Below are positions 1-64,000 of a stretch of 64,000 nt of DNA, piece after piece (within the stretch, counting starts at the first letter, position 1; every line of letters begins with the position of its first letter). Position numbers and translations under genes: made by a program. Source of the DNA: Shewanella maritima (lineage in GTDB: Bacteria; Pseudomonadota; Gammaproteobacteria; Enterobacterales; Shewanellaceae); assembly GCF_004295345.1 (NCBI RefSeq), contig NZ_CP036200.1, forward strand, positions 3,473,501 through 3,537,500, read 5' to 3'. Below the pieces are notes generated by a model. The model had not been told where the DNA came from. It saw only the letters and a list, made by a program, of their open reading frames with translations, and made no database searches.

Positions 1-107
1 TTTACCCATTGTTAGTAGGCATGCATTAATACTCTGAAAGTAATAATCAAAACTATTCTATAAGGATTAGGCGTCCCAATACTTCTATTTATGCTGTGGG
101 GCTCAAT

Positions 108-1073
108 ATGAAGTGGCTAACGCATCTGATTGCAGGCTTGTTATTGCTAATATCAGGCTATGGAGTGTCAGCTGAGCTGGTATTTATTCATAGTTATCAT
201 TTTGAATACCCTTGGGTGGTCGAATATCGCGAGGGTTTTAATCGTGTCATCGCTGATGCCTCTGTGCATGAGTTCGAGATGGATACCAAACGTCGACCGC
301 CTAGTGAGTTTGCACAAGTCACCGAGCAAGCTTGGCAGTTTATTCAAGCGAAACAGGCCGATGTGGTGGTATTAGCCGACGATAATGCATTAAAGCATGT
401 TGGCCCCAAATTAGTAGAGCATCGGATCCCGTTCGTGTTCCTTGGTATAAATGCTAACCCTCGTCAGTACATTGCAATGACTGAATTTTCCTCTGGTGTA
501 TTAGAGCGCCCTTTGCTCAAGCGCTCAGCAGTGCTAGTGACTAAGGTTATGCCTAAAGTGAAAAAAGTGCTGGTCATGATGGATAAGTCTGTTACGTCAG
601 ATGCAATTATTGATAGCAGTTTCGATAGTCAGCTGCGCCAAAGTCTGTCGGGTGTCGAAGTCGATATAGTCGGGGCTCAAGATTATTCCCATTGGCAGCA
701 ACTGGTTGAGCGAGCGCCGGAACAAGAGTTTGATGCGATTATTGTTGGCGTATACGCAAGGCTTAAAGAGCATGGGCGGCACGTGCCGATTGATGAAGTC
801 ACGCGCTGGACAAGCGCAAATAGTGAGCTCCCGGTATTTGCCTTCTGGTCGTACTCGGTAGGTAAAGACAAAGCCATTGGCGGCTTGCTGATCAGCGCGT
901 TAGAGCAGGGCGAAACTGCAGCTTCCCATGTGAATACTTTTTTACGGACGGGCAAAATGCCAGCTATTGCCACTCCTAAGCGTGGCGCGTTTGTGTTTAG
1001 CCAAGCTGAGCTAGCGCGATGGGGTATTGTGTTGCCAGCCGATATCAAACAAAAAGCTCAGATAAAAAACTGA
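108..1073 (+). CDS. Periplasmic substrate-binding-like protein (ABC_sub_bind type)
   Basis: The protein is about 321 residues and opens with a signal peptide (MKWLTHLIAGLLLLISGYGVSA, cleaved near residue 22). The rest has the alternating hydrophobic-strand/helix pattern of a two-lobed periplasmic binding fold (HSYHFEYPWV near the mature start, VVVLADDNALK, PFVFLGINANP, DAIIVGVYARLK). Such proteins bind small ligands for ABC uptake or for a membrane sensor. No permease or ATPase gene is adjacent, so the ligand and partner are unknown; the binding-protein-to-sensor role is equally possible. An in-frame GTG at 96 could add four residues, but the ATG at 108 starts the signal peptide directly and is preferred. 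Confidence 0.6.
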   Translation: MKWLTHLIAGLLLLISGYGVSAELVFIHSYHFEYPWVVEYREGFNRVIADASVHEFEMDTKRRPPSEFAQVTEQAWQFIQAKQADVVVLADDNALKHVGPKLVEHRIPFVFLGINANPRQYIAMTEFSSGVLERPLLKRSAVLVTKVMPKVKKVLVMMDKSVTSDAIIDSSFDSQLRQSLSGVEVDIVGAQDYSHWQQLVERAPEQEFDAIIVGVYARLKEHGRHVPIDEVTRWTSANSELPVFAFWSYSVGKDKAIGGLLISALEQGETAASHVNTFLRTGKMPAIATPKRGAFVFSQAELARWGIVLPADIKQKAQIKN

Positions 1074-1203
1074 ATTGGCTTGGCATTATGAGCTTGTGGT
1101 TAGCTATTATTTGCGACTTAAGTTGAGTTAGCGTGATAAGTAGATTGAGCATTGGCACGTGATTGCCTAAAATACGCCAAGATTTTACTTATTGGATAAC
1201 ACC

Positions 1204-1449
1204 ATGACTGAGACAACTAAGCCTGAATTGCCAGATCAACTTTCGATTAACCCACGTAGCCCACACCATGTTGCTGAAATTTTCCAGTATGACATTGGTA
1301 TCAAGGTAAACGGTAAAGAGCGTTTTGATGTTGAAGAATATTGCATCAGCGAAGGTTGGGTTAAAGTGGCATCAACTAAGGCCCTAGACCGTCGTGGGCA
1401 GCCGCTATTGATGAAAGTAAAAGGCGAAATTGAAGCTTTTTATAAGTAA
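1204..1449 (+). CDS. DUF3297 family small protein
   Basis: An 81-residue cytoplasmic protein with the diagnostic DUF3297 run: LPDQLSINPRSPHH, then DIGIKVNGKERFDVEEYC, SEGWVKV, and a C-terminal KGEIEAFYK. The family is conserved in proteobacteria and has no known function. I chose the ATG at 1204; an ATG at 1192 would add MDNT but lies closer to the upstream AT-rich stretch. A strong terminator follows within 30 bases, so the gene is probably monocistronic. Confidence 0.8.
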   Translation: MTETTKPELPDQLSINPRSPHHVAEIFQYDIGIKVNGKERFDVEEYCISEGWVKVASTKALDRRGQPLLMKVKGEIEAFYK

Positions 1450-1475
1450 GTATGTAATTACTTGCTTCGATAAAT

Positions 1476-1506
1476 AAAAAAACGAGCCAATTGGCTCGTT
1501 TTTTTG
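1476..1506. terminator. Intrinsic terminator, bidirectional
   Basis: Perfect stem CGAGCCAA/TTGGCTCG (1483–1498) flanked by an A-run on the left and a T-run on the right. It ends the DUF3297 transcript and could also serve the convergent Kef operon. Confidence 0.85.
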
Positions 1507-1528
1507 TTGGGCTAAAGGGTAAATTTTA

Positions 1529-1548
1529 AGTTTACTCTGACCCAAAAG
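1529..1548 (+). repeat. REP-like repeat copy 1
   Basis: Contains AAGTTTACTCTGACCCAAAA. It lies between the DUF3297 terminator and the 3' end of the Kef antiporter gene. It belongs to a family of at least twelve copies in the first 18.5 kb. Confidence 0.8.
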
Positions 1549-1562
1549 CTAAAAGTTTAGCG

Positions 1563-3469
1563 TTAGAAGTCACTTTCATAGCCTTTAGGTGGAGGCGTCC
1601 AGCCGCGTTCTTCACTGTTGTGCCTGTCAATTCTATCTTGCTGCATCGCTTCTTTAATGATGTCTTGCAGTTGCATAAACAGTTTGCGGAAGTCTTGATC
1701 GTATTGCTCGCCCTCAGTGCCTTTCAACCAGTTCTCATATAACATGGTTGAGGTGCGTTCTTCACTGCTATTAAAGGCGTGCTTCTTTTGTTCAACCAAG
1801 AAAGGGTGCATGCCCAATGAGGTTAGCGCTTCGCCGCCAAGTTCAAGTGCAGAGTGATAAGTCTCGTTAATGATGATGTCGGCGCCAGCTTTACGCAGCT
1901 CATAGTTATGGCCTCTATCAAAAGCACGTACGAGTATCTTCACGTGTGGATAGGTATGTTTGACATAGTGCACCAGCTCTTTGGTGTTTTCGCGATTATC
2001 AATGGCGATAACTATCATCGCCGCCTCTTCAATGCCTGCTGTGTGCAGCATTTCAGGGCGGGTAGCATCACCAAAATAGCTCTTGATGTCTATCTGTCTT
2101 AAGTTATCTACCTGAGTAGCATCTAAGTCCATCACTACGGTTGGTACATCATTGGCGACTAACAAGCGGTTAATGATTTGCCCGAAGCGGCCAATACCGG
2201 CAATGATGACTTTGCCTTTTTCTTCAATCTCATCAAAAGGCTTATCGTCAGCTCTAGCTTGGTAGCGAGGTAAGATAACCTTGTCGAATAAGATAAATAG
2301 CATAGGGGTGAGGAACATGGACAGTGCGACAACTAGTTGCAGTATGTTGGCTGTCTCGATTGGAATAACGTGGTTTTGAATGGTAAAGCTTAAGAGTACA
2401 AAGCCAAACTCACCCGCTTGCGCTAGACTCAGGGCAAACAACCAACGGTGACTGTCTTTAATCTTAAAGATGATAGCTAGTCCCCAAAGTACCAGCGCTT
2501 TTAACACCATAACTCCAAGAGTTAGACCAATAATGAGCGCGGCATTGCTTGATAAAATGCCAAAGTCGATACCTGCGCCAACTGTGATAAAGAACAGGCC
2601 GAGTAGCAAGCCTTTAAATGGTTCGATATTGGACTCTAGCTCATGCCTGAACTCACTATTTGCCAGTACTACGCCCGCTAGGAAAGTGCCTAAAGCGGGA
2701 GATAAACCTACCAGGCTCATAAGTGCAGCAATACCAATAACAATTAGCAGCGCCGTCGCGACAAAGATTTCACGTAGCCCTGATTTCGCCACATATTGGA
2801 ATAGTGGGCGACTGACGAACATGCCAAGGAACACCACACCAGAGATGCTGCCTAAAATTGCTAATGCATAAGCCCAGGTAGGCAAGCCTGCAACCAAGCT
2901 TAGTTCTTCATGATGCTCTGCTGCAGTTTGTGCGTGTTCGGCGGCTGCAACTAGCTCTGGCAAAGCGAGCATTGGAATAAATGCCAACATAGGGATCACG
3001 GCAATATCTTGCATCAAAAGCACTGAAAATGCGCTTTGGCCGCCCTCTGTTTTTGTTAAGCCTTTTTCGTTAAAGGTTTGCAGCACAATCGCTGTGGATG
3101 AGAGTGAGAAGATCAAACCTATTGCTAATGCCACTGTGGGGGCTGATTAAAAGCAAATGCGATAGCCGCAATCAGTAGGGCGGTGACACTCACCTGTAGG
3201 CCGCCAAGGCCAAGTAAACGATGGCGCATTTGCCACAGCATTTGAGGCTGCAGTTCTAAACCCACAAGGAATAACATCATCACCACACCAAATTCAGCAA
3301 AGTGCTGAATTGCGATGGTTTCTTGGCCGACGACACCGGCAATCGGGCCAATGACTACACCCGCTATAAGGTAGCCAAGTACTGAACCTAGGCCGAGTTT
3401 TTTAGCCAGCGGTACGGCGATAACTGCTGCAGCAAGGTAGATAAATGCCTGAATAAAATAAACTGTCAT
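1563..3469 (-). pseudogene. Kef-type K+/H+ antiporter (CPA2 family), frameshifted
   Basis: The two pieces (3469–3125 and 3134–1563) form one Kef-type antiporter of about 635 residues, close to KefB/KefC length. The N-terminal piece and the first ~300 residues of the second piece give the multi-span Na+/H+ exchanger domain ([43 protein letters not shown]). The C-terminal half holds a TrkA-N/RCK Rossmann domain starting KGKVIIAGIGRFGQIINRLL. Kef proteins are glutathione-gated K+ efflux systems that protect against electrophiles. The frame breaks at a run of five G on the + strand (3138–3142); one extra base restores a continuous protein. The upstream gene encodes the matching flavodoxin-like ancillary subunit, two bases away, which supports a functional operon and a base-calling error rather than true decay. 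Confidence 0.85.
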
Positions 3470-3471
3470 GG

Positions 3472-4089
3472 CTAGGCTCCCTCGCTGCTGGTTTTATCTG
3501 AATACAGCTCGTTAATGATAACGAGCTGTCGTGCTTCAACGAGATCGATTGCACCTTGATGTAGCTGATTGAGTACGCGGTGCCAAAGCTCAAGGTGATT
3601 ATCGAGTCGATTGTCATTAGTCGCGGTGCGGCTACTAAAAAGCGCGAATGGTGGCAGGTAGTTCATACCGGTAATGTTGGCGGTTTGCTCCAGAGGTTGC
3701 AGTAATTCACGCACCGTAAAGTGGTTATAGCCTTCGGCTCGATAAGCTTGTTCTTTACCGCCAGCACTAATTGCGCACATGAAAGTTTTACCTTTAAGTG
3801 CAGTGCCTGTTGAGCCGTAGGCATAGCCATATTCCAGCACTAAGTCTTGCCACTCTTTAAGAATTGATGGCGTGGAATACCAGTAAAATGGGAATTGGAA
3901 GATCACTACGTCATGTTCGTTCAAACGAGTCTGCTCTTTGTCGATATCAATGTTGTAGTCAGGGTATTCTGCATACAAGTCGACAGCTGTAACAAAGTCG
4001 AGCTTCTTGGCAAATTCAAACAATGGTGAATTGACCTCTGAGCGGTGCTTAGATGGGTGCGCGAATAGTAATAAGATTTTTTTATTCAT
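3472..4089 (-). CDS. KefF/KefG-like NAD(P)H oxidoreductase, antiporter ancillary protein
   Basis: A 205-residue flavodoxin-fold quinone-reductase-like protein ([18 protein letters not shown], then [42 protein letters not shown]). KefF and KefG are peripheral FMN enzymes that must bind Kef channels for full activity. GTALKGK and LPPFA resemble KefF more than KefG. It is the first gene of the operon, and its stop codon sits two bases before the start of the Kef antiporter gene, so co-translation is likely. Confidence 0.85.
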
Positions 4090-4164
4090 GTGCTTGATAA
4101 CCTTAGCGAGGCGTTAGCTGCAGTACATTAACTTTAGACCCTCAAGCAAAGCTGTGCTGATAAA

Positions 4165-4184
4165 AATTGGGTCAGAGTAAACTT
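4165..4184 (-). repeat. REP-like repeat copy 2
   Basis: AATTGGGTCAGAGTAAACTT, the reverse orientation of the family core, upstream of the KefF-like gene. Confidence 0.8.
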
Positions 4185-4260
4185 GGCAAATTTTAACCAT
4201 CATGTTTTAAAAGCACCGTTAAATCAACAAACTGCTATCCCGTATACTTATTGTTATTAA

Positions 4261-4280
4261 CATTTGGGTCAGAGTAAATT
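4261..4280 (-). repeat. REP-like repeat copy 3
   Basis: CATTTGGGTCAGAGTAAATT, 96 bases after copy 2 and in the same orientation, in the divergent gap between the Kef operon and the LysE gene. Confidence 0.8.
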
Positions 4281-4452
4281 GTAAAGATTACGACTTTATT
4301 GCTCGGGTGAATGAGTCAATCGGTTATTAAATCGACCCGTAAATAAAAACTGCCATGATTGCTTCGCAATTTTCACCAACATGACTTTTATTCATGTTGA
4401 GTCTCTGTAGAATCCGCGCCTTGTTGATTTTTGTTATTGCTCGAGTGTTTTC

Positions 4453-5094
4453 ATGATTGATATGGCTTTACTACCTCTCTATTTGAGTGCGGTAGTGGCT
4501 TTGCTGCTTATTCCTGGTCCTGACATGCTATTGATTGCCAGCTCAAGCCTTAGTTATGGCAAGAAGGTTGGTGTATATGCCAGTTTTGGCAATGCTACCT
4601 CGGGTGTGATCTTGACACTGCTTGCTGCACTGGGCGTGTCAGCATTGGTAGCAATGAACCCGATGGCACTTGAAGTCTTGCGAGTATTGGGCGGTGCTTA
4701 CTTATTAAAAATGGGTTGGGATTGTATGCGTTCTGGCGCAGCTGATACGCCAGAGGTAAGTTGCCAATCTAATTTGGCTAAACAGTTATATAAGCGAGCA
4801 GTGTTCAGTAACTTGCTTAATCCAAAAGCACTCATCTTCTTCGTATTGTTTTTACCCCAGTTTGTTTCATCTCAATTGACGGCTAGCTCTGGTGAGCAGA
4901 TGTTAGCGCTAGGCTTGCTGCTTAATGTTATGGGATTAAGCTTTAACTTATTGCTGGTGGCACTAGTTGGAACCCTAGGTAAACCTTTGCTCAAGAATGA
5001 AAAATTCCGCGCTAACCAGAACAAGTTTATGGGCGTGATTTTCTTTGTGTTAGCTATCTGGCTGCTAGCCTCTCAAGTCCAAGGTGTTGCATAA
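4453..5094 (+). CDS. LysE/RhtB family amino-acid exporter
   Basis: A 213-residue integral inner-membrane protein with about six spans. It has the LysE/RhtB signatures LLLIPGPDMLLIASSSLSYG near residue 17, LGGAYLLKMGWD, and FSNLLNPKALIFFVLFLPQF. Members export amino acids or derivatives (lysine, threonine, homoserine lactone) by proton exchange; the substrate cannot be read from sequence. It stands alone between REP-like repeats, with no adjacent regulator. Confidence 0.85.
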   Translation: MIDMALLPLYLSAVVALLLIPGPDMLLIASSSLSYGKKVGVYASFGNATSGVILTLLAALGVSALVAMNPMALEVLRVLGGAYLLKMGWDCMRSGAADTPEVSCQSNLAKQLYKRAVFSNLLNPKALIFFVLFLPQFVSSQLTASSGEQMLALGLLLNVMGLSFNLLLVALVGTLGKPLLKNEKFRANQNKFMGVIFFVLAIWLLASQVQGVA

Positions 5095-5102
5095 ACTTAA
5101 CC

Positions 5103-5141
5103 CTTTAACTCTGACCCAGGTAAAATTGGGTCAGAGCAAAA
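5103..5141. repeat. REP-like inverted pair (copy 4)
   Basis: Two head-to-head copies, TTTAACTCTGACCCA then TTGGGTCAGAGCAAA, separated by seven bases. They form an imperfect hairpin directly after the LysE stop codon. This paired form is what RAYT enzymes recognise at REP sequences. Confidence 0.8.
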
Positions 5142-5228
5142 TGTTAAATCTTAATCTTTTATTGTGGTCTATACCTTATTTTTAATCTTATTATTAGATT
5201 AGTGAGAGTGCAGAGGTTGGCGCCTTTG

Positions 5229-5281
5229 CATTTGGGGTAGAGTAGCATTTGGGTCATAACATTTGGATCAAAGTAAACTTG
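5229..5281 (-). repeat. Degenerate REP-like repeats (copy 5 cluster)
   Basis: Three decayed matches in one orientation: TTTGGGGTAGAGTA, TTTGGGTCATAA and TTTGGATCAAAGTAAACTTG. They lie just downstream of the RAYT gene and form its 3' flank. Confidence 0.6.
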
Positions 5282-5338
5282 CAGCCAAGTTCTGTTGAGT
5301 TCTTTTTGTGTTTTGCTAGAGGAAGCGAGCTTCTGCTT

Positions 5339-6010
5339 CTAACTCGCCTTTGCATGAGAAGTTGCGCTTACTGCGAGAGCCTCAATTCTGGACATAAATA
5401 GAGGATCGCCAATGGCAAGCCCTTTGTGCGTAGCAAGAGTAATATCAGCTACTATGCTGGTATCAAGCTGTTGCTTCACTAGTTGTTGATAGGCAGCAAG
5501 TCTTGCTCGAGGGCTATTGGCAAGCGCAAGGTACACCTCGTGGGGCGCGCAAAGTTCTGAATGTTTTCCTTTGGCGTTAATTTGGTAGCTTGACCATTTA
5601 TAATCATCGGGTGAGCTTACCATTCCTGCTCTGACTGGGTTTAGCTCGATATAGCGATAGACCTGCAGCAAATAAGCCTCGGTTTGTACCAGGCTAGATT
5701 TGAATCTTCCTTCCCATAGCGTGCCGCTACGAGAGTATGTTTTATTGATGTATCGTACATACTGTCTGCCAAGCGCTTGCATCATCAAGCTAATACCATT
5801 GGTTTGTCTTGGTGTGCACAACAGATGCACATGATTGGTCATAAATACCCACGCGTGGATATCTACCTTATATTCGTGAGCATATTGTTTTAACCAGTGG
5901 CTATAGGCAATGTAGTCTTGCTCGTCAAAAAAGCAGGCTTGGCGATTGTTACCGCGCTGGATGATATGAACGGGAATATCGTTAGGTGTGAACCTCAGTG
6001 TTCTGGGCAT
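5339..6010 (-). CDS. REP-associated tyrosine transposase (RAYT, TnpA_REP)
   Basis: About 223 residues from MPRTLRFTPNDIPVHIIQRG. The HUH metal-binding motif is MTNHVHLLCTP. The conserved helix with the candidate catalytic Tyr is ALGRQYVRYINKTY. The RAYT hallmarks GTLWEGRFKSS and YIELNPVRAGMV follow. RAYTs are single-copy, domesticated IS200-like HUH endonucleases that cut and move flanking REP hairpins rather than themselves. The ATG at 6010 is preferred over an upstream start at 6067, whose extra 19 residues are not RAYT-like. REP-like repeats flank it at 5103–5281 and 6132–6180. Confidence 0.9.
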   Translation of the reverse strand: MPRTLRFTPNDIPVHIIQRGNNRQACFFDEQDYIAYSHWLKQYAHEYKVDIHAWVFMTNHVHLLCTPRQTNGISLMMQALGRQYVRYINKTYSRSGTLWEGRFKSSLVQTEAYLLQVYRYIELNPVRAGMVSSPDDYKWSSYQINAKGKHSELCAPHEVYLALANSPRARLAAYQQLVKQQLDTSIVADITLATHKGLAIGDPLFMSRIEALAVSATSHAKAS

Positions 6011-6131
6011 ATGCAAGTTCCGTTTGCAAAAAGAAGTCGAAAGTATAGTCGATAAATTCGAATTCACCCTGACAACTTTTGGTTATTAATATCTATCCAT
6101 CAATCACGCCCAAAGTGTCAAAAAACTACAA

Positions 6132-6180
6132 AAATTGAGTCGAGTAAATTCAATAAGTTATGAGTTTACTCTGACCCAAT
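6132..6180. repeat. REP-like inverted pair (copy 6)
   Basis: A decayed ATTGAGTCGAGTAAATT faces an intact GTTTACTCTGACCCAAT, forming the upstream (5') flank of the RAYT gene and ending 12 bases from the DUF1624 stop. Confidence 0.75.
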
Positions 6181-6192
6181 TATGCTGTTTGG

Positions 6193-7350
6193 TTAGAAGT
6201 ATTTTACCCAGCCGATGTTGGTGCGGCGCTTGAATGCCGCGAAGGTTTTTGTTGGCCAGTAAAGGACAAAGGTGAGGGCGAATGCACATAGCCAAACTTG
6301 CCAAACGCTGGCAAAGCCCAGGTAGTCTTGACCATAGTATTGCGTGTTGGTACCGAAGATGGCGACCGCTACCTTGTAGACGATTAACAAGGTGTATAAG
6401 TGGATGATGTAGAAGAACATGGGCGCTGAGCCAAAGGTGTTTAGCGCATCCAGTAACTTGTTATCTGCGTTTTCAAGCCAGGCTAACACCAATAACCCAA
6501 CGCCGACGCCAAGTAATAAGAACGCCAGTGACGGTGGGTACTTGGTAAAGTTAAGCATGTCCATTACTGTTTGCGCCATTGTCCCTTGGCTTGCCCAAGG
6601 CAGCGTTTCACCATAAAGGTTAAATCCGCGTAGGATTGCTAATGTGCCTAAGCTTGCGAGGCCTAGCATTAGCAGCTGTTTACGTCTGGTTTCGCTGGCA
6701 ACGCTTGGTGAGAATAGGGGCCCTAGCGCCCAACCCACCATAATCACACCTATCCAAGGCAATACAGGATATGAAATACGGATCTTCAGCGCACCTTCGC
6801 TAATTAAATAGCCTCGGTCGTGCAAGATAGTCCAAAGGCTGTAACCCCATTCATTCGGAGCGAACTGAATTGGTGTGAGTAGGTTGTGACCAAATACGAT
6901 TAGCAGACCAATCATGCCGACCCAAACTCGCGGCAATTTCGATAAAAACGCGAGTGCGATCATGCTTAAACCAATCGCCCAAATGACTTGCAGGTAGAGG
7001 GTTTCGTAGTAACCAAACCAAGAAAAGTTGATCACGGTTGCTTCAAGTAAAATCAGAATAAGCCCGCGTTTTAATAAGAAATCTTGTGCGCTTCGAGGCT
7101 TGCCGTTGACAGGGTTGGCATATAGCCAGGCTGAAAGTCCGGTTAAGAATACGAAGATTGGCGCGCAAAAGTGTGCACTTAAGCGCGTAAAGAATAACTC
7201 AGGAGTTGTGGTATTAATATCCATTGGATCAGATACTTGCACATGTAAAAAAAAGCGCTCGCGCACATGGTCTACCAGCATGAGTACAATGACGATACCG
7301 CGTAAAATATCGATTGAGGCGATACGGCGCTTAAGCTCTTGTTGAGTCAT
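6193..7350 (-). CDS. DUF1624 / heparan-alpha-glucosaminide N-acetyltransferase-like membrane protein
   Basis: A 385-residue inner-membrane protein with about ten hydrophobic spans. Its N-terminus (RIASIDILRGIVIVLMLVDHVRE) carries the DILRG...DHVR signature of the DUF1624/YeiB acyltransferase superfamily. Related enzymes use membrane-crossing acetyl transfer to sugars; the substrate here is unknown. TRLSAHFCAPIFVFLTGLSAWL is typical of the second span region. It is monocistronic, with a 17-bp palindrome about 46 bases upstream of its start. Confidence 0.8.
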   Translation of the reverse strand: MTQQELKRRIASIDILRGIVIVLMLVDHVRERFFLHVQVSDPMDINTTTPELFFTRLSAHFCAPIFVFLTGLSAWLYANPVNGKPRSAQDFLLKRGLILILLEATVINFSWFGYYETLYLQVIWAIGLSMIALAFLSKLPRVWVGMIGLLIVFGHNLLTPIQFAPNEWGYSLWTILHDRGYLISEGALKIRISYPVLPWIGVIMVGWALGPLFSPSVASETRRKQLLMLGLASLGTLAILRGFNLYGETLPWASQGTMAQTVMDMLNFTKYPPSLAFLLLGVGVGLLVLAWLENADNKLLDALNTFGSAPMFFYIIHLYTLLIVYKVAVAIFGTNTQYYGQDYLGFASVWQVWLCAFALTFVLYWPTKTFAAFKRRTNIGWVKYF

Positions 7351-7395
7351 AAATCTGATTCTCGAAACTACAGGGTGGCTAAAAACGAATCAGCA

Positions 7396-7412
7396 ATGAT
7401 ACGTAGTATCAT
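7396..7412. promoter_or_regulatory. Perfect palindrome upstream of DUF1624 gene
   Basis: ATGATAC-GTA-GTATCAT, 7-bp arms with a 3-bp centre. No T-run follows, so an operator is more likely than a terminator. The cognate regulator is unknown. Confidence 0.35.
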
Positions 7413-7596
7413 CACTGCCAGCAAGCGTTATGCTCGAGTTAGGTTGCGCCTGATTAAAGCCATAGATGATGAACAGTGCTCTATGAGGGCTTAGCAAAGG
7501 CTAGCGTTTGATATTGTCAGTTAACTCTACATCCTGCGTTATGTTAGCCATGTTTGTTGGAAGGCGTCCTGCCTTTGTTAGCATCTACACTCGATA

Positions 7597-7899
7597 TTAG
7601 CTTGCAGGTTTCGCGCTTTTTACTTTGGATTTTAGGTTTTGCATGAAGGTTTTGAAATGAGGTATGAAATCTTTAAATAACTCATGTTTTCGCTCCGCCA
7701 TCATCATTGGGCCTAGCAGTCGAAGTGCTAGCGTTAATCTCGGAGCTTGGCCTTTATCTATCTCGCTATGATCGCCAATGGCTTCGATAGTTTTAAATAG
7801 ATCTTCTCTGTCTTCATACTCGAAACTGAGTGCTTTTATTGCCTGATTATCATCACTAATTTGTTCGACAATTACGCGATATTGATTGTGCTTTGCCAT
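7597..7899 (-). CDS. DUF3861 family protein
   Basis: A 100-residue protein with the DUF3861 pattern: N-terminal HNQYRVIVEQI strand, SFEYEDREDLFKTIEAI, then LALRLLGPMMMAERKHELFKDF and a Lys-rich tail. It has no signal peptide or membrane span. The role is unknown. It lies 78 bases after the DUF2798 gene on the same strand, so both probably share the MarR-side promoter. Confidence 0.7.
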   Translation of the reverse strand: MAKHNQYRVIVEQISDDNQAIKALSFEYEDREDLFKTIEAIGDHSEIDKGQAPRLTLALRLLGPMMMAERKHELFKDFIPHFKTFMQNLKSKVKSAKPAS

Positions 7900-7977
7900 A
7901 TAAATACCTCGATGTTTGATTGTTAGTTGCTGAACGCAGGCTTCAGCTGGTGAAGCTGTGTTTTTTCAAATTTACCA

Positions 7978-8469
7978 TTAGCTCGTCAGAATGCGTTCAA
8001 TCTTTGGTTTTACCGTATTAGACACAACTAGCATGATGACAAGTCCGACTGGTAGCGCGACGATAAAGGCATCAAACCAGGTCGTAAAAAAGGCACTATT
8101 GCTTAAACCTAGGTTGTTAGTGGTAGTGATAAACGCCAGCAATGCTTCCATGGTAATCGCCATTAACAAGCCGACTATAAGGTTCTGCATTACCGCTTTA
8201 AGGTTTGGCGTTAGATATTTGATCAGCTTAGTGAACAAGGTCATAAACACAAACCCCGCTGGCATGGCCGTTGTTGCAGCAAATAAAAATGAGCTTAACC
8301 ATTGGCTAAAAAATAGTTCGCTAAACCCTAGATTCATGTAGGTCATGACGCCCGTTAATGTGCCTGCAATAGTGGACATTAAACTTGTCACAAGTAGTAC
8401 CTTTAACCAAAGTGGTGTAGGTGATTGCTGTGAGTTAGATAAGTTAGTGTCGTGCATCAGTTCTGACAT
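7978..8469 (-). CDS. DUF2798 membrane protein
   Basis: A 163-residue inner-membrane protein with four predicted spans arranged as two similar halves: LSSFLFAATTAMPAGFVFMTL in the first and FFTTWFDAFIVALPVGLVIML in the second. This duplicated W..F..A...A.P.G....L pattern is typical of DUF2798. The function is unknown, and members often sit next to MarR or TetR regulators, as here. The divergent MarR gene and two operator-like repeats lie within 150 bases of its start. Confidence 0.75.
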   Translation of the reverse strand: MSELMHDTNLSNSQQSPTPLWLKVLLVTSLMSTIAGTLTGVMTYMNLGFSELFFSQWLSSFLFAATTAMPAGFVFMTLFTKLIKYLTPNLKAVMQNLIVGLLMAITMEALLAFITTTNNLGLSNSAFFTTWFDAFIVALPVGLVIMLVVSNTVKPKIERILTS

Positions 8470-8490
8470 CGTTTATCCTTCTTTAATGTG

Positions 8491-8535
8491 GTTGATGTTG
8501 TCAACTATATTGTCATTGGTTGATATTGTCAACTA
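8491..8535. promoter_or_regulatory. Twin candidate MarR operator
   Basis: Two copies of a palindromic site, GTTGATGTTGTCAACTA (8491–8507) and GTTGATATTGTCAACTA (8519–8535), 28 bases apart. Each contains GTTGA-N5-TCAAC. They lie between the divergent DUF2798 and MarR genes, 22 bases from the DUF2798 start, fitting repression by the adjacent MarR protein. Confidence 0.65.
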
Positions 8536-8617
8536 GTTTGTGATTTAATATCGTCAGAGTAAAAGGGATTGGCAATACGCTGCTGCCAGATATGTAAACA
8601 AAATCGAGACAGAGTTG

Positions 8618-9043
8618 ATGAGTAAACCAGCTTCGCTAGAGAACATTTTTAAGCTACTGCATGCCGTGAAAAAGCAAATGCATCAACATATTGAAGAGGC
8701 AGACCTTGGTATCACACCAATGCATGTAAGAGTGCTTAAGATCATTGGTGGCAAGCCTGCGTGCACAGCAATTGATGTAGCTAACTTTTTAGGAAGGGAC
8801 AAAGCGCAAGTCACCCGTCTTCTGAACACGCTAATGCAGCAAGAGTTAATCGCAAAACGTCCTAACCCTAATGATAAGCGTAGTCAGTGTTTATGCGTAA
8901 CTGATGCGGGGAAGGAGGTACTTGCGACAGTTGCGGATATCGACCTAAAGGTGACGAGTAAAATGACTCAAGGGCTGAGTGATGAGCAGCAACTCGCTTT
9001 TGAGCAGACTGTATCCAAAATAATGGATAACTTGGGGAAGTAG
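8618..9043 (+). CDS. MarR family transcriptional regulator
   Basis: About 141 residues with a winged-helix core: ITPMHVRVLKIIGGKPACTAIDVANFLGRDKAQVTRLLNTL is the helix-turn-helix region, followed by the wing LIAKRPNPNDKRSQCLCVTDAGKEVL with its D-R tip. MarR proteins are usually repressors released by phenolic or oxidative ligands. A TTG at 8615 abuts the ATG at 8618, which is preferred. It is divergent from the DUF2798/DUF3861 pair and probably controls both itself and them through the paired sites at 8491–8535. Confidence 0.9.
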   Translation: MSKPASLENIFKLLHAVKKQMHQHIEEADLGITPMHVRVLKIIGGKPACTAIDVANFLGRDKAQVTRLLNTLMQQELIAKRPNPNDKRSQCLCVTDAGKEVLATVADIDLKVTSKMTQGLSDEQQLAFEQTVSKIMDNLGK

Positions 9044-9124
9044 AGCGAACTTCGAGTTGTGTAAATTCGCTCGCAGTATCTATCAGTTCTGAAACTTAAC
9101 TTGATTTTGGATCATCATGGATTA

Positions 9125-9166
9125 AAAAGGCCTCTACAAGCATCATACTTGTTGCAGGCCTTTTGC
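9125..9166. terminator. Bidirectional intrinsic terminator
   Basis: AAAAGGCCT (9125–9133) pairs with AGGCCTTTT (9156–9164), with an internal CAAG/CTTG stem. It separates the convergent MarR and DsbA-like genes. Confidence 0.8.
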
Positions 9167-9188
9167 TTTTTAGCAAAAAATGGAGTGA

Positions 9189-9797
9189 TCAACTCATTGC
9201 TTTAATTTCTTGCTCTACATCTTTAAGCACAGCTTGTGGCGATGCTAAGTATTTAGAGTGATCAATAAAAATGGCATTGTCATTGAAAACCATCACCAGT
9301 GCCGGAAAGCTCTGAGTACCTAACACCTGCTGGATTTCTGCAATATCTTCAAGTGTTTGTTCAGCGTCTAGACTAAGCTCATTTTTAAATACCTTGCCTG
9401 ATGGTGATAGCTTAAATTGCTCGGTAATCGTATTGAAGTTGTGCTTGCTATCTAGCGGATTTCCCTCAACAAAGTGAGCGTGTTGCAGGGCATTTAGTAC
9501 ATCCAGTTGTTTTTGCGGCTGCTTGGCTTGCAACCAACGCATAAAGTTAGCGGCTTTTATTGAGTTCTTCGGGCTGTTTACGTGTTGCAAATGCAGCTTG
9601 CCAAACTTCATCTGACTTGCCTTGATGACTGCATTAACCTGCTTTTCACCTGCGCAGTCTTTACCAATAAAGTGCGCTGTGTGCAGCAAATTAACCACCA
9701 TTTTAGGGTATGCCGAATGTAACTCGTTAACGATTCGAGTCGCGGCGTAACTCCACGGGCAGTGGCTGTCGTAAACAAAATATAACTCAGTGCTCAT
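9189..9797 (-). CDS. DsbA-family thioredoxin-fold protein (CPWS active site)
   Basis: A 202-residue cytoplasmic protein. The N-terminal strand ELYFVYDSHCPWSYAATRIV carries a CxxS-type site (CPWS) in the DsbA/FrnE/HCCA-isomerase fold. A helical insertion follows, then the thioredoxin C-lobe with a cis-Pro candidate in TQSFPALVMVF. No signal peptide is present, so it acts inside the cell as a disulfide isomerase or glutathione-dependent isomerase-like enzyme. It is monocistronic. Confidence 0.8.
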   Translation of the reverse strand: MSTELYFVYDSHCPWSYAATRIVNELHSAYPKMVVNLLHTAHFIGKDCAGEKQVNAVIKASQMKFGKLHLQHVNSPKNSIKAANFMRWLQAKQPQKQLDVLNALQHAHFVEGNPLDSKHNFNTITEQFKLSPSGKVFKNELSLDAEQTLEDIAEIQQVLGTQSFPALVMVFNDNAIFIDHSKYLASPQAVLKDVEQEIKAMS

Positions 9798-9934
9798 TAG
9801 GAATGTTTCTTCAAAAAATAGGACTGGCGATCCTAGCGAGTTTAACGGTAATTCTCAAATAACATAGTGCAGCTTCTAACACCGCTTAGCTTTAAACATA
9901 GTGTAGCTTTCGCCACTTAAAGCCTTAGCACAAC

Positions 9935-9955
9935 AAGTTTACTCTGACCCAAATG
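9935..9955 (+). repeat. REP-like repeat copy 7
   Basis: AAGTTTACTCTGACCCAAAT, between the DsbA-like gene and trmH. Confidence 0.8.
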
Positions 9956-10040
9956 TTAATAAATGAGAGGTTTGAATTTTTATGTTCTAATTATTAGGCT
10001 AAAAACTAATTATTAATCTGGCTAGTAGATTAGGATTTAA

Positions 10041-10060
10041 CAGTTTACTCTGACCCAACT
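10041..10060 (+). repeat. REP-like repeat copy 8
   Basis: CAGTTTACTCTGACCCAACT, immediately adjacent to the trmH stop codon. Confidence 0.8.
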
Positions 10061-10764
10061 TTAAGCTTCTAGCTCGGCGTCAGGGTCTGGTGCGCGCATC
10101 CTCTCCCACCATCGACTGTCGGCTACGATTTGACCTTGCTCGTCAACGGCTGGATATGGAATACGTTTACGGCGGCAGGCTTTGGCGTAAATAGGGTGGC
10201 CTTGTTCGAACAGCATGGTTTGGCAGTAGGCATCGTCAAGTTTGCGCTCGCCGTACATGCCTGCTAATTGGCGCTGGCGCTGAGCTTCATACATGATAAG
10301 CGCGCCAGCAACTGACACATTTAGTGATTGCACCATGCCAATCATGGGATGATGATGTGTTGGTCAGCTCCCGCAATGGCTTCTGGGCTGACGCCGTCGC
10401 GCTCATTACCAAGCAAGATGGCTGTTGGCTTGGTGTAGTCAATCTCACGAAAATCCACTGCGGTATCAGAGAAGGTTGTCGCAAGAATTTGCATATCTTG
10501 TGCTTTTAGCGCTTGCTTGGCGTCGCTAAAATCTGCGTGGCGCTTAGTCTTTACCCATTGCTGGCTGCCTGATGCGGTATTGCCCGATAACCACATTTCG
10601 TGATCTGGCCAAATCGCGTGAACCTGATGTATACCTACACTGTCTGCGGTGCGCACTACTGCAGCTACGTTATTCGCCTTGTGTACTTGGTCAAGGCAGA
10701 CGGTTAAATCAACTTGACGATTATCAAGCATTTGATTGATGCGGGCGTAGCGTTCAGGACTCAT
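10061..10764 (-). pseudogene. trmH: tRNA (Gm18) 2'-O-methyltransferase TrmH, frameshifted
   Basis: Two pieces (10764–10342 and 10345–10061) join to a full TrmH of about 234 residues. TrmH is a SPOUT enzyme that methylates the ribose of G18 in tRNA with S-adenosylmethionine. Recognisable motifs are QVHKANNVAAVVRTADSVG (motif 1, with the NxxxxxRT Arg), TAILLGNERDGVS (motif 2) and IIIP/MIGMVQSLNVSVAGAL (motif 3), then the C-terminal extension. The frame breaks exactly inside motif 3, where a run of three G on the + strand (10345–10347) needs a fourth. The pieces overlap by ATGA, which could mimic coupling, but neither half could work alone. A sequencing deletion is the likeliest cause. Confidence 0.9.
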
Positions 10765-10930
10765 GATTCTCTCTAAAGCGGATGTATAACAACAGGTATT
10801 AACTTAGGCGGTAAAGTCAGTACTGACTGTAGTTGCAGCTTTAGGCTCTGCTTCCAGCTATAGACAGTGCTTAAGACTGCGACTAAATTCGGCGGGCATT
10901 CTACGTTAAAACTGCATAAAACTCACCCAT

Positions 10931-10956
10931 AAAAAATGCGGCTCGCATAGTTTTTG
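10931..10956 (-). terminator. Intrinsic terminator for mscS
   Basis: Stem ATGCG/CGCAT (10936–10948) with six T following on the minus strand, about 130 bases past the mscS stop. Directly beside it TTTTTGCACTAG is repeated (10950–10975). The stem is short, so strength is uncertain. Confidence 0.5.
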
Positions 10957-11078
10957 CACTAGTTTTTTGCACTAGTTATTGCACCATGTGAACCGCATTG
11001 CTGCTTTAGTTTGGGTTATTTGTTGTTTAAGTCATATCGACTGAGACACTAAGCCGCATCTAATTAACAAACTTTTGA

Positions 11079-11915
11079 TTAACCCAAATCAGACTCTTTT
11101 TCGATAATGAGCTTTCTGTGCGGGAACGGGATCTCAATGTTGGCGTCATCTAGCGCCTTTTTGATTTGCTCAGGTACAGAGTAAAGAATGTCGAAGTAAT
11201 GCTCTCCATGACAAAACGGACGAACCAGGAAGTCTACTGAGCTGTCGTTTAGCGTTTCGACTTCAACAAATGGCGCCGGGTCTTTTAGAATGTGCGGATG
11301 CGCAGCTAGTACGCTATCAATTACCTTGCGCACTTCTGCGGTATTTTCTTTGTATGCCACACCAAAATGCATATCGACACCACGAATATCATGGAACGAG
11401 TGGTTAACAATCTGAGCGCCCCAGATTTGGCTGTTAGGGATGATAATGTGTTGGTTATCGAAGGTTTTAAGTATGGTAGTGAATAAATCAATCTGTTGCA
11501 CATTACCAAAACGGTCTGCCGCGCTAATGAAGTCGCCAACCTTATATGGGCGAAACATTAACAGCATTACGCCAGCGGCTAGGTTTGATAGCGTGCCTTG
11601 TAGCGCTAAACCTACCGCTAGACCTGCCGCACCGAGCAAGGCAACAATTGATGCGGTTTGCACGCCAAAGCGGTTTAGCACCGCAATGGCCACAAATGCC
11701 AGAATAATATACTTGGCAACACTGCCTAAAAAGCGAAATAAAGTATCATCAAGTCGTTCATACTTTTCGCCAATACGGAAAATGATGCTGCTGGCTTTAT
11801 TTGCCAGGTATAAACCTACAACTAAAATGATTGCGGCGAGTAGCACATTGGTAGCGCCCTCAATCACCATAGGTAAGTACTGATTAATATCGATACTGTC
11901 TACATAGTCTTGCAT
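11079..11915 (-). CDS. mscS: Small-conductance mechanosensitive channel MscS
   Basis: About 278 residues, close to E. coli MscS (286). Three N-terminal spans end in the Gly/Ala-packed pore helix AALLGAAGLAVGLALQGTLSNLAAG (here VALLGAAGLAVGLALQG then TLSNLAAGVML). The beta domain (FRPYKVGDFI) and the cytoplasmic alpha/beta cage with IPFPHRKL near the end follow. It forms a heptameric tension-gated channel that vents solutes on hypo-osmotic shock. The ATG at 11915 is chosen because AGGAGG lies seven bases upstream; an ORF start at 11939 lacks this. Confidence 0.92.
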   Translation of the reverse strand: MQDYVDSIDINQYLPMVIEGATNVLLAAIILVVGLYLANKASSIIFRIGEKYERLDDTLFRFLGSVAKYIILAFVAIAVLNRFGVQTASIVALLGAAGLAVGLALQGTLSNLAAGVMLLMFRPYKVGDFISAADRFGNVQQIDLFTTILKTFDNQHIIIPNSQIWGAQIVNHSFHDIRGVDMHFGVAYKENTAEVRKVIDSVLAAHPHILKDPAPFVEVETLNDSSVDFLVRPFCHGEHYFDILYSVPEQIKKALDDANIEIPFPHRKLIIEKESDLG

Positions 11916-12067
11916 GTGTTGCCTCCTGCAATAAGCCAATCGCTAATAAATTGGTATTAGTTTTAGCAAGTTAACATTGCTATTAAGTTAAACTGCACAC
12001 AGCTTAGCACATGTCAGCAATAGCTGAACAAAGCAGCTTACTTAACAGTTTGATTTTATGGTGCGTT

Positions 12068-12091
12068 AACATTTGGGTCAGAGTAAACTTG
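12068..12091 (-). repeat. REP-like repeat copy 9
   Basis: ATTTGGGTCAGAGTAAACTT just upstream of the PF12614 gene. The repeat reads in frame with the gene, giving a spurious upstream TTG start at 12073. Confidence 0.8.
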
Positions 12092-12096
12092 CGGGT

Positions 12097-12483
12097 ATGA
12101 ACAGTGTTATTTCTATTGGCTTTCCGGCGTTAATCCATCGCATTGGTCGGGAGCAAGCACAAACCCTCAAACTAATCGCAGTCAATTTTAGCTGTGAGTT
12201 AAAACGCGTGCGCCGCTCTCGAAACTGGCAGTTGCAAGGCGAAGCGCATCAAGTGCAGGCAGTGCTTGAACACGTTCAAACTTTAGGTGACAGCTACAGT
12301 TATTTTACCACTCGACTTGCTAAGGCTATGGTGCCACATGCTGACAAGTTGGAGACAATCGAGGTTAAGTTAGTTAGATTGATTAACGCATCGCCCAATT
12401 TAACTCTGGCTGAACTGATTGCCATGACACAATGCACAGAGGCCCAAGCTCGCACTGCACGTTTTAATGCAGATTTTGATTAG
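12097..12483 (+). CDS. Ribosome recycling factor family protein (PF12614-type)
   Basis: A 128-residue protein resembling the gammaproteobacterial RRF_GI family: N-terminal NSVISIGFPALIHRIGREQA, then CELKRVRRSRNWQLQG and the C-terminal LVRLINASPNLTLAELI plus CTEAQARTARF. Despite the family name it is unrelated in length to canonical Frr, and its function is unproven. I place the start at the ATG at 12097 because the alternative TTG at 12073 lies inside a REP-like repeat. Confidence 0.65.
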   Translation: MNSVISIGFPALIHRIGREQAQTLKLIAVNFSCELKRVRRSRNWQLQGEAHQVQAVLEHVQTLGDSYSYFTTRLAKAMVPHADKLETIEVKLVRLINASPNLTLAELIAMTQCTEAQARTARFNADFD

Positions 12484-13053
12484 TTAGCTACCAAAAAATA
12501 CTGATTTAACACTGTCGTTTTCAGAGCATCTTGCAGTTTTTTTGAATCAAGACCTGTTTTAGGCTCCTTTTAGGCTTATCTGTCAGAGTTACCCTCAACT
12601 AGCCAGCGTTCATAGCTTGCCCTTTGAACAACATATGCGGTTTAACTCGTATCCCTTATCTAATTCTGTTTTCTTCAATGATTAGTGCTCGCTAAACATC
12701 TAAATGGATGCGATGCAGCGGAAACTGTAATTACATTGTATGTGTCGTGGTTTCAAACGGAGCTGGAGAATAAATAAGTTATTACTAATTTTGCTGGATT
12801 ATTGGCCGTTTGAGTGGCAAGTTAAACCATAGCTTTAAGTTTTTACTCTATTTACAACATAAAAGCGGCCATGTACCTCTAGCTAGGTATGTGAAATCGT
12901 GCGTTTTGGTATTAACTTAAAAACAGTTGCTTGTATTTAGTCAGGTAAACAGCAATCAGTTTGATTAGCATTTCTGGCGGTGCAAGTTGGGGACAAGTGA
13001 AGGTTGAGGAGTACTTTACTGATGAGAACACAGTTAGAGGAAATAACAATAAT
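12484..13053. other. 570-base gap without recognised gene
   Basis: No ORF with convincing composition or motif on either strand and no clear terminator after the PF12614 gene. The right end presumably holds the promoter of the acyl-CoA synthetase gene. Confidence 0.5.
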
Positions 13054-14702
13054 ATGGACTACCGCCTCCCTTTGCAGCAGATGCAGCATAATGTTGCCAA
13101 TCACCCAGATCAAACCTGGCTACACCAGCCAGTAGATCGTCAATGGTATACCTACACCTGGAAGCAGGCTGACACTCAGGCGCGTAAAATTGCCCAGGGG
13201 TTATTGAGCCATGGCTTAGTTAAAGGTGACAAGGTTGCCATTATCGCTAAGAATTCTGCCGAGTGGTTTATTACCGACATGGCGATGATGATGGCTGGGT
13301 TAATTAGTGTGCCTATTTATCCAACCGCCAATGCCGACAACATTAAACATGTATTGAGCCATAGTGGTGCTAAGGCGATATTCGTTGGCAAGCTCGACAG
13401 TCAAGATGCGCTAGCGAGCGTGTTACCTGATGACATGCTAAGCATTGCTTTTCCATATCCGACCTTAAGTTGCAAAGCCAATTGGAATGACTGGTTGGCT
13501 CAATACGAGCCAATTTCAGAGCTACATGAAGCGCAAGCCGACGATATGTTTTCGCTTATTTATACCTCTGGCAGCACGGGTCTTGCCAAGGGTGTGATAG
13601 TGACTCATAAGAACGTAGCGTCATCGGCATGTAGCGCGGCTGAGTTGATGGCTGGGGAAGACAAAACACGCCTAATGTCTTACCTGCCATTGGCACATAT
13701 TACCGAGCGCTGCGTGGTTGCTTTGCCATCGTTATATAAAGCCTGCGATATCTACTTTACCGAGTCCTTAGAGTACTTTATCGAAGATGTACGTTATGCC
13801 AAACCAACAAGTTTTATTTCGGTGCCGCGCTTATGGACTAAGTTCCAGTCACAAATTCTTGCAAAGGTGCCGAATAAAAAGCTGCAGTTTTTATTGAAAC
13901 TGCCAGTAATGGGCAAGTTCGTCGCTAAGAAGATCCGTTCTCAGCTTGGGCTTGATGAAGCTAAATTATTTGGCTCAGGCAGTGCACCGATTTCGCCGGA
14001 TGTACTGCGCTGGTATCACGCTTTAGGCATTAGCATTGGCGAAGGTTGGGGGATGACAGAAACTTCAGGTTTGTCTTGTGCCAATATGCCGTTTGATTAT
14101 GACCATATCGGCACAATTGGCACTGCGCAGCCATGTGTGGAAATGAAACTCTCTGATGAAGGCGAAGTGCTTATTCGTGGTGACGCTGTTTTCAAAGAGT
14201 ATTACAACAACCCAGAAGCTACCGCAGCAGCGTTTGAAGATGGCTGGTTTAAAACCGGTGATAAAGGTGAGATAACCGCTGATGGTAGTTGGAAGATCAT
14301 TGGCCGTGTAAAGGAGCAATTTAAAACCAGTAAGGGTAAGTATGTTGCGCCGGTGCCGATTGAATCTAGCCTTGGCCGTAACCCTGATATTGAGCAGGTT
14401 TGTGTGATGGGGTGGGTCGTAGCCAGCCTATTGCGCTGGTGGTATTAGGTGAGGGAGCGGAGGCGACGATAGAGCGTGAAGCGTTGTCACAGCAGCTTAA
14501 TGATACGCTTGCGTCAGTGAATAATGAGCTTGAGCCTCATCAAAAGCTTGATCATTTAATCGTGGTTGATGAGCCATGGAGCATTGAGAATGGGCTATTA
14601 ACGCCAACTCTTAAGCTTAAACGTGAACAGCTTGAAGCGAGATTTAGTCATTACTTAACAGCCAATTTAGATGAGCAGTTAGTGTGGGAGAAAGCGTCTT
14701 AA
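13054..14702 (+). pseudogene. AMP-forming long-chain acyl-CoA synthetase, frameshifted
   Basis: The pieces 13054–14448 and 14400–14702 together encode about 549 residues of an ANL-superfamily acyl-CoA ligase, which activates fatty acids to acyl-AMP and then acyl-CoA. Motifs in order: P-loop-like YTSGSTGLAKGV, the LPLAHITER segment, acyl-AMP motif GEGWGMTETSGLS, the ribose-binding DGWFKTGDKGEI, and the hinge GRVKEQFKTSKGKYVAPVP. The frame breaks at 14409–14412: a run of four G where five would give QVCVMGVGRSQPIALVVLG. The start at ATG 13054 has GAGGAAA upstream; an earlier ATT/ATG-less extension to 12961 looks non-coding. It was probably intact before a one-base deletion or miscall. Confidence 0.85.
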
Positions 14703-14742
14703 GCAAGTCGTGCTAGAGCTAGACAGGTCGCGCTTTAGATAG

Positions 14743-14790
14743 CAAAAAATGCCGTGGATTTAGCTGTGAAATGCGCCGCGGCATTTTTTT
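14743..14790 (+). terminator. Intrinsic terminator after acyl-CoA synthetase
   Basis: AATGCCGTGG (14748–14757) pairs with CCGCGGCATT (14776–14785) followed by seven T. The ~270 bp repeat element begins about ten bases after it. Confidence 0.8.
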
Positions 14791-14800
14791 GTTTTCAGCC

Positions 14801-15071
14801 CTAAACCACCTACTTCAGTAGGTGGTTATCATCGAGTAGGCTTTGCCTGTATTTCTGTTTACATGACATGTTAGGTTGAGCCTGCTATGTAATGATATTT
14901 AAAGCACGCAGCAAGCACATCCCCCCATTTGTTTTACTAGAAGGCTCAACGAAAATATCCATGTTTTCAAAGGCTTTAAATATCATCACTTATAGATGCT
15001 ATTGAGAATACAAAACCACTGAAGCCCCCTTTTTAGGGGGCAACACAAAGCCACCTTCTTTAGAAGGTGGT
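14801..15071. repeat. Structured ~270 bp repeat element, copy A
   Basis: Starts with hairpin ACCACCTAC-TTCA-GTAGGTGGT (14805–14826) and ends with CCACCTTC-TTTA-GAAGGTGG (15051–15070). Inside is a 14-bp perfect stem ATGATATTTAAAGC/GCTTTAAATATCAT (14892–14905, 14973–14986) and hairpin GCCCCCT/AGGGGGC (15024–15041). A second copy at 24831–25099 keeps all four stems with compensatory changes. Terminal hairpins with no inverted-repeat ends suggest a non-autonomous IS200/IS605-like element; that assignment is inference. No ORF is inside. Confidence 0.75.
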
Positions 15072-15079
15072 CAGGTTAA

Positions 15080-15328
15080 CTAGCGGCGTTTTTGCGGTGG
15101 CTCAGGAAGCTCATCTTCACTAAGCTTTCCGTTGCCATCTAAGTCTAGCTGTTCAAACTCTTCTAACAGTTTACCCTTTAGCTCATCTTGGGATAGCACG
15201 CCGTCGCCGTTGGTATCCATTTCTTCAAAGCTAGGTGGTTTTTGACCACGCTCTCTCGCTTCAATTGAGCTAATCGAAAGGGTAAATAGAGCTAGCAGTA
15301 GGCTGGTCATCACAAGTGTTCGTGTCAT
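15080..15328 (-). CDS. Secreted EF-hand protein
   Basis: An 82-residue protein with an N-terminal signal peptide (MTRTLVMTSLLLALFTLSISSIEA). Two canonical EF-hand loops follow: DTNGDGVLSQDE and DLDGNGKLSEDE, both with acidic residues at positions 1, 3, 5 and 12. The tail is LPEPPQKRR. It should be a small periplasmic Ca2+-binding protein; its partner is unknown. Its stop lies within ten bases of the copy A repeat, so the repeat probably forms its 3' end. The two EF-hands being adjacent is typical of a paired lobe. Confidence 0.85.
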   Translation of the reverse strand: MTRTLVMTSLLLALFTLSISSIEARERGQKPPSFEEMDTNGDGVLSQDELKGKLLEEFEQLDLDGNGKLSEDELPEPPQKRR

Positions 15329-15558
15329 GGCTTATTCCTCTTGGGCAAGGGTATTTAAAGGGATAGCGGAAAGTTACAACGAAATTGTGCAGAGAGTATG
15401 GAGGCAATGAGTAGATAGCTAGTATTGGCGATAAAACCACTAGTTCGCGAGCTGCTTCAACTGACGTGTTTGTTAACTTCTTACTCTTGATATCTCCTTT
15501 TAAAAGCCCATTCGCTTCCAATTGAAAACAGCCATTTATAATCAAAGTTTGAATTTTA

Positions 15559-15603
15559 AGACGAGTGTCTGTAAACTCGATTTTAGTTTTAAGACGAGCG
15601 GTC
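15559..15603. promoter_or_regulatory. Candidate TetR operators upstream of tetR/OYE pair
   Basis: Two similar sites, TTTTAAGACGAGTGTCTG (AGAC...GTCT palindrome, 15559–15570) and TTTTAAGACGAGCGGTCA (15592–15603), 33 bases apart and about 50–95 bases before the TetR start. Likely autoregulatory sites. Confidence 0.5.
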
Positions 15604-15652
15604 ATAAACTGGCTGTGAGTGAAATTAATCAGCTATTGAATTAAGCGGTGTT

Positions 15653-16303
15653 ATGGCAAGACCACGTAAAAACGATCATTTAAAAGATGAGCTACTTGCA
15701 GCAGGCATGGAGCAATTATTGGCTCATGGTTACCACGGTACTGGGATTAAGCAAATCCTTGATTTAGTTGGCGTGCCAAAAGGATCTTTCTATAACTTCT
15801 TCGCAAGTAAAGAAGAGTTTGTGGCGCAAATCGTTATCCATTATGGCGCATTAGCCGCACAAGAGTATCGGGAGCTATCTGCAAACCATAGCCAACAGAG
15901 TGAGCTAGTTAAGTTGACGTTGACCTTTTACGACAAGGTACAAAAGCGCGTAGTCGATAACAACAATTGCGGCTGCCTCGTTGCGGCCATGGCGTCTGAA
16001 ATTGCGCAATCGAGTGAACTTTGCCGCCAGGCGCTAATGCAGGTTGAGCAGCAATGGTTAGAGTCGCTTGCTGAGCAATTTATGCGTGCACAACAGCAAG
16101 GCGATGTCCGGGATGATATTGATGCTGATGCGCTTGCAAGACAGTTTTTTAACAGTTGGCAGGGCAGTTTGCTTGAGTATCAAATTAGTCAGGAGTGGCA
16201 TTTAATATTCGACAGATTAGCCGTGCTGCTCACTCTTATTACCACACCTAAAGGGCTTGAACAGCTTGAGTCTTTGTCTTGGTTTAACCACAAATCTAAC
16301 TAG
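15653..16303 (+). CDS. TetR/AcrR family regulator (NemR-like context)
   Basis: A 216-residue TetR regulator. The N-terminal helix-turn-helix reads LLAHGYHGTGIKQILDLVGVPKGSFYNFFASKEEF (residues ~20–55), the classic TetR form. The ligand domain contains NNNCGCLVAAMASEIAQSSELC, a Cys-bearing segment found in regulators of this class (NNxCGCL). It lies 50 bases before an old-yellow-enzyme-type reductase on the same strand, like nemR–nemA of E. coli, which responds to electrophiles. I infer cotranscription and control by it. Confidence 0.85.
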   Translation: MARPRKNDHLKDELLAAGMEQLLAHGYHGTGIKQILDLVGVPKGSFYNFFASKEEFVAQIVIHYGALAAQEYRELSANHSQQSELVKLTLTFYDKVQKRVVDNNNCGCLVAAMASEIAQSSELCRQALMQVEQQWLESLAEQFMRAQQQGDVRDDIDADALARQFFNSWQGSLLEYQISQEWHLIFDRLAVLLTLITTPKGLEQLESLSWFNHKSN

Positions 16304-16353
16304 GTTTAGTTAAGTGAAGTTTAGTTAAGTTTGTTTAAGTAAAGGAATATCCC

Positions 16354-17628
16354 ATGAGTCAGTCATTATCTGCCGAGCAACTACAGCTAGATGCAAATGA
16401 ATCGCCAAAGCTATTGGCATCACCGCTAGCTATAACTAACAGCGCATTGGTTAAAAATCGTATTTTTAAATCTGCTATGAGTGAGCAGTTAGGTGATAAA
16501 AACTTCTTGCCTAAACCGCAACTTGCTCATCTTTATAAGGTGTGGGCGCAAGGTGGCACAGGTTTGTTGATTACTGGCAACGTGATGATTGACCGCAGTG
16601 CTTTAGGTGAGCCAAACAACGTGGTGCTAGATAAAGATTCCGAAATCGAGCCATTTAAAAAGTGGGCGCAAGCTGGAACTGAGAACAACACTCAACTTTG
16701 GATGCAGTTAAATCATCCAGGCAAGCAGTCGCCAAAGTACTTAAGTCCTGAGCCTGTTGCGCCGTCGGTGGTGCCTTTGGCTAAAGCTCTACAATCTGGG
16801 TTCAACACGCCAAAAGCACTAAGTGATGAAGAGATTGTTGCCATTATCGAGCGTTTTGCGGTTGCGGCGGCGCGAGCGAAAGAAGCCGGCTTTACTGGCG
16901 TGCAGATCCACGGCGCTCATGGTTATCTGGTAAGTCAGTTTTTATCGCCACATCACAATCGCCGTGAAGATAAATGGGGCGGCAGTCTGGAAAATCGCAT
17001 GCGCTTTGTGCGCGAAGTTTATAAAGCCATTCGCAGTAAAGTGGGTGAGTCATTCCCAATTGGCATCAAATTAAACTCGGCTGATTTTCAAAAAGGCGGC
17101 TTTAGTGAAGAAGACTCAATGCAGGTGATGAAAGCGCTGCAAGATGATGGCATAAATTTAATTGAAGTGTCTGGCGGAAATTACGAAAACCCAAGCATGA
17201 TGGGCGCGCGGGTAAAAAACTCGACGGCCGCACGTGAAGCATACTTTCTAGATTATGCGGAAAAAGCCCGAAAGCTGTTATCGATCCCTTTGGTCGTAAC
17301 AGGTGGCTTTCGCTCCGCGCGGGCAATGGAAAGTGCGTTAACCACGCAGGCGACTGACATGGTGGGGATAGCAAGGCCGTTGTCAGTAGACCCAGACTTA
17401 TCCAATAAACTGATCGCTGATATCAATCATAAAATTAGCTTGAAGCCGCTTAGCACTGGCGTTAAGGCGCTGGACTTTATGGCGATGCTCAATATTACTT
17501 GGTATGAGCAGCAGCTAAGTCTAATCGGTCATGGTAAGTCGCCTAAGCCAAACATGAGTGCCTGGATTTCGGTCCTGCGCACGTTCGCCAGTATGGGCAC
17601 AACCGCATTTAAAAAGCGTCGTGCTTAA
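16354..17628 (+). CDS. NADH:flavin oxidoreductase, old yellow enzyme family
   Basis: A 424-residue FMN-dependent TIM-barrel enzyme. Motifs: IFKSAMSEQLGD near residue 35, LWMQLNHPGKQSP, the signature VQIHGAHGYLVSQFLSPHHN (catalytic His pair), REDKWGGSLENRMRF, and the phosphate-binding VVTGGFRS plus MVGIARPL. Such enzymes reduce activated C=C bonds or nitro groups with NAD(P)H. No 4Fe-4S or NAD domain follows, which excludes the long dienoyl-CoA reductase form. The upstream TetR gene suggests induction by reactive electrophiles. Confidence 0.88.
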   Translation: MSQSLSAEQLQLDANESPKLLASPLAITNSALVKNRIFKSAMSEQLGDKNFLPKPQLAHLYKVWAQGGTGLLITGNVMIDRSALGEPNNVVLDKDSEIEPFKKWAQAGTENNTQLWMQLNHPGKQSPKYLSPEPVAPSVVPLAKALQSGFNTPKALSDEEIVAIIERFAVAAARAKEAGFTGVQIHGAHGYLVSQFLSPHHNRREDKWGGSLENRMRFVREVYKAIRSKVGESFPIGIKLNSADFQKGGFSEEDSMQVMKALQDDGINLIEVSGGNYENPSMMGARVKNSTAAREAYFLDYAEKARKLLSIPLVVTGGFRSARAMESALTTQATDMVGIARPLSVDPDLSNKLIADINHKISLKPLSTGVKALDFMAMLNITWYEQQLSLIGHGKSPKPNMSAWISVLRTFASMGTTAFKKRRA

Positions 17629-17655
17629 ATAACCTCAACTCGGGATAATAAATCG

Positions 17656-17763
17656 GTTTCTAACGGCTATTTTTGCTTATTGCTGCGTTGAAGCTACTTG
17701 CAATAGGCTAGCTATTGACGCGTAGCTTCGCCTTGAACTAAACAAAACTACCTCGTTAGAAAC
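17656..17763. repeat. Nested-hairpin element
   Basis: Outer 10-bp stem GTTTCTAACG/CGTTAGAAAC (17656–17665, 17754–17763), middle stem GAAGCTAC/GTAGCTTC (17690–17697, 17722–17729), inner CAATAG/CTATTG (17701–17717). No T-run follows the outer stem. This fits a small repeat/MITE-like element better than a terminator. Only one copy is in the window. Confidence 0.5.
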
Positions 17764-17860
17764 TTCATACGAGGTATAACTCTGCAATAGAGAATCATTG
17801 GCACTTCCTTATCCCAAGTTCAGGTTAAATAAATTTCCAGCAAGTATGTAGCAAACACCT

Positions 17861-17899
17861 CAAACTGGGTCATAGTAAAACTTACTCTGACCCAATTTT
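17861..17899. repeat. REP-like inverted pair (copy 10)
   Basis: AACTGGGTCATAGTAAAA followed by CTTACTCTGACCCAATTTTT; a hairpin-forming pair between the flavin reductase and the small membrane-protein gene. Confidence 0.8.
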
Positions 17900-18028
17900 T
17901 ACACCCTGTCTTTAGATTCAAAATCTGTACTTTTAACATCACATTAGAAACTGTTGATGTACGTCAATAGCTAGCTACTTATCAGGTGGTAGGGTGGAGT
18001 TAACCTTCATCTAAAGCTGAGCTAAGCA

Positions 18029-18268
18029 ATGTCTGATGCGAATTTGATTAAGCTATTAAAAGTCGTCATTTGTTGTGGCTTATGCTTGATTATGCTCGGA
18101 ATTTATCTGCATAACTGGAATCATACCATTGAGGCGATGGGTGTTAAGGGGATTATCATCAGCGCCATGTGTGTGGCTATCGGTATGGCAATGTCGCTGC
18201 CAACTAAAATGTATCTGACATTTATTCTAGTAAAGCGTGAAGCGGAAAATAACCTACAAGATAAATGA
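18029..18268 (+). CDS. Small membrane protein, unknown
   Basis: A 79-residue protein with two hydrophobic spans: VVICCGLCLIMLGIYLH (residues ~11–28) and GIIISAMCVAIGMAMSLP (~39–57), then a charged tail ending KREAENNLQDK. I do not recognise a family. REP-like repeats flank it on both sides. The consistent membrane hairpin topology and the ATG start support a real gene, though no neighbour indicates a role. Confidence 0.55.
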   Translation: MSDANLIKLLKVVICCGLCLIMLGIYLHNWNHTIEAMGVKGIIISAMCVAIGMAMSLPTKMYLTFILVKREAENNLQDK

Positions 18269-18350
18269 CTCTTTCTGCTTACATTGCCCACAATACCTAT
18301 TGGAATGTAACCAAACTACATTTTTAACATGCGATAATTCAATAGTTTAG

Positions 18351-18371
18351 CTGTTTACTCTGACCCAATTT
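18351..18371 (+). repeat. REP-like repeat copy 11
   Basis: TGTTTACTCTGACCCAATTT downstream of the small membrane-protein gene. Confidence 0.8.
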
Positions 18372-18478
18372 TATTTATTGGCTAGTTAACTGGCTATCGC
18401 TGTTGTTATTAGTGTTGGTTAGCTTGTGATTTGTAAGAAAGCCACATTTTTCTCTGTATATATCTCAATGACTTACAG

Positions 18479-18497
18479 GTTTACTCTGACCCAATTT
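18479..18497 (+). repeat. REP-like repeat copy 12
   Basis: GTTTACTCTGACCCAATTTG, the last family member seen; none occurs further right in the window. Confidence 0.8.
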
Positions 18498-18645
18498 GTT
18501 GGTTTTAGTGGTGGTTTGGGTGGCTGTTGGGGATTCTTTTGTAATTAACCCAAGACTAATGGCTGAAAAACACCGATAATTCACCCTAATTTGATTCTAT
18601 CGGCTGCTTGGTTTGTGAGTGGTTGTGTCTATTTGGGTGTAAGTA

Positions 18646-20820
18646 ATGGAAATTAAAGTAAACTTTCTTGATAACTTAAGGCTTGAGGCTAAGTTTGACG
18701 ATTTTACGGTAACGGCTGATCAGCCTATTCGCTACAAGGGTGATGGCTCTGCGCCTAGTCCGTTTGATTATTTCCTTGCTTCATCGGCATTGTGCGCGGC
18801 TTATTTTATTAAGGTGTATTGTAAGGCGCGTGATATTTCTACCGATAATATTCGCCTGTCGCAGAACAACATTGTTGACCCGGAAGACCGCTATAACCAA
18901 ATCTTTCAAATCCAAGTAGAGCTGCCAGAAGACATTTCTGAAAAAGACCGTCAAGGCATTTTGCGCTCGGTTGAGCGTTGCACCGTTAAAAAGGTGGTGC
19001 AAACAGGCCCAGAGTTTAAGATTGAAACTGTTGAAAGCTTGGATGCTGACGCTAACGCCATGCTTATGGGACAAGCTGATGGCGACAGCAGTACTTATAT
19101 TCTCGGTAAAGACCTACCGCTTGAGAAAACCATCGAGAACATGACTGGCATGCTTGCCGATTTGGGCATGAAGATTGAAGTATCTTCATGGCGCAATATT
19201 GTGCCAAACGTTTGGTCGCTGCATATTCGCGACTCAGCGTCGCCGCTGTGTTTTACCAATGGTAAAGGTGCAAGTAAAGAAAGTGCGCTGTGCTCTGCTC
19301 TAGGTGAGTTTATCGAGCGTTTAAATAACAACTTCTTCTATAACGATTGGTATCTGGGAACTGAAATTGCCAATAGTGAGTTTGTACACTATCCAAACGA
19401 GAAGTGGTTTGAGCTTGAGCAAGATGATGCTTTGCCTCAAGGTCTGCTAGATGAATACACGTTAGAAATTTATAACCCTGATGATGAGCTTTGTGGCTCG
19501 CACTTAATTGACACCAACTCGGGCAATGTTGAGCGCGGTATTTGTGCTATTCCTTATACTCGCCACAGCGACGGCGAGACGGTTTACTTCCCGCAAAATT
19601 TGATTGAAAACCTGTTTCTCAGTAACGGCATGAGTGCTGGTAATAATATTAAAGAAGCGCAAGTGCAGTGCTTGTCAGAGATTTTTGAGCGTGCGGTTAA
19701 GCGCCAAATCATTGAGCAAGAAATTGTGCTGCCAGATGTGCCTGCTGAGGTGCTAGCCAAGTATCCCGCTATTGTTGCAGGTATTGAAGGGCTTGAAGCG
19801 CAGGGATTCCCGATTGTGGTTAAAGACGCCTCTCTTGGCGGGCAGTTTCCTGTGATGTGTGTGACCTTGATGAACCCGAAAACAGGCGGAGTATTCGCTT
19901 CATTTGGTGCTCACCCAAGCTTTGAAGTTGCGCTTGAGCGCAGCTTAACCGAGCTGCTGCAAGGTCGCAGTTTTGAGGGATTAAATGATGTGCCTAAGCC
20001 AACATTTAATAGTCTGGAAGTGAGCGAGCCTGAGAACTTTGTTGAGCACTTTATTGATTCAACTGGCACCATTTCGTGGCGCTTCTTTAGCGCTAAGCAC
20101 GACTATGAATTTGTTGAATGGGATTTCTCTGGCACCACAGATGAAGAAGCTGAGTGCTTATTTGCGATAATGGCTGAGATTGGCAAAGAGGTGTACAGCG
20201 CCGAGTTTACTCAGTTAGGTGCCAGTGCGGTGCGTATGCTAGTGCCTGATTACTCGGAAGTTTATGGCGTGGATGATCTTATTTGGGATAACACCAATAA
20301 GGCGTTGAATTATCGTGAAGATATTTTGAATCTGCACCGTTTGTCAGATGATGAACTTGCTGAATTGGTAGAGCGTTTAGAAGACTCACAGCTTGATAAC
20401 TACACAGATATTAAAACTCTAATCGGCATCGTATTTGATGAAAATACCGTTTGGGGGCAGCTGACCATCATTGAACTTAAAATCTTGATTTACCTTGCGT
20501 TGGGTGCATTAGAAGAAGCGCAAGAGTTAGTTGGTGACTTCTTGCAGTTTAACGACAACACGGTTGAGCGTGGTCTATTTTATCAAGCGATGAATGTGGT
20601 GCTTGAGGTTGCCATTGACGATGAGTTGGAGATTGAAGATTACCTTACTAGCTTTACCCGCATGTTTGGTGAGCAAGTAATTGACGCTGTTATTGGCTCG
20701 GTTAACGGTGATGTACGTTTCCATGGGTTAACTGAAACCAGCATGGAGCTAGAAGGTATTGAGCCGCACTTACGCTTAATTGAAAGCTACAAGAAACTAC
20801 ACCAGGCTCGTAAGAGCTAA
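18646..20820 (+). CDS. ycaO: OsmC–YcaO fusion protein (ribosomal S12 methylthiotransferase accessory)
   Basis: A 724-residue cytoplasmic protein. Residues ~1–140 form an OsmC/Ohr-like domain (SAPSPFDYFLASSALCAAYFI, with C at the usual peroxidatic position). Residues ~165–724 align along nearly the whole of E. coli YcaO (586 aa): NVWSLHIRDSASPLCFTNGKGAS, LGEFIERLNNNFF, NGMSAGNNIKEAQVQCLSEIFER, SFGAHPSFEVALERSLTELLQGR, and the helical C-terminal region. E. coli YcaO aids RimO in beta-methylthiolation of Asp88 of S12. The OsmC fusion occurs in other gammaproteobacteria; what it adds is unknown, possibly thiol or peroxide chemistry. It is monocistronic with its own terminator. Confidence 0.9.
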   Translation: MEIKVNFLDNLRLEAKFDDFTVTADQPIRYKGDGSAPSPFDYFLASSALCAAYFIKVYCKARDISTDNIRLSQNNIVDPEDRYNQIFQIQVELPEDISEKDRQGILRSVERCTVKKVVQTGPEFKIETVESLDADANAMLMGQADGDSSTYILGKDLPLEKTIENMTGMLADLGMKIEVSSWRNIVPNVWSLHIRDSASPLCFTNGKGASKESALCSALGEFIERLNNNFFYNDWYLGTEIANSEFVHYPNEKWFELEQDDALPQGLLDEYTLEIYNPDDELCGSHLIDTNSGNVERGICAIPYTRHSDGETVYFPQNLIENLFLSNGMSAGNNIKEAQVQCLSEIFERAVKRQIIEQEIVLPDVPAEVLAKYPAIVAGIEGLEAQGFPIVVKDASLGGQFPVMCVTLMNPKTGGVFASFGAHPSFEVALERSLTELLQGRSFEGLNDVPKPTFNSLEVSEPENFVEHFIDSTGTISWRFFSAKHDYEFVEWDFSGTTDEEAECLFAIMAEIGKEVYSAEFTQLGASAVRMLVPDYSEVYGVDDLIWDNTNKALNYREDILNLHRLSDDELAELVERLEDSQLDNYTDIKTLIGIVFDENTVWGQLTIIELKILIYLALGALEEAQELVGDFLQFNDNTVERGLFYQAMNVVLEVAIDDELEIEDYLTSFTRMFGEQVIDAVIGSVNGDVRFHGLTETSMELEGIEPHLRLIESYKKLHQARKS

Positions 20821-20882
20821 GGGACATCTCTAAAGCTTCACGTTAAGGGTTAACGATATGTGTTAACTCACTTTGAACAACC

Positions 20883-20911
20883 AAAAGCGGACGCGATTAG
20901 CGTCCGTTTTT
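20883..20911 (+). terminator. Intrinsic terminator after ycaO
   Basis: Stem CGGACGC (20888–20894) with GCGTCCG (20900–20906) followed by TTTTT, and preceded by AAAA. Confidence 0.85.
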
Positions 20912-21096
20912 GGTTGAAGCATAGGTTAACCGCATATTTAGCTCTTACACGTTAGACAAACATAACCCCAGTATTAATAGATGTTTGAGCGATATTTGAG
21001 CGAATCAAAACGAGAGTTTGAAATAGCCTTTATTTGTCTGTAACAATTTGTTAACTTCTTTTCTGCGCTTGATAACAATAACAATAAAGGTGTCGC

Positions 21097-22956
21097 ATGA
21101 TTAAGAAGACCTTAAAGTGGTTTGGACTAGGTACTGTTGGATTAACGGCTGTTGCAGCAAGTTTTGCTGCCCACGAGTGGTATGCCGAAAAGCCAGTATT
21201 TTTTAGGGCCTTCTTAGATCGCGAACTGGTTAAAATGGCTATTGAAAGTCCTGAAACCCTCACCTCATTGGGCGTACTGGAGTCTGTTGGTATTAACGGT
21301 CACAACGCTCATCTTGATGATGTTGACCCGCAAAAAGATGAAGAGCTGTTCGTAAAAGCCGCTAAGTTCAAGCGAACCTTGGTGCAATATGACGATAGTA
21401 GCCTAAACACCAATGAGCAATTCTCCAAGCAAATCGCCTTATATCTGCTTGATACTCTCGCAGCTTATGAGCCATATAAACACCATAATTACCCAGCTAA
21501 TCAAATGTTTGGCGTGCAAAGCGGCTTCCCGAGTTTTATGCAGGCGCAACATGCGATTACCTCAGTGACCGACGCGAATAACTATCTGTCGCGTCTAGCT
21601 GAAGTTGAGCGCAAATTTGGTCAATATGTTCATGGCCTACAAATTAGAGAAAACAAAGGCATTATCCCGCCAAGGTTTGTTATCGACCGGGTACTAGATG
21701 AAATGATTGCCTTTGTTGATACCCCAGCGGATGAAAATATTCTTTATACCTCGTTTAAAGAAAAGCTCGACAAACTAAGCGAGATTGACCGCACTGAGTA
21801 TCAAACGCTACTGGCAAAGGCGCAAATTGCGATTAATGAGTCGGTTTATCCTGCCTATGACTTGTTTATTACTTATTTCAGTGGTCTAAGAAACAAAGCA
21901 GGCGATGATCACGGCTACTGGCATTTACCCGATGGTGACAAAGCCTATGATGTGGCACTGCGATTTTTCACCACTACCGACTACAGCGCTGAACAAATTC
22001 ACCAATTGGGTTTGCAGGAAGTGGCGCGTATTCATCAAGAAATGCTTAGTTTATTTGAACAAGAAGGTGTCGATACCAGTAACGGTTATTTGGCTGCAAT
22101 GAAGGAATATTCTGCGCGCCCTGAGTTTTATTACAGCGACAGCGACGAAGGACGTGAGCAAATCCTTAAGGATTATCAAAAAATCTTAGATGAAATAGAC
22201 CAGGGCTTAGCCGCAAGCTTTAACATTCGCCCTAAGGCTGGAATGGAAGTGGTTCGCATACCTGAGTTTAAAGAGAAAACCTCACCTGGTGCATATTATC
22301 AAGGCCCGTCAATGGATGGCTCTCGCCCTGGGCGCTTTTTCGCTAACCTTTACGATATAAAGGCTACGCCAAAATACAGTATGCGCACATTGGCTTACCA
22401 TGAGGGCATACCTGGCCATCATTTTCAGGTCGCTATTGCGATGGAGCTGGAAGGCATGCCGTTTTTACGCCGCTTTGCACCATTTACGGCTTATACCGAA
22501 GGTTGGGCCTTGTATGCTGAGCGTCTTGCTTATGAGCAAGGGTTTGTCAAAACACCAGCGGATAATATAGGTCGCTTAGCTGATGAGCTTTTACGTGCAG
22601 TGCGCTTGGTGGTGGACACTGGTATACATGCTAAGCGTTGGACTCGTGAACAAGCCATTGACTATATGGCGAGTAACACAGGGCGGGTGCATAGTGACGT
22701 AGTTTCTGAAATTGAGCGTTATATTGTAATGCCGGGGCAGGCGACCTCATATAAAGTTGGCATGATCAAAATTTTGGAGTTACGAGAAAAAGCTAAGCAG
22801 GCTTTAGGTGACAAGTTTGATATTCGTGATTTTCATGACGCGGTGCTAAAAAATGGTCCTATGCCATTGGATATTCTAGAGCAGGTGATTGATGGCTATA
22901 TTGATGATGCGCGCAATTACCGCCTAGCTTCTCAAGCAGAGGCTGTCACGCTCTAA
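21097..22956 (+). CDS. DUF885 family zinc peptidase-like protein
   Basis: A 619-residue protein with an N-terminal membrane anchor or signal (WFGLGTVGLTAVAASFAAHEW). DUF885 proteins are predicted gluzincin-type metallopeptidases. The active-site segment AYHEGIPGHHFQVAIAMELEG supplies HExxxxH-like Zn ligands, and downstream FTAYTEGWALYAERL supplies the third Glu. MPGQATSYKVGMIKILELREKA near the C-terminus is the conserved family block. It probably faces the periplasm. The gene is flanked by terminators on both sides, so it is monocistronic. Confidence 0.85.
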   Translation: MIKKTLKWFGLGTVGLTAVAASFAAHEWYAEKPVFFRAFLDRELVKMAIESPETLTSLGVLESVGINGHNAHLDDVDPQKDEELFVKAAKFKRTLVQYDDSSLNTNEQFSKQIALYLLDTLAAYEPYKHHNYPANQMFGVQSGFPSFMQAQHAITSVTDANNYLSRLAEVERKFGQYVHGLQIRENKGIIPPRFVIDRVLDEMIAFVDTPADENILYTSFKEKLDKLSEIDRTEYQTLLAKAQIAINESVYPAYDLFITYFSGLRNKAGDDHGYWHLPDGDKAYDVALRFFTTTDYSAEQIHQLGLQEVARIHQEMLSLFEQEGVDTSNGYLAAMKEYSARPEFYYSDSDEGREQILKDYQKILDEIDQGLAASFNIRPKAGMEVVRIPEFKEKTSPGAYYQGPSMDGSRPGRFFANLYDIKATPKYSMRTLAYHEGIPGHHFQVAIAMELEGMPFLRRFAPFTAYTEGWALYAERLAYEQGFVKTPADNIGRLADELLRAVRLVVDTGIHAKRWTREQAIDYMASNTGRVHSDVVSEIERYIVMPGQATSYKVGMIKILELREKAKQALGDKFDIRDFHDAVLKNGPMPLDILEQVIDGYIDDARNYRLASQAEAVTL

Positions 22957-22980
22957 ATTTTTTACTGCGTACACTACAAG

Positions 22981-23009
22981 CGCCCTATGCCAGTGAGCTA
23001 GGGCGTTTT
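22981..23009 (+). terminator. Intrinsic terminator after DUF885 gene
   Basis: CGCCCTA (22981–22987) pairs with TAGGGCG before a T-run. Confidence 0.75.
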
Positions 23010-23174
23010 CGTATGCGCTTTACTCAAAACCTAATTCATAGAGCAAATCCTGAGTGCAAATGCGAGATCTGCGAGTTTGATCATCCTACATGGATATTTA
23101 AAATGTTGAATATATGAAAAATCAGATATAACATTGTTCGTATGTAAGTTAGTTCTATGATGAGAGAGTGAACG

Positions 23175-24194
23175 ATGGGAATTTTTGAGCGCTATTTGTC
23201 TTTATGGGTTGGGCTAAGTATTGCCCTTGGCGTCGCACTTGGCTTGTGGCAACCACAGGTATTTGAGGTTATTGCTACGCTTGAGGTTGCCAGTGTTAAT
23301 CTGGTGGTTGCTGTTTTCATATGGGTGATGATTTACCCAATGATGGTACAGATAGATTTTGCCGCAGTGAAAGATGTGCGCAAAAATCCACAAGGTTTAA
23401 TCCTTACCTTAGTGATTAATTGGTTAATCAAACCTTTCACCATGGCGGCGTTAGGCTGGTTGTTCTTCAAGGTGCTGTTTATTGACTTTGTCGACCCAGA
23501 GTCTGCACAAGAGTACATAGCAGGCATGATTTTGCTTGGGGTAGCACCTTGTACTGCTATGGTATTTGTGTGGTCCCAGCTCACTAAGGGCGACCCTAAC
23601 TATACCTTGGTACAAGTGTCGGTGAACGACGTGATTATGGTTTTTGCATTTGCGCCAATCACAGCCTTGTTACTGGGGGTGAGTGATATTCAAGTCCCTT
23701 GGGAGACCCTGCTAGTTTCGGTCGTTTTATACGTGCTTTTACCACTCATTGCTGGCGTGATTACCCGCAAAAAGCTTAATGCTAAAGGTTCGCAAGGGCT
23801 GGATGTGCTGCTGTCGACATTAAAGCCTTGGTCTATGGTAGGTTTACTTGCCACTGTGGTGCTGCTATTTGGTTTTCAAGCCAATACCATTGTGAGTCAG
23901 CCACAAACCATCGCCTTAATTGCAGTGCCGCTAGTGCTACAAACTTATGGTATTTTTATCATCGCTTATCTGGCTGCAAAGTGGATGAAGCTGCCTCATA
24001 ATATTGCTGCGCCATCGAGCTTGATTGGCACATCTAACTTCTTTGAGCTTGCTGTTGCGGTTGCCATTTCGTTATTTGGTCTACATTCAGGTGCAGCACT
24101 CGCAACGGTAGTCGGTGTATTAGTTGAGGTGCCGGTGATGTTATCACTTGTGGCAATAGTGAATCGCAGCAAAAATTGGTTTAATCAGGCATAG
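23175..24194 (+). CDS. ACR3-type arsenite efflux carrier
   Basis: A 339-residue inner-membrane protein with about ten spans. Diagnostic ACR3 features are [27 protein letters not shown] (Cys in the fourth span, essential in studied Acr3 proteins), [15 protein letters not shown], and [22 protein letters not shown] (conserved Glu). It exports arsenite by proton antiport. GAGAG upstream of ATG 23175 is the ribosome site. No ArsR or ArsC gene is adjacent; instead a tyrosine-phosphatase-like gene follows. An imperfect palindrome ATATTTAAAATGTTGAATAT (23094–23113) upstream could be an ArsR-type operator. Confidence 0.88.
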
Positions 24195-24251
24195 CATTTA
24201 TCAAAAGGGGTTAGCATTTGGTTAGCCCTTTAAATGGATTTAGGAGTCAAC

Positions 24252-24740
24252 ATGATCACTCACCCTTACGATGCACTCAAGTTAGACAATGGCGCGCAGC
24301 TTATTTTTACCCCGTGCCCTGGCACCAAAGGCAGTAGTATTGATGATTCGGTGGCAACACTTAAGCAAGCTGGCGCTGATGTGCTGTTAACCCTGATGTT
24401 TGATAAAGAGATGGCTGAAAACAATGCCAGCGATCTGGCCGCTGTTTGTTACGCCAACGAAATGAACTGGCTGCAACTACCTATAGCTGATGATGCCGCG
24501 CCTGGACAGGAGTTCGAAACCGCCTGGGAGCAACATAAAGATGCGATCGTGTCTGTGCTGAATAAGCAAGGGAGTGTTGCCGTGCATTGCAAAGGTGGCT
24601 CAGGGCGTACTGGTCTAGTTATTGGTATCATTTTACGGGCATTAGGCTTACCACGCGATGAGGTGGTTAAGCAGGTTCAAGCACTGCGCCCCAAAGCGTT
24701 AAAACACCCAGTGCAATTAGCGTACTTTTTGAAGTACTAG
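24252..24740 (+). CDS. CDKN3-like dual-specificity/tyrosine phosphatase
   Basis: About 162 residues. The phosphatase loop is VAVHCKGGSGRTGLVIGI, a clear HCx5R(T/S) motif, so the enzyme should form a Cys-phosphate intermediate. Upstream, DVLLTLMFDKEMAEN and LQLPIADDAAPGQEFETAW resemble the CDKN3/KAP-type region with the general acid. The start at 24252 follows AGGAG (24242); the ORF extension to 24234 is not needed. It follows the Acr3 gene by ~57 bases with an intervening A3G4/CCCTTT hairpin (24201–24232). Co-occurrence with Acr3 suggests a link to arsenic or phosphate metabolism, but this is inference; arsenate reduction is possible since the Cys/Arg phosphate loop can act on arsenate. Confidence 0.8.
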   Translation: MITHPYDALKLDNGAQLIFTPCPGTKGSSIDDSVATLKQAGADVLLTLMFDKEMAENNASDLAAVCYANEMNWLQLPIADDAAPGQEFETAWEQHKDAIVSVLNKQGSVAVHCKGGSGRTGLVIGIILRALGLPRDEVVKQVQALRPKALKHPVQLAYFLKY

Positions 24741-24792
24741 TTGAAGTTTTAGTTGAAGTATTGGCTGCAGAATTGTCATAAAGCCTTAGTCG

Positions 24793-24822
24793 TGCCGTTA
24801 GTGGATACTAACGGCATTTTTA
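24793..24822 (+). terminator. Intrinsic terminator after phosphatase gene
   Basis: TGCCGTTAGT (24793–24802) pairs with ACTAACGGCA (24807–24816) then TTTTTA. The second ~270 bp element starts right after it. Confidence 0.85.
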
Positions 24823-24830
24823 TTTTCAGC

Positions 24831-25099
24831 CAAAAACCACTTACTTCAGTAGGTGGTTATCATTCGATTTGGCTTTGCCTGTAAATTCTAGTGTTTTCCA
24901 TATCTGGCAGCTTTGATTGTTTGCTCACGTCGCAATGACATCTAAAGCACGCAGCAATCACTTCCATGTGTGCTCGACAAAAACATCCATGTTTTCAAAG
25001 GCTTTAGATGTCATTACAACTCTAGCTTATAGTTTCAATCGGTGAAGCTAGGCTCCCTTTTAGGGAGCTCACACAAAGCCACCTTCTTCAGAAGGTGGT
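24831..25099. repeat. Structured ~270 bp repeat element, copy B
   Basis: Same architecture as copy A: left hairpin ACCACTTAC/GTAGGTGGT (24836–24857), 14-bp stem ATGACATCTAAAGC/GCTTTAGATGTCAT (24935–24948, 25001–25014), hairpin GCTCCCT/AGGGAGC (25052–25068), right hairpin CCACCTTC-TTCA-GAAGGTGG (25079–25098). The loop of the long stem shares CACGCAGCAA and CATCCATGTTTTCAAAGG with copy A. Two substitutions in the long stem and one in the third hairpin are matched by compensatory partners. Confidence 0.75.
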
Positions 25100-25251
25100 A
25101 ATTTACTGCGTTAAGCTGATTTTGATGAGCGCTTTTTACAGGTGTTTTGCTCTAGAGGTACTCACTGGACGCAAATATTAAATATCGATAAATATATTTT
25201 ATTAATGAGATAGATTTATTTGGTTATTTTTATTGTTTGAGGCTTGTGTAC

Positions 25252-25549
25252 TAGGACCTATTGATCTTTGCTGATTAGAATTTGTTCGAATTAAAAGCAC
25301 TTTAATCGCGACGCGAGCGATGACGTCTAGTCACCTAAACCTATTGATTTTAACAACAGGGCTCGCAACAAACTGAGCTTTTTGCTAAGAGCGTAGGTGC
25401 TTTTAAACGAACCTTTCAGGCAGCGCTTGTTGTCATTTCTACTGCGTTAACGACTTATCATGTGGAACAACCACACATCAAAGTCGTTGCCTTGTATAAA
25501 TTTCCAACAAGCTGCTGCAAAAATAATCTTGAAAGATCAATAGGTCCTA
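25252..25549. mobile_element. MITE copy 1 (~298 bp)
   Basis: Perfect 18-bp terminal inverted repeats TAGGACCTATTGATCTTT (25252–25269) and AAAGATCAATAGGTCCTA (25532–25549). No transposase ORF. Its interior (AATTTGTTCGAATTAAAAGC, CGCGACGCGAGCGATGACG, TGTGG...CCACA) is shared with the inverted copy at 33638–33907. Its right end overlaps the LysR stop codon. Confidence 0.8.
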
Positions 25550-26388
25550 ACCTCGAACATAAGGGAACAAGGTTAATGCATCTTGAACTAGTTGAGTTTT
25601 ATGGCTCTTCGCTAGATAAATCGCATAGATATCACGTTTAAATTCTGGTGCACCGTCGACTATGTGTAGCTTGCCTTTTCTCAAGTGCTCAAAGCACATT
25701 TGCTTGGGCAGATACGCACAGCCGGAGGCTTCTAGGATAAAGTTCAACGCGATTCGAGGTTGACTCATATTGTGGCTAATAATGTTTACGTCACTATAGT
25801 TTCGCATGATCTGGCTGTTCACCGCTTCCCATAGTCAACCATAATCATATTTTCTAGCTCATTTGTAGTGATGTCTTTCTCTGTCGAGACTAGCTGCAGC
25901 GGTACACTAGCTACTTTTTCGCTAACAATATCTTCCATGAATGGCGGTTCGAATAAGAAGGCGATATCGATAAGTCGACTGATGATTTGCTTTCTAAGCT
26001 CTAGTGGCGAGTAGGTATGGGTGTGAAGATGTACATCGTCGAGATTACGATGAATTTTTTGCAGCCAATCTTGCAATACGATATCCCAAATAGACATCAT
26101 GGAGCCGACAAATAGCTGCTGTGAGCTATCCTGTGTTACTCCTACGTCATGCTTTAGTTTCTGCCACATCATCACCATTTCATTAGCATGCTTCACCAGT
26201 CTGTGCCCTTCGGCAGTGAGCTTTAAACGTTTTTGGGTACGGTCAAATAGCAGTACACCCAGCTCTTCTTCAAGTTGTTTGATTCGGCTACTAATTGCGG
26301 CCTGAGTTAGGTAAAGGTTTTCCGCAGCCACTCTGACATGCAAGGTTTGGCTCACTTCTAAGAAGGTGGTCAGTAGCTCAATCTTCAC
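25547..26388 (-). pseudogene. LysR family regulator (HdfR-like), frameshifted
   Basis: Pieces 26388–25819 and 25822–25547 join to a LysR protein of about 280 residues. The N-terminal winged helix reads LTTFLEVSQTLHVRVAAENLYL with TQAAISSRIKQLEEELGVLLF, similar to HdfR. The effector domain continues across the break: MIMVDYG then EAVNSQIMRNYS when one base is added to a run of three C on the + strand (25828–25830). The stop codon is provided by the end of MITE copy 1, so the last residues may differ from the ancestral ones. The gene diverges from the rimK operon, 172 bases away, and could control it. The frameshift could be a sequencing miscall. Confidence 0.8.
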
Positions 26389-26560
26389 GGGTTCAACCCT
26401 CTAGTTTGATAAAAAAAATCTATTATATAGTGCAGTTTATTTTGATTTCCTTTTCAAACTTATTCAACTAATTTTCTTCCCATCAAAACTGAGCATCACA
26501 CGTCGGCATCAAGCATTGGCTTAAAAAATTGATGTGGCTGTACCAAAGGGGGGAAAGCAA

Positions 26561-27466
26561 ATGAAAATCGCAATTTTATCTAGAAACGAAAACCTATATT
26601 CAACTCGTCGTTTAAAAGAAGCCTGCATAGCGCGTGGTCATGAAGTTGATGTTATCGATACTTTGCATTGCTATATGGATATCACGAGCAGTCGTCCAGC
26701 GGTGCGTTATCACGGCGAAGAGCTGCCTCAGTACGATGCCATTATTCCACGTATTGGTGCCTCGGTGACCTTCTATGGCACTGCTGTCGCCAGACAGTTT
26801 GAAATGATGGGTACCTTTAACATTAATGAGTCGGTAGCCATTAGCCGTTCGCGCGATAAATTACGCTCACTGCAGCTATTATCACGTAAAGGGATAGGGT
26901 TGCCACGCACAGGTTTCGCAAGCAGACCAGACAACATTAAAGACTTGATTAAAAATGTAGGCGGCGCACCGCTGGTAATTAAGCTGCTAGAGGGCACTCA
27001 AGGCATTGGTGTGGTGCTGGCTGATACAGCCAAGGCAGCAGAAAGCATTATTGAAGCCTTTATGGGTGTAAGAGCCAATATTTTAGTGCAAGAGTACATC
27101 AAAGAAGCTGGCGGGGCAGATATTCGCTGCTTAGTGGTTGGCGGTCGAGTTGTCGCGGCAATGAAGCGTCAAGGCGCTGAAGGTGAGTTTAGATCTAACT
27201 TACATCGAGGTGGTAGCGCTGAAATCGTTAAGTTGACTAAAGAAGAGCGCGCAACGGCAATCAAGGCGGCAAAAGCGATGGGACTCAACTTTTGTGGCGT
27301 TGACTTACTGCGCTCTCACAATGGCCCTATGGTGATGGAAGTGAACTCTTCGCCAGGTCTTGAAGGTATTGAAGCTGCAACAGGCTTAGATGTGGCGGGT
27401 AAGGTGATTGAGTTTTTGGAAAACAACGCCAAATTCAATGCCACCAAAACTAAAGGGCGAGGTTAG
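26561..27466 (+). CDS. rimK: Ribosomal protein S6–L-glutamate ligase RimK
   Basis: A 301-residue ATP-grasp enzyme that adds glutamate residues to the C-terminus of ribosomal protein S6 in E. coli. The start at ATG 26561 matches the family N-terminus [18 protein letters not shown]. Visible motifs: [11 protein letters not shown], the ATP-grasp P-loop-like segment [31 protein letters not shown], and the Mg-binding [26 protein letters not shown]. It heads a five-gene run on one strand (26561–30807). GGGGGGAAAG upstream is the ribosome site. Its near-perfect agreement in length and motifs with E. coli RimK makes the name secure; a wider protein-tail substrate range cannot be excluded. Confidence 0.93.
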
Positions 27467-27475
27467 GTACGAGTT

Positions 27476-28519
27476 ATGAAAAAAGTTATCGATAGCTTAA
27501 TCATTGGCGAGCACACTATTTTACCTGGGCAGACTAAGAAAATTGATTTGCCAGTAGCTAAGCTATATACGGACGCTGACGTGCATTTGCCAATTTATAT
27601 CATTCGCGGCAAAAAGCCGGGACCAACGATGTTTGTGAGTGCTGCAGTACATGGTGATGAGTTAAATGGCATCGAAATTATTCGCCGTTTAATTAACCTT
27701 AAGGGTTTTAAGATCTCGGCAGGCACTTTGATTGCTGTGCCTATGGTCAATGTTTACGGCGTGGTCAACCAAAGCCGCTATATGCCAGATAGAAGAGATT
27801 TAAACCGTAGTTTTCCTGGCTCGGCAAAAGGCTCATTGGCTGCGCGAGTAGCGAATAAATTCCTTAAGGAAGTGGTGAGCCATTGCGACTATGGCATTGA
27901 TTTGCATACTGGTGCGATTCATCGTTCTAATCTGCCGCAAATACGCGCCCATTTGCAGGATGAGCAAACCCTAGCGCTTGCCAAAGCCTTTGGCGTGCCA
28001 GTGATTTTGAACTCCGAGATTATTGATGGTTCATTGCGCGATGCTGCGGTAGAAAATGGCACCCGAGTGCTACTTTATGAGGCCGGTGAAGCGCTACGGT
28101 TTGACGAATACTCAATTCGTGCCGGGATCCAAGGCATTGTAAACGTGTTAAGGCACTTAAACATGATGCCCAAGGGGCGAGCGCGTAAAGGGGTCGTGAA
28201 CCAGTTTGTTGCCAACAATAGCGGCTGGGTAAGAGCGACTAGCAGCGGTATTGTTAGCCACCATTTTGAATTGGGCGACCAAGTGAAAAAAGGCGATGTA
28301 CTTGCAGACATTGGCAGTCCTTATGGCGAGCGACTAGGTCAAGTGCTTGCTAACAAAAGTGGGGTCATTATCGGTAAGCAAAACATTCCGCTAGTGCAAG
28401 AGGGTGAGGCTATGTATCACATCGCTTATTTTAAAGAAGATGATGAACACATTGCCGAGCATATTGAGATCGCAGAAGAGTTAGTTAACAAGATTGATAC
28501 TAACGAGGGCTTGTTATGA
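27476..28519 (+). CDS. M14-like succinylglutamate desuccinylase/aspartoacylase family deacylase
   Basis: A 347-residue Zn hydrolase. Zn ligands are in AAVHGDELNGIE (H..E) and DLHTGAIH (His); the substrate Arg/Asn motif is MPDRRDLNRSFPGSAKGS; the catalytic Glu is in LLYEAGEALRFDEY. The C-terminal ~90 residues form a lipoyl/biotinyl-like beta barrel (SGIVSHHFELGDQVKKGDVLADI). Family members cleave N-acyl amino acids or gamma-glutamyl-type amide tails. It begins nine bases after rimK and overlaps the next gene by four bases, so it is translationally coupled in this operon. I infer it acts on glutamyl tails or a small glutamyl amide; no direct evidence. Confidence 0.85.
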   Translation: MKKVIDSLIIGEHTILPGQTKKIDLPVAKLYTDADVHLPIYIIRGKKPGPTMFVSAAVHGDELNGIEIIRRLINLKGFKISAGTLIAVPMVNVYGVVNQSRYMPDRRDLNRSFPGSAKGSLAARVANKFLKEVVSHCDYGIDLHTGAIHRSNLPQIRAHLQDEQTLALAKAFGVPVILNSEIIDGSLRDAAVENGTRVLLYEAGEALRFDEYSIRAGIQGIVNVLRHLNMMPKGRARKGVVNQFVANNSGWVRATSSGIVSHHFELGDQVKKGDVLADIGSPYGERLGQVLANKSGVIIGKQNIPLVQEGEAMYHIAYFKEDDEHIAEHIEIAEELVNKIDTNEGLL

Positions 28520-28947
28520 ATGGCCGTATGATTATTGGACATATCGAAAATATCGAGTTGCCAGAGCTTGGGATTAAACAGTTAACGGTAAGGGTTGATA
28601 CCGGCGCGCAAACGTCGTCGTTACATGTCGATAATATTCAGCGTACGCATATTGGGCACAAGCCTGCGGTGTCGTTTGATATTCACCCAGAAATCCACAA
28701 CGTGGATAAAACTGTGCCCTGCACTGCGTTGTTGCATGATATTCGCAAAGTGAAGTCTTCGAACGGCTTAAGTGAGCAGCGTTATGTCATCAAAACACCA
28801 GCGGTGTTAGGGGCACATAAATGGGATATTGAAATTACCCTGACAGATAGATCAGATATGACTTATCTGATGCTACTAGGTAGACAGGCATTAGGTGAGC
28901 ATTTTTATATGGATGCGGCAAACGCGTTTATTGCATCTCAGGTTTAA
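28516..28947 (+). CDS. rimB: RimB-type retropepsin-like protease
   Basis: A 143-residue protein of the ATP-dependent zinc protease/RimB family (PF05618). It has the retropepsin signature LTVRVDTGAQTSSLHVDNI (DTGA active-site loop) and GRQALGEHFYMD near the end. In Pseudomonas, RimB trims the poly-glutamate tails that RimK adds to S6. The ATG overlaps the deacylase stop (ATGA), confirming coupling. The protein is short for a lone aspartyl protease, so it should act as a dimer. The name rests on the operon context and the DTGA motif. Confidence 0.82.
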   Translation: MNGRMIIGHIENIELPELGIKQLTVRVDTGAQTSSLHVDNIQRTHIGHKPAVSFDIHPEIHNVDKTVPCTALLHDIRKVKSSNGLSEQRYVIKTPAVLGAHKWDIEITLTDRSDMTYLMLLGRQALGEHFYMDAANAFIASQV

Positions 28948-28971
28948 GTCTTGTGATGTTTGGAGGGAGTC

Positions 28972-29838
28972 ATGTTAGAGCAAATTAAATACTGGTTGAC
29001 TTACCCCTTGTTTACGTTCAATGAGCGAGTGATAAGGGTAATGGAGGTGCTAGCAGTACCATTGTGGTTACTGTTAAGTATATGGTTAGCCCACTATTTT
29101 ATATCAAAGTTAGGGGACAGATTACGTAGCAAAAACAAAGACCCTAATATTGTTCACTTGGTCCAGCGCCTGCTATACATTGTCGCGTTAGCTGTGATTT
29201 TTATCACTACGCTTTCCATGTTGAATGTCCCTATAACTGCGTTTGCTTTTTTATCTGGTGCTATCGCTATAGGCTTTGGTTTTGGTGCGCAAAATATCAT
29301 TAACAACTTTATTAGTGGTTGGATATTAATGGGTGAAAAACCAATTCGAATTGGTGACTTTTTAGAAGTAGAGGGCGTTAAGGGAATAGTAGAAGAAATT
29401 AACACTCGCTCGACCCGTGTTCGCCGTGTTGATGGGGTGCACATGTTGATCCCAAATTCGAAGTTGCTTGAGAATACCGTTATCAATTGGACGCTTAGAG
29501 ATAAGTTGATTAGAGGAACGGTTTCAGTAGGTGTAGCTTATGGCAGTGATTGCTCAAAGGTCAGAGATATTATCTTATCTGTCGCCAACGAACAGCCTGA
29601 AACGTTAGAAGACAGTGGTAAAGAGCCTCAAGTGTTCTTTCAAGACTTTGGCGACAATGCTTTAGTGTTCGAGGTGTATTTTTGGATAAACTCGCAGGTA
29701 GAAGGTGGGCTGCGCCGCGTGGCAAGCAATATCCGATTTGATCTAGATAAAGCATTTAATAATCAAGGCGTAACTGTTGCATTTCCACAACGTGATGTAC
29801 ATTTAGATGGCACCTTGAATATTATCAGTAAAGCTTAG
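28972..29838 (+). CDS. MscS-family mechanosensitive channel
   Basis: A 288-residue protein with spans near residues 20–42, 60–80 and 85–110. TM3 reads AFLSGAIAIGFGFGAQNIINNFISG, the MscS pore helix. Then follow the beta domain (GEKPIRIGDFLEVEGVKGIV) and the carboxyl cage ending VAFPQRDVHL. The start at ATG 28972 has GGAGGGAG immediately upstream. It is a paralogue of mscS at 11079–11915, but lies fourth in the rimK operon, 24 bases after rimB. A role in this operon is not known; turgor or ion flux may be coupled to the transporter downstream. Confidence 0.88.
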   Translation: MLEQIKYWLTYPLFTFNERVIRVMEVLAVPLWLLLSIWLAHYFISKLGDRLRSKNKDPNIVHLVQRLLYIVALAVIFITTLSMLNVPITAFAFLSGAIAIGFGFGAQNIINNFISGWILMGEKPIRIGDFLEVEGVKGIVEEINTRSTRVRRVDGVHMLIPNSKLLENTVINWTLRDKLIRGTVSVGVAYGSDCSKVRDIILSVANEQPETLEDSGKEPQVFFQDFGDNALVFEVYFWINSQVEGGLRRVASNIRFDLDKAFNNQGVTVAFPQRDVHLDGTLNIISKA

Positions 29839-29862
29839 GGTCTGTTGAAAAGGAGTTTATGC

Positions 29863-30807
29863 ATGCATGATTTTATCGTTGAAGCTTGGCAAGTGGATGA
29901 TGTTGAAAATCCTTTTGCACTGACTTCTAATCAACAGCTAGCCGACCGAGGTTATTGGTTGCACTGTAATCGAGGCTCACCCTTGTTTGAGCAATGGCTT
30001 ACAGATGAAGGTGTTGACGAGTCAGTTAGGGAGTCTTTGCTTGCGAGTGACACGCGTCCGCGATTTCAGCAGATAGGTAAAAATAGCTTTTTCTTGAATT
30101 TACGCGGGGTCAATCTAAATAAAGGGAAAGAGCCTGACGACATGTTAACCGTCAGGTTACTTTATTCGCCGCAGCGGGTGATTACTTGTAGCCAGCAACG
30201 TTCTAGAGCGATTGAGTCGTTAGTTAACGCACTTAAGCGAGGAGAGGGGCCTCAGAGTATTGAGGGGCTAATTATTGAGTTGTTATCGCAACTTAATGAC
30301 AAAATAGACTCCGTTATTGAACCGATAGAGGCCTTTATTGAGAGTCAAGACATAGATACTTTCTCGAAAGAACAAGTATCAGAAATTAGTTTGCAACATC
30401 GAAAACTACTGCGACTAAACCGATTTTTGAAACCCCAAGGCTACGCTTTATCTGCATTAGCTAAGAATCAAATTACTACGTTTGAAGCGCATCAAGTGTC
30501 CTTAGCAACCCAATTAGATACTTTGCAGAGAATTGTCGATACTATCGATTTTTTCATTGCCCAAATTGAAGTAATCAATAACCGTATCGCTCACCTGAAT
30601 AGTGAGGTGATGAATCGAAATACCTATTTGTTGTCTATTATTGCAGGTGTGTTTTTGCCGCTAGGTTTCTTGACTGGATTATTTGGTATCAATATTGGTG
30701 GTATGCCTGGCGTGGAAAACAGCAGTGCGTTCTATTGGTTTTGTGGTGCGTTAACGGGTATTGGTTTGTTTGAAGTCTACCTTTTTAGGCGGCTAAAGTT
30801 TTTGTAA
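29863..30807 (+). CDS. ZntB-like CorA superfamily metal transporter
   Basis: A 314-residue protein of the CorA superfamily. The long cytoplasmic N-terminus has RFQQIGKNSFFLNLRGVNLN. The two C-terminal spans carry the GxN motif as FLTGLFGINIGGMPG, the GIN variant seen in ZntB (Zn transport) in place of CorA's GMN; IEAFIESQDIDTF and ITTFEAHQV are helical stalk segments. Start ATG 29863 follows AAGGAG by eight bases. It ends the five-gene operon. Zn or another divalent ion as substrate is inferred from the motif. Confidence 0.82.
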   Translation: MHDFIVEAWQVDDVENPFALTSNQQLADRGYWLHCNRGSPLFEQWLTDEGVDESVRESLLASDTRPRFQQIGKNSFFLNLRGVNLNKGKEPDDMLTVRLLYSPQRVITCSQQRSRAIESLVNALKRGEGPQSIEGLIIELLSQLNDKIDSVIEPIEAFIESQDIDTFSKEQVSEISLQHRKLLRLNRFLKPQGYALSALAKNQITTFEAHQVSLATQLDTLQRIVDTIDFFIAQIEVINNRIAHLNSEVMNRNTYLLSIIAGVFLPLGFLTGLFGINIGGMPGVENSSAFYWFCGALTGIGLFEVYLFRRLKFL

Positions 30808-31060
30808 TGTGCTAGATAAAACAGCTCTTGCGTTAACTAATTTAAGCTTAGTCATACGAAATAGGCGTTTTTATCAGCTGCTTCTTATAGGTTTATCTTA
30901 ATTGGTTGATAACTTCAGTGATTACGCTAACGATCTGTCTTTATTTCAATGTTTTTTATTAATAAAGGTGACGGAAGAGGTATTTTCATAGCAGGTGTAT
31001 CTAGTATAAGTTAGCCTATAGATAGAGATAAAACACTGCTCTCAGAAGCTAGTTAGCGAG

Positions 31061-32149
31061 GTGTCATTGAAACAATTTTTTGAAGGCCCAGATCCCGCTC
31101 TACCAATTGAAATTAACCAAATCAGAATTTTGATTGTGGTTGGCATTATACTGATCGCGGGTTTTATGTCGGCGGATCTTCATGTGATCCCAGCCGCTAT
31201 CCACGATAGCTATTTTTTCACCCGTGTTGGGGTGCAAATCCCGCTGTGTCTACTGTTTCTTGTTGCGAGCTTCCATTCCAGTTTTAAACGTTACTACTAC
31301 CCGCTAGTCACTTTCATTATGGTGCTTATTGCATATACCAATATGTGGTTTGTTGACCTTGTGTGGCATAAGGAAAATATTTCATTTGCTTATGAGGGTA
31401 CTGTTTTATATAGCTTTTTTGCTATGTTTATTTTGCGGCTCAGTTTTAAATATTCAGTCATTTACGCCGCACTGGTGAGTGGCGCTTTTGTATTTTTAGT
31501 TGGTCACAGCGAAGTTTATGGCGACCATGCTTTTCTCAATGTTGGCTTTGTACTGACGTCATTACTCGTGTGTTTAATTGGCGTATTGCAAATTGAGCAA
31601 GCGCAGAAAAAGTTAATTGCTGCTAATGAGCGCCTAACAGAGTTGAGTAAAATAGACCCGCTGACAGAGCTTTATAATCGCCGTACCTACAAAGCACTGT
31701 TCAACAGTTTATTGTCGCTACATAAACGTACTAACGGCAGCGTGTGTGTGTTCATTGTCGATCTTGACCACTTTAAACGCTACAACGATCATTATGGCCA
31801 TCTTGCAGGTGATGCCATCATTCAGCAGCAGGCTAAATTTTTAAAGCAAATCTTTAAGCGTGATTCTGATGTCGTCGCACGTTATGGCGGTGAAGAGTTC
31901 ATTATTGCCACTTTTGGTAATGATGAAGAATACTGCCGCGGACTTGCGCAGCGGATTATTGAATGTTGGCACCAGGACCCTTATCCTCACGTGCAAAGTC
32001 AATTTGGCCAGGTAACATGCTCTGTAGGCTGGTATTTAACTAATGCCAACAATATAGATACTGAGAAAGACATTGTCTCTAAAGCCGATGATGCTATGTA
32101 CCAGGCTAAGCGCTCAGGTCGAAATCAATTTATGCAGCACCATGAATAA
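31061..32149 (+). CDS. Membrane-bound diguanylate cyclase (GGDEF)
   Basis: A 362-residue protein that makes cyclic di-GMP from two GTP. Residues ~15–185 hold six spans. A short coiled linker (QAQKKLIAANERLTEL) leads to the GGDEF domain (~195–360): DPLTELYNRRTY, DLDHFKRYNDHYGHLAGD, active-site ARYGGEEFIIATFG (GGEEF near residue 276). The inhibitory RxxD site is intact (RDSD, five residues before GGEEF). The GTG at 31061 has an AGCGAGG upstream. Its signal is unknown, and it is monocistronic. Confidence 0.9.
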   Translation: MSLKQFFEGPDPALPIEINQIRILIVVGIILIAGFMSADLHVIPAAIHDSYFFTRVGVQIPLCLLFLVASFHSSFKRYYYPLVTFIMVLIAYTNMWFVDLVWHKENISFAYEGTVLYSFFAMFILRLSFKYSVIYAALVSGAFVFLVGHSEVYGDHAFLNVGFVLTSLLVCLIGVLQIEQAQKKLIAANERLTELSKIDPLTELYNRRTYKALFNSLLSLHKRTNGSVCVFIVDLDHFKRYNDHYGHLAGDAIIQQQAKFLKQIFKRDSDVVARYGGEEFIIATFGNDEEYCRGLAQRIIECWHQDPYPHVQSQFGQVTCSVGWYLTNANNIDTEKDIVSKADDAMYQAKRSGRNQFMQHHE

Positions 32150-32223
32150 GCGATATAATAGCGCCATCGTGTTATGAAAAGCCGTTGTTAATCTGGCTTG
32201 CAGAATCTTGATTGAGAGAACTG

Positions 32224-32469
32224 ATGAATTTTGATGAAAATGTAATTGAAGACCTTGCTGAATTAGAGCGTTTTATCTTAATGATAGAAAGCGGCGTGCT
32301 GGGTTTAGAAGGTGTAGCGGGTATTGGCATGGCTACGAGCAATGCTGATGGACGTCATTTTGTTGCTGTGTTTGGTGATGGTCATAAGCTGCTATTAGGC
32401 CGTTGGGTTAGTGATGAAGTATTTGCTAATGGTAAAGACATGGTGCAAAACGGTATTAAAAAGCAGTAG
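32224..32469 (+). CDS. Small hypothetical protein
   Basis: An 81-residue soluble protein, acidic N-terminus (MNFDENVIEDLAELERFI), a Gly-rich middle (GLEGVAGIGMATSNADGRHF) and a HKLLLGRW segment. No family recognised. An upstream TTG at 32212 is possible. It ends at a clear terminator, supporting a real transcript. Confidence 0.6.
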   Translation: MNFDENVIEDLAELERFILMIESGVLGLEGVAGIGMATSNADGRHFVAVFGDGHKLLLGRWVSDEVFANGKDMVQNGIKKQ

Positions 32470-32502
32470 CTTAGTATTTTTTATCCATAATAAGCGTGAA
32501 TG

Positions 32503-32526
32503 AGCAGCCCAAGTGGCTGCTTTTTT
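32503..32526 (+). terminator. Intrinsic terminator
   Basis: AGCAGCC (32503–32509) pairs with GGCTGCT (32515–32521) followed by TTTTT. Confidence 0.85.
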
Positions 32527-32590
32527 GTGGCTGTTTATCGGCAGTTGAAGCCAGGGTGAGCGCATGAGTCATTAATTATTAGCCATACAC

Positions 32591-32699
32591 TAAGGGTTAA
32601 AGAACTTTGATTGCGCAAGACGCCGTAAAATCATCCCTGATGGCTCCGCTTTAGCATCCTTGCTAAAGAGGCTTGCTTACTCAAAGCTCATTAATCCCG
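32591..32699. repeat. Short inverted-repeat element
   Basis: Imperfect ends GGGTTAAAGAACTTTGA and TCAAAGCTCATTAATCCC with an internal hairpin CTTTAGCA/TGCTAAAG. About 109 bp, no ORF. It resembles a small MITE-like repeat, but only one copy is present here. Confidence 0.45.
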
Positions 32700-32974
32700 A
32701 AAAAATGCGCGACAATTGTTCATGATATTACCCTGCAGGTGAAGCAACTTGAGACGATAAAATAGCATTTTTGTGGTGTTTTTTGGCCATAATAAATGGA
32801 TTTAATAGACCTTATGTTCGGTTGCTTGCATACGTATCATGCCCTCATTCGCTTAACGCGAGTTTGCATTAAGACTCAATTTGGGAGTTAGCAGCTGCAG
32901 CGTTAATCACCAACAGTTATCAGTCGCTTTCGTTATAGATAACACTTCAGCGGCATTGGATTGGAGTAATAAGT

Positions 32975-33634
32975 ATGACGCACCCAATTATTCAAGATTT
33001 AAACTTCCGTTACACAGCGAAAAAGTATGATTCAAGCAAGCGCATTTCTGCTGAAGATATTACCGTGATTAAAGAAGCGATTCGTTTATCTGCTTCTTCT
33101 ATTAACTCGCAGCCATGGAAGTTTATCGTACTTGAAAGTGATGAAGCTAAGCAGCGTTTTCATGACACGTTTGCCAATATGCATCAGTTTAATCAGCCGC
33201 ATGCATTAGAGGCTTCACACATTGTATTGTTTGCTCACAACCCAAACTTTACCAAAGACGATTACCGTAAAGTGGTTGATGTTGAAGTGTCTTCAGGTCA
33301 CCTACCAGCGGAAATGTACGACAACATGCTAAATGGTGCATTTGGCTTTGCAGAAATGGTAACTGATGAAAATGGTTACAATGGTCACTGGACCAAGGCG
33401 CAAACTTATATTGCGCTGGGCAACACCCTGCATACACTGGCACGTCTGAAAATTGATTCAACGCCGATGGAAGGGGTTGACCCTGAGCTGATTGGTGAAA
33501 TCTTTAAAGAAGAGCTAGGTGATTATGTGTGTAATTTCGCGCTAGCCATGGGTTATCACCAAGATGGTGAAGATTATAACCACGGTTTGCCGAAGTCTCG
33601 TTTACCACAAGAAGCGGTTATCACTACACTATAA
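32975..33634 (+). CDS. NfsB-like nitroreductase, copy 1
   Basis: A 219-residue FMN-dependent nitroreductase. Motifs: NFRYTAKKYDSSKRISAED, the flavin-contacting SASSINSQPWKFIVLES, EASHIVLFAHNPN, and the C-terminal LPKSRLP. Such enzymes reduce nitro compounds or quinones with NAD(P)H and also act as dihydropteridine reductase in E. coli NfsB's family. It is followed within four bases by a MITE and then by a close paralogue at 34198–34857, pointing to a tandem duplication. Confidence 0.88.
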   Translation: MTHPIIQDLNFRYTAKKYDSSKRISAEDITVIKEAIRLSASSINSQPWKFIVLESDEAKQRFHDTFANMHQFNQPHALEASHIVLFAHNPNFTKDDYRKVVDVEVSSGHLPAEMYDNMLNGAFGFAEMVTDENGYNGHWTKAQTYIALGNTLHTLARLKIDSTPMEGVDPELIGEIFKEELGDYVCNFALAMGYHQDGEDYNHGLPKSRLPQEAVITTL

Positions 33635-33637
33635 TTT

Positions 33638-33907
33638 CTAGGGCCTGTTGATCTTTCAAGATTATTTTTGCAGCTGCTTGTTGGAAATTTATACAAGGCA
33701 ACGACTTTGATGTGTGGTTATTCCACATGAGTAAGTCGTTAACACAGTAGAAATGACAACAAGCGCTGCCTGAAAGGTTCGTTTAAAAGCACTTTACTCA
33801 TTGTTGCGAGCGAGTTTGTGTAGGTGACTAGACGTCATCGCTCGCGTCGCGATTAAAGTGCTTTTAATTCGAACAAATTCTAATCAGCAAAGATCAACAG
33901 GCCCTAG
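33638..33907. mobile_element. MITE copy 2 (~270 bp), inverted relative to copy 1
   Basis: Perfect 19-bp terminal inverted repeats CTAGGGCCTGTTGATCTTT (33638–33656) and AAAGATCAACAGGCCCTAG (33889–33907). It lies between the stop codon of nitroreductase 1 and that gene's terminator. TIR bases differ from those of copy 1, but both ends of each copy agree. Confidence 0.8.
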
Positions 33908-33947
33908 TTAATCGTAAGTCGTTATCGCTATTAGACGAATAACCCGT

Positions 33948-33981
33948 AGCCAGTCTTGATTAAATTGAGACTGGCTTTTTA
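33948..33981 (+). terminator. Intrinsic terminator (displaced from nitroreductase 1 by MITE)
   Basis: AGCCAGTCT (33948–33956) pairs with AGACTGGCT (33968–33976), then TTTTT. It was probably the original terminator of the first nitroreductase gene before MITE insertion. Confidence 0.8.
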
Positions 33982-34197
33982 CGTACTGCGTGTTAACTGT
34001 TTCGTCGCGGCTAAGCTTCCCTATTGCTTTGCTGTTTGAAATGATAGCTGTCTTGATAGCTTACATGACTCGAGTCACAGAATTAATTCTGCCTAAATAA
34101 TAGATTGATACACTTGCACTGTTTTACACGTATAGGTAACAGCTGTTTTTGATCCGCTGTGAGTTCTTATCAAATTGATGCCATTTGGAGTAAGTCG

Positions 34198-34857
34198 ATG
34201 TCACACCCAATTATTGAAGATTTAAACTTTCGCTATACCGCAAAGAAGTACGATGCCAACAAACGTATTTCTGCAGAGGATGTTGCAGTGATTACCGAGA
34301 CGCTGCGCTTATCGGCATCATCAATTAACTCGCAGCCGTGGAAGTTCATCGTGCTTGAGTCTGAAGCTGCTAAGCAGCGTTTCCATGATACTTTTGCCAA
34401 TATGCATCAGTTCAATCAGCCTCACGCGACTGAAGCTTCCCATATAGTCTTGTTTGCCCATAATCCTAATTACACCAAAGATGATTACCGCAAGGTGATA
34501 GATGAAGAGCTAAAACTAGGGCGTTTAAACCAAGACTCGTACCAAGCAAGGCTTGATGGTGCATTTGGTTTTGTTGAAATGGTCACTGATGACAGCGGCT
34601 ACAATGGTCAGTGGACCAAAGCACAAACCTATATTGCCCTTGGCACTACCTTACACACACTGGCGCGTTTAAAAATTGATTCGACACCGATGGAAGGAGT
34701 TGATCCAGAGTTAATTGGTGAAGAGTTCAAAGGTGAGCTTGGTGGCTATGTGTGTAATTTTGCCCTTGCAATGGGATACCATCTAGAGGGCGAAGACTAT
34801 AACCAGGGCTTGCCTAAGTCACGATTGCCAATCGATGAAGTCATTGTCACTTTATAA
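34198..34857 (+). CDS. NfsB-like nitroreductase, copy 2
   Basis: A 219-residue paralogue of the gene at 32975–33634. Long blocks are identical (SINSQPWKFIVLES, NMHQFNQPHA, QTYIALG, LKIDSTPMEGVDPELIGE), so duplication is recent in evolutionary terms. The differences cluster around residues 100–125 (EELKLGRLNQDSYQARLDG vs VEVSSGHLPAEMYDNMLNG), a loop near the substrate in NfsB-like enzymes, hinting at altered specificity. The ATG at 34198 aligns with the first copy; an upstream start at 34159 does not. Confidence 0.88.
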   Translation: MSHPIIEDLNFRYTAKKYDANKRISAEDVAVITETLRLSASSINSQPWKFIVLESEAAKQRFHDTFANMHQFNQPHATEASHIVLFAHNPNYTKDDYRKVIDEELKLGRLNQDSYQARLDGAFGFVEMVTDDSGYNGQWTKAQTYIALGTTLHTLARLKIDSTPMEGVDPELIGEEFKGELGGYVCNFALAMGYHLEGEDYNQGLPKSRLPIDEVIVTL

Positions 34858-34900
34858 TTTTGGCTGCTTGTCATTAGTAAAAAGCGGTAAAAGCACTTTG

Positions 34901-34928
34901 AAAACCAGCGTTATTACGCTGGTTTTTT
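34901..34928 (+). terminator. Intrinsic terminator after nitroreductase 2
   Basis: ACCAGCG (34904–34910) pairs with CGCTGGT (34917–34923), then TTTTTT. Confidence 0.85.
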
Positions 34929-35021
34929 GTTTTTAAGTATTCGCTTTAACCTGTTTGCCTCAAACCAAACGCCTTGGTAACGTGTTAGCTATTAGTCATT
35001 AATGCTTGGAAGCGCAGACGA

Positions 35022-35515
35022 TTGAATAACAAGTTTACCAATGGCAAACCTGGGGGTGATAACGAGTCCTTAGGTCATATCACGTTGGCTCAATACGTCA
35101 AAAAGCGCAATGGCGTTGCGCTTGGCGCTAAAGGCTCATTGTCCAACATGCTGCGCAATGCGTTAGGGGCAATATCATTTCATCACTTTTGGCTGTATTG
35201 GAATCCAATTTGGGGTTACTACCTGGGTCGTTATGTGATGCAGCCTGCTAGTAAGCTCATGCCCCAAGGTTTGGCGACGGTTACCACCTTTGTTGTTAGT
35301 GGGTTATTGCATGATGTGGCTATTTCTCTCATAAAGATGCAGCTGGTTTTGGTGCTAACCCCTGGTTTGGTGTGATGGGCGTTGTGGCTTATATCAGCAA
35401 GCATTATAAATTCAGCCTTGCTCATTGGCCCTGGATTGTCCGCGCTGTGGTCAATGTATCCATTATTGTTGCTTGCTATCTAGTTGCTCGGCAGGGGGCT
35501 GTGTTAATTAGCTAA
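35022..35515 (+). pseudogene. Small multi-span acyltransferase-like (MBOAT-like) protein, frameshifted
   Basis: The open frame from 35022 runs to 35375, then coding sense continues in another frame to the stop at 35515 (KDAAGFGANPWFGVMGVVAY, ISKHYKFSLAHWPWIVRAV). The junction is an A-run at 35333–35335; a fourth A gives a continuous protein of ~164 residues. Features: YVKKRNGVALGAKGSLSNMLR, FHHFWLYWNPIWGYYLGRY, TTFVVSGLLHDVAISLI. The HD pair in the membrane segment recalls MBOAT acyltransferases, but the match is weak and the length is far below typical MBOAT size, so function is uncertain. Confidence 0.55.
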
Positions 35516-35542
35516 CTGAGTGCATAAAAGGAATTAAAGTAT

Positions 35543-36132
35543 TTGCCTAGATTAGAATCACTTAAGACTAACGGCTCGTTATTAATCACTTGCCTGTTAC
35601 TGACAGCATGTCTTCTAGTAACAGCCTGCAGCGGCCCGCCAACCAAATCATTTGTATATACTCAGGTGCAGGGGGCTTATGCGAGCGGCTGCATGAATGA
35701 GTATCAAGGTATTGCTGATGCGAGCCGCTGCGATGATTATCAACTTGGGCCGTTAGTAGTTGAAATGATGCCAAGAGGCAGTAAAAAGTATCATAGTGAC
35801 CCTGAGCTGCCGCCTTACAAAATTCCAGCTCTGGTATGTACCATCGAGCGCGGGCAACACTATGACTTCAAAAAGCACTTTAAAGTTGAAAGCATTAAAG
35901 TAACCACTAATTCAGGTAAACAATTTTCTAGTTTAAATTGGGGTTTTATTAATTATAACCAAGATTGTAAATACATAGCCTTTACCCAAGACTTGCCATT
36001 AGTGTCGAGCAAGATCCTGAATTTACCGTTGAGCTGACAATGAGCATCGATGCGCCAGTAACCGCGCGCAAAACCATGCATTACCGTTTCGTCGGTCAGT
36101 CGCAATGGCATATTCCTTTTATTGGGCCATAG
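35543..36132 (+). pseudogene. Secreted lipoprotein-like protein, frameshifted
   Basis: A TTG start at 35543 (AGGA upstream) opens a protein with a hydrophobic leader and lipobox LLVTAC (Cys near residue 29). The frame 35543–36037 ends prematurely; adding one A at 36011–36012 continues it into DPEFTVELTMSIDAPVTARK and a stop at 36132. The complete product would be ~196 residues. Internal Cys residues (SGCMNEYQ, ASRCDDYQ, ALVCTIERG, NQDCKYI) suggest disulfides in the envelope. No family recognised. Confidence 0.55.
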
Positions 36133-36149
36133 CGGTAGGTCAGCTGGTT

Positions 36150-37088
36150 TTAATCCAATTGCTTGGACACATTCTTAGCTGCTTGTGCCACTAATCCTCT
36201 AAACCACTTATGGCTTGGGTCATTGGTTCGTGACGAGTGCCAATATGTACACACGTCAATTAAATCCTCCATAAAGGGGGCTTTTAGGGTTTTTAAGTTG
36301 TAGATATCCATATACTTGTTGACGAGCTTTTGTGGCAATAAGGACAGATAGTCGCTGCGCTCAACAATGGGCAAAATTTCCATAATACTGCTTGCCTGCC
36401 AGGCGGTTTTTCGTTGTGTAAACAGCGCTTCGTTAGTAAAACCCTGACCAATCAAGTAATTGGCATGACGGTCACTATCTTGTCCAAGTATTCCTAGAGT
36501 GACGTGCTTTTCCGTTAAAAACTGCTGCTCGTTAATGGTTGACTCAAGCCTAGGGTGGTCGGTTCGGCAAATAATATTGAGTTGGTCACACATGATGACC
36601 TGGCTGCGTAAAGGCCCGCGATAATCAGAGCCTGCGCTAATAAGTAAGTCATATTGCTGTGAGCGTAACATGTCAGTTTGGTCAATGTGCTTAAGCGGCT
36701 CGATACGCACGCTTGCCTGAGGCGCTTGCTGCGACATCAGCATTGCCAGCTCAGGTAGAATGTTAAACCCAAACACACTAAGCGATGACACCACAAACTC
36801 TTTATCACATTCAGCAGGATCAAACTTTTGATATTCAGGTAGGGTATAGATGATGTTCTCTACTGCGTTTGCTAAAGCAGGGTAAATGTCGTGGGCAAAC
36901 TGAGTTGGCTCGACACCATGGCTTGCACGAATAAATAAAGTGTCTTTAAACACGTCCCTTAGACGAGTCACACCTTGGCTCACTGCCGACTGGCTAATGC
37001 CAAGTTGCTTGGCCGCTTTAGAGTAATTTTTGGTCTGCATGATTGCCACAAAAGTGGGAATGAGACTATAGTCTGAATGCTTCATCAC
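36150..37088 (-). CDS. LysR family regulator, divergent from HlyD locus
   Basis: A 312-residue LysR protein. The winged helix reads LIPTFVAIMQTKNYSKAAKQL with GISQSAVSQGVTRLRDVF; the effector domain runs from about residue 90. LysR proteins usually activate the adjacent divergent gene with a small co-inducer. Here the target is probably the DUF3302-like/HlyD pair starting 245 bases away, whose intergenic region is AT-rich with several TATA-like palindromic steps (e.g. ATATAAGTATAGTTATATCA). Confidence 0.85.
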   Translation of the reverse strand: MMKHSDYSLIPTFVAIMQTKNYSKAAKQLGISQSAVSQGVTRLRDVFKDTLFIRASHGVEPTQFAHDIYPALANAVENIIYTLPEYQKFDPAECDKEFVVSSLSVFGFNILPELAMLMSQQAPQASVRIEPLKHIDQTDMLRSQQYDLLISAGSDYRGPLRSQVIMCDQLNIICRTDHPRLESTINEQQFLTEKHVTLGILGQDSDRHANYLIGQGFTNEALFTQRKTAWQASSIMEILPIVERSDYLSLLPQKLVNKYMDIYNLKTLKAPFMEDLIDVCTYWHSSRTNDPSHKWFRGLVAQAAKNVSKQLD

Positions 37089-37332
37089 TTATACACCTGC
37101 AATAAATCCCTACTGATATAAGTATAGTTATATCACATATCAGCTAAATACTGTGCGAAATAGCTAATATAAGCATCAGTTAAGATACCTTTCTGCAAGC
37201 ATTCAACAAGAAATGTCACGTTAGTAAGTTTTCTTACATCTCTCAGGCAATTAGCCGCAGAGATGTCGTTAATTCATCTCTCATTGCTTTGCGGCGTTTG
37301 CCGCAACTAATGATTAACTTTAAGGAATAACT

Positions 37333-37986
37333 ATGGGCATGATCCGCCAGTTCTTTCGAGTTATTGTCACCATCATTGTGGTGCTAGCTAAGTTTTCTGC
37401 ATTCATGGCTGTAATGCTGCTTGGTGCATACTTGCTGGCGCCTTTGGGCACAATTAACTCGAAAGACATTGATTTAACTCAGTTCACCAATGTCCCCAAT
37501 AACGCCATGATGATGTTTTTCAACAGCGAATACTTCAGTGGCTATTTATTCGCGGTCACCATCGCTTTAGTGATATTTGCCTTGTATTTGCTATGGCAAT
37601 TACATGAGGTTGCGGTGCATAAGGCCGAGAAGAAAAACAGCATGCATGTGCAGTTGGTGTTTGCATTGTCACTATGTGGTTTGTTCTTACATAAAGCCTG
37701 GTGGGTAATGGCTATCATCATAGCATTTGCTAACTGGCAGCAAATTGGTCAATCAATTAGCCGTATTATTCGCAATGGTTTACGCACTGAGGAAGAAGAT
37801 AGTAAAAGTGGCGCTAAAAGTGAATCAAACAAGTCCGCTGAGCATACTCAAGCTCAGGCAAGTGATCAGGTCGTCAGTGCAGCTAATTCGGTAAGCGAGC
37901 ATTCAGCTTTTAGAGCTCAGCAACAAGTAAGTTTTAAGGTGTCTGGCACTGCCCAGGTGCAAGGCCGTAAGGAGGTGACGTCATGA
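37333..37986 (+). CDS. DUF3302-like inner-membrane protein
   Basis: A 217-residue protein with three to four spans. The middle region LWQLHEVAVHKAEKKNSMH and the following aromatic-rich span recall DUF3302/YiaW (LH-P...AxKRNHPH). The C-terminal ~60 residues are a polar Ser/Gln-rich tail. It overlaps the HlyD gene by ATGA, so both are translationally coupled. YiaW is paired with the HlyD-like YiaV in E. coli, a layout matched here. Function in both organisms is unproven. Confidence 0.6.
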   Translation: MGMIRQFFRVIVTIIVVLAKFSAFMAVMLLGAYLLAPLGTINSKDIDLTQFTNVPNNAMMMFFNSEYFSGYLFAVTIALVIFALYLLWQLHEVAVHKAEKKNSMHVQLVFALSLCGLFLHKAWWVMAIIIAFANWQQIGQSISRIIRNGLRTEEEDSKSGAKSESNKSAEHTQAQASDQVVSAANSVSEHSAFRAQQQVSFKVSGTAQVQGRKEVTS

Positions 37987-38972
37987 AAGAAGTAATGATC
38001 CCTTATATCTTAATCATGTGGATTTTAGTGTCGACAGGTGCAATTAAATGGACACTAAAAAATGCCTTTTGGATTGTCTCTGGTGGCGCATTTATTCTGG
38101 CTGTATTAGCGATTATGTCGCGCTTATGGGCACCGGTTGATCTCACGTATTCATCAACGGTTAAAGCGCCTCATGCCGTGTTATCGCCATTAATTGGTGA
38201 GCAGATTGATAAGGTTCATGTGACCCATAACCAGCATGTTAAAGAGGGTGAGGTTATATACACCTTGGTTGATACCAGCTCTAAAGCCGAGCTCGAGAAA
38301 ATCAACGCTGCGATAGTGCAACAGCAAGAATCGATTGCGCAGATGAAGCGCGACATCGAGCGTGCTGATGTATCTCCTGAGATTTTTAACGAGCGTGATG
38401 TTGAGAATTATCGCTCGCAGCTCAAGATTGCGAAATCAACCCTTGAGTCGTTAGAAGCAGATTATGACAGAGTTGAGTTTGAGCAAGAGCGTAAAACCGT
38501 GCGCGCCCCATTTGATGGGCAAATTGCCGTGGTTAACGTGGCGAGTGGTAGCCGTATGGGTAATATGCACATCTTTGACACTGGCCGTAAGTTTGTAGAG
38601 ATGCGTATTCCTGACCAAACCTATCGCTATGTTGAGCCAGGGCAGTTTGCTGAGTTTTATGTTGATGCTTACCCAGGTGAAGTGTTCCGCGCACGTGTGC
38701 ATAGCTTTACCTCAGGCACTGGTGAGGCGTCTGTATCACCGTTCCAAGGGCCGCAAAGCGTACGTCAACACGTTGGTGCCAACACCAGTGCTCACGGACG
38801 CACAGTGATTTTGGAAATCTTTGAGCCAGAGGGTAAAAGCATCCCGATTGGTGCGACGGGTTCAGCCTGGATTGCTGCGAAAAAACCGCACCCTTTCTTT
38901 GGGTTTATCGACGTGATTGGTGGTGCAACAGTAAGGCTACACTCTTACAAGTCTTACTTTAACGCTATGTAA
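37983..38972 (+). CDS. HlyD/EmrA-type membrane fusion protein
   Basis: A 329-residue periplasmic adaptor with one N-terminal span (FWIVSGGAFILAVLAIMSRLW). The biotinyl-lipoyl-like half reads HAVLSPLIGEQIDKVHVTHNQHVKEGEVIYTL; the coiled-coil hairpin covers ~residues 95–160; the second lipoyl half is RKTVRAPFDGQIAVVNVASGS. Such adaptors link inner-membrane pumps to outer-membrane channels. No pump gene is adjacent; the coupled DUF3302-like protein is the only partner visible. Confidence 0.82.
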   Translation: MKEVMIPYILIMWILVSTGAIKWTLKNAFWIVSGGAFILAVLAIMSRLWAPVDLTYSSTVKAPHAVLSPLIGEQIDKVHVTHNQHVKEGEVIYTLVDTSSKAELEKINAAIVQQQESIAQMKRDIERADVSPEIFNERDVENYRSQLKIAKSTLESLEADYDRVEFEQERKTVRAPFDGQIAVVNVASGSRMGNMHIFDTGRKFVEMRIPDQTYRYVEPGQFAEFYVDAYPGEVFRARVHSFTSGTGEASVSPFQGPQSVRQHVGANTSAHGRTVILEIFEPEGKSIPIGATGSAWIAAKKPHPFFGFIDVIGGATVRLHSYKSYFNAM

Positions 38973-39116
38973 CTTGTCATTCGCCGGGCTGGTGGGTTAG
39001 CCCGGCAAAATCAACCGAATCTTTGACTTGCTTATGCACTTATTCGGTCCGGTGTTAACGGACTGAGGGGGATTTTATTGTGCAATGGCAGGTCGCAAAT
39101 AAAGCAGGGTAATTCA

Positions 39117-40399
39117 ATGTTCAATGAAAAACGAAAGCCAGCCTCATGGCTGAATATTCATAATCGCTATCGCAGTTCTCACCTGAAAGTAGGTTTATTG
39201 GCGTTAGCTGTTACTTCTGTGACAGCGCCTTATGCCCATAGTGGCGCATATATGTTCAATGAGCTGGGGATGATGAATATCAGCACGGCTGGTGCTGGTG
39301 CCCAGGCGATAGCTGAAGGCGCAGAAACCGCCTTTGCCAACCCAGCGGCAATGGCTGAGTTTGATAGCGCTGCCATCGCTTTTAACTTGCAAGGCATGGT
39401 TTCGAGTATTGAATATACCGATACTGGCTCAACGGGCATTTTTGCTAATGGCGAGCAGCAAACTCAGGCTGGCACAGCCATGCCGGTGGCATCAGGCTAT
39501 TATGTGCAACCATTATCAGACAACTGGCATTTTGGTTTAGCTTTGGCGTCAGCGGGTGGCTCTGTGATTGATTACGGCAATGACTTTTCAGGCGCTGTGT
39601 TATTGCAAGATGCGCAGTTAACCACAGTGCAGTTAACCCCAAGCCTTGCCTATTCAGTCAATGAGCAACTGTCATTCGGTGTGGGTTTAGTGACCGAATT
39701 TGGTTTATTGGAGCAAAACTTTGCCGGCAGTGATGAGGCTTTGTTGCCAGCAGTTAAAGCAACGGGCGATAGTTTGGGCTTTGGCTATAACATTAGTGGC
39801 TTCTATAAGTACAACGACAAACACCAGTATGGATTTATCTATCGCTCGCAAATAGATCATCAAATGGAAGGGGACTTATCTGCCACTGAATTAGCCACAA
39901 ACTCACGCATTGATATTGTCATGCCAGCGAGTTTACTTGTGAGCGGCGTTCACAAAGTGTCGTCGAAAATGAGTTTATTGTGGAGCGCTGGTTGGACTGA
40001 GTTTAGTCAAATCGAAGCAACGCCTATTGTGCTCAATAACATCAGCCTAGGGATAGACCGTCAGTGGCAAGATACCTACTCTGCAAGTATTGGCGTGCAT
40101 TATCAGTTAACTGATGATTGGCGTTTAGAGTCTGGTGTTTATTATGAAACCTCACCACAAGATGACCCACAGCTGCAGTTCCCTGATGTACCAACCGGGG
40201 AAATTTGGAAGCTAGGGCTAGGGGCTACTTACGACATAAGTGAGCAATGGCGCATGCAGATGTACTACGAGTACTTTAATGCTGGTACCCGAGTATTGAC
40301 TACACGTTAGCGCAAGATACAGCTTTAGAAAGCACCTTGAAAGGTGACTATGATGCAGATTTACACTTTTTTGGTGTGCTGTTTAATTATCAGTTTTAG
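39117..40399 (+). pseudogene. FadL-family outer-membrane porin, frameshifted near C-terminus
   Basis: From ATG 39117 the protein has a leader (LKVGLLALAVTSVTAPYAHS) and the FadL N-terminus GAYMFNELGMMNISTAGAGAQAI with AETAFANPAAMA. FadL porins import long-chain fatty acids and other hydrophobic compounds. The open frame ends at 40310 after RVLTTR; adding one T at 40296–40297 restores DYTLAQDTALES and a C-terminal beta strand ending FGVLFNYQF, the aromatic end needed for BAM insertion. The whole protein is ~427 residues. A sequencing deletion is the simplest cause. Confidence 0.82.
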
Positions 40400-40430
40400 T
40401 TTGCTGTGAGCTTATTTCTTTAGCAAACAC

Positions 40431-40473
40431 AGCCGCTGCAGTAATGAGTGCACTGCAGCGGCTCTTTTCTTTC
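40431..40473. terminator. Bidirectional terminator between fadL-like gene and response regulator
   Basis: 12-bp perfect stem AGCCGCTGCAGT (40431–40442) with ACTGCAGCGGCT (40452–40463), followed by CTTTTCTTTC. Confidence 0.8.
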
Positions 40474-40501
40474 TATCTATGTTTGTTTGTGCTAGCGAGT
40501 G

Positions 40502-41191
40502 CTAGTCAATCTTATAGCCAACGCCGTAGATTGAATGGATCAGTTCATCACTGGCGATATATGGCGCAAGTTTTTTACGTATATTTTTAATATGGCTGTC
40601 GATGGTTCGGTCACTCACTATACGTTCGTCTTTATAGCTAGCTTGCATGAGTTGTTCTCGCGAATATACGCGTCCTGGTTTTGCAACCAAAGTATGCAGC
40701 ATCCTAAATTCCACCGGTGTCAGCTCCACTTCATTGGCATTGACCACACACTTAAAGCTTTCCTGGGTCAACTCGATACCTCGGTACTCAATACTCTTGT
40801 CAGACTGTGTTAGCTGCTCACGGCCTTTGGTACGGCGTAAGATGGCTTTAACTCGGGCGACGACCTCTTTAGGCAGAAATGGCTTGCAAACATAGTCATC
40901 GGCGCCGGAGTCTAAACCGATCAGGCGGTCAATTTCATCGACTCTTGCTGTCAGCATCAAGATGGGTACATCAGAGAATGCCCGTACTTGCTTGCAGATA
41001 CTAATGCCATCTTTTCCCGGCAACATCAGGTCTAAAATCACCATGTCTGGTTCCATTTGCTTGATTGTTTCAACCGCGTGAGTTCCCTCATGAATCGCCT
41101 CGGCATCAAAGCCATCAAGAGTAAGGTAGTCAACTAAAAGCTGGGCGATTTTTTGCTCATCTTCAATTACCAAAACTTTGCTATCTTGCAT
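40502..41191 (-). CDS. BaeR-like OmpR-family response regulator
   Basis: A ~229-residue response regulator. The receiver has EDEQKIAQLLVDYL, phosphoacceptor Asp in MVILDLMLPGKDG, Thr/Ser in LMLTAR, and Lys in DDYVCKPF. The winged-helix effector ends DRTIDSHIKNIRKKLAPYI and YGVGYKID. Overall it is very close to E. coli BaeR, the envelope-stress regulator. It lies downstream of the kinase gene. The ATG at 41191 is preferred over the TTG at 41197. Confidence 0.85.
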   Translation of the reverse strand: MQDSKVLVIEDEQKIAQLLVDYLTLDGFDAEAIHEGTHAVETIKQMEPDMVILDLMLPGKDGISICKQVRAFSDVPILMLTARVDEIDRLIGLDSGADDYVCKPFLPKEVVARVKAILRRTKGREQLTQSDKSIEYRGIELTQESFKCVVNANEVELTPVEFRMLHTLVAKPGRVYSREQLMQASYKDERIVSDRTIDSHIKNIRKKLAPYIASDELIHSIYGVGYKID

Positions 41192-41277
41192 GTACAAATC
41201 AATCCTTGTTTGGTTAAGCGTTGATGCTGATTAAACTGCTAAATCTGTGAGTGTCTAAACCTATAAATGTGCCTTGA

Positions 41278-42780
41278 TTAAAGTAGCGGTAGTTTTATCA
41301 TCACGCAGATCCCGCCTAGCTCTGATGGATTAATGCTAATGCTACCTTGATGCGCCAACACAATATTGCGGCAAATGGCTAAACCAAGTCCTGCGCCGCC
41401 TTGGCGGCGATTACGAGACATCTCATTGCGATATAATGGCTCAAGTAGCTTGTTGCACTCTTTAACATCGACGCCAGGCGAGCTATCTTCGATAAAAATG
41501 GTCAGCTCATGGTCGACATTGACAGAAATCGCGATTTCACCGGGTGCATCGGTATAAGCCAGTGCATTGTTCAATAGGTTGCCAAATAGCTGCTGCAATC
41601 TAGCGCTGTCGCCTGACACCATCACCACTTCTGGTAGATTAGCCGATATTACCAAACCATGTTGTTTCGCTTTGTTGCTGACCTTCTCGATGCAGTAATC
41701 AAGGTCATCAATAATGTTGATATTGTTGAAGTTGTAGCGCAGTCCACCAACATCTGAAAGCGACAGTTGATATAAGTCCTCAATCAGGTTTTGTAGCCGT
41801 TCAACTTCTTGTCCTAGAGAGTCAACTTGCTGCATATCAAGTGGTCTCACACCATCTTTTATCGCGCTAATCTCACCACTAAGTACCGTGATTGGCGTTC
41901 TCAATTCGTGGGAAATATCAGCAATCCAGCGCTGGCGGGCGCTCTGATTTTGCTGCAATTGCATGGCAAGACGGTCAAGGTCGTTCATTAACAAGCCCAG
42001 TTCATCGCGTCTGTTTTCATTGAGCTGAGTTTGATAGTCACCATTAGACATAGTGGAAATGCGCTGCAACATACGCTTAATTGGCGCAAGGAAAATCCGC
42101 GTTAGCAATAACGACACGGCAAGGGCAAGCAAAAGTGCGATGGCTGCAATAATGCCACTGGTTATCCATTGCTGCTTAGAAAAGGCGGTTTCTTCTGGTG
42201 AGTCAAAACGCCTTTTTGAAGCAGTGACCAGGGTGCCTACCACTTGGTCATCAACCAGAATATTGATGCGAACCCACTGTTCATTATCGACTCTAGGTAG
42301 TTTGCCTGCGACAAACTTCTGTTCACGGTTAAGCAGTGCGGTTGGCGGCACGCGTTGATCGTCAATAAACTGAGGTTGTCCTTGGCGATTGCTTTCAGCA
42401 TCGAGTGGTGGTTTAGGTTTGTGAGGAGGTCTAGGTTTGGGTTTTGCACCAGCGCGTGGCGGACGAGGCGGTTTCCCTTTGGCGCCAGGGCGTCTATTAA
42501 GTTGGATTTCACCATCATCGTTAATGACTTGTCCTAGCAGTGAATAGGGATGTAACTGCAAAAAATGGTGCAGCTTGGCGCGCTCAATACTGCTCCAATC
42601 GTTACCGTCGTATAGCTTACTTAGGTTAGTTGCTAGCAGCTCTAGACGCTGACGCTCAAGATTGTTGGTATATTCTAAAAAGCCGCGCTCGAAACTCCAG
42701 CGAGCCAATGACAGGGTTGCAAGGAGCACAACAAGCGTTAAGCCTAAAAAGGCTAAAATGAGTTTTTTAGACAGATTCAC
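41278..42780 (-). CDS. BaeS-like sensor histidine kinase
   Basis: A 500-residue inner-membrane kinase: TM1 at residues ~8–27, periplasmic sensor to ~210, TM2 near GIIAAIALLLALAVSLLL, HAMP, then the H-box ARQRWIADISHELRTPITVL (His near residue 286), N-box and the ATP site RQGGAGLGLAICRN. The periplasmic part contains a cationic Pro-rich run (residues ~97–125, GKPPRPPRAGAKPKP and more) longer than in E. coli BaeS. It begins with GTG at 42780. Its order, kinase before BaeR-like regulator, supports a cognate pair. Confidence 0.85.
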   Translation of the reverse strand: MNLSKKLILAFLGLTLVVLLATLSLARWSFERGFLEYTNNLERQRLELLATNLSKLYDGNDWSSIERAKLHHFLQLHPYSLLGQVINDDGEIQLNRRPGAKGKPPRPPRAGAKPKPRPPHKPKPPLDAESNRQGQPQFIDDQRVPPTALLNREQKFVAGKLPRVDNEQWVRINILVDDQVVGTLVTASKRRFDSPEETAFSKQQWITSGIIAAIALLLALAVSLLLTRIFLAPIKRMLQRISTMSNGDYQTQLNENRRDELGLLMNDLDRLAMQLQQNQSARQRWIADISHELRTPITVLSGEISAIKDGVRPLDMQQVDSLGQEVERLQNLIEDLYQLSLSDVGGLRYNFNNINIIDDLDYCIEKVSNKAKQHGLVISANLPEVVMVSGDSARLQQLFGNLLNNALAYTDAPGEIAISVNVDHELTIFIEDSSPGVDVKECNKLLEPLYRNEMSRNRRQGGAGLGLAICRNIVLAHQGSISINPSELGGICVMIKLPLL

Positions 42781-42809
42781 GTCATTGGCTCCATGGGCTT
42801 AGTGCTTGA

Positions 42810-43262
42810 CTAAGCTTGCGTATCAATTAAGCCGTTTTCTGGCGCGGCATCAGCAAGAATTTGCTTGATATTCGCCAAAGTTGAGGCCTTGTCTTCATCA
42901 GACTGGTTATCGCTATAATACTCATTAATAAGACTATTTAAACTTTCTAGCATCTCATCTGTGATATTCATTTCGCTCATGCCACTATCTTTAGGTGGCG
43001 GCGGAGGTGGTGTTACTCCAGCAAGATCGCCAATGGCTTTGGCATCAAACCCATATTCTTCCATTGTCGTTGCCAATGCCTTTGATGGGTTAATCCCTGC
43101 CTCTTTAAAGGTCTCTGTGATGGCGAGGGCATCATCTTGGCTTAGATTGTCAGCATCGTACTCACTTAGCGTTGCCTCAATGAGAGACTTTTGATCTTCG
43201 CTGAGGCTAGCCGTTTGCATGGTTGGCATTGCATAGTTATTACTGGGGAAGTTGACATTCAT
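42810..43262 (-). CDS. Acidic protein with poly-Pro run, unknown
   Basis: A 150-residue acidic protein upstream of the BaeS-like gene, 29 bases away on the same strand. Two similar helical segments (LSEDQKSLIEATLSEYDADNL and DEMLESLNSLINEYYSDNQ) surround a VTPPPPPPKDSG linker. DADNLSQDDA resembles, but does not match, an EF-hand loop. It has no signal peptide. AAGGAG lies seven bases before the ATG. Operon position suggests it works with the two-component system, but I do not recognise a family. Confidence 0.65.
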   Translation of the reverse strand: MNVNFPSNNYAMPTMQTASLSEDQKSLIEATLSEYDADNLSQDDALAITETFKEAGINPSKALATTMEEYGFDAKAIGDLAGVTPPPPPPKDSGMSEMNITDEMLESLNSLINEYYSDNQSDEDKASTLANIKQILADAAPENGLIDTQA

Positions 43263-43412
43263 TGCAGGCTCCTTATTCGCGTAGTGTCAGTGGGGCTATG
43301 TTATAAGCTTGAGGGCAAAGCTTGAGAAAGCAGACCAAGATTAGCAGGCAAATGTGGAGTAAATGTGCAGAGAGTGTGTTGAAACTGCAAAGATTATTGC
43401 CGTGACAATGAG

Positions 43413-43445
43413 TGTTTGACTGATGTTTGACTGATGTTTGACTAA
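43413..43445. repeat. Three 11-bp tandem repeats
   Basis: TGTTTGACTGA at 43413 and 43424, TGTTTGACTAA at 43435. The 11-bp period equals about one helical turn. Each copy includes TTGACT, a -35-like hexamer. Confidence 0.5.
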
Positions 43446-43492
43446 GGTCTAATCAGAGATTGATCGCATTTTTGATCAAATTTTTATATTTT

Positions 43493-43511
43493 TTTAGACG
43501 CACAGTCTAAA
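43493..43511. promoter_or_regulatory. TetR operator 1 (upstream of AcuR-like gene)
   Basis: Palindrome TTTAGAC-GCACA-GTCTAAA, 42 bases before the TetR start. A matching site lies before the reductase gene. Confidence 0.7.
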
Positions 43512-43552
43512 ATCATTCGAGTTAAGGGGAATGCAGGTTATGTTGAGGTTTA

Positions 43553-44254
43553 ATGATGGCGAAAGTTGATGAACAAGCACAATCTGCAGGGCAATCTAGT
43601 TTGGTTAACGATCTGAGCAATAACACTCAGAGCAAGCCTAAGCCACGCAGGGGCAGACCACCAAAGGTTAACCGTGAGCTTGAGGATACCAAGGCTGAAT
43701 TGATCCGCAGCGGCCTTGCTCAGCTTACCGAAAAGGGCTTCGCACAGTCTGGGATTGACCCGATTTTAAAGCAAGTCGGTGTGCCAAAAGGCTCGTTCTA
43801 TTACTACTTTGCTAGTAAAGAAGCGTTTGGTCAGGCTGTGCTAGATAGTTATGCCAGTTACTTCGCTTACAAGCTAGATAAGCACTTGCTTGATGATACA
43901 AATCCGCCGTTAATGAGAATTTCTCTTTTTGTACAAAGTGCGATTGACGGCATGGCAAGGTTTGATTTTAAACGAGGTTGTTTAGTTGGCAACCTAGGGC
44001 AAGAGGTCGATCAATTGCCTGGGAGTTTTCGCCCCAAACTTATTGCGATTTTTGAGAGTTGGCAGCAACGCCTGCAAGCTTGTCTTGAACTGGCTAAGCA
44101 GCAAGGTGAGATTGCGCCAGCAACCAATTGTAAGCTTTACGCTGAACACTTTTGGGTGGGTTGGGAAGGTGCAGTAAGCCGCGCAAGACTTGTACAACGT
44201 GCGCAACCTCTGCGGCATTATCTGGATTGTTTTTTAGCGGGGTTACCTCGCTAA
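43553..44254 (+). CDS. TetR family regulator (AcuR-like context)
   Basis: A 233-residue regulator with a basic N-terminal tail (KPKPRRGRPPKVNRELED) and a TetR helix-turn-helix LTEKGFAQSGIDPILKQVGVPKGSFYYYFASKEAF. The ligand domain has RGCLVGNLGQEVDQL. It lies 90 bases before an AcuI/YhdH-like acrylyl-CoA reductase, with identical palindromic half-sites (TAGAC/GTCTA) upstream of both genes, so it probably represses both itself and the reductase. Confidence 0.86.
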   Translation: MMAKVDEQAQSAGQSSLVNDLSNNTQSKPKPRRGRPPKVNRELEDTKAELIRSGLAQLTEKGFAQSGIDPILKQVGVPKGSFYYYFASKEAFGQAVLDSYASYFAYKLDKHLLDDTNPPLMRISLFVQSAIDGMARFDFKRGCLVGNLGQEVDQLPGSFRPKLIAIFESWQQRLQACLELAKQQGEIAPATNCKLYAEHFWVGWEGAVSRARLVQRAQPLRHYLDCFLAGLPR

Positions 44255-44270
44255 ATTTTTTACTATTTTA

Positions 44271-44285
44271 TAGACGATCAGTCTA
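44271..44285. promoter_or_regulatory. TetR operator 2 (upstream of AcuI-like gene)
   Basis: TAGAC-GATCA-GTCTA, 59 bases before the reductase start, the same TAGAC-N5-GTCTA form as the site at 43493–43511. Confidence 0.7.
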
Positions 44286-44343
44286 AATTGTGTGACTTGA
44301 ACTCGGGATAAGGGCTCAGGTTATTTAACACCGAGGAGAAGAT

Positions 44344-45324
44344 ATGTTTAATGGGCTACTAATTGAAAAAGATGATCAGGGCTACCGCGCTTCATTGCAG
44401 CAGCTAGACAAGGCACAGCTACCTGAAGGTGATGTGACGGTTAAAGTGCAATACAGCAGTATTAACTATAAAGATGGCCTGGCGATTACTGGCAAAAGCC
44501 CTGTGGTGCGTCAGTTTCCTATGGTACCTGGTATCGACTTTGTTGGTGTTGTTGAGCATAGCGAGTCTGACAAGTGGCAGGTTGGTGACAAGGTATTGCT
44601 AAATGGCTTTGGTGTCGGTGAAACCCATTGGGGCGGGCTGGCACAATACGCCAAAGTGAAAAGTGATTGGTTAATTGCACTGCCTGAGTCGATGGATGGT
44701 TTCAGTGCAATGGCAGTGGGCACTGCCGGTTACACAGCTATGTTATGTGTGATGGCGTTAGAGAGTAACGGCGTAACCCCAGCAAAAGGGCCTATTCTGG
44801 TCACAGGTGCGAATGGCGGTGTTGGCAGCTTTGCCATTGCAATGCTAGCAAAACTCGGTTTTGACGTAGTGGCATCAACCGGACGTGTTGACCAAGCTGC
44901 ATACCTAAGTGAGCTAGGTGCAAGCGAAGTGATTGACCGCAATACATTGTCAGAGCCAGGTCGACCGCTTGCTAAAGAGCGCTGGGCTGGCGTAGTCGAC
45001 AGTGTTGGTAGCCATACGCTTGCTAATGCCTGCGCGTCGACACAATACGGCGGTACAGTAGCTGCTTGTGGTTTGGCGCAGGGGTTTGATTTACCAGCGA
45101 CTGTGATGCCTTTTATTTTGCGCGGTGTGAATCTTGCCGGTGTTGACAGTGTGATGCGCCCAATTGCAGATCGTGAAATTGCCTGGAATCGTATTGCTGA
45201 CTTAATCGATGCAGAGCTAATCAGCAAAATCGCCACTGAGATCAGCTTAGATAAGGTGATTGAAACTGCAGATGCTTTACTCGCGGGGACTGTGCAAGGC
45301 CGAGTGGTGGTTAAGCTAGATTAG
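44344..45324 (+). CDS. AcuI/YhdH-type acrylyl-CoA reductase (MDR family)
   Basis: A 326-residue zinc-free medium-chain dehydrogenase/reductase. Signatures: SSINYKDGLAITGKSPVVRQFPMVPGIDFVG near residues 38–68, the nucleotide loop VTGANGGVGSFAIAML, and VVASTGR for NADPH ribose phosphate. E. coli YhdH and Rhodobacter AcuI reduce toxic acrylyl-CoA to propionyl-CoA. Control by the adjacent TetR protein is implied by the paired operators. No DMSP lyase or acuK-type gene is nearby, so a general detoxification role is more likely than DMSP catabolism. Confidence 0.86.
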   Translation: MFNGLLIEKDDQGYRASLQQLDKAQLPEGDVTVKVQYSSINYKDGLAITGKSPVVRQFPMVPGIDFVGVVEHSESDKWQVGDKVLLNGFGVGETHWGGLAQYAKVKSDWLIALPESMDGFSAMAVGTAGYTAMLCVMALESNGVTPAKGPILVTGANGGVGSFAIAMLAKLGFDVVASTGRVDQAAYLSELGASEVIDRNTLSEPGRPLAKERWAGVVDSVGSHTLANACASTQYGGTVAACGLAQGFDLPATVMPFILRGVNLAGVDSVMRPIADREIAWNRIADLIDAELISKIATEISLDKVIETADALLAGTVQGRVVVKLD

Positions 45325-45338
45325 TCACTTTTTTTGCA

Positions 45339-45367
45339 AAGCGTCAGTATCAAGCTGGCGCTTTTTT
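45339..45367 (+). terminator. Intrinsic terminator after AcuI-like gene
   Basis: AGCGTCAG pairs with CTGGCGCT (one G·T), followed by TTTTT. Confidence 0.75.
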
Positions 45368-45492
45368 CTGCTCATTTTATTGTCAATCCCGCCAACCTAT
45401 ATGCTTTATATATAGAACCTAATTAAATCAATTCGATTTTAAGTCTTACCATGAGTATCAATCCAATGAATTAACAGGTAAGAGAGGGTGCT

Positions 45493-45846
45493 ATGTTAAG
45501 TCAAAGAAATCGTTTTAAAGTGGCGGCTCTTGTGGCGTTATTAGCGGGGACTTTTGCTTTTGAAGTCTTCGCCGCTGATGATGTGCAAGTTGATACCTTG
45601 AGCATAGGTAGCTCTATGGCGACTAGTGCTGCAATTGGCGCAAGCGTAGATGGTGAATCTTGCATGACAATTTCGCAAGCGCAATTGATGGATGCGATGC
45701 AGCAGTTTGACAGTCGCGAGCATTTTAATGCAGATGTCGCACTTGCTGAGCAATCAAATACAACTGCGGTTGACTCAGCGTATATTAGCGGTGGCAGCGC
45801 GGGTATGAGCTTTACTCAAGTTATGCAGCCACCAATTGCATACTAA
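45493..45846 (+). CDS. Small secreted protein, unknown
   Basis: A 117-residue protein with signal peptide RFKVAALVALLAGTFAFEVFA (cleaved before ADDVQVD). The mature part is acidic, Ser/Ala/Thr-rich, with one Cys (GESCMTIS). No family recognised. AAGAGAGGG upstream is a good ribosome site, and a compound terminator follows. Confidence 0.6.
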   Translation: MLSQRNRFKVAALVALLAGTFAFEVFAADDVQVDTLSIGSSMATSAAIGASVDGESCMTISQAQLMDAMQQFDSREHFNADVALAEQSNTTAVDSAYISGGSAGMSFTQVMQPPIAY

Positions 45847-45876
45847 TGTACTAACTTGTTGGCTAGAACTGATTTG

Positions 45877-45930
45877 AAAATGCCAGTCGAGGTTGACCCT
45901 GTTACAGGGGCGTCTTGGCTGGCATTTTTT
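45877..45930. terminator. Compound bidirectional terminator
   Basis: AAAATGCCAG (45877–45886) pairs with CTGGCATTTT (45919–45928); an inner CCCTG/CAGGG hairpin sits in the loop. Confidence 0.8.
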
Positions 45931-45955
45931 GTTTTGCTAGCTATCAGCTAATTGC

Positions 45956-46850
45956 CTACTTACTGCTAATAGCTTGTTTACAAAGCGCGTCAAGCTTTTC
46001 AGCGGCCGCTTCAAAGCTCTTTGCCTTAAAGGTCAGTGGGATCTTTGCGCCATCGCTTTTAGCAATTGCCAGTTCGCCAGTGTTTGCTTTCAATAGCTTT
46101 GTGAGTTCAACTGTTAGTTTGATCCTTGGGCTCGCTTTGACTTTCACGCCTTGCTCGCCAATGAATAATTTGTAGTTACCCGCAACGGCTTTGTGCTTGT
46201 GATAGCCATCGTAAGGCCAATTAGCGCTTCCTGATTTCATCGCCAGACTATACTGCGCTTGGTAGTTTTGGCATTGACCTATGATGTCGACATAGGTGTG
46301 ATCGCTATAACCATCTTCTGACAATAGCATCGACATGCGAGCGCTTTTTACGCCACTACGCTCTCCATATTCCAGTAAATAGTCAGTATAAATGGTGGCA
46401 TTGTTAACCCTTGCCCAAAGGTTGCGTGACGTGAATTTGGCGAGTCATAGTTAATGACTTCTGTAGTTGGATTTTCCATGTAGGCACGAATGTTCTTGTC
46501 TGAAGTAATGAAGTACAGTTTGCCATCAAGTTTCCAGCAGTTTTTACGTGCGCCTTTGTAGCTATCAGCTTTACATTGAATGGTGTTTTTATAATCAAAA
46601 GTAAGGTTTAACTCACCGCGAGTATAGATTGCTTTGAATGCGTCAAAATGGCTTTTCAAGCTGCTACCTTCTTGATTGTATTCTAGGAATTCATCCCAAG
46701 CTTGTTCTTTTGCTGTGCGGCCATTTGCGGCGCTAAAGCCAGTGCGCACTTTGTCTGCCGAGTTATCTGGTGTTGTGGCGAATGAGCCTGGGAGTATAGG
46801 CATAGCGAAGCTATAGCAAGGGCGAAGGCAGGTGTTAGGCGTGTAAGCAT
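45956..46850 (-). pseudogene. Secreted unknown protein with two frameshifts
   Basis: Three overlapping frames form one protein of ~298 residues. From ATG 46850 a signal peptide MLTRLTPAFALAIASLCLYS leads into TTPDNSADKVRTGFSAANG (frame change near GG 46777–46778), then RHATFGQG followed by VNNATIYTDYLLEYGERSG (frame change at CCC 46408–46410), and finally MSMLLSEDGYSDHTYVD to the stop at 45956. Each change needs one added base. Cys residues and the leader point to an envelope protein. Fragment lengths do not suggest gene decay elsewhere. No family recognised. Confidence 0.6.
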
Positions 46851-47025
46851 GGTGACCTCATGAAATGATTTATGTGGTGATCGACTCCATGATCGCATTG
46901 TTAGCTAAGCAATAAATTAGAAGCCGATTATACAGTTGTGCAATCTGGTGTCAATTTGAGCGTTTAGCTTGTGTAAGCAGAATTATCACTAAGAGATAAG
47001 GCTGTAAAACCGTTATGGGGCCAAT

Positions 47026-47059
47026 AAAAAAATCCACCTTGTTCAAGGTGGATTTTTTG
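47026..47059 (-). terminator. Intrinsic terminator after M13 peptidase gene
   Basis: AATCCACCTT pairs with AAGGTGGATT around a GTTC loop, with A-run on the left and T-run on the right. On the minus strand it follows the peptidase gene. Confidence 0.85.
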
Positions 47060-47112
47060 TTGTTTTACTTGCGATTAACCTACTGGTTAGTCAGTTAAGC
47101 GATTAAGGCTAA

Positions 47113-49185
47113 CTACCAGATGCGTACGCGCTGATCTTCAGGAAGATATAGCTTATCGCCTGGTTTTACGTCAAACGCCTTGTACCATGCATCGTGGTTA
47201 CGTGGCGCGAGTGCGCGGTAACGACCAGGTGCGTGAGTACCAGCTCGTAGCTGACTTAGCATGCTTTGCTCGGTGCGCTTTTCTTTCCAAACCTGAGCCC
47301 AGGCCAGGAAGAAGCGTTGGTCGCCCGTTAACCCGTCGATGATAGGTGCTTCTTTACCGTTTAGGCTTAACTTGTATGCATGGTAAGCCATTGCTAGACC
47401 ACCAACGTCACCGATATTTTCGCCTAAGCTGTTGCGACCATTTACGAAGTTATCTGGAATTGGCTCATACTGGCTATACTGAGCAGCAAGCATATCAGCT
47501 TTAGCTTCAAATGCAGCGCGGTCAGCGTCTGTCCACCAGTTGCGCTGAATACCGTTGGCATCAGACTTAGAGCCTTGATCGTCGAAACCATGGCCCATTT
47601 CGTGACCAATTACCGCACCAATGCCGCCGTAGTTAACAGCAGGGTCAGCATTTGGGTCGAAAAACGGAGGTTGTAAAATCGCCGCTGGGAACACAATTTC
47701 GTTAAATGAGCTATTGTAGTAAGCGTTGACGCGCTGTGGCGTCATGCCCCAACGGTTACGGTCAGTTTTTTGTAGCTCACGCTCAACGCTTTGGTCGTGG
47801 AAGTATTTACGTAGGTTTTGAATATTACCTACTAAATCATCATTTGAAAGCTCAAGGCCATCAAACTCTTGCCATACATCTGGGTAGCCAATTTTTGGGG
47901 TAAACGCTGCCAGTTTAGCGCGGGCATTTACCTTAGTTTCATCACTCATCCAGTCAAGGCCGTCGATACGCTGACCTAGTGCAGTACGTAGGTTTTCAAC
48001 TAACTCTGCCATCTGCTGTTTAGACGACTCAGGGAAGTAACGTGCTACATACACTTTGCCAATGGCGAATCCAAGAGATTGAGTACCAGACATTTCAGTC
48101 ACGGCGCGCTTCCAACGTGGGCGAGGCTGTTCTTGACCACTCAGAGTTTTACCAAAGAAGGCAAAGCTTTCGTTATATACATCTTCAGATAATAAGCCCG
48201 CGTTGTTGCTTAAGGTGTGGAAAGTGAGGTAATCCTGCCAAACGTTTAGCGGCTCGTTATTGATCAAGCTGATCATCGCCTTAATCGGCTCAGGTTGAGC
48301 AACATTGACTTGCGGTACTTTATACCCGGTTTGCTCAAAGAACAGATCCCAGTTAAAGCCAGCGTATTGTGTATTAAGTTGCTCGCGCTTGATTTGATTC
48401 AAGGTGAGGTCGCGGTTACGGCGTTTTTCACGTGGCCAGTGGCCTTCAGCGATTTTGATTTCAAGATCAAGGATGGCTTGAGCGCGCTCTTTACCATCTT
48501 TAATACCTGCAAAAGCAAGCATAGCGGCAATGTGGTCGACATAGGCTTTGCGGATGTCAACGAAGCGCTCACTGTCATCTAGATAGTATGAGCGGTCTGG
48601 CATACCAAGGCCGCCAGCGCCAAGTGACAATTCATATTTGTTTGGGTCTAAACGGTTGAACCACATGCCACCACCGATAGGTGATTCTGCATTGGTTAAC
48701 CATGATTGACCGAAAATACGAGTTAAGTCGTCAATCGACTTAATGTTATTAATGTCATTTAGAATTGGCTTAACTGGGGTAATACCTAGCTTATTGATGG
48801 TGTCTGTGTCCATGTAAGCGTGGTAAAAGTCAGCAATTAATTGTTCTTCGGCGTTTAAATCTTTGCGATTGGTGATGTCGTTGATAATCTCTTTAACACG
48901 CTCTTCGCTGCGCTCAGCCAGGGCGTTAAATGCACCGTAGCGAGTCTTATCCGCTGGCATTTCGAAATTGTCGTACCATGTACCACTGGCATACATAAAG
49001 AAGTCATCACCAGGTTTGACTGATTCGTTGCGCGCGCTTAAATCCACACCAAAGCTACCGAGTTCGGCTTTACCTTTTACTTGTTGTGTTGTGGTATCTG
49101 CGGCTGGTTGAGTGCTAACATCTGAGCTACCGCATGCGCTTAAAAAGCTAGTAGCTAAAGCAATGGCAATTAACGATTTTTTCAT
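47113..49185 (-). CDS. M13 family metallopeptidase (neprilysin/PepO-like) lipoprotein
   Basis: A 690-residue zinc peptidase. The N-terminus MKKSLIAIALATSFLSACGSS has a lipobox, so it is anchored in the envelope. Catalytic motifs are VIGHEMGHGFDDQG (HExxH) and NSLGENIGDVGGL (third Zn Glu and GD), with NAYYNSSFNEIVFPAAIL upstream and the C-terminal Trp (RVRIW). M13 enzymes cleave peptides of limited size. It is a lone gene with a terminator. Confidence 0.92.
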   Translation of the reverse strand: MKKSLIAIALATSFLSACGSSDVSTQPAADTTTQQVKGKAELGSFGVDLSARNESVKPGDDFFMYASGTWYDNFEMPADKTRYGAFNALAERSEERVKEIINDITNRKDLNAEEQLIADFYHAYMDTDTINKLGITPVKPILNDINNIKSIDDLTRIFGQSWLTNAESPIGGGMWFNRLDPNKYELSLGAGGLGMPDRSYYLDDSERFVDIRKAYVDHIAAMLAFAGIKDGKERAQAILDLEIKIAEGHWPREKRRNRDLTLNQIKREQLNTQYAGFNWDLFFEQTGYKVPQVNVAQPEPIKAMISLINNEPLNVWQDYLTFHTLSNNAGLLSEDVYNESFAFFGKTLSGQEQPRPRWKRAVTEMSGTQSLGFAIGKVYVARYFPESSKQQMAELVENLRTALGQRIDGLDWMSDETKVNARAKLAAFTPKIGYPDVWQEFDGLELSNDDLVGNIQNLRKYFHDQSVERELQKTDRNRWGMTPQRVNAYYNSSFNEIVFPAAILQPPFFDPNADPAVNYGGIGAVIGHEMGHGFDDQGSKSDANGIQRNWWTDADRAAFEAKADMLAAQYSQYEPIPDNFVNGRNSLGENIGDVGGLAMAYHAYKLSLNGKEAPIIDGLTGDQRFFLAWAQVWKEKRTEQSMLSQLRAGTHAPGRYRALAPRNHDAWYKAFDVKPGDKLYLPEDQRVRIW

Positions 49186-49642
49186 TGTTGCTTCCTTGAT
49201 TTCCCTTCCATTTGAGTCAGGTTTTTATTGTCTGAATCTACCAAGTGTTGCCTAGCTTCAACGGTGTTGGTGTATCGTTTGAGCGCGAGAGGTAGATGTC
49301 ATTTATGCAATTAAACTCTGACATATTGTGGATATGAGCAAAAATGTCAACGAACAAATTGTTAACGCAAGTTGCGGCTAGCTGAGAACGCTATTTTTAT
49401 TTTTAATTTTCATGCGCTTGGGTTGGGGTGTTGGTGGAGTGTCTGTTGCGAAATTGTACAGTTCGCTGCTTCGTTAACTGAGGTTTATCAAGGTATTTTT
49501 AATATAAGGCACGCTTAACGCTGAGTAAGAAGCCAATGGATAGAAAGAAGAGAGCGTTTTGGTGTTCACGTATGGAGTGAGGAAACGGTAATTGAACACC
49601 AAAACGGGAGTCGGTTATTGGTTGCTTTAAATTGGCAAAGCG
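49186..49642. repeat. Gap with 14-bp inverted repeat
   Basis: No ORF is convincing. The notable feature is CGTTTTGGTGTTCA (49555–49568) and its perfect complement TGAACACCAAAACG (49593–49606), separated by 24 bases. It lies after the PA3496-like gene on the minus strand, without a T-run. Confidence 0.45.
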
Positions 49643-49816
49643 TTAGGCCCAGAATTCGTCGGTAGCCTGTTTAAGTTGTTGTCGCTCGAGATAATCATCA
49701 AGGCGTCGTTTAACATTTTTGCGTCTAGCAAGCTCTTCAGCTGCTTGTTGATTTTTAGGTTGGGCGATTGCGTTAATTTCAGCATCGTTTGGAATGACGT
49801 TAATTACTTGTGCCAT
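49643..49816 (-). CDS. PA3496-like small basic protein
   Basis: A 57-residue protein not called by the usual length cutoff. From ATG 49816 it reads MAQVINVIPNDAEINAIAQP, then a charged helix with ARRKNVKRRLDDYLERQQL and C-terminal DEFWA. This RR-(K)-(V)-(R)-R(L)-(D/E)-D-Y-L-E pattern recalls the PA3496 family of putative envelope integrity proteins. Function is not established. Confidence 0.55.
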   Translation of the reverse strand: MAQVINVIPNDAEINAIAQPKNQQAAEELARRKNVKRRLDDYLERQQLKQATDEFWA

Positions 49817-50207
49817 ATAAATACCCTCAAACTTTTGTCAGCTGCTATCAATACATGTGCAGCTACATATCTGATAATAAAGTCAAAATAACACTGTCCA
49901 CTCACTGTTGACTGAAAAATATACGAAATATTAGTGAGTGCTTAATTGGCAATTTAGCAGGGTAAATTTAATAAAAAAGCGATCTAGTTAACAATTGTGA
50001 GTGCATCATGGGCTAGGTAGATGCACTAAGTTTGAAACTGTGATTTTGTTAACTGAATTTCTTGTAAGTGTTTTGCGGGTGTAATTTGTTGGTTGTTATT
50101 TTGTTAAATTTTAAGGTGATTTTTGTATATGTAACAAAACATTTGTCATTTTTTGAGCGAGGGTGCTACTCATTTAATAGCGATAAACATAAACAAAAGG
50201 ACTGTAT

Positions 50208-50879
50208 ATGACTAATCACTCAAGCTGTTTTGCCGCTCAAAGTGTTACCTCAACATCAGTTAGCCAAACTCCATTTGTACAATGGCTTATTAGCCGCTCA
50301 GTTATTTCCTCCATTGGCGCAATTGTGACCTTTGGATTGTTTGTGTTTATGGCGCAGCTCATTAAAACTGATCATATCTATGTGGACTCGCCATCGAATG
50401 CGCCGCAGTTTGACATTGGGTTTGTAGCTAAACCTGAGCCAAAGGTGACAAAAAAGTCATATATAGAGCCTCAACCTCTGCCAGTAAAGGTAGATAGAAT
50501 TGCGCCGCCAGCAGTGGATACCTCAGGTGCTGATGCCTTAATTACTAACGTGCCTGCTCCTGTGATTGAAAATAACCCTGAAGTTTTTGGTCAAACAAAG
50601 GCTAATTCAGATGCGATACCTGTGGTTCAGGTAGAGCCGCAGTATCCAGTTATTGCCGCGCGTGATGGTAAAGAAGGCTATGTAGTGGTGATGTTTGATA
50701 TCAGCGCTGCGGGCGGTGTATTAAATGCCAAGGTAATTGAAGCTGAGCCCAAGCGCACTTTTAACCGCGCTGCACTGCAAGCCATTAGCAATTGGAAGTA
50801 CAAGCCCAAGCTAATTGATGGCAAAGCCGTTGCGCAGACTGGACTACAAGTAAGGTTAGATTTCGCGCTTGATAACTAG
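50208..50879 (+). CDS. tonB: TonB-family energy transducer
   Basis: A 223-residue protein. An N-terminal span (VISSIGAIVTFGLFVFMAQLI) anchors it in the inner membrane; a Pro-rich periplasmic linker follows; the C-terminal TonB domain is QVEPQYPVIAARDGKEGYV, then FNRAALQAISNWKYKPKLIDGKAV. It passes proton-motive energy to TonB-dependent outer-membrane receptors. No ExbB/ExbD genes are in the window, so it relies on partners elsewhere. AAAAGGAC is the ribosome site. Confidence 0.85.
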   Translation: MTNHSSCFAAQSVTSTSVSQTPFVQWLISRSVISSIGAIVTFGLFVFMAQLIKTDHIYVDSPSNAPQFDIGFVAKPEPKVTKKSYIEPQPLPVKVDRIAPPAVDTSGADALITNVPAPVIENNPEVFGQTKANSDAIPVVQVEPQYPVIAARDGKEGYVVVMFDISAAGGVLNAKVIEAEPKRTFNRAALQAISNWKYKPKLIDGKAVAQTGLQVRLDFALDN

Positions 50880-50963
50880 CTGTTAACTGCTCTAGTGCCG
50901 CTATTTTAGAAGCACTTGATAAGGTACGGCTTACACATTTTTATCAGTACTTTATCATCAGCC

Positions 50964-50999
50964 AGAAGCCGTCGCTAACTTAGGCGGCTTCTTACTCTT
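50964..50999. terminator. Bidirectional terminator between tonB and LysR gene
   Basis: AGAAGCCG (50964–50971) pairs with CGGCTTCT (50985–50992) before a T-rich stretch. Confidence 0.7.
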
Positions 51000-51009
51000 T
51001 GACCTTTAC

Positions 51010-51834
51010 CTAGACAGCTTGAATAAGCTGTTTTACTTTTGCCCGCAACTCCTTGTGAGCCTTGTTGCTAAGATTTGCTCGATGAAATAGCAGTTGAAAC
51101 TCGACGTTTATTAGTTTGATTGGCGGCTCAACAAAACGCAGGCCTAACGCTTGGACATACTTTTTCATGCGCTCTGTAGTTAATCCTAGCGCTTCACTGT
51201 TTGCCACATAGGTAAGCTGTGCACTCATGGAGCCAGCATTAAACACAATATCTCGCGGCGCTGGATTTTCTGCCAGAATAGTAAAGGTGTCTATGTCCTG
51301 ACGGCGGGTTTTAATGGTGACATGTTGCTCATTGTAGTATTGCTCCTCGGTTAGCTCATCACCAATACGAGGGTGATTATTAGCTAGGGCAATGATCATC
51401 TTATCGCTACATAATGGTTCACTCACTATACTTGGGTCATTTGCAGTGACGAAGTCGATAGCCAAATCGACTTTGCGATTGCGCAAGTCTTCAAATATCT
51501 GCATTTGGCTATGGGGCGCATCAACTAGGTGTAGCCCAGAGTTAGCAAGATCGTAAGCAAACTGCTCTTGCACATATACCTTGTAGCCTACTTCATAGAG
51601 TGCTTCGCGTACCAGGTTTTCCGCTGGAGCCAGCTTAGTCATCATATAGTTGGCTTGAGAAGTTGGCTCAATGGAGCGACCTTTACGAATAAACAGCGCA
51701 GCCCCGAGTTGCTGCTCAAGCTGCTTGATTCGTTGCGATACTGCCGCTTGGCTAATGCCTATCTCAACTGATGCTTTTGTATAAGACTTACAGTTGTAGA
51801 CCTGAATGAAGGTGCTGAGTAGGTTTAAGTCCAT
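51010..51834 (-). CDS. LysR regulator divergent from alkyl-sulfatase-like gene
   Basis: A 274-residue LysR protein with the helix-turn-helix LLSTFIQVYNCKSYTKASVEI then GISQAAVSQRIKQLEQQLGAALF. Start ATG 51834 follows GGGGAAG by five bases; the longer ORF to 51855 is not needed. The neighbouring divergent gene, 278 bases away, is a metallo-beta-lactamase-type sulfatase, so it probably controls that gene in response to a sulfate ester or product. Confidence 0.85.
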   Translation of the reverse strand: MDLNLLSTFIQVYNCKSYTKASVEIGISQAAVSQRIKQLEQQLGAALFIRKGRSIEPTSQANYMMTKLAPAENLVREALYEVGYKVYVQEQFAYDLANSGLHLVDAPHSQMQIFEDLRNRKVDLAIDFVTANDPSIVSEPLCSDKMIIALANNHPRIGDELTEEQYYNEQHVTIKTRRQDIDTFTILAENPAPRDIVFNAGSMSAQLTYVANSEALGLTTERMKKYVQALGLRFVEPPIKLINVEFQLLFHRANLSNKAHKELRAKVKQLIQAV

Positions 51835-52111
51835 ATCTTCCCCATTGTCGTGCACATTAGCGTTTTAGTCGTCGCGTGACTCAGTAATTTTTGTGTTTTG
51901 CCTACTGGCATTAAACCAGGGTTTAAGCACTGTTAATGCAAGAAAAAGGTGCCTTAAGTATAAGCTCAGCTTATAACGTATACAATTGCCAGCTTATGTT
52001 TTTACCTGCATGGTGACCATAAAATGACCTCATCAACTGTTAGTTACCAACTAATAGCTACTAACTAAAAGTTACCAATTTCCAAACTTTCAATGCATTG
52101 ATGAGGTGTTT

Positions 52112-54235
52112 ATGAACAAGTCAATTATTGCTTTAACAGTACTTACTGCTTTTTCAGGTATGGTTAGCGCTGCCCAGCACCAACACGCGGGTCACCATGC
52201 CCATCATGAAGACGAACACTTATGTGAGCTTGAGCATTTCACGCCAGATCAGCTTAGAAATATGGACGGTAAACCTGCAACGCTGCCAACCATTAAGGCT
52301 AACAAGCAAGTGGCGAAAACCCTCAATTATGCTGACACTCAAGCATTTGAAGACACTAATCGTGGCCTGATTGCAGTCCTTGATAGTGCCAGCGGTAAGA
52401 TTATTCGCGACAAGTTTACTGATTTTATTGACGTTACCCCTGAGGCCGCAGTTGATTATCCAGACAGTGTCAACCCATCTTTGTGGCGTCAGGCTGTGGC
52501 TAATCAGGCAGCCAATGGCCTTTATGAAGTCATTCCGGGAGAGGTTTATCAGGTGCGCGGTGTCGATCTTGCTTCAGCTACTTTTATTCGTGGTGAAACC
52601 GGCTGGATCGTGTATGACGTGCTGACGACCAAAGAGTCGATGGCTGCCGCGTTAAACTTTTTCTTGTCTGAAGTGCCTGAAGGTGGCGATTTGAAAGTGG
52701 TTGCCATGCTTTACTCGCACTCACATGGTGATCACTTCGGTGGTTCACGCGCAGTATATGAACACAATCCTGACGTGAAAGTATATGGTTCACGTAACAT
52801 TACCAAAGAGATTGTCGATGAGAACGTACTTGCAGGTAACGCCATGTCACGTCGCGTGACTTACCAATACGGTAACTCACTCGGCCGTCATGCCCACGGC
52901 ATTGTTGATGCTGCGTTAGCAAAAGGTGTCGCCAACGGTGAATTATCGTACGTGTTGCCACACAAAGAAATGAACTGGGACAACGAATATGAGGTGCATA
53001 CCATTGATGGTGTTGAAATGCACTTTGTCGATGCGTCAGGTACCGAAGCCGCATCAGAAATGGTGACATATATTCCTAAACACAAGGCGTTATGGACAGG
53101 TGAGCTTACCTACCAAGGCATGCACAATATTTACACTTTGCGCGGAGCAAAAGTGCGCGACTCACTCAAGTGGTCAAAGAAAATCAATGAGATGTTGATG
53201 CTTTGGGGTCATGAGGCTGAGTACCTGTTTGGCTCGCATTCAGCACCGATTTGGGAAAATGACAATATCCAAGAATACTTAAAGATGCAGCGTGATGCTT
53301 ATGGCTTTACCCATAATCAAACTCTGCGCTTAGCCAATAACGGCATGGTAATGCAGGACATTGGCGATGCGATTTATACGGTAATGCCAGAGTCGATTCA
53401 GCAGTCTTGGCACACCAATGGTTACCACGGTAGCTATAGCCATAACGCCAGAGCGGTTTACAACATGTATCTGGGTTATTTTGATATGAATCCATCTAAC
53501 TTAAACCCGCTACCTGTTGCCGCAGAAGCACAAAAGTTTGTTGAGTACATGGGAGGCTGTGAAGCTGTGACTGAAAAAGCCAAAGCCGATTTTATTAAAG
53601 GTGAGTATCGCTTTGTGGCGACAGCGATGGATAAGGTTGTCAACGTTTGCCCTGATAATCAACAGGCGCGCAGTTTACTGGCTGACACCTATGAGCAACT
53701 TGGCTATCAAGCAGAAAGTGCCGGCTGGCGTAACGTATACCTAACTGGCGCACAGGAAACACGCGTGGGTATTCAACCTGGCTCGATCAAAGCTGCAAGT
53801 GCTGATGTACTCGCCAATATGGGCATTGATAATCTGCTGGATTATATTGCTGTAAAAGTCGATTCAACTGTCGCCCAGCATACGCCGTTTACTATGAACA
53901 TTGAGGTAACAGACACCAAGGCGTTTTACGTCACCGAAATGGCTAATGGTAACTTCAACAACTTTGAGTGGAGCAAGTATGCAGACGAGTTAGCTAATAC
54001 GCCTAAACCAAAGGCTGATGCAACGCTGCGTATTGAGCATGGTGATGTGGCGAAAATCTTGATGGGACAAGTGACGCTTGAGCAATTACTAAAAGCGGGC
54101 AAAGCAAGTATTGTAGGTGATGCGAGTGTGCTAGCTAAGCTGCAAGCAGCCCAAGTCGAATTTGATGACAAGTTTGAGATTGTGCCACAACCTGCGAAAG
54201 GCCAGGAAGTCGATGCCGAGCTTTACTTGAAATAG
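52112..54235 (+). CDS. Alkyl-sulfatase-like metallo-beta-lactamase-fold hydrolase (SdsA type)
   Basis: A 707-residue secreted enzyme with an N-terminal leader. Residues ~120–380 form the MBL fold: Zn motif MLYSHSHGDHFGGSRAVYE, a VDASGTEAASEMVTYIPKHKALWTGE segment with the fourth ligand, and LFGSHSAPIWE. A dimerisation domain follows (MNPSNLNPLPVAAEAQKFVEYMGG) and then a C-terminal SCP2-like lipid-binding domain. SdsA1 and YjcS cleave primary alkyl sulfates to alcohol and sulfate. The His-rich N-terminus (HQHAGHHAHHEDEH) may bind metal. It is controlled by the divergent LysR gene. Confidence 0.86.
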   Translation: MNKSIIALTVLTAFSGMVSAAQHQHAGHHAHHEDEHLCELEHFTPDQLRNMDGKPATLPTIKANKQVAKTLNYADTQAFEDTNRGLIAVLDSASGKIIRDKFTDFIDVTPEAAVDYPDSVNPSLWRQAVANQAANGLYEVIPGEVYQVRGVDLASATFIRGETGWIVYDVLTTKESMAAALNFFLSEVPEGGDLKVVAMLYSHSHGDHFGGSRAVYEHNPDVKVYGSRNITKEIVDENVLAGNAMSRRVTYQYGNSLGRHAHGIVDAALAKGVANGELSYVLPHKEMNWDNEYEVHTIDGVEMHFVDASGTEAASEMVTYIPKHKALWTGELTYQGMHNIYTLRGAKVRDSLKWSKKINEMLMLWGHEAEYLFGSHSAPIWENDNIQEYLKMQRDAYGFTHNQTLRLANNGMVMQDIGDAIYTVMPESIQQSWHTNGYHGSYSHNARAVYNMYLGYFDMNPSNLNPLPVAAEAQKFVEYMGGCEAVTEKAKADFIKGEYRFVATAMDKVVNVCPDNQQARSLLADTYEQLGYQAESAGWRNVYLTGAQETRVGIQPGSIKAASADVLANMGIDNLLDYIAVKVDSTVAQHTPFTMNIEVTDTKAFYVTEMANGNFNNFEWSKYADELANTPKPKADATLRIEHGDVAKILMGQVTLEQLLKAGKASIVGDASVLAKLQAAQVEFDDKFEIVPQPAKGQEVDAELYLK

Positions 54236-54272
54236 CCTGAAACAGCTTAGTCAGAAATAGTTTTCATCCCCC

Positions 54273-54337
54273 AATCAGCTCTGGTACACCTTGCTAGTTT
54301 AATAATTAGTGAAGCGTGCCAGGGCTGATTTCCTGTT
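54273..54337. terminator. Terminator-like hairpin
   Basis: AATCAGCTCTGG (54273–54284) pairs with CCAGGGCTGATT (54319–54330), with a loop of 34 bases, then TTCCTGTTG. It lies between two convergent genes, so it may act in both directions. Confidence 0.55.
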
Positions 54338-54402
54338 GTTTTGCTTAAATCTTGCGAGCCCTAACTTCCTGTCTCTGAATATCTGATTTCAAATTCCTGT
54401 TT

Positions 54403-55293
54403 TTAGCTGGAATGAAGGCCAATTTGCTGCTGTACGAACTCAATAAACAGCTTTAATCTTGCTGATTGATGAATAAGCTGAGGATGCAGTAAATAGCTAC
54501 TCGATTGCATGGTGTCACAACCCGTTAGCACTGTTTGCAGTTGCCCTGACTTTAGCTCTTCATCGACAAGGTACTCCGCTACCAGAATGATGCCTTGAGC
54601 ATCCAGTGCCAATGATTTGAGCATATGGTTGTCATTTATCGCAATGGCGCCAGATACGTTAATTGCTTGGCCGTCAAGCTTCCAGTTAGCTTGCTCACTT
54701 GTGGTGAGACATTGATGTTTAGCTAGGTCATCGACCGATTGCGGCGCTCCGTGCTTGGCAATATAGGCCGGTGATGCGCAGCATACGTGACGATAGTCAA
54801 ACAGCTTTTTAGCTACCATATTTTGCGGCGGTGTAGTGGTGGCGCGAAAGGCGATATCAAAGTCGGATTGGTTAAGGTCGTGCTGAGTGTAACTGGTATC
54901 AATTTTAAAATTAACCAGCGGATACTGGCGATGAAATTGCTGGCAAATCGGCAATAAAAAACGGGCGGTAAACTGACTTGGTGCGGTAATACTAATATCA
55001 CCCGCTATGGTTTGATGATCGTGACGGATCTGCCTTTCTAGGTCTATCAGCTGAGATTTTACCTGCCCCATGCTGGATAACACCTGTTGTCCTTGCTCGG
55101 TAAGCTTGACGCTGCGAGTTGAGCGAACAAGTAATGGTCTGCCAAAGTCTTGCTCAAGTTGCTTAATCTGCTCAGATAAGTAACCGCGAGAGATCCCTAA
55201 GTTTGCTGAAGCCTCAGTAAAACTGAGTTGCTTGGCGACTTCGCTAAATAGAAATAAGCGCTCAAATTTCTTATGTTCTCTGGATTGGCTCAT
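54403..55293 (-). CDS. LysR regulator divergent from AKR–amylase pair
   Basis: A 296-residue LysR protein. HTH: LFSEVAKQLSFTEASANLGISRGYLSEQIKQLEQDFGRPLL. The ATG at 55293 is chosen because a longer frame to 55341 starts with an unusual Ser/Thr/Arg extension. The effector domain has DFDIAFRATTTPPQNMV. The 197-base divergent gap ahead of the aldo-keto reductase is AT-rich and could hold operators. Confidence 0.82.
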   Translation of the reverse strand: MSQSREHKKFERLFLFSEVAKQLSFTEASANLGISRGYLSEQIKQLEQDFGRPLLVRSTRSVKLTEQGQQVLSSMGQVKSQLIDLERQIRHDHQTIAGDISITAPSQFTARFLLPICQQFHRQYPLVNFKIDTSYTQHDLNQSDFDIAFRATTTPPQNMVAKKLFDYRHVCCASPAYIAKHGAPQSVDDLAKHQCLTTSEQANWKLDGQAINVSGAIAINDNHMLKSLALDAQGIILVAEYLVDEELKSGQLQTVLTGCDTMQSSSYLLHPQLIHQSARLKLFIEFVQQQIGLHSS

Positions 55294-55489
55294 AGCTGCT
55301 CTCTTGCTCAGGGCTGTTCTACTTATGAGTGTTGGGCTCAAGGCTGTTTACTGTTATTAGCTCATAGCAGCAAACTTAAATCAATAATTGCTCGCTATAA
55401 CAAATAATGATTTTGCTTTTTGCTCTTTCATCACAATCTAGCTTGATTACACTGATAACAAATAAATAAGCAGATTAACTGAGCAAACT

Positions 55490-56458
55490 ATGTCGACATT
55501 GCCAATTCAAACTTTATTTCCTCACGCATCAAGCCTGGTATACGGCTGCATGGGGCTTGGGGGCGCATGGAGTGATGAGCCTTATCAAAGCACTCATGTA
55601 AAGCAAGCCCAGCAGGTGATTGATTGTGCCTTAGATAATGGCATTAACTTTTTCGACCACGCTGATATTTATACCTTTGGCAAAGCAGAGCAAGTATTCG
55701 GTCAGGCACTCGCGCAGCGAAATGACCGCGAGCAGATGATTATTCAAAGCAAATGCGGCATCCGTTTTGATGATAACCTTGGCCCAAAACGTTATGACCT
55801 ATCAGTGAAATGGATTAAGCACAGCGTCGACAACAGTCTAGCTCAGCTTAATTGTGATTACCTCGATATCTTACTGCTGCATCGCCCAGATCCTTTAATG
55901 GACGTTAATGAAATTGCGCAAACTTATTTATCGCTCAAGCAGGCGGGTAAGGTGAAACACCTTGGGGTGTCGAATATGCAGCAATATCAAATGCAGGCAT
56001 TGGTGAATGCGATAGGCGAACCGTTAGCGGTTAATCAAATAGAGATGAGTTTGCAACAACACAGCTTTGTTGATGAAGGTGTCTATGCCGGTAATCAAGC
56101 GGGCAGTGACATTAACTTTGCTCCAGGCATGCTTGAATATTGCCAGGCTGAAAAGGTGCAAATTCAGTCGTGGGGTAGCTTGTGTCAGGGGCAATATACA
56201 GGCGCTGCCACAGAGCAAGCGAGCCAAGCTATTCACCAAACATCCAAGCTTGTAGCTAAATTGGCAAGCGAGTATGGCGTAAGTGCTGAGGCGATATTGC
56301 TCGCCTGGTTAATGCGCCACCCTAGCAATATTCAACCTGTTATTGGTACAACGAACCTTGCACGAATTAAGGCCTGCACCGAGGTGAATAAGCTGCAGCT
56401 TAGCCGCGAACACTGGTATGCCTTGTATGTTAGCGCTAAAGGCGTCGAGCTACCCTAA
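55490..56458 (+). CDS. Aldo-keto reductase (YdhF-like)
   Basis: A 322-residue NADPH-dependent oxidoreductase. Catalytic tetrad traces: FFDHADIYTFGKAE (Asp and Tyr), SKCGIR (Lys), LLLHRPDPLM (His). Length and HGYLGVSNMQQYQ-like VKHLGVSNM motifs fit the AKR family of YdhF. It precedes the amylase by 29 bases on the same strand, suggesting one operon for processing a carbohydrate or aldehyde. Confidence 0.86.
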   Translation: MSTLPIQTLFPHASSLVYGCMGLGGAWSDEPYQSTHVKQAQQVIDCALDNGINFFDHADIYTFGKAEQVFGQALAQRNDREQMIIQSKCGIRFDDNLGPKRYDLSVKWIKHSVDNSLAQLNCDYLDILLLHRPDPLMDVNEIAQTYLSLKQAGKVKHLGVSNMQQYQMQALVNAIGEPLAVNQIEMSLQQHSFVDEGVYAGNQAGSDINFAPGMLEYCQAEKVQIQSWGSLCQGQYTGAATEQASQAIHQTSKLVAKLASEYGVSAEAILLAWLMRHPSNIQPVIGTTNLARIKACTEVNKLQLSREHWYALYVSAKGVELP

Positions 56459-56487
56459 TATTGCCCACTGGAAAAAGGATTTAATTA

Positions 56488-58302
56488 ATGAGCGTATTTA
56501 ATCGAACCGCAGCTGTTATAGGCGCTAGCCTTGCATTAGGCGTTGGCCTAATGGGCTGCCAGAGTCAGGGGCAGGATGCAGAACTAGTCAAGCCGTTAGG
56601 TGAACAATCAAGCTCTGATGCCACTGAAAAGCGACAAGCGACTGTGCCCGCGATCTATCAAGACTATCTCAACCGTGATGTACGAGATGACATTTTTTAT
56701 TTTGTGTTGCCCGACAGGTTCAATAATGGAAACCCGGCGAATGACAATGGCGCGGCGCCGGGTTATGCCAAGGGTATTTCCCACGGCGGTTTAGATGTGA
56801 CTACTGAGCGCGGTTTCCATGGCGGCGATATTAAAGGCATTGAGCAAAAGCTAGATTACTTGCAGCAGCTGGGTGTTACTGCCATTTGGATGACGCCGAT
56901 TTTGCGCAACAAAGCGGTGCAGAAAGACGGTGTGGCACATCACGGTTACTGGATTGTCGACTTTACCGAAATTGATCCACACTTTGGTACCAATGATGAG
57001 TTGAAACAACTGATTGCCGCCGCGCATACCAAGGGAATTAAGGTATTTTTCGACATTATTACCAATCATACAGCGGACGTAATTAAGTTTGCTGAGTGTC
57101 ACAATGCTGATGGCAGCTTTAAGGTGGGCAATACTCATTGTGAATACAAGTCGCTTGAGCAAGTTGCAGCAGGTGATAAATACACGCCATTTGTGCCTGA
57201 GCGTGAACAAGGGTTAAAGGTGCCACAATGGTTGAATGACCCTCAGTATTATCATAATCAAGGGGACAGCACTTTTCGTGGTGAGAGTTCGTTAAATGGC
57301 GATTTTAATGGCCTTGACGATCTTGATACCAGTCATCCACAGGTATTAGCGGGAATGACTGAAATCTATAAAAATCTCATCACAGAATTTAAACCAGATG
57401 GCTTTAGGATTGATACTGTACGCCATGTAGACCTTGAGTTTTGGCAAAGCTTTAGCCCGGCAATTGTCGCCCATGCTAAATCAATAGGTATTCCTCAGTT
57501 CCATGTTTTTGGTGAGGTTTATGACTCTGATCCTAAGGCGTTAAGCCTTTATACCACCCAAGGTAAATTGCCCTCGGTATTAGATTTTGGTTTTCAGCGC
57601 GTGGCCGCCGATATTTTCTATCGTGGTAAAAGTCCTGTGCATGCTAAGGCGCTGTTTGCTCAAGATGGCTTGTATCAAGACCATGACAGCGGCGCAGATT
57701 TATTGATGACGTTTCTAGGCAACCATGACATGGGCCGTAGCGGTTATTTCATTAATCAACATGACGCTCAGCAAAGTGATGCTGACAAGCTTAAACGCAG
57801 TATTTTATCTCATGCTTATATGTTTTTATCCCGCGGTATTCCGGTGATTTACTATGGCGATGAGCAGGGTTTTACTGGCGACGGTAACGATATTTATGCC
57901 AGAGAAGATATGTTTGCATCACAGGTGGCTAGCTACAATGACAATGCGCTTTTAGGCACAGATAAGTCGACCGCTGATGATAACTTTGATACAGAGCACC
58001 CTATATTTAACGCAATTGCGCAGCTAAGTGAGTTGCGCAAGCGTAATATAGTCATGCGCCGCGGTGAGTATCAGCCAAGGTTTTACCAGCAAGATAACCC
58101 AATGTTCGCGTTTGCTAGAGTTTATGGTGATACTGAGTGGTTAATGGTGTTTAACTCAGGCAGACAAGCGGGGAAAATAAGCCTAGATAAAGCAGATTAC
58201 CAGTTAATTAGTGCGCCAGATGGCGTGGATATTAATGTTGAAGGGCAAATCATTAGTGTACAACTGCCAAGACTAAGTTATGCCATTCTAGAGAAGCGAT
58301 AA
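56488..58302 (+). CDS. Lipoprotein GH13 alpha-amylase
   Basis: A 604-residue glycoside hydrolase family 13 enzyme. The leader ends at lipobox GVGLMGCQSQ, so it is a lipoprotein. Catalytic segments: DIITNHTADV, the nucleophile GFRIDTVRHVDLEFW (Asp, Arg), the acid/base HVFGEVYDSD (Glu), and FLGNHDMGRSGY (Asp). It should cleave alpha-1,4-glucan at the cell surface or in the periplasm. It follows the aldo-keto reductase and ends at a strong terminator. Confidence 0.9.
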   Translation: MSVFNRTAAVIGASLALGVGLMGCQSQGQDAELVKPLGEQSSSDATEKRQATVPAIYQDYLNRDVRDDIFYFVLPDRFNNGNPANDNGAAPGYAKGISHGGLDVTTERGFHGGDIKGIEQKLDYLQQLGVTAIWMTPILRNKAVQKDGVAHHGYWIVDFTEIDPHFGTNDELKQLIAAAHTKGIKVFFDIITNHTADVIKFAECHNADGSFKVGNTHCEYKSLEQVAAGDKYTPFVPEREQGLKVPQWLNDPQYYHNQGDSTFRGESSLNGDFNGLDDLDTSHPQVLAGMTEIYKNLITEFKPDGFRIDTVRHVDLEFWQSFSPAIVAHAKSIGIPQFHVFGEVYDSDPKALSLYTTQGKLPSVLDFGFQRVAADIFYRGKSPVHAKALFAQDGLYQDHDSGADLLMTFLGNHDMGRSGYFINQHDAQQSDADKLKRSILSHAYMFLSRGIPVIYYGDEQGFTGDGNDIYAREDMFASQVASYNDNALLGTDKSTADDNFDTEHPIFNAIAQLSELRKRNIVMRRGEYQPRFYQQDNPMFAFARVYGDTEWLMVFNSGRQAGKISLDKADYQLISAPDGVDINVEGQIISVQLPRLSYAILEKR

Positions 58303-58349
58303 CATAAGGTTGAGGTTGTAGCTAGAGATTAGCTGCAGGCAGAAATAAC

Positions 58350-58375
58350 AAAGGGGCGATTAAGCCCCTTTCGTT
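58350..58375. terminator. Intrinsic terminator between amylase and cytochrome genes
   Basis: AAAGGGGC (58350–58357) pairs with GCCCCTTT (58364–58371), bidirectional. Confidence 0.85.
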
Positions 58376-58398
58376 TATAAGCAATTTAAATGCTTATA

Positions 58399-58629
58399 TT
58401 ACTTGCTTAGTTCGTGGCAGTCTGCACACTCAGTGATAGTTAGCTCTTCAGAGTGCATTTCCATGTCAACGTCATGCGCGTCAGCTAGGCCGTGACAGTC
58501 GTTACAAGTACCTAGAGTAGCTTCCATCTCTACGTGCTCTTCTAAGTTAACTTCGTGGCATTCCACACAATCAGTCGCGTAAGCTGAACCAGTAAAAGCA
58601 AGTGCAGCAATTAGGGCTAAATATTTCAT
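58399..58629 (-). CDS. Small tri-haem c-type cytochrome
   Basis: A 76-residue periplasmic protein. A signal peptide MKYLALIAALAFTGSAYA leads to three CxxCH haem sites: CVECH, CNDCH and CADCH. Three further His residues (LEEHVEM, ADAHDVD, MEMHSEE) fit bis-His ligation of all three haems. Shewanella's well-known CctA/STC has four haems in ~91 residues, so this is a smaller relative. The mature protein is very acidic. It should carry electrons in the periplasm to anaerobic reductases. Its promoter region is unusually long (437 bases). Confidence 0.88.
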   Translation of the reverse strand: MKYLALIAALAFTGSAYATDCVECHEVNLEEHVEMEATLGTCNDCHGLADAHDVDMEMHSEELTITECADCHELSK

Positions 58630-59065
58630 CGTCGCTCCAGTCTCATCGTTTTAGCTAAGTAACATCACCTAGCTTGAAGGTTGTGTACTACCATGAAGCC
58701 AGTCTACATTCGACAATCATCCATTTGCGAATCATTAGATAGTTCATTGAAAGCACATTTGTTGTTAGGCTGACATCACAGCCTGTGTTTCTCACTCAAA
58801 GTTAATTTTAAACTGATTTGCACTCGAAATCCTGAAATTTGTGGTCGTTTCTGAGAACTTTCACCAACAATTGTTAAAAAAATTAGATCTTGATCATGTT
58901 TATTTGTCGGATAAGGTGTAAGTCAAATACCTAATTTTCAGTAGTTTTTTGTAAAAACAACAAAGTTTCGACCCGTCTTGGTTTGTGTACTTTGCTACCT
59001 TTGACTGATAATTAATCTTTGCTCATGTTGTTATCTACAACTGAGCAAAGAGGTTTTCTCCACTG
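58630..59065. promoter_or_regulatory. Upstream region of tri-haem cytochrome with weak FNR/EtrA-like site
   Basis: No gene. On the minus strand ATGATCAAGATCTA (from 58884–58897) matches FNR/EtrA TTGAT-N4-ATCAA at 8 of 10 positions. It is 255 bases from the start codon, so a role in anaerobic induction is possible but weak. The rest is AT-rich. Confidence 0.25.
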
Positions 59066-62000
59066 TTATTTTAGCGCTGTACCTGCGCTCGAATCTGCAT
59101 TTGCCGCATTAGCCGTTGAAATTGTACAGCTTGCGCCTTGTGGCTCAGCAATCATGTCTGAACTGATATTAGTATCGCACTCCCAGTCAATTAGGCTGGT
59201 GTTACCTGATACATTTGGCACAAAGGTAATTTGCTTTTGACTACCAAAATCATCTGCTAGCTCAACGACTAAATGGCTGCGCTCTGACAGGTAAATACTG
59301 TCTACCATAGGGTGAGCTTTAAAGTAGTTTACTGGTAGTACAATCTTATCTGCTGGTTTAGGTAAGCGGTTCTTAAACAGATAAAACTCAGATACTGACA
59401 TCTTTGCTAGCTCAGCCATATCAACGATAGCGTCGAGCTGTTCAGTCATATCAATTGCATTTGGGTTTACTTCAGGAATAGCTGCAATTTGAGGATTGGC
59501 ATTGGTTGCAGCTGTTTCGATAGCAAGAAGGTTATCGATTGCATCCGGCTGTTGTTCAGTGCCATTTTCTGCATTAGCAATAATCTGGGTTACCGGCTCT
59601 TCGAATGCTACCGGTGCAGTTGAGATAGGAGCGAGCTGACTGGCATCTTCTGTTGTCACCTGGGTATTGTCTACTAGCACTTCATCAGAGGTTTGATTGG
59701 CAGACTCGTCAGTCTCTGGTGCTTGGGCAACGAGCGTTTCAGTATTCTCAGCTACGCTAGTTTCAACTTCTGTTCCAACGTTAGCCTCGATATCTGCTAT
59801 CTGTGTATCAACAACGTCCTGTGTATCAACAACCTCAGCTTGGATGGTTTGAGTATCAACAACAGTATTTGTACTGGTTTCTTCTAGTGCTTGACCCGTT
59901 ACCTCAGCCGCCGTAACTAGTGCTGGCTCGTCAATTGGATTTGCTACAGCAGAGGCTCCAACGGTCTCTGAAGGTGTTTGGGAAGCTAATGCTAGTTGAT
60001 CTTGTGTGTCATTAGAATCCATGCTTTCTGGAGTCGCTTGGGCATCAACTTCAACTGGGTTGATATTGGTACTAGCCGCCGTAACAAGTTGTTCTTCCTG
60101 CTTAACTGATTGCTCTGCGACTGCAATGTTTGACTGTTTTTCAGCAGGTTGTGTGGCTTGTGTCGATATTTCTGTTTCATCAACGTTTATTAATTCAACT
60201 TGGTTGTTATTGGCGACTAGCTCATCAGTAGCTAACTCTTTTACAACATCGGTTTGCATATCTGTTTGCGTAGTTTGCGCCACGCTTTCTTGAGTACTGA
60301 TAGCCTCCGTTGAGTTAACAATTTCTTCGGAGTCAACGATTTCTGCGGCGTCAGCGAGTACGACCGGCTCATTAGAAACAGTCGCTTCAACAGGTTGCAT
60401 ATCTAAGCTAGGCGATTCTTTTGCTACCTTGCTATCTGCGTTGAGATCAGCGACTTGTTGTGCGTCATCATCTAGCTGTGGAGGTTGCGCCATAGCAATA
60501 GCATTTTGAGTAATGTCATCTACATTGTCTTGTTCAGTAATTGCAATCTGAATCACTTCACTACTTGTATCTGGTTCCTGCGAATTTACAGTATGCTCAG
60601 ATGCTATCGCCGCGGCATTGCCTCCATTATTTACGACCTTTGAAACATCACTAGCCACTGAAACGTCATTAACCTCAGCAAGTGTATTTGGCTTATCTAA
60701 ATGTACTTGAACGTCGTTGAGCTGAGTATCTGCAGGGTTATTACTCTTACTAGCCGTACTAGCTTGCTTGTTAGTTGCTGCTAATTGCGGTGAAGCGGGC
60801 TCATCGTCAGCCATAAAATCATTAAATGCGATGACTAGCTTGTCAAAAAAGCCAGGCTCTTTCACCTGAGCGCGTGGCGCTTGTGTTGATACTTCTTTGA
60901 TGCTCTGCGTTGTAGCTTTGGCGACAACTTGATCTTGTTCAGACTCCACGTCTGCAGCAGTCTGTTGATTTATATGTGATTCAACTGAAGTTTCAGGAAC
61001 GTTTGATTCATTCGCCGCGACTAACTCTGTTGCTTGCTCTGGGATAAGTTTTTCAGGGGTGGCGGGTTCAGTAGTGGCTAGTTCGGTCGTCACTAGTTCA
61101 GTAGCTAGCTCAAGGTTCTCTGTATCGACGCCTGTCGCTGAAGCTTGTATGGCTTCCACCTTGGCCGTAGGGGCTTCATCTGCACTTTGTGGGATTGTTG
61201 CGTCAGTTATTAGATAATCGTTAGCCAACAGAGTGTTGTCTAATTGCTTGTCAGTTATTTGCGTGCCTTCTGCAGTAACTTCAATCGAGGTGTCTTCTGA
61301 TAAGGTTGCTTTAGCGGTTGTTGAGGCTAGCTCTGCTGCGGACTCTGTTGCTAGGAGCTCTGTTGCTACTGGCTTAGTATCATTGCTACCAGTAACACTG
61401 TTAGTGAGATTATTAGCTGAATCAACCTTGTTTTCAATCGTCGCGGCTTCGGCTAACAGTGTTTGCGTTTCTTGTTGTGCTTCGATTTGGTTGTCGCTAA
61501 CTTCTGCAGCTGTATGATTCGCACTGGCCTCAGCAATCAAAGTTTCTGCAACAGGAACTACAACTGTTTCTAGCTCAGCAATGGCAGGTTCAGTATCTTT
61601 GATTTCAGTATCTGGCTTGTTGTTTTCGTCGGCTTCAACCGCGCTTTGTGCTGTTGATGCTAACTCTGTGAGTCGTACTGGCTCTGGGGTTGGCTCGCTC
61701 GCAGCGGCCTCATTTAGCGTTTGAGTTTCACTTACTGCTTGAGCTTTATTTGCTACTGAATTCGATTGCGCAGCAATAACGTTAACTTGCTCATTGTCAT
61801 TTTGATTAGTAGTAAGTTCACGTGCGTCTTGGTATTCAAATTCGAGGTTTTGCTCTGGCGTATCAGCAGTGCTCGCCAGCTGCGCTTCTTCAGCTGCAGT
61901 CGCATGCGGCTCTGGTGTAGCTTCTGGAATGAGTTCTGCTACTGTAGTGTAAGCCGATTCAGCGCCATCAACAATTGAGTCTTTAATACCCGCGTAATCG

Positions 62001-62398
62001 ACTTTGGCTATACGAGTAAATAGCGAAGGCTCATTAAGATCACGCGGCTCTTCATCTTCTACGAAGGCGACTTTGACTACCACAACGACTATTAACACAC
62101 CGGAAATGTTAATTAGCCACTCGTTGATACCACGCTCTTTGGTTTTTGGTTTTTTCTTTGGCGCAGGGGTGCGGACGATGTTTTTGTGCTTGGCGATAAC
62201 GCTGCGAGCAATCTCTTCGATCTCTTGGCGCTCTAGGATAGTGATTTCATCAAGTGCTTCGATGTAATCAAGGGGGAGCTCGATATTGTCAGGATGTTTG
62301 TTGCCATGACGTAGTGCGTCAATTTCCAAGACGCGATTTTTAATCTCTTCAACTATCAAATTTTGTTGATTAGTTGTGTTGGCACTAGTTGCATTCAT
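59066..62398 (-). CDS. Membrane-anchored acidic tether with C-terminal pilin-like domain
   Basis: About 1,110 residues from ATG 62398. Residues ~1–85 are cytoplasmic, with KKKPKTKERG before one span (INISGVLIVVVVVKVAF, ~97–114). The acidic EDEEPRD that follows gives an N-in topology, so the rest is periplasmic. From ~120 to ~980 runs a low-complexity Glu/Ala/Thr/Val/Asn/Gln-rich region with many AEL/ATE/VAA patterns, likely disordered. The last ~120 residues resemble the globular part of a type IV pilin: KMSVSEFYLFKNRLPKPADK, a beta-sheet region (SHLVVELADDF), then IDWECDTNI and a second Cys at GASC, the D-region disulfide pattern. It lacks a pilin N-terminal methylation site. A TTG start at 62413 is less likely. 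No known family named. Confidence 0.75.
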   Translation of the reverse strand: MNATSANTTNQQNLIVEEIKNRVLEIDALRHGNKHPDNIELPLDYIEALDEITILERQEIEEIARSVIAKHKNIVRTPAPKKKPKTKERGINEWLINISGVLIVVVVVKVAFVEDEEPRDLNEPSLFTRIAKVDYAGIKDSIVDGAESAYTTVAELIPEATPEPHATAAEEAQLASTADTPEQNLEFEYQDARELTTNQNDNEQVNVIAAQSNSVANKAQAVSETQTLNEAAASEPTPEPVRLTELASTAQSAVEADENNKPDTEIKDTEPAIAELETVVVPVAETLIAEASANHTAAEVSDNQIEAQQETQTLLAEAATIENKVDSANNLTNSVTGSNDTKPVATELLATESAAELASTTAKATLSEDTSIEVTAEGTQITDKQLDNTLLANDYLITDATIPQSADEAPTAKVEAIQASATGVDTENLELATELVTTELATTEPATPEKLIPEQATELVAANESNVPETSVESHINQQTAADVESEQDQVVAKATTQSIKEVSTQAPRAQVKEPGFFDKLVIAFNDFMADDEPASPQLAATNKQASTASKSNNPADTQLNDVQVHLDKPNTLAEVNDVSVASDVSKVVNNGGNAAAIASEHTVNSQEPDTSSEVIQIAITEQDNVDDITQNAIAMAQPPQLDDDAQQVADLNADSKVAKESPSLDMQPVEATVSNEPVVLADAAEIVDSEEIVNSTEAISTQESVAQTTQTDMQTDVVKELATDELVANNNQVELINVDETEISTQATQPAEKQSNIAVAEQSVKQEEQLVTAASTNINPVEVDAQATPESMDSNDTQDQLALASQTPSETVGASAVANPIDEPALVTAAEVTGQALEETSTNTVVDTQTIQAEVVDTQDVVDTQIADIEANVGTEVETSVAENTETLVAQAPETDESANQTSDEVLVDNTQVTTEDASQLAPISTAPVAFEEPVTQIIANAENGTEQQPDAIDNLLAIETAATNANPQIAAIPEVNPNAIDMTEQLDAIVDMAELAKMSVSEFYLFKNRLPKPADKIVLPVNYFKAHPMVDSIYLSERSHLVVELADDFGSQKQITFVPNVSGNTSLIDWECDTNISSDMIAEPQGASCTISTANAANADSSAGTALK

Positions 62399-63050
62399 TT
62401 GTTTTTCCGGCAAATGTTGTCGAATTCTCAGGCGATGTTCGAGTTAGGGTTATCGTCTTAAAAAAACGGCTTTGCAAAGACTCAACTTGGGCATGATTAC
62501 TTATCCCTAAGCAATGATTGTTGCTGGTCATTTTCATAACAGCTATGCAGCGAGTTGCTGTTTTTATGCTGTTATTTCAAACTCTAGAATGCTAAATGCA
62601 ATGTCAAAATTGGTGCGTAACACCTGATATTGTTATTTGTTGTTATAGCAGACAAAGTAAATGATTTTCTTATGTCTTTGATTCCCAATAAAAGGACAAG
62701 ATACATTAGTTTTGTTCAATTTATCAAATTTTTTTAACAACTCGTTATCATTTGTGTATCACCAGGATTTTCATCAAGTAATTCAATGTATTGCGTTTTT
62801 GATATTTATACAGGCAAACAGTCAAAGCTGGCTGGTGTTAACTTGGTCTTACGAAGTGCTGTTTGAGTAAATTTATGCCGCGAACAAAAAGCATGCAGAC
62901 TAAAAAATGACTACGGGAGGGTTGTACAAGATAATTTGAAAAGGTTGCTTGTGAGTATGCTAAATGCTAAATGCTAAAGGTAAAAAGGATAGAGCGTTCA
63001 GGCTGGGCTATATGTAAGCAACAGCCTAAACGCAATAACTTAATCTGTGG
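62399..63050. other. 650-base gap without recognised gene
   Basis: AT-rich; no ORF of credible composition and no strong terminator. It presumably includes the promoter of the large gene on the minus strand and the 3' end of the helicase transcript. Confidence 0.5.
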
Positions 63051-64000
63051 TTAGCGTTTCAGCCAAGGGTTAAAACTACCATCACCATTTGGTGTAGCCT
63101 TGGTGTTTTGGTTGTCAGTGTTTTCGCGCTTAGTTGGCTTGTCAGATCTTTGTCGTTCAAGCTGGGTGCGCTTAGCTTTATTCGATTTCGACTTTTTACC
63201 TATTTGAGTAACACTGTGGCCTTTAGCTCCATGACTTTTTGACATACGCTCGGGCTTGGAAGGTTTTGTGTCATCAAGTTTGCTTGCAGGCTTTTTCTTA
63301 GGCACAAAATTTAAGTCAGACTTTGGCAGAGGCTTTTTGGGCTCAAATTCAGCTTCGACTCTACGTTCGATGATCTGTTGTAGCTTACGTTCAATCGCGC
63401 AGAAGTTCTTAAAGTCATCTTTAGACAGCAGTGACACAGCTTGACCTTGATTGCCTGCGCGGCCGGTACGACCAATGCGGTGAATGTATTCATCAGCTGG
63501 GTAGGGCAGGTCGTAGTTGATGACTAGCTTAAGATCGTCAATATCGATACCACGAGCAACCACACCAGTAGCGACAATATATTTGACCTTGCCCGCTTTA
63601 AAGTCATGCAGGATTTGCTCACGCACAGCTTGGCTACGACCACTATGAAAACTTTCCGCTTCAATGCCACGCTTTTCTAGCTGACTGACAAGTTTTGCTG
63701 CGCCATGTTTAGTGCCGATAAAAATAAGTGCCTGCAGCCAGCTATTTTGGCTGATAAGGTGGCTTAATAGGGCTGATTTTTTATCTTTATCTACAGGGAT
63801 TGCCCACTGCTCGATAAGTGGTTTACGTTCTTTACTTATCAGTGATATTTCTGTGGCTTTTTTGATATTGGTTTTAGCTAGGCTGCGAACCGCATTATTT
63901 AAGGTCGCTGAGAACAACATGCTTTGACGGCGCTCAGGTAAACGCTCAACAATACGATTGATATCATCAATAAACCCCATGTCGAGCATACGGTCAGCTT
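63051..64000 (-). CDS. DEAD-box RNA helicase (RhlE-like), 5' end outside window
   Basis: The reading frame runs to the window edge; in frame it begins ADRMLDMGFIDD, so the DEAD box itself lies just outside. Present motifs: SATLNNAV (motif III), FIGTKHGAAKLV, ARGIDIDDLKLVINYDLP (motif V) and HRIGRTGRAG (motif VI). The C-terminal ~110 residues are basic and Lys/Ser-rich (KSKSNKAKRTQLERQ), a typical RNA-binding tail of RhlE-type enzymes. It unwinds short RNA duplexes with ATP. The product is truncated only by the window. Confidence 0.88.
   Translation of the reverse strand, partial: ADRMLDMGFIDDINRIVERLPERRQSMLFSATLNNAVRSLAKTNIKKATEISLISKERKPLIEQWAIPVDKDKKSALLSHLISQNSWLQALIFIGTKHGAAKLVSQLEKRGIEAESFHSGRSQAVREQILHDFKAGKVKYIVATGVVARGIDIDDLKLVINYDLPYPADEYIHRIGRTGRAGNQGQAVSLLSKDDFKNFCAIERKLQQIIERRVEAEFEPKKPLPKSDLNFVPKKKPASKLDDTKPSKPERMSKSHGAKGHSVTQIGKKSKSNKAKRTQLERQRSDKPTKRENTDNQNTKATPNGDGSFNPWLKR

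Follow-up and report, generated by a model that had tools for sequence, protein, structure and literature searches.

The window analysed, a 64,000-nucleotide stretch of the Shewanella maritima genome, carries on its minus strand an open reading frame at 59066–62398, exactly where the initial annotation had placed it, that encodes a protein of 1110 amino acids (aa). The gene starts with ATG at 62398 and ends with a stop codon at 59066–59068; an alternative TTG start at 62413 would add five residues. It is almost certain that the protein consists, in order, of a predicted cytoplasmic head, one predicted membrane span, an acidic linker of ~868 residues, and a pilin-like tail (Table 1). The order of these parts is established from the sequence, and the topology and the pilin fold of the tail are predicted. 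A near-identical relative from Shewanella sp. WXL01 (P0001) is annotated only as "hypothetical protein".

Table 1 Features of the 1110-aa protein and its gene (window coordinates), followed by other pilin-domain proteins and a cassette found elsewhere (positions within the numbered locus).
Feature	Position	Strand	Basis
Whole coding sequence, 1110 aa	59066..62398	(-)	ORF translation
N-terminal head, residues 1-89, predicted cytoplasmic	62132..62398	(-)	Sequence and model
Single hydrophobic span, residues 90-116, KKKPKTKER just before	62051..62131	(-)	Hydrophobicity scan
Acidic low-complexity linker, residues 117-984	59447..62050	(-)	Ends set from span and Pilin match
Short amphipathic-looking linker segment GFFDKLVIAFNDFMA, residues 516-530	60809..60853	(-)	Pattern written by eye
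PISTAP, residues 924-929	59612..59629	(-)	Motif search
C-terminal type IVa pilin-like domain (predicted), residues 985-1110	59069..59446	(-)	AlphaFold2, structure search, profiles
Cys1074 of W-x-C motif, first of only two cysteines	59177..59179	(-)	Sequence
Cys1091, second cysteine, 17 residues after Cys1074	59126..59128	(-)	Sequence
M48 peptidase with Pilin domain	L180 3590-4870		
Ankyrin-repeat protein with Pilin domain	L174 4805-7345		
Ankyrin-repeat protein with Pilin domain	L175 4498-6315		
DUF805 protein with Pilin domain	L187 3710-4558		
DUF4124 protein with Pilin domain	L186 1888-2541		
Proteins of ~720-800 aa ending in hydrophobic helix and pilin domain	L170; L171 3127-5301; L172; L179; L182 2661-4832		
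Three-gene cassette	L112 7125-9104; L116 8062-10073; L117 10906-12868		

The head is of mixed charge, and in a low-confidence model of a short form it comprises three helices (pLDDT 77–88 there). Scanning with 19-residue windows and our own cut-off of 1.6 returned a single hydrophobic span, the next-best window outside it scoring 1.34. Because the flank before the span is basic and that after it is not (net charge +8 in the 20 residues before, −1 in the 20 after), the head is predicted to lie inside and the tail outside (N-in/C-out), which supports, as a prediction, the cytoplasmic head of the initial annotation. In the related S. japonica protein and in P0005, the flanks do not favour an N-in orientation (net charge 0 on the N-terminal side of the span, +2 and +1 on the C-terminal side). 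The long acidic linker that had been described together with this single span is also evident: residues 120–984 (865 aa) have a net charge of −135 and contain no Cys and no Trp. TonB, TolA, and similar inner-membrane proteins combine a single N-terminal span with a long extended periplasmic region; the window protein differs from them in that it ends in a predicted pilin fold.

The AlphaFold2 model of the tail (pLDDT 77.8, pTM 0.73) has one long helix and four strands, and the best 27 solved structures returned by a structure search with this model were all pilins or pilus-like filaments; Foldseek gave no match to the model at E ≤ 0.001. On the strength of this fold and these 27 top-ranking structures, the pilin-like pattern is more than chance, and the tail is predicted to have a type IVa pilin fold. 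The pilin-like C-terminal domain proposed in the initial annotation is thus borne out by structure prediction, which gave a pilin and no non-pilin fold. A C-terminal cysteine pair, a pilin trait, is present, and its 17-residue spacing is kept in 12 of 12 Shewanella tails (15, 17, 17, 17, and 19 residues in five relatives from other genera). Sequence profiles gave fainter matches. The tail alone reached 16 bits against Pfam Pilin (PF00114; cut-off 22), the whole 1110-aa protein had no PF00114 match at E ≤ 1, and the Pfam model matched four of nine tails (best E 0.022). A profile built from the tail reached canonical pilins, and in a profile comparison it matched 30 PilA-type pilins weakly (probability 4%, P 0.01).

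The predicted fold, the C-terminal cysteine pair, the W-x-C motif, and the profile matches are shared with the type IVa major pilins (PilA/PilE; PF00114), whereas the score below the Pfam cut-off, the C-terminal position of the domain in a protein of 1110 aa, and the missing N-terminal elements are not. In the available text of PMC4471445, a class III signal peptide is a hydrophilic leader ending in Gly/Ala and followed by a hydrophobic tract with Glu5, and there and in PMC8179133 pilin assembly is said to rest mainly on the interface formed by the hydrophobic helix. Our own pattern detected no class III (prepilin) motif in the 1110-aa protein, and the 25 N_methyl matches in the window's genome, 24 of them over the cut-off, do not include its gene. 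A hydrophobic alpha-1N helix continuous with the tail was likewise not found, the only span lying ~868 residues before it. The initial annotation had already remarked on the missing prepilin leader and pilin helix, and these results agree with it. By definition, the protein is neither a type IV pilin nor a modular pilin. Modular pilins, as described in the available text on S. sanguinis PilB and PilC (PMC8179133) and on CpaL (PMC12607857), also join a pilin module to non-pilin sequence; these, however, begin with a class III signal (which in CpaL is a potential prepilin peptidase site) and carry their pilin module N-terminal to the extra domain, whereas in the window protein the order is reversed, with a leaderless pilin domain at the C-terminus.

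The protein is sparsely distributed. A head profile matched 10 of 129 Shewanella genomes, and a tail profile nine of 129, the source genome included in both counts; across the order, seven of 394 genomes matched the head profile, and of 114 genera only one contains matches. The carriers known by name are S. gaetbuli, S. aestuarii, S. holmiensis, S. subflava, S. intestini, S. japonica, Shewanella sp. WXL01, and Shewanella sp. 1_MG-2023, and the carrier proteins from named sources are annotated as hypothetical or uncharacterised. Among six other long forms, identity to the window protein is 69–80% in the head (residues 1–75) and 41–74% in the tail, as against 9–20% in the linker. Both head and tail look constrained (dN/dS 0.03–0.13 in six pairs and 0.05–0.22 in five pairs, respectively, a sixth being saturated for the tail), and the linker of one close pair has a dS of 0.87 and a dN of 0.34. 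Sequence comparison establishes that head and tail are conserved and that the linker changes fast. Since the C-terminal region is conserved in the Shewanella homologues, the proposal of a pilin-like module also survives this comparison.

Two short elements recur within the linker. Each of the 10 long forms contains one or two copies of PIST[AE]P, which both short Shewanella forms lack; at most four of 5000 composition shuffles contained it in the seven long forms tested. As the long forms share ancestry, this pattern shows retention and not independent origin. The segment GFFDKLVIAFNDFMA has a counterpart in eight of nine other long forms according to a pattern written by eye and used without a shuffle control, and none was found with it in G032.

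Departures from the full layout occur in three carriers. In G122 (L039 9261–9710), a 149-aa protein consists of head and span without linker or tail, and no tail was found in the three forward frames within 1500 bases of the gene start. In G105 (L012 9795–12877) and G119 (L016 9818–11939), the frame is broken inside the linker, and the dN/dS of head and tail is still low; the values for pairs that include broken genes (0.07–0.22) do not date the breaks.

Relatives with much shorter linkers share the same order of parts. In the 312-aa S. japonica protein (P0004), the tail begins ~50 residues after the span; in G346, G204, G670, and G888, the Pilin match starts ~26–32 residues after it; and Thalassotalea-type relatives have linkers of ~30 residues. 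One of the latter, HII17_10470 of Thalassotalea sp. M1531 (P0006), resembles P0004 and the window protein in having an N-terminal head, a single span, and a C-terminal pilin domain, whereas its linker has ~28 residues compared to 868; by eye, its short head shows no evident similarity to the window head. Two relatives of this layout exceed the PF00114 cut-off (37.4 and 37.1 bits), as do two more (22.2 and 23.6 bits), and a Thalassotalea relative passes this cut-off, which the window tail does not reach. Because short-linker relatives keep the order of parts, the pilin domain could do the shared job next to the inner membrane, which suggests that linker length is not essential to the shared function.

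A wider search used profile A6, which includes two short non-Shewanella forms. Class-wide, 41 of 369 genomes matched, and in the family of G346 eight of 295 did. Among the 54 matches listed, we read 43 (38 returned loci and five more; 11 entries came without loci). A class III motif precedes the pilin domain in 24 of these 43 loci and is missing in 19, the window gene included; because the search was limited to the window's class, the fact that all motif-less loci belong to it carries no weight. When ten motif-less proteins were scanned with Pfam, nine exceeded the Pilin cut-off, and G636 gave no match. Such domains over the cut-off but without a class III motif sit on an M48 peptidase, two ankyrin-repeat proteins (in both of which the pilin domain precedes the repeats), a DUF805 membrane protein, and a DUF4124 protein, and also on two ~720-aa proteins and the short anchored G670 and G888. 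By eye, the domain follows a pilin-like alpha-1 helix in six or seven of the 19 loci without the motif (e.g., VAIPAYQDY), which hints at descent from real pilins.

Two further arrangements were seen. Proteins of ~720–800 aa, several with lipobox-like starts (by eye), have a hydrophobic helix followed by a pilin domain at their C-terminus. Three genomes from two other families contain a three-gene cassette that encodes a single-span protein, a short PilC/GspF-like protein, and a canonical pilin. The single-span protein has no class III motif and a pilin-like C-terminal end (by eye), and no Pfam match was obtained in the two scanned; of two PilC/GspF-like proteins scanned, one matched T2SSF weakly. 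The claim of the initial annotation that no protein of this layout has been described therefore stands only in part: uncharacterised relatives with the same layout exist, and leaderless pilin domains also occur on unrelated protein types, and in the portions of the open-licence PubMed Central literature that were available, no leaderless pilin-domain protein with the head–span–linker–tail layout was found.

In the ~16–20 kb around the gene in nine carriers, no pilus gene was recognised by eye. A neighbour that we take to be a DEAD-box-like helicase lies upstream in four carriers, as in the window (46–50% identity), and a weaker counterpart in a fifth (36%); a presumed aldo/keto reductase-like neighbour is common to the window and one carrier. 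Downstream of the gene, the window encodes on the minus strand (58399–58629) a protein of 76 aa, signal-like at its start and with three CxxCH motifs, likely a small multihaem cytochrome. All 12 genomes that carry the gene or a relative have a PilQ match, 11 of them above the cut-off, but since PilQ is nearly universal in the genus (over cut-off in 79 of 82 genomes sampled), this co-occurrence is no evidence of a link. The pilQ of the window's genome is spread over two reading frames, as ORFs of 467 and 200 aa (G000:C1:2937302–2938533; L130 1002–3046), and the 11 other genomes surveyed have pilQ over the family cut-off. The split could be a sequencing error; if the break is real, the 1110-aa protein could lack a working secretin. 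A gene beside the canonical pilA of this genome, whose product resembles a polytopic sulfatase/phosphotransferase, also appears to be split into two ORFs (L131 3656–5622), making indel errors plausible in this assembly.

We tentatively read the 1110-aa protein as a membrane-anchored, leaderless pilin mimic that does not polymerise and whose tail attaches to components of the pilus close to the inner membrane, a reading that we favour without regarding it as probable. The tail, which may keep the lateral contact faces of a pilin, would bind in the periplasm to pilins or to proteins of pilus assembly and, once docked, would keep the head near the pilus base. Lacking a hydrophobic alpha-1N helix, it should be unable to enter a filament, and since linkers of ~30 residues suffice in relatives, the docking site would lie close to the inner membrane. 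Because the linker is long and slack and would pass no strain or conformation to the head, recruitment, by which partners of the head and partners of the tail would be brought together, fits better than mechanical sensing. For the docking step, which we infer, TfpY is a precedent: in the available text of PMC11841053, it likely interacts with pilins and, according to its authors, is not detected in assembled pili. The pilin accessory proteins TfpY, TfpX, TfpZ, and FimB are membrane proteins with a periplasmic C-terminal domain, likewise not detected in pili, and are comparable in the way they may work; in layout they differ, having three predicted transmembrane helices before that domain where the window protein has one hydrophobic span, and the available text mentions no pilin domain in them (PMC11841053). 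PilS offers a precedent for the sensing of membrane pilins (available text of PMC8088505). Against docking stand the want of a recognised pilus gene nearby, the split pilQ of the source genome (if real), the faint Pfam and profile scores of the tail, its empty Foldseek result at E ≤ 0.001, the flank charges of the S. japonica protein and P0005, and G122, which keeps head and span without the tail. With the head in 10 of 129 Shewanella genomes and PilQ in nearly all of those sampled, pili do not as a rule require the protein, which also counts against docking.

The same observations on neighbours and distribution (head profile missing from 119 of 129 genomes, most of those sampled having PilQ) fit a second reading nearly as likely as pilus docking, in which the pilin fold has been reused for a non-pilus job, and the protein is a membrane tether whose tail binds another envelope component. 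The occurrence of leaderless Pilin domains on M48, ankyrin, DUF805, DUF4124, and ~720-aa proteins suggests such free reuse, but a pilin-like alpha-1 helix persists in six or seven of the 19, and none of the data suggest another ligand for the tail.

The initial annotation had proposed that the linker could carry the pilin domain across the periplasm to a pilus, a secretion pseudopilus, or an outer-membrane protein; a secretin would be a further candidate partner. Its length would allow this: by our polymer-scaling estimate, 868 disordered residues extend over ~30 nm and so exceed the width of the periplasm. The eight long-form genomes that the genus yielded (two with a broken frame) all have linkers several hundred residues long, and every long form has PIST[AE]P. 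Unbroken long forms nevertheless range from 694 to 1160 aa with hardly conserved linkers, and in relatives that share the arrangement only ~26–50 residues link span and pilin domain, too few for the outer membrane, which makes reaching across the periplasm unlikely as the core function. The 868-residue tether appears instead to be an elaboration of one clade.

Although its predicted fold and cysteine pair match a pilin, it is very improbable that the tail is released from the protein and incorporated into a filament as an atypical minor pilin, given the missing class III motif and the missing hydrophobic helix adjoining it. Scarcely credible is an accidental fusion, assembly artefact, or decaying pseudogene: the frame is broken in G105 and G119, and the window assembly has at least one other broken gene (pilQ), but seven unbroken long forms and a near-identical copy share the head–span–linker–tail layout, and head and tail have a low dN/dS.

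Returning to the docking reading, a broader form of it is rather doubtful but worth stating: leaderless pilin domains, unable to polymerise, may be a widespread and so far unrecognised docking module, carried by peptidases, ankyrin scaffolds, small membrane proteins, and, in this Shewanella clade, the 868-residue tether, that recruits proteins to type IV pili or counts membrane pilins. As the signal peptide is what defines type IV pilins, surveys keyed to the class III signal miss leaderless pilin-domain proteins, several of which the Pfam Pilin model finds. If their tails bind pilus parts, these proteins would be natural non-polymerising pilins, useful for probing the recognition of membrane pilins prior to their assembly, and would provide a route to bring other enzymes to pili; if the tails do not bind pilus parts, they would represent a reuse of the pilin fold outside filaments.
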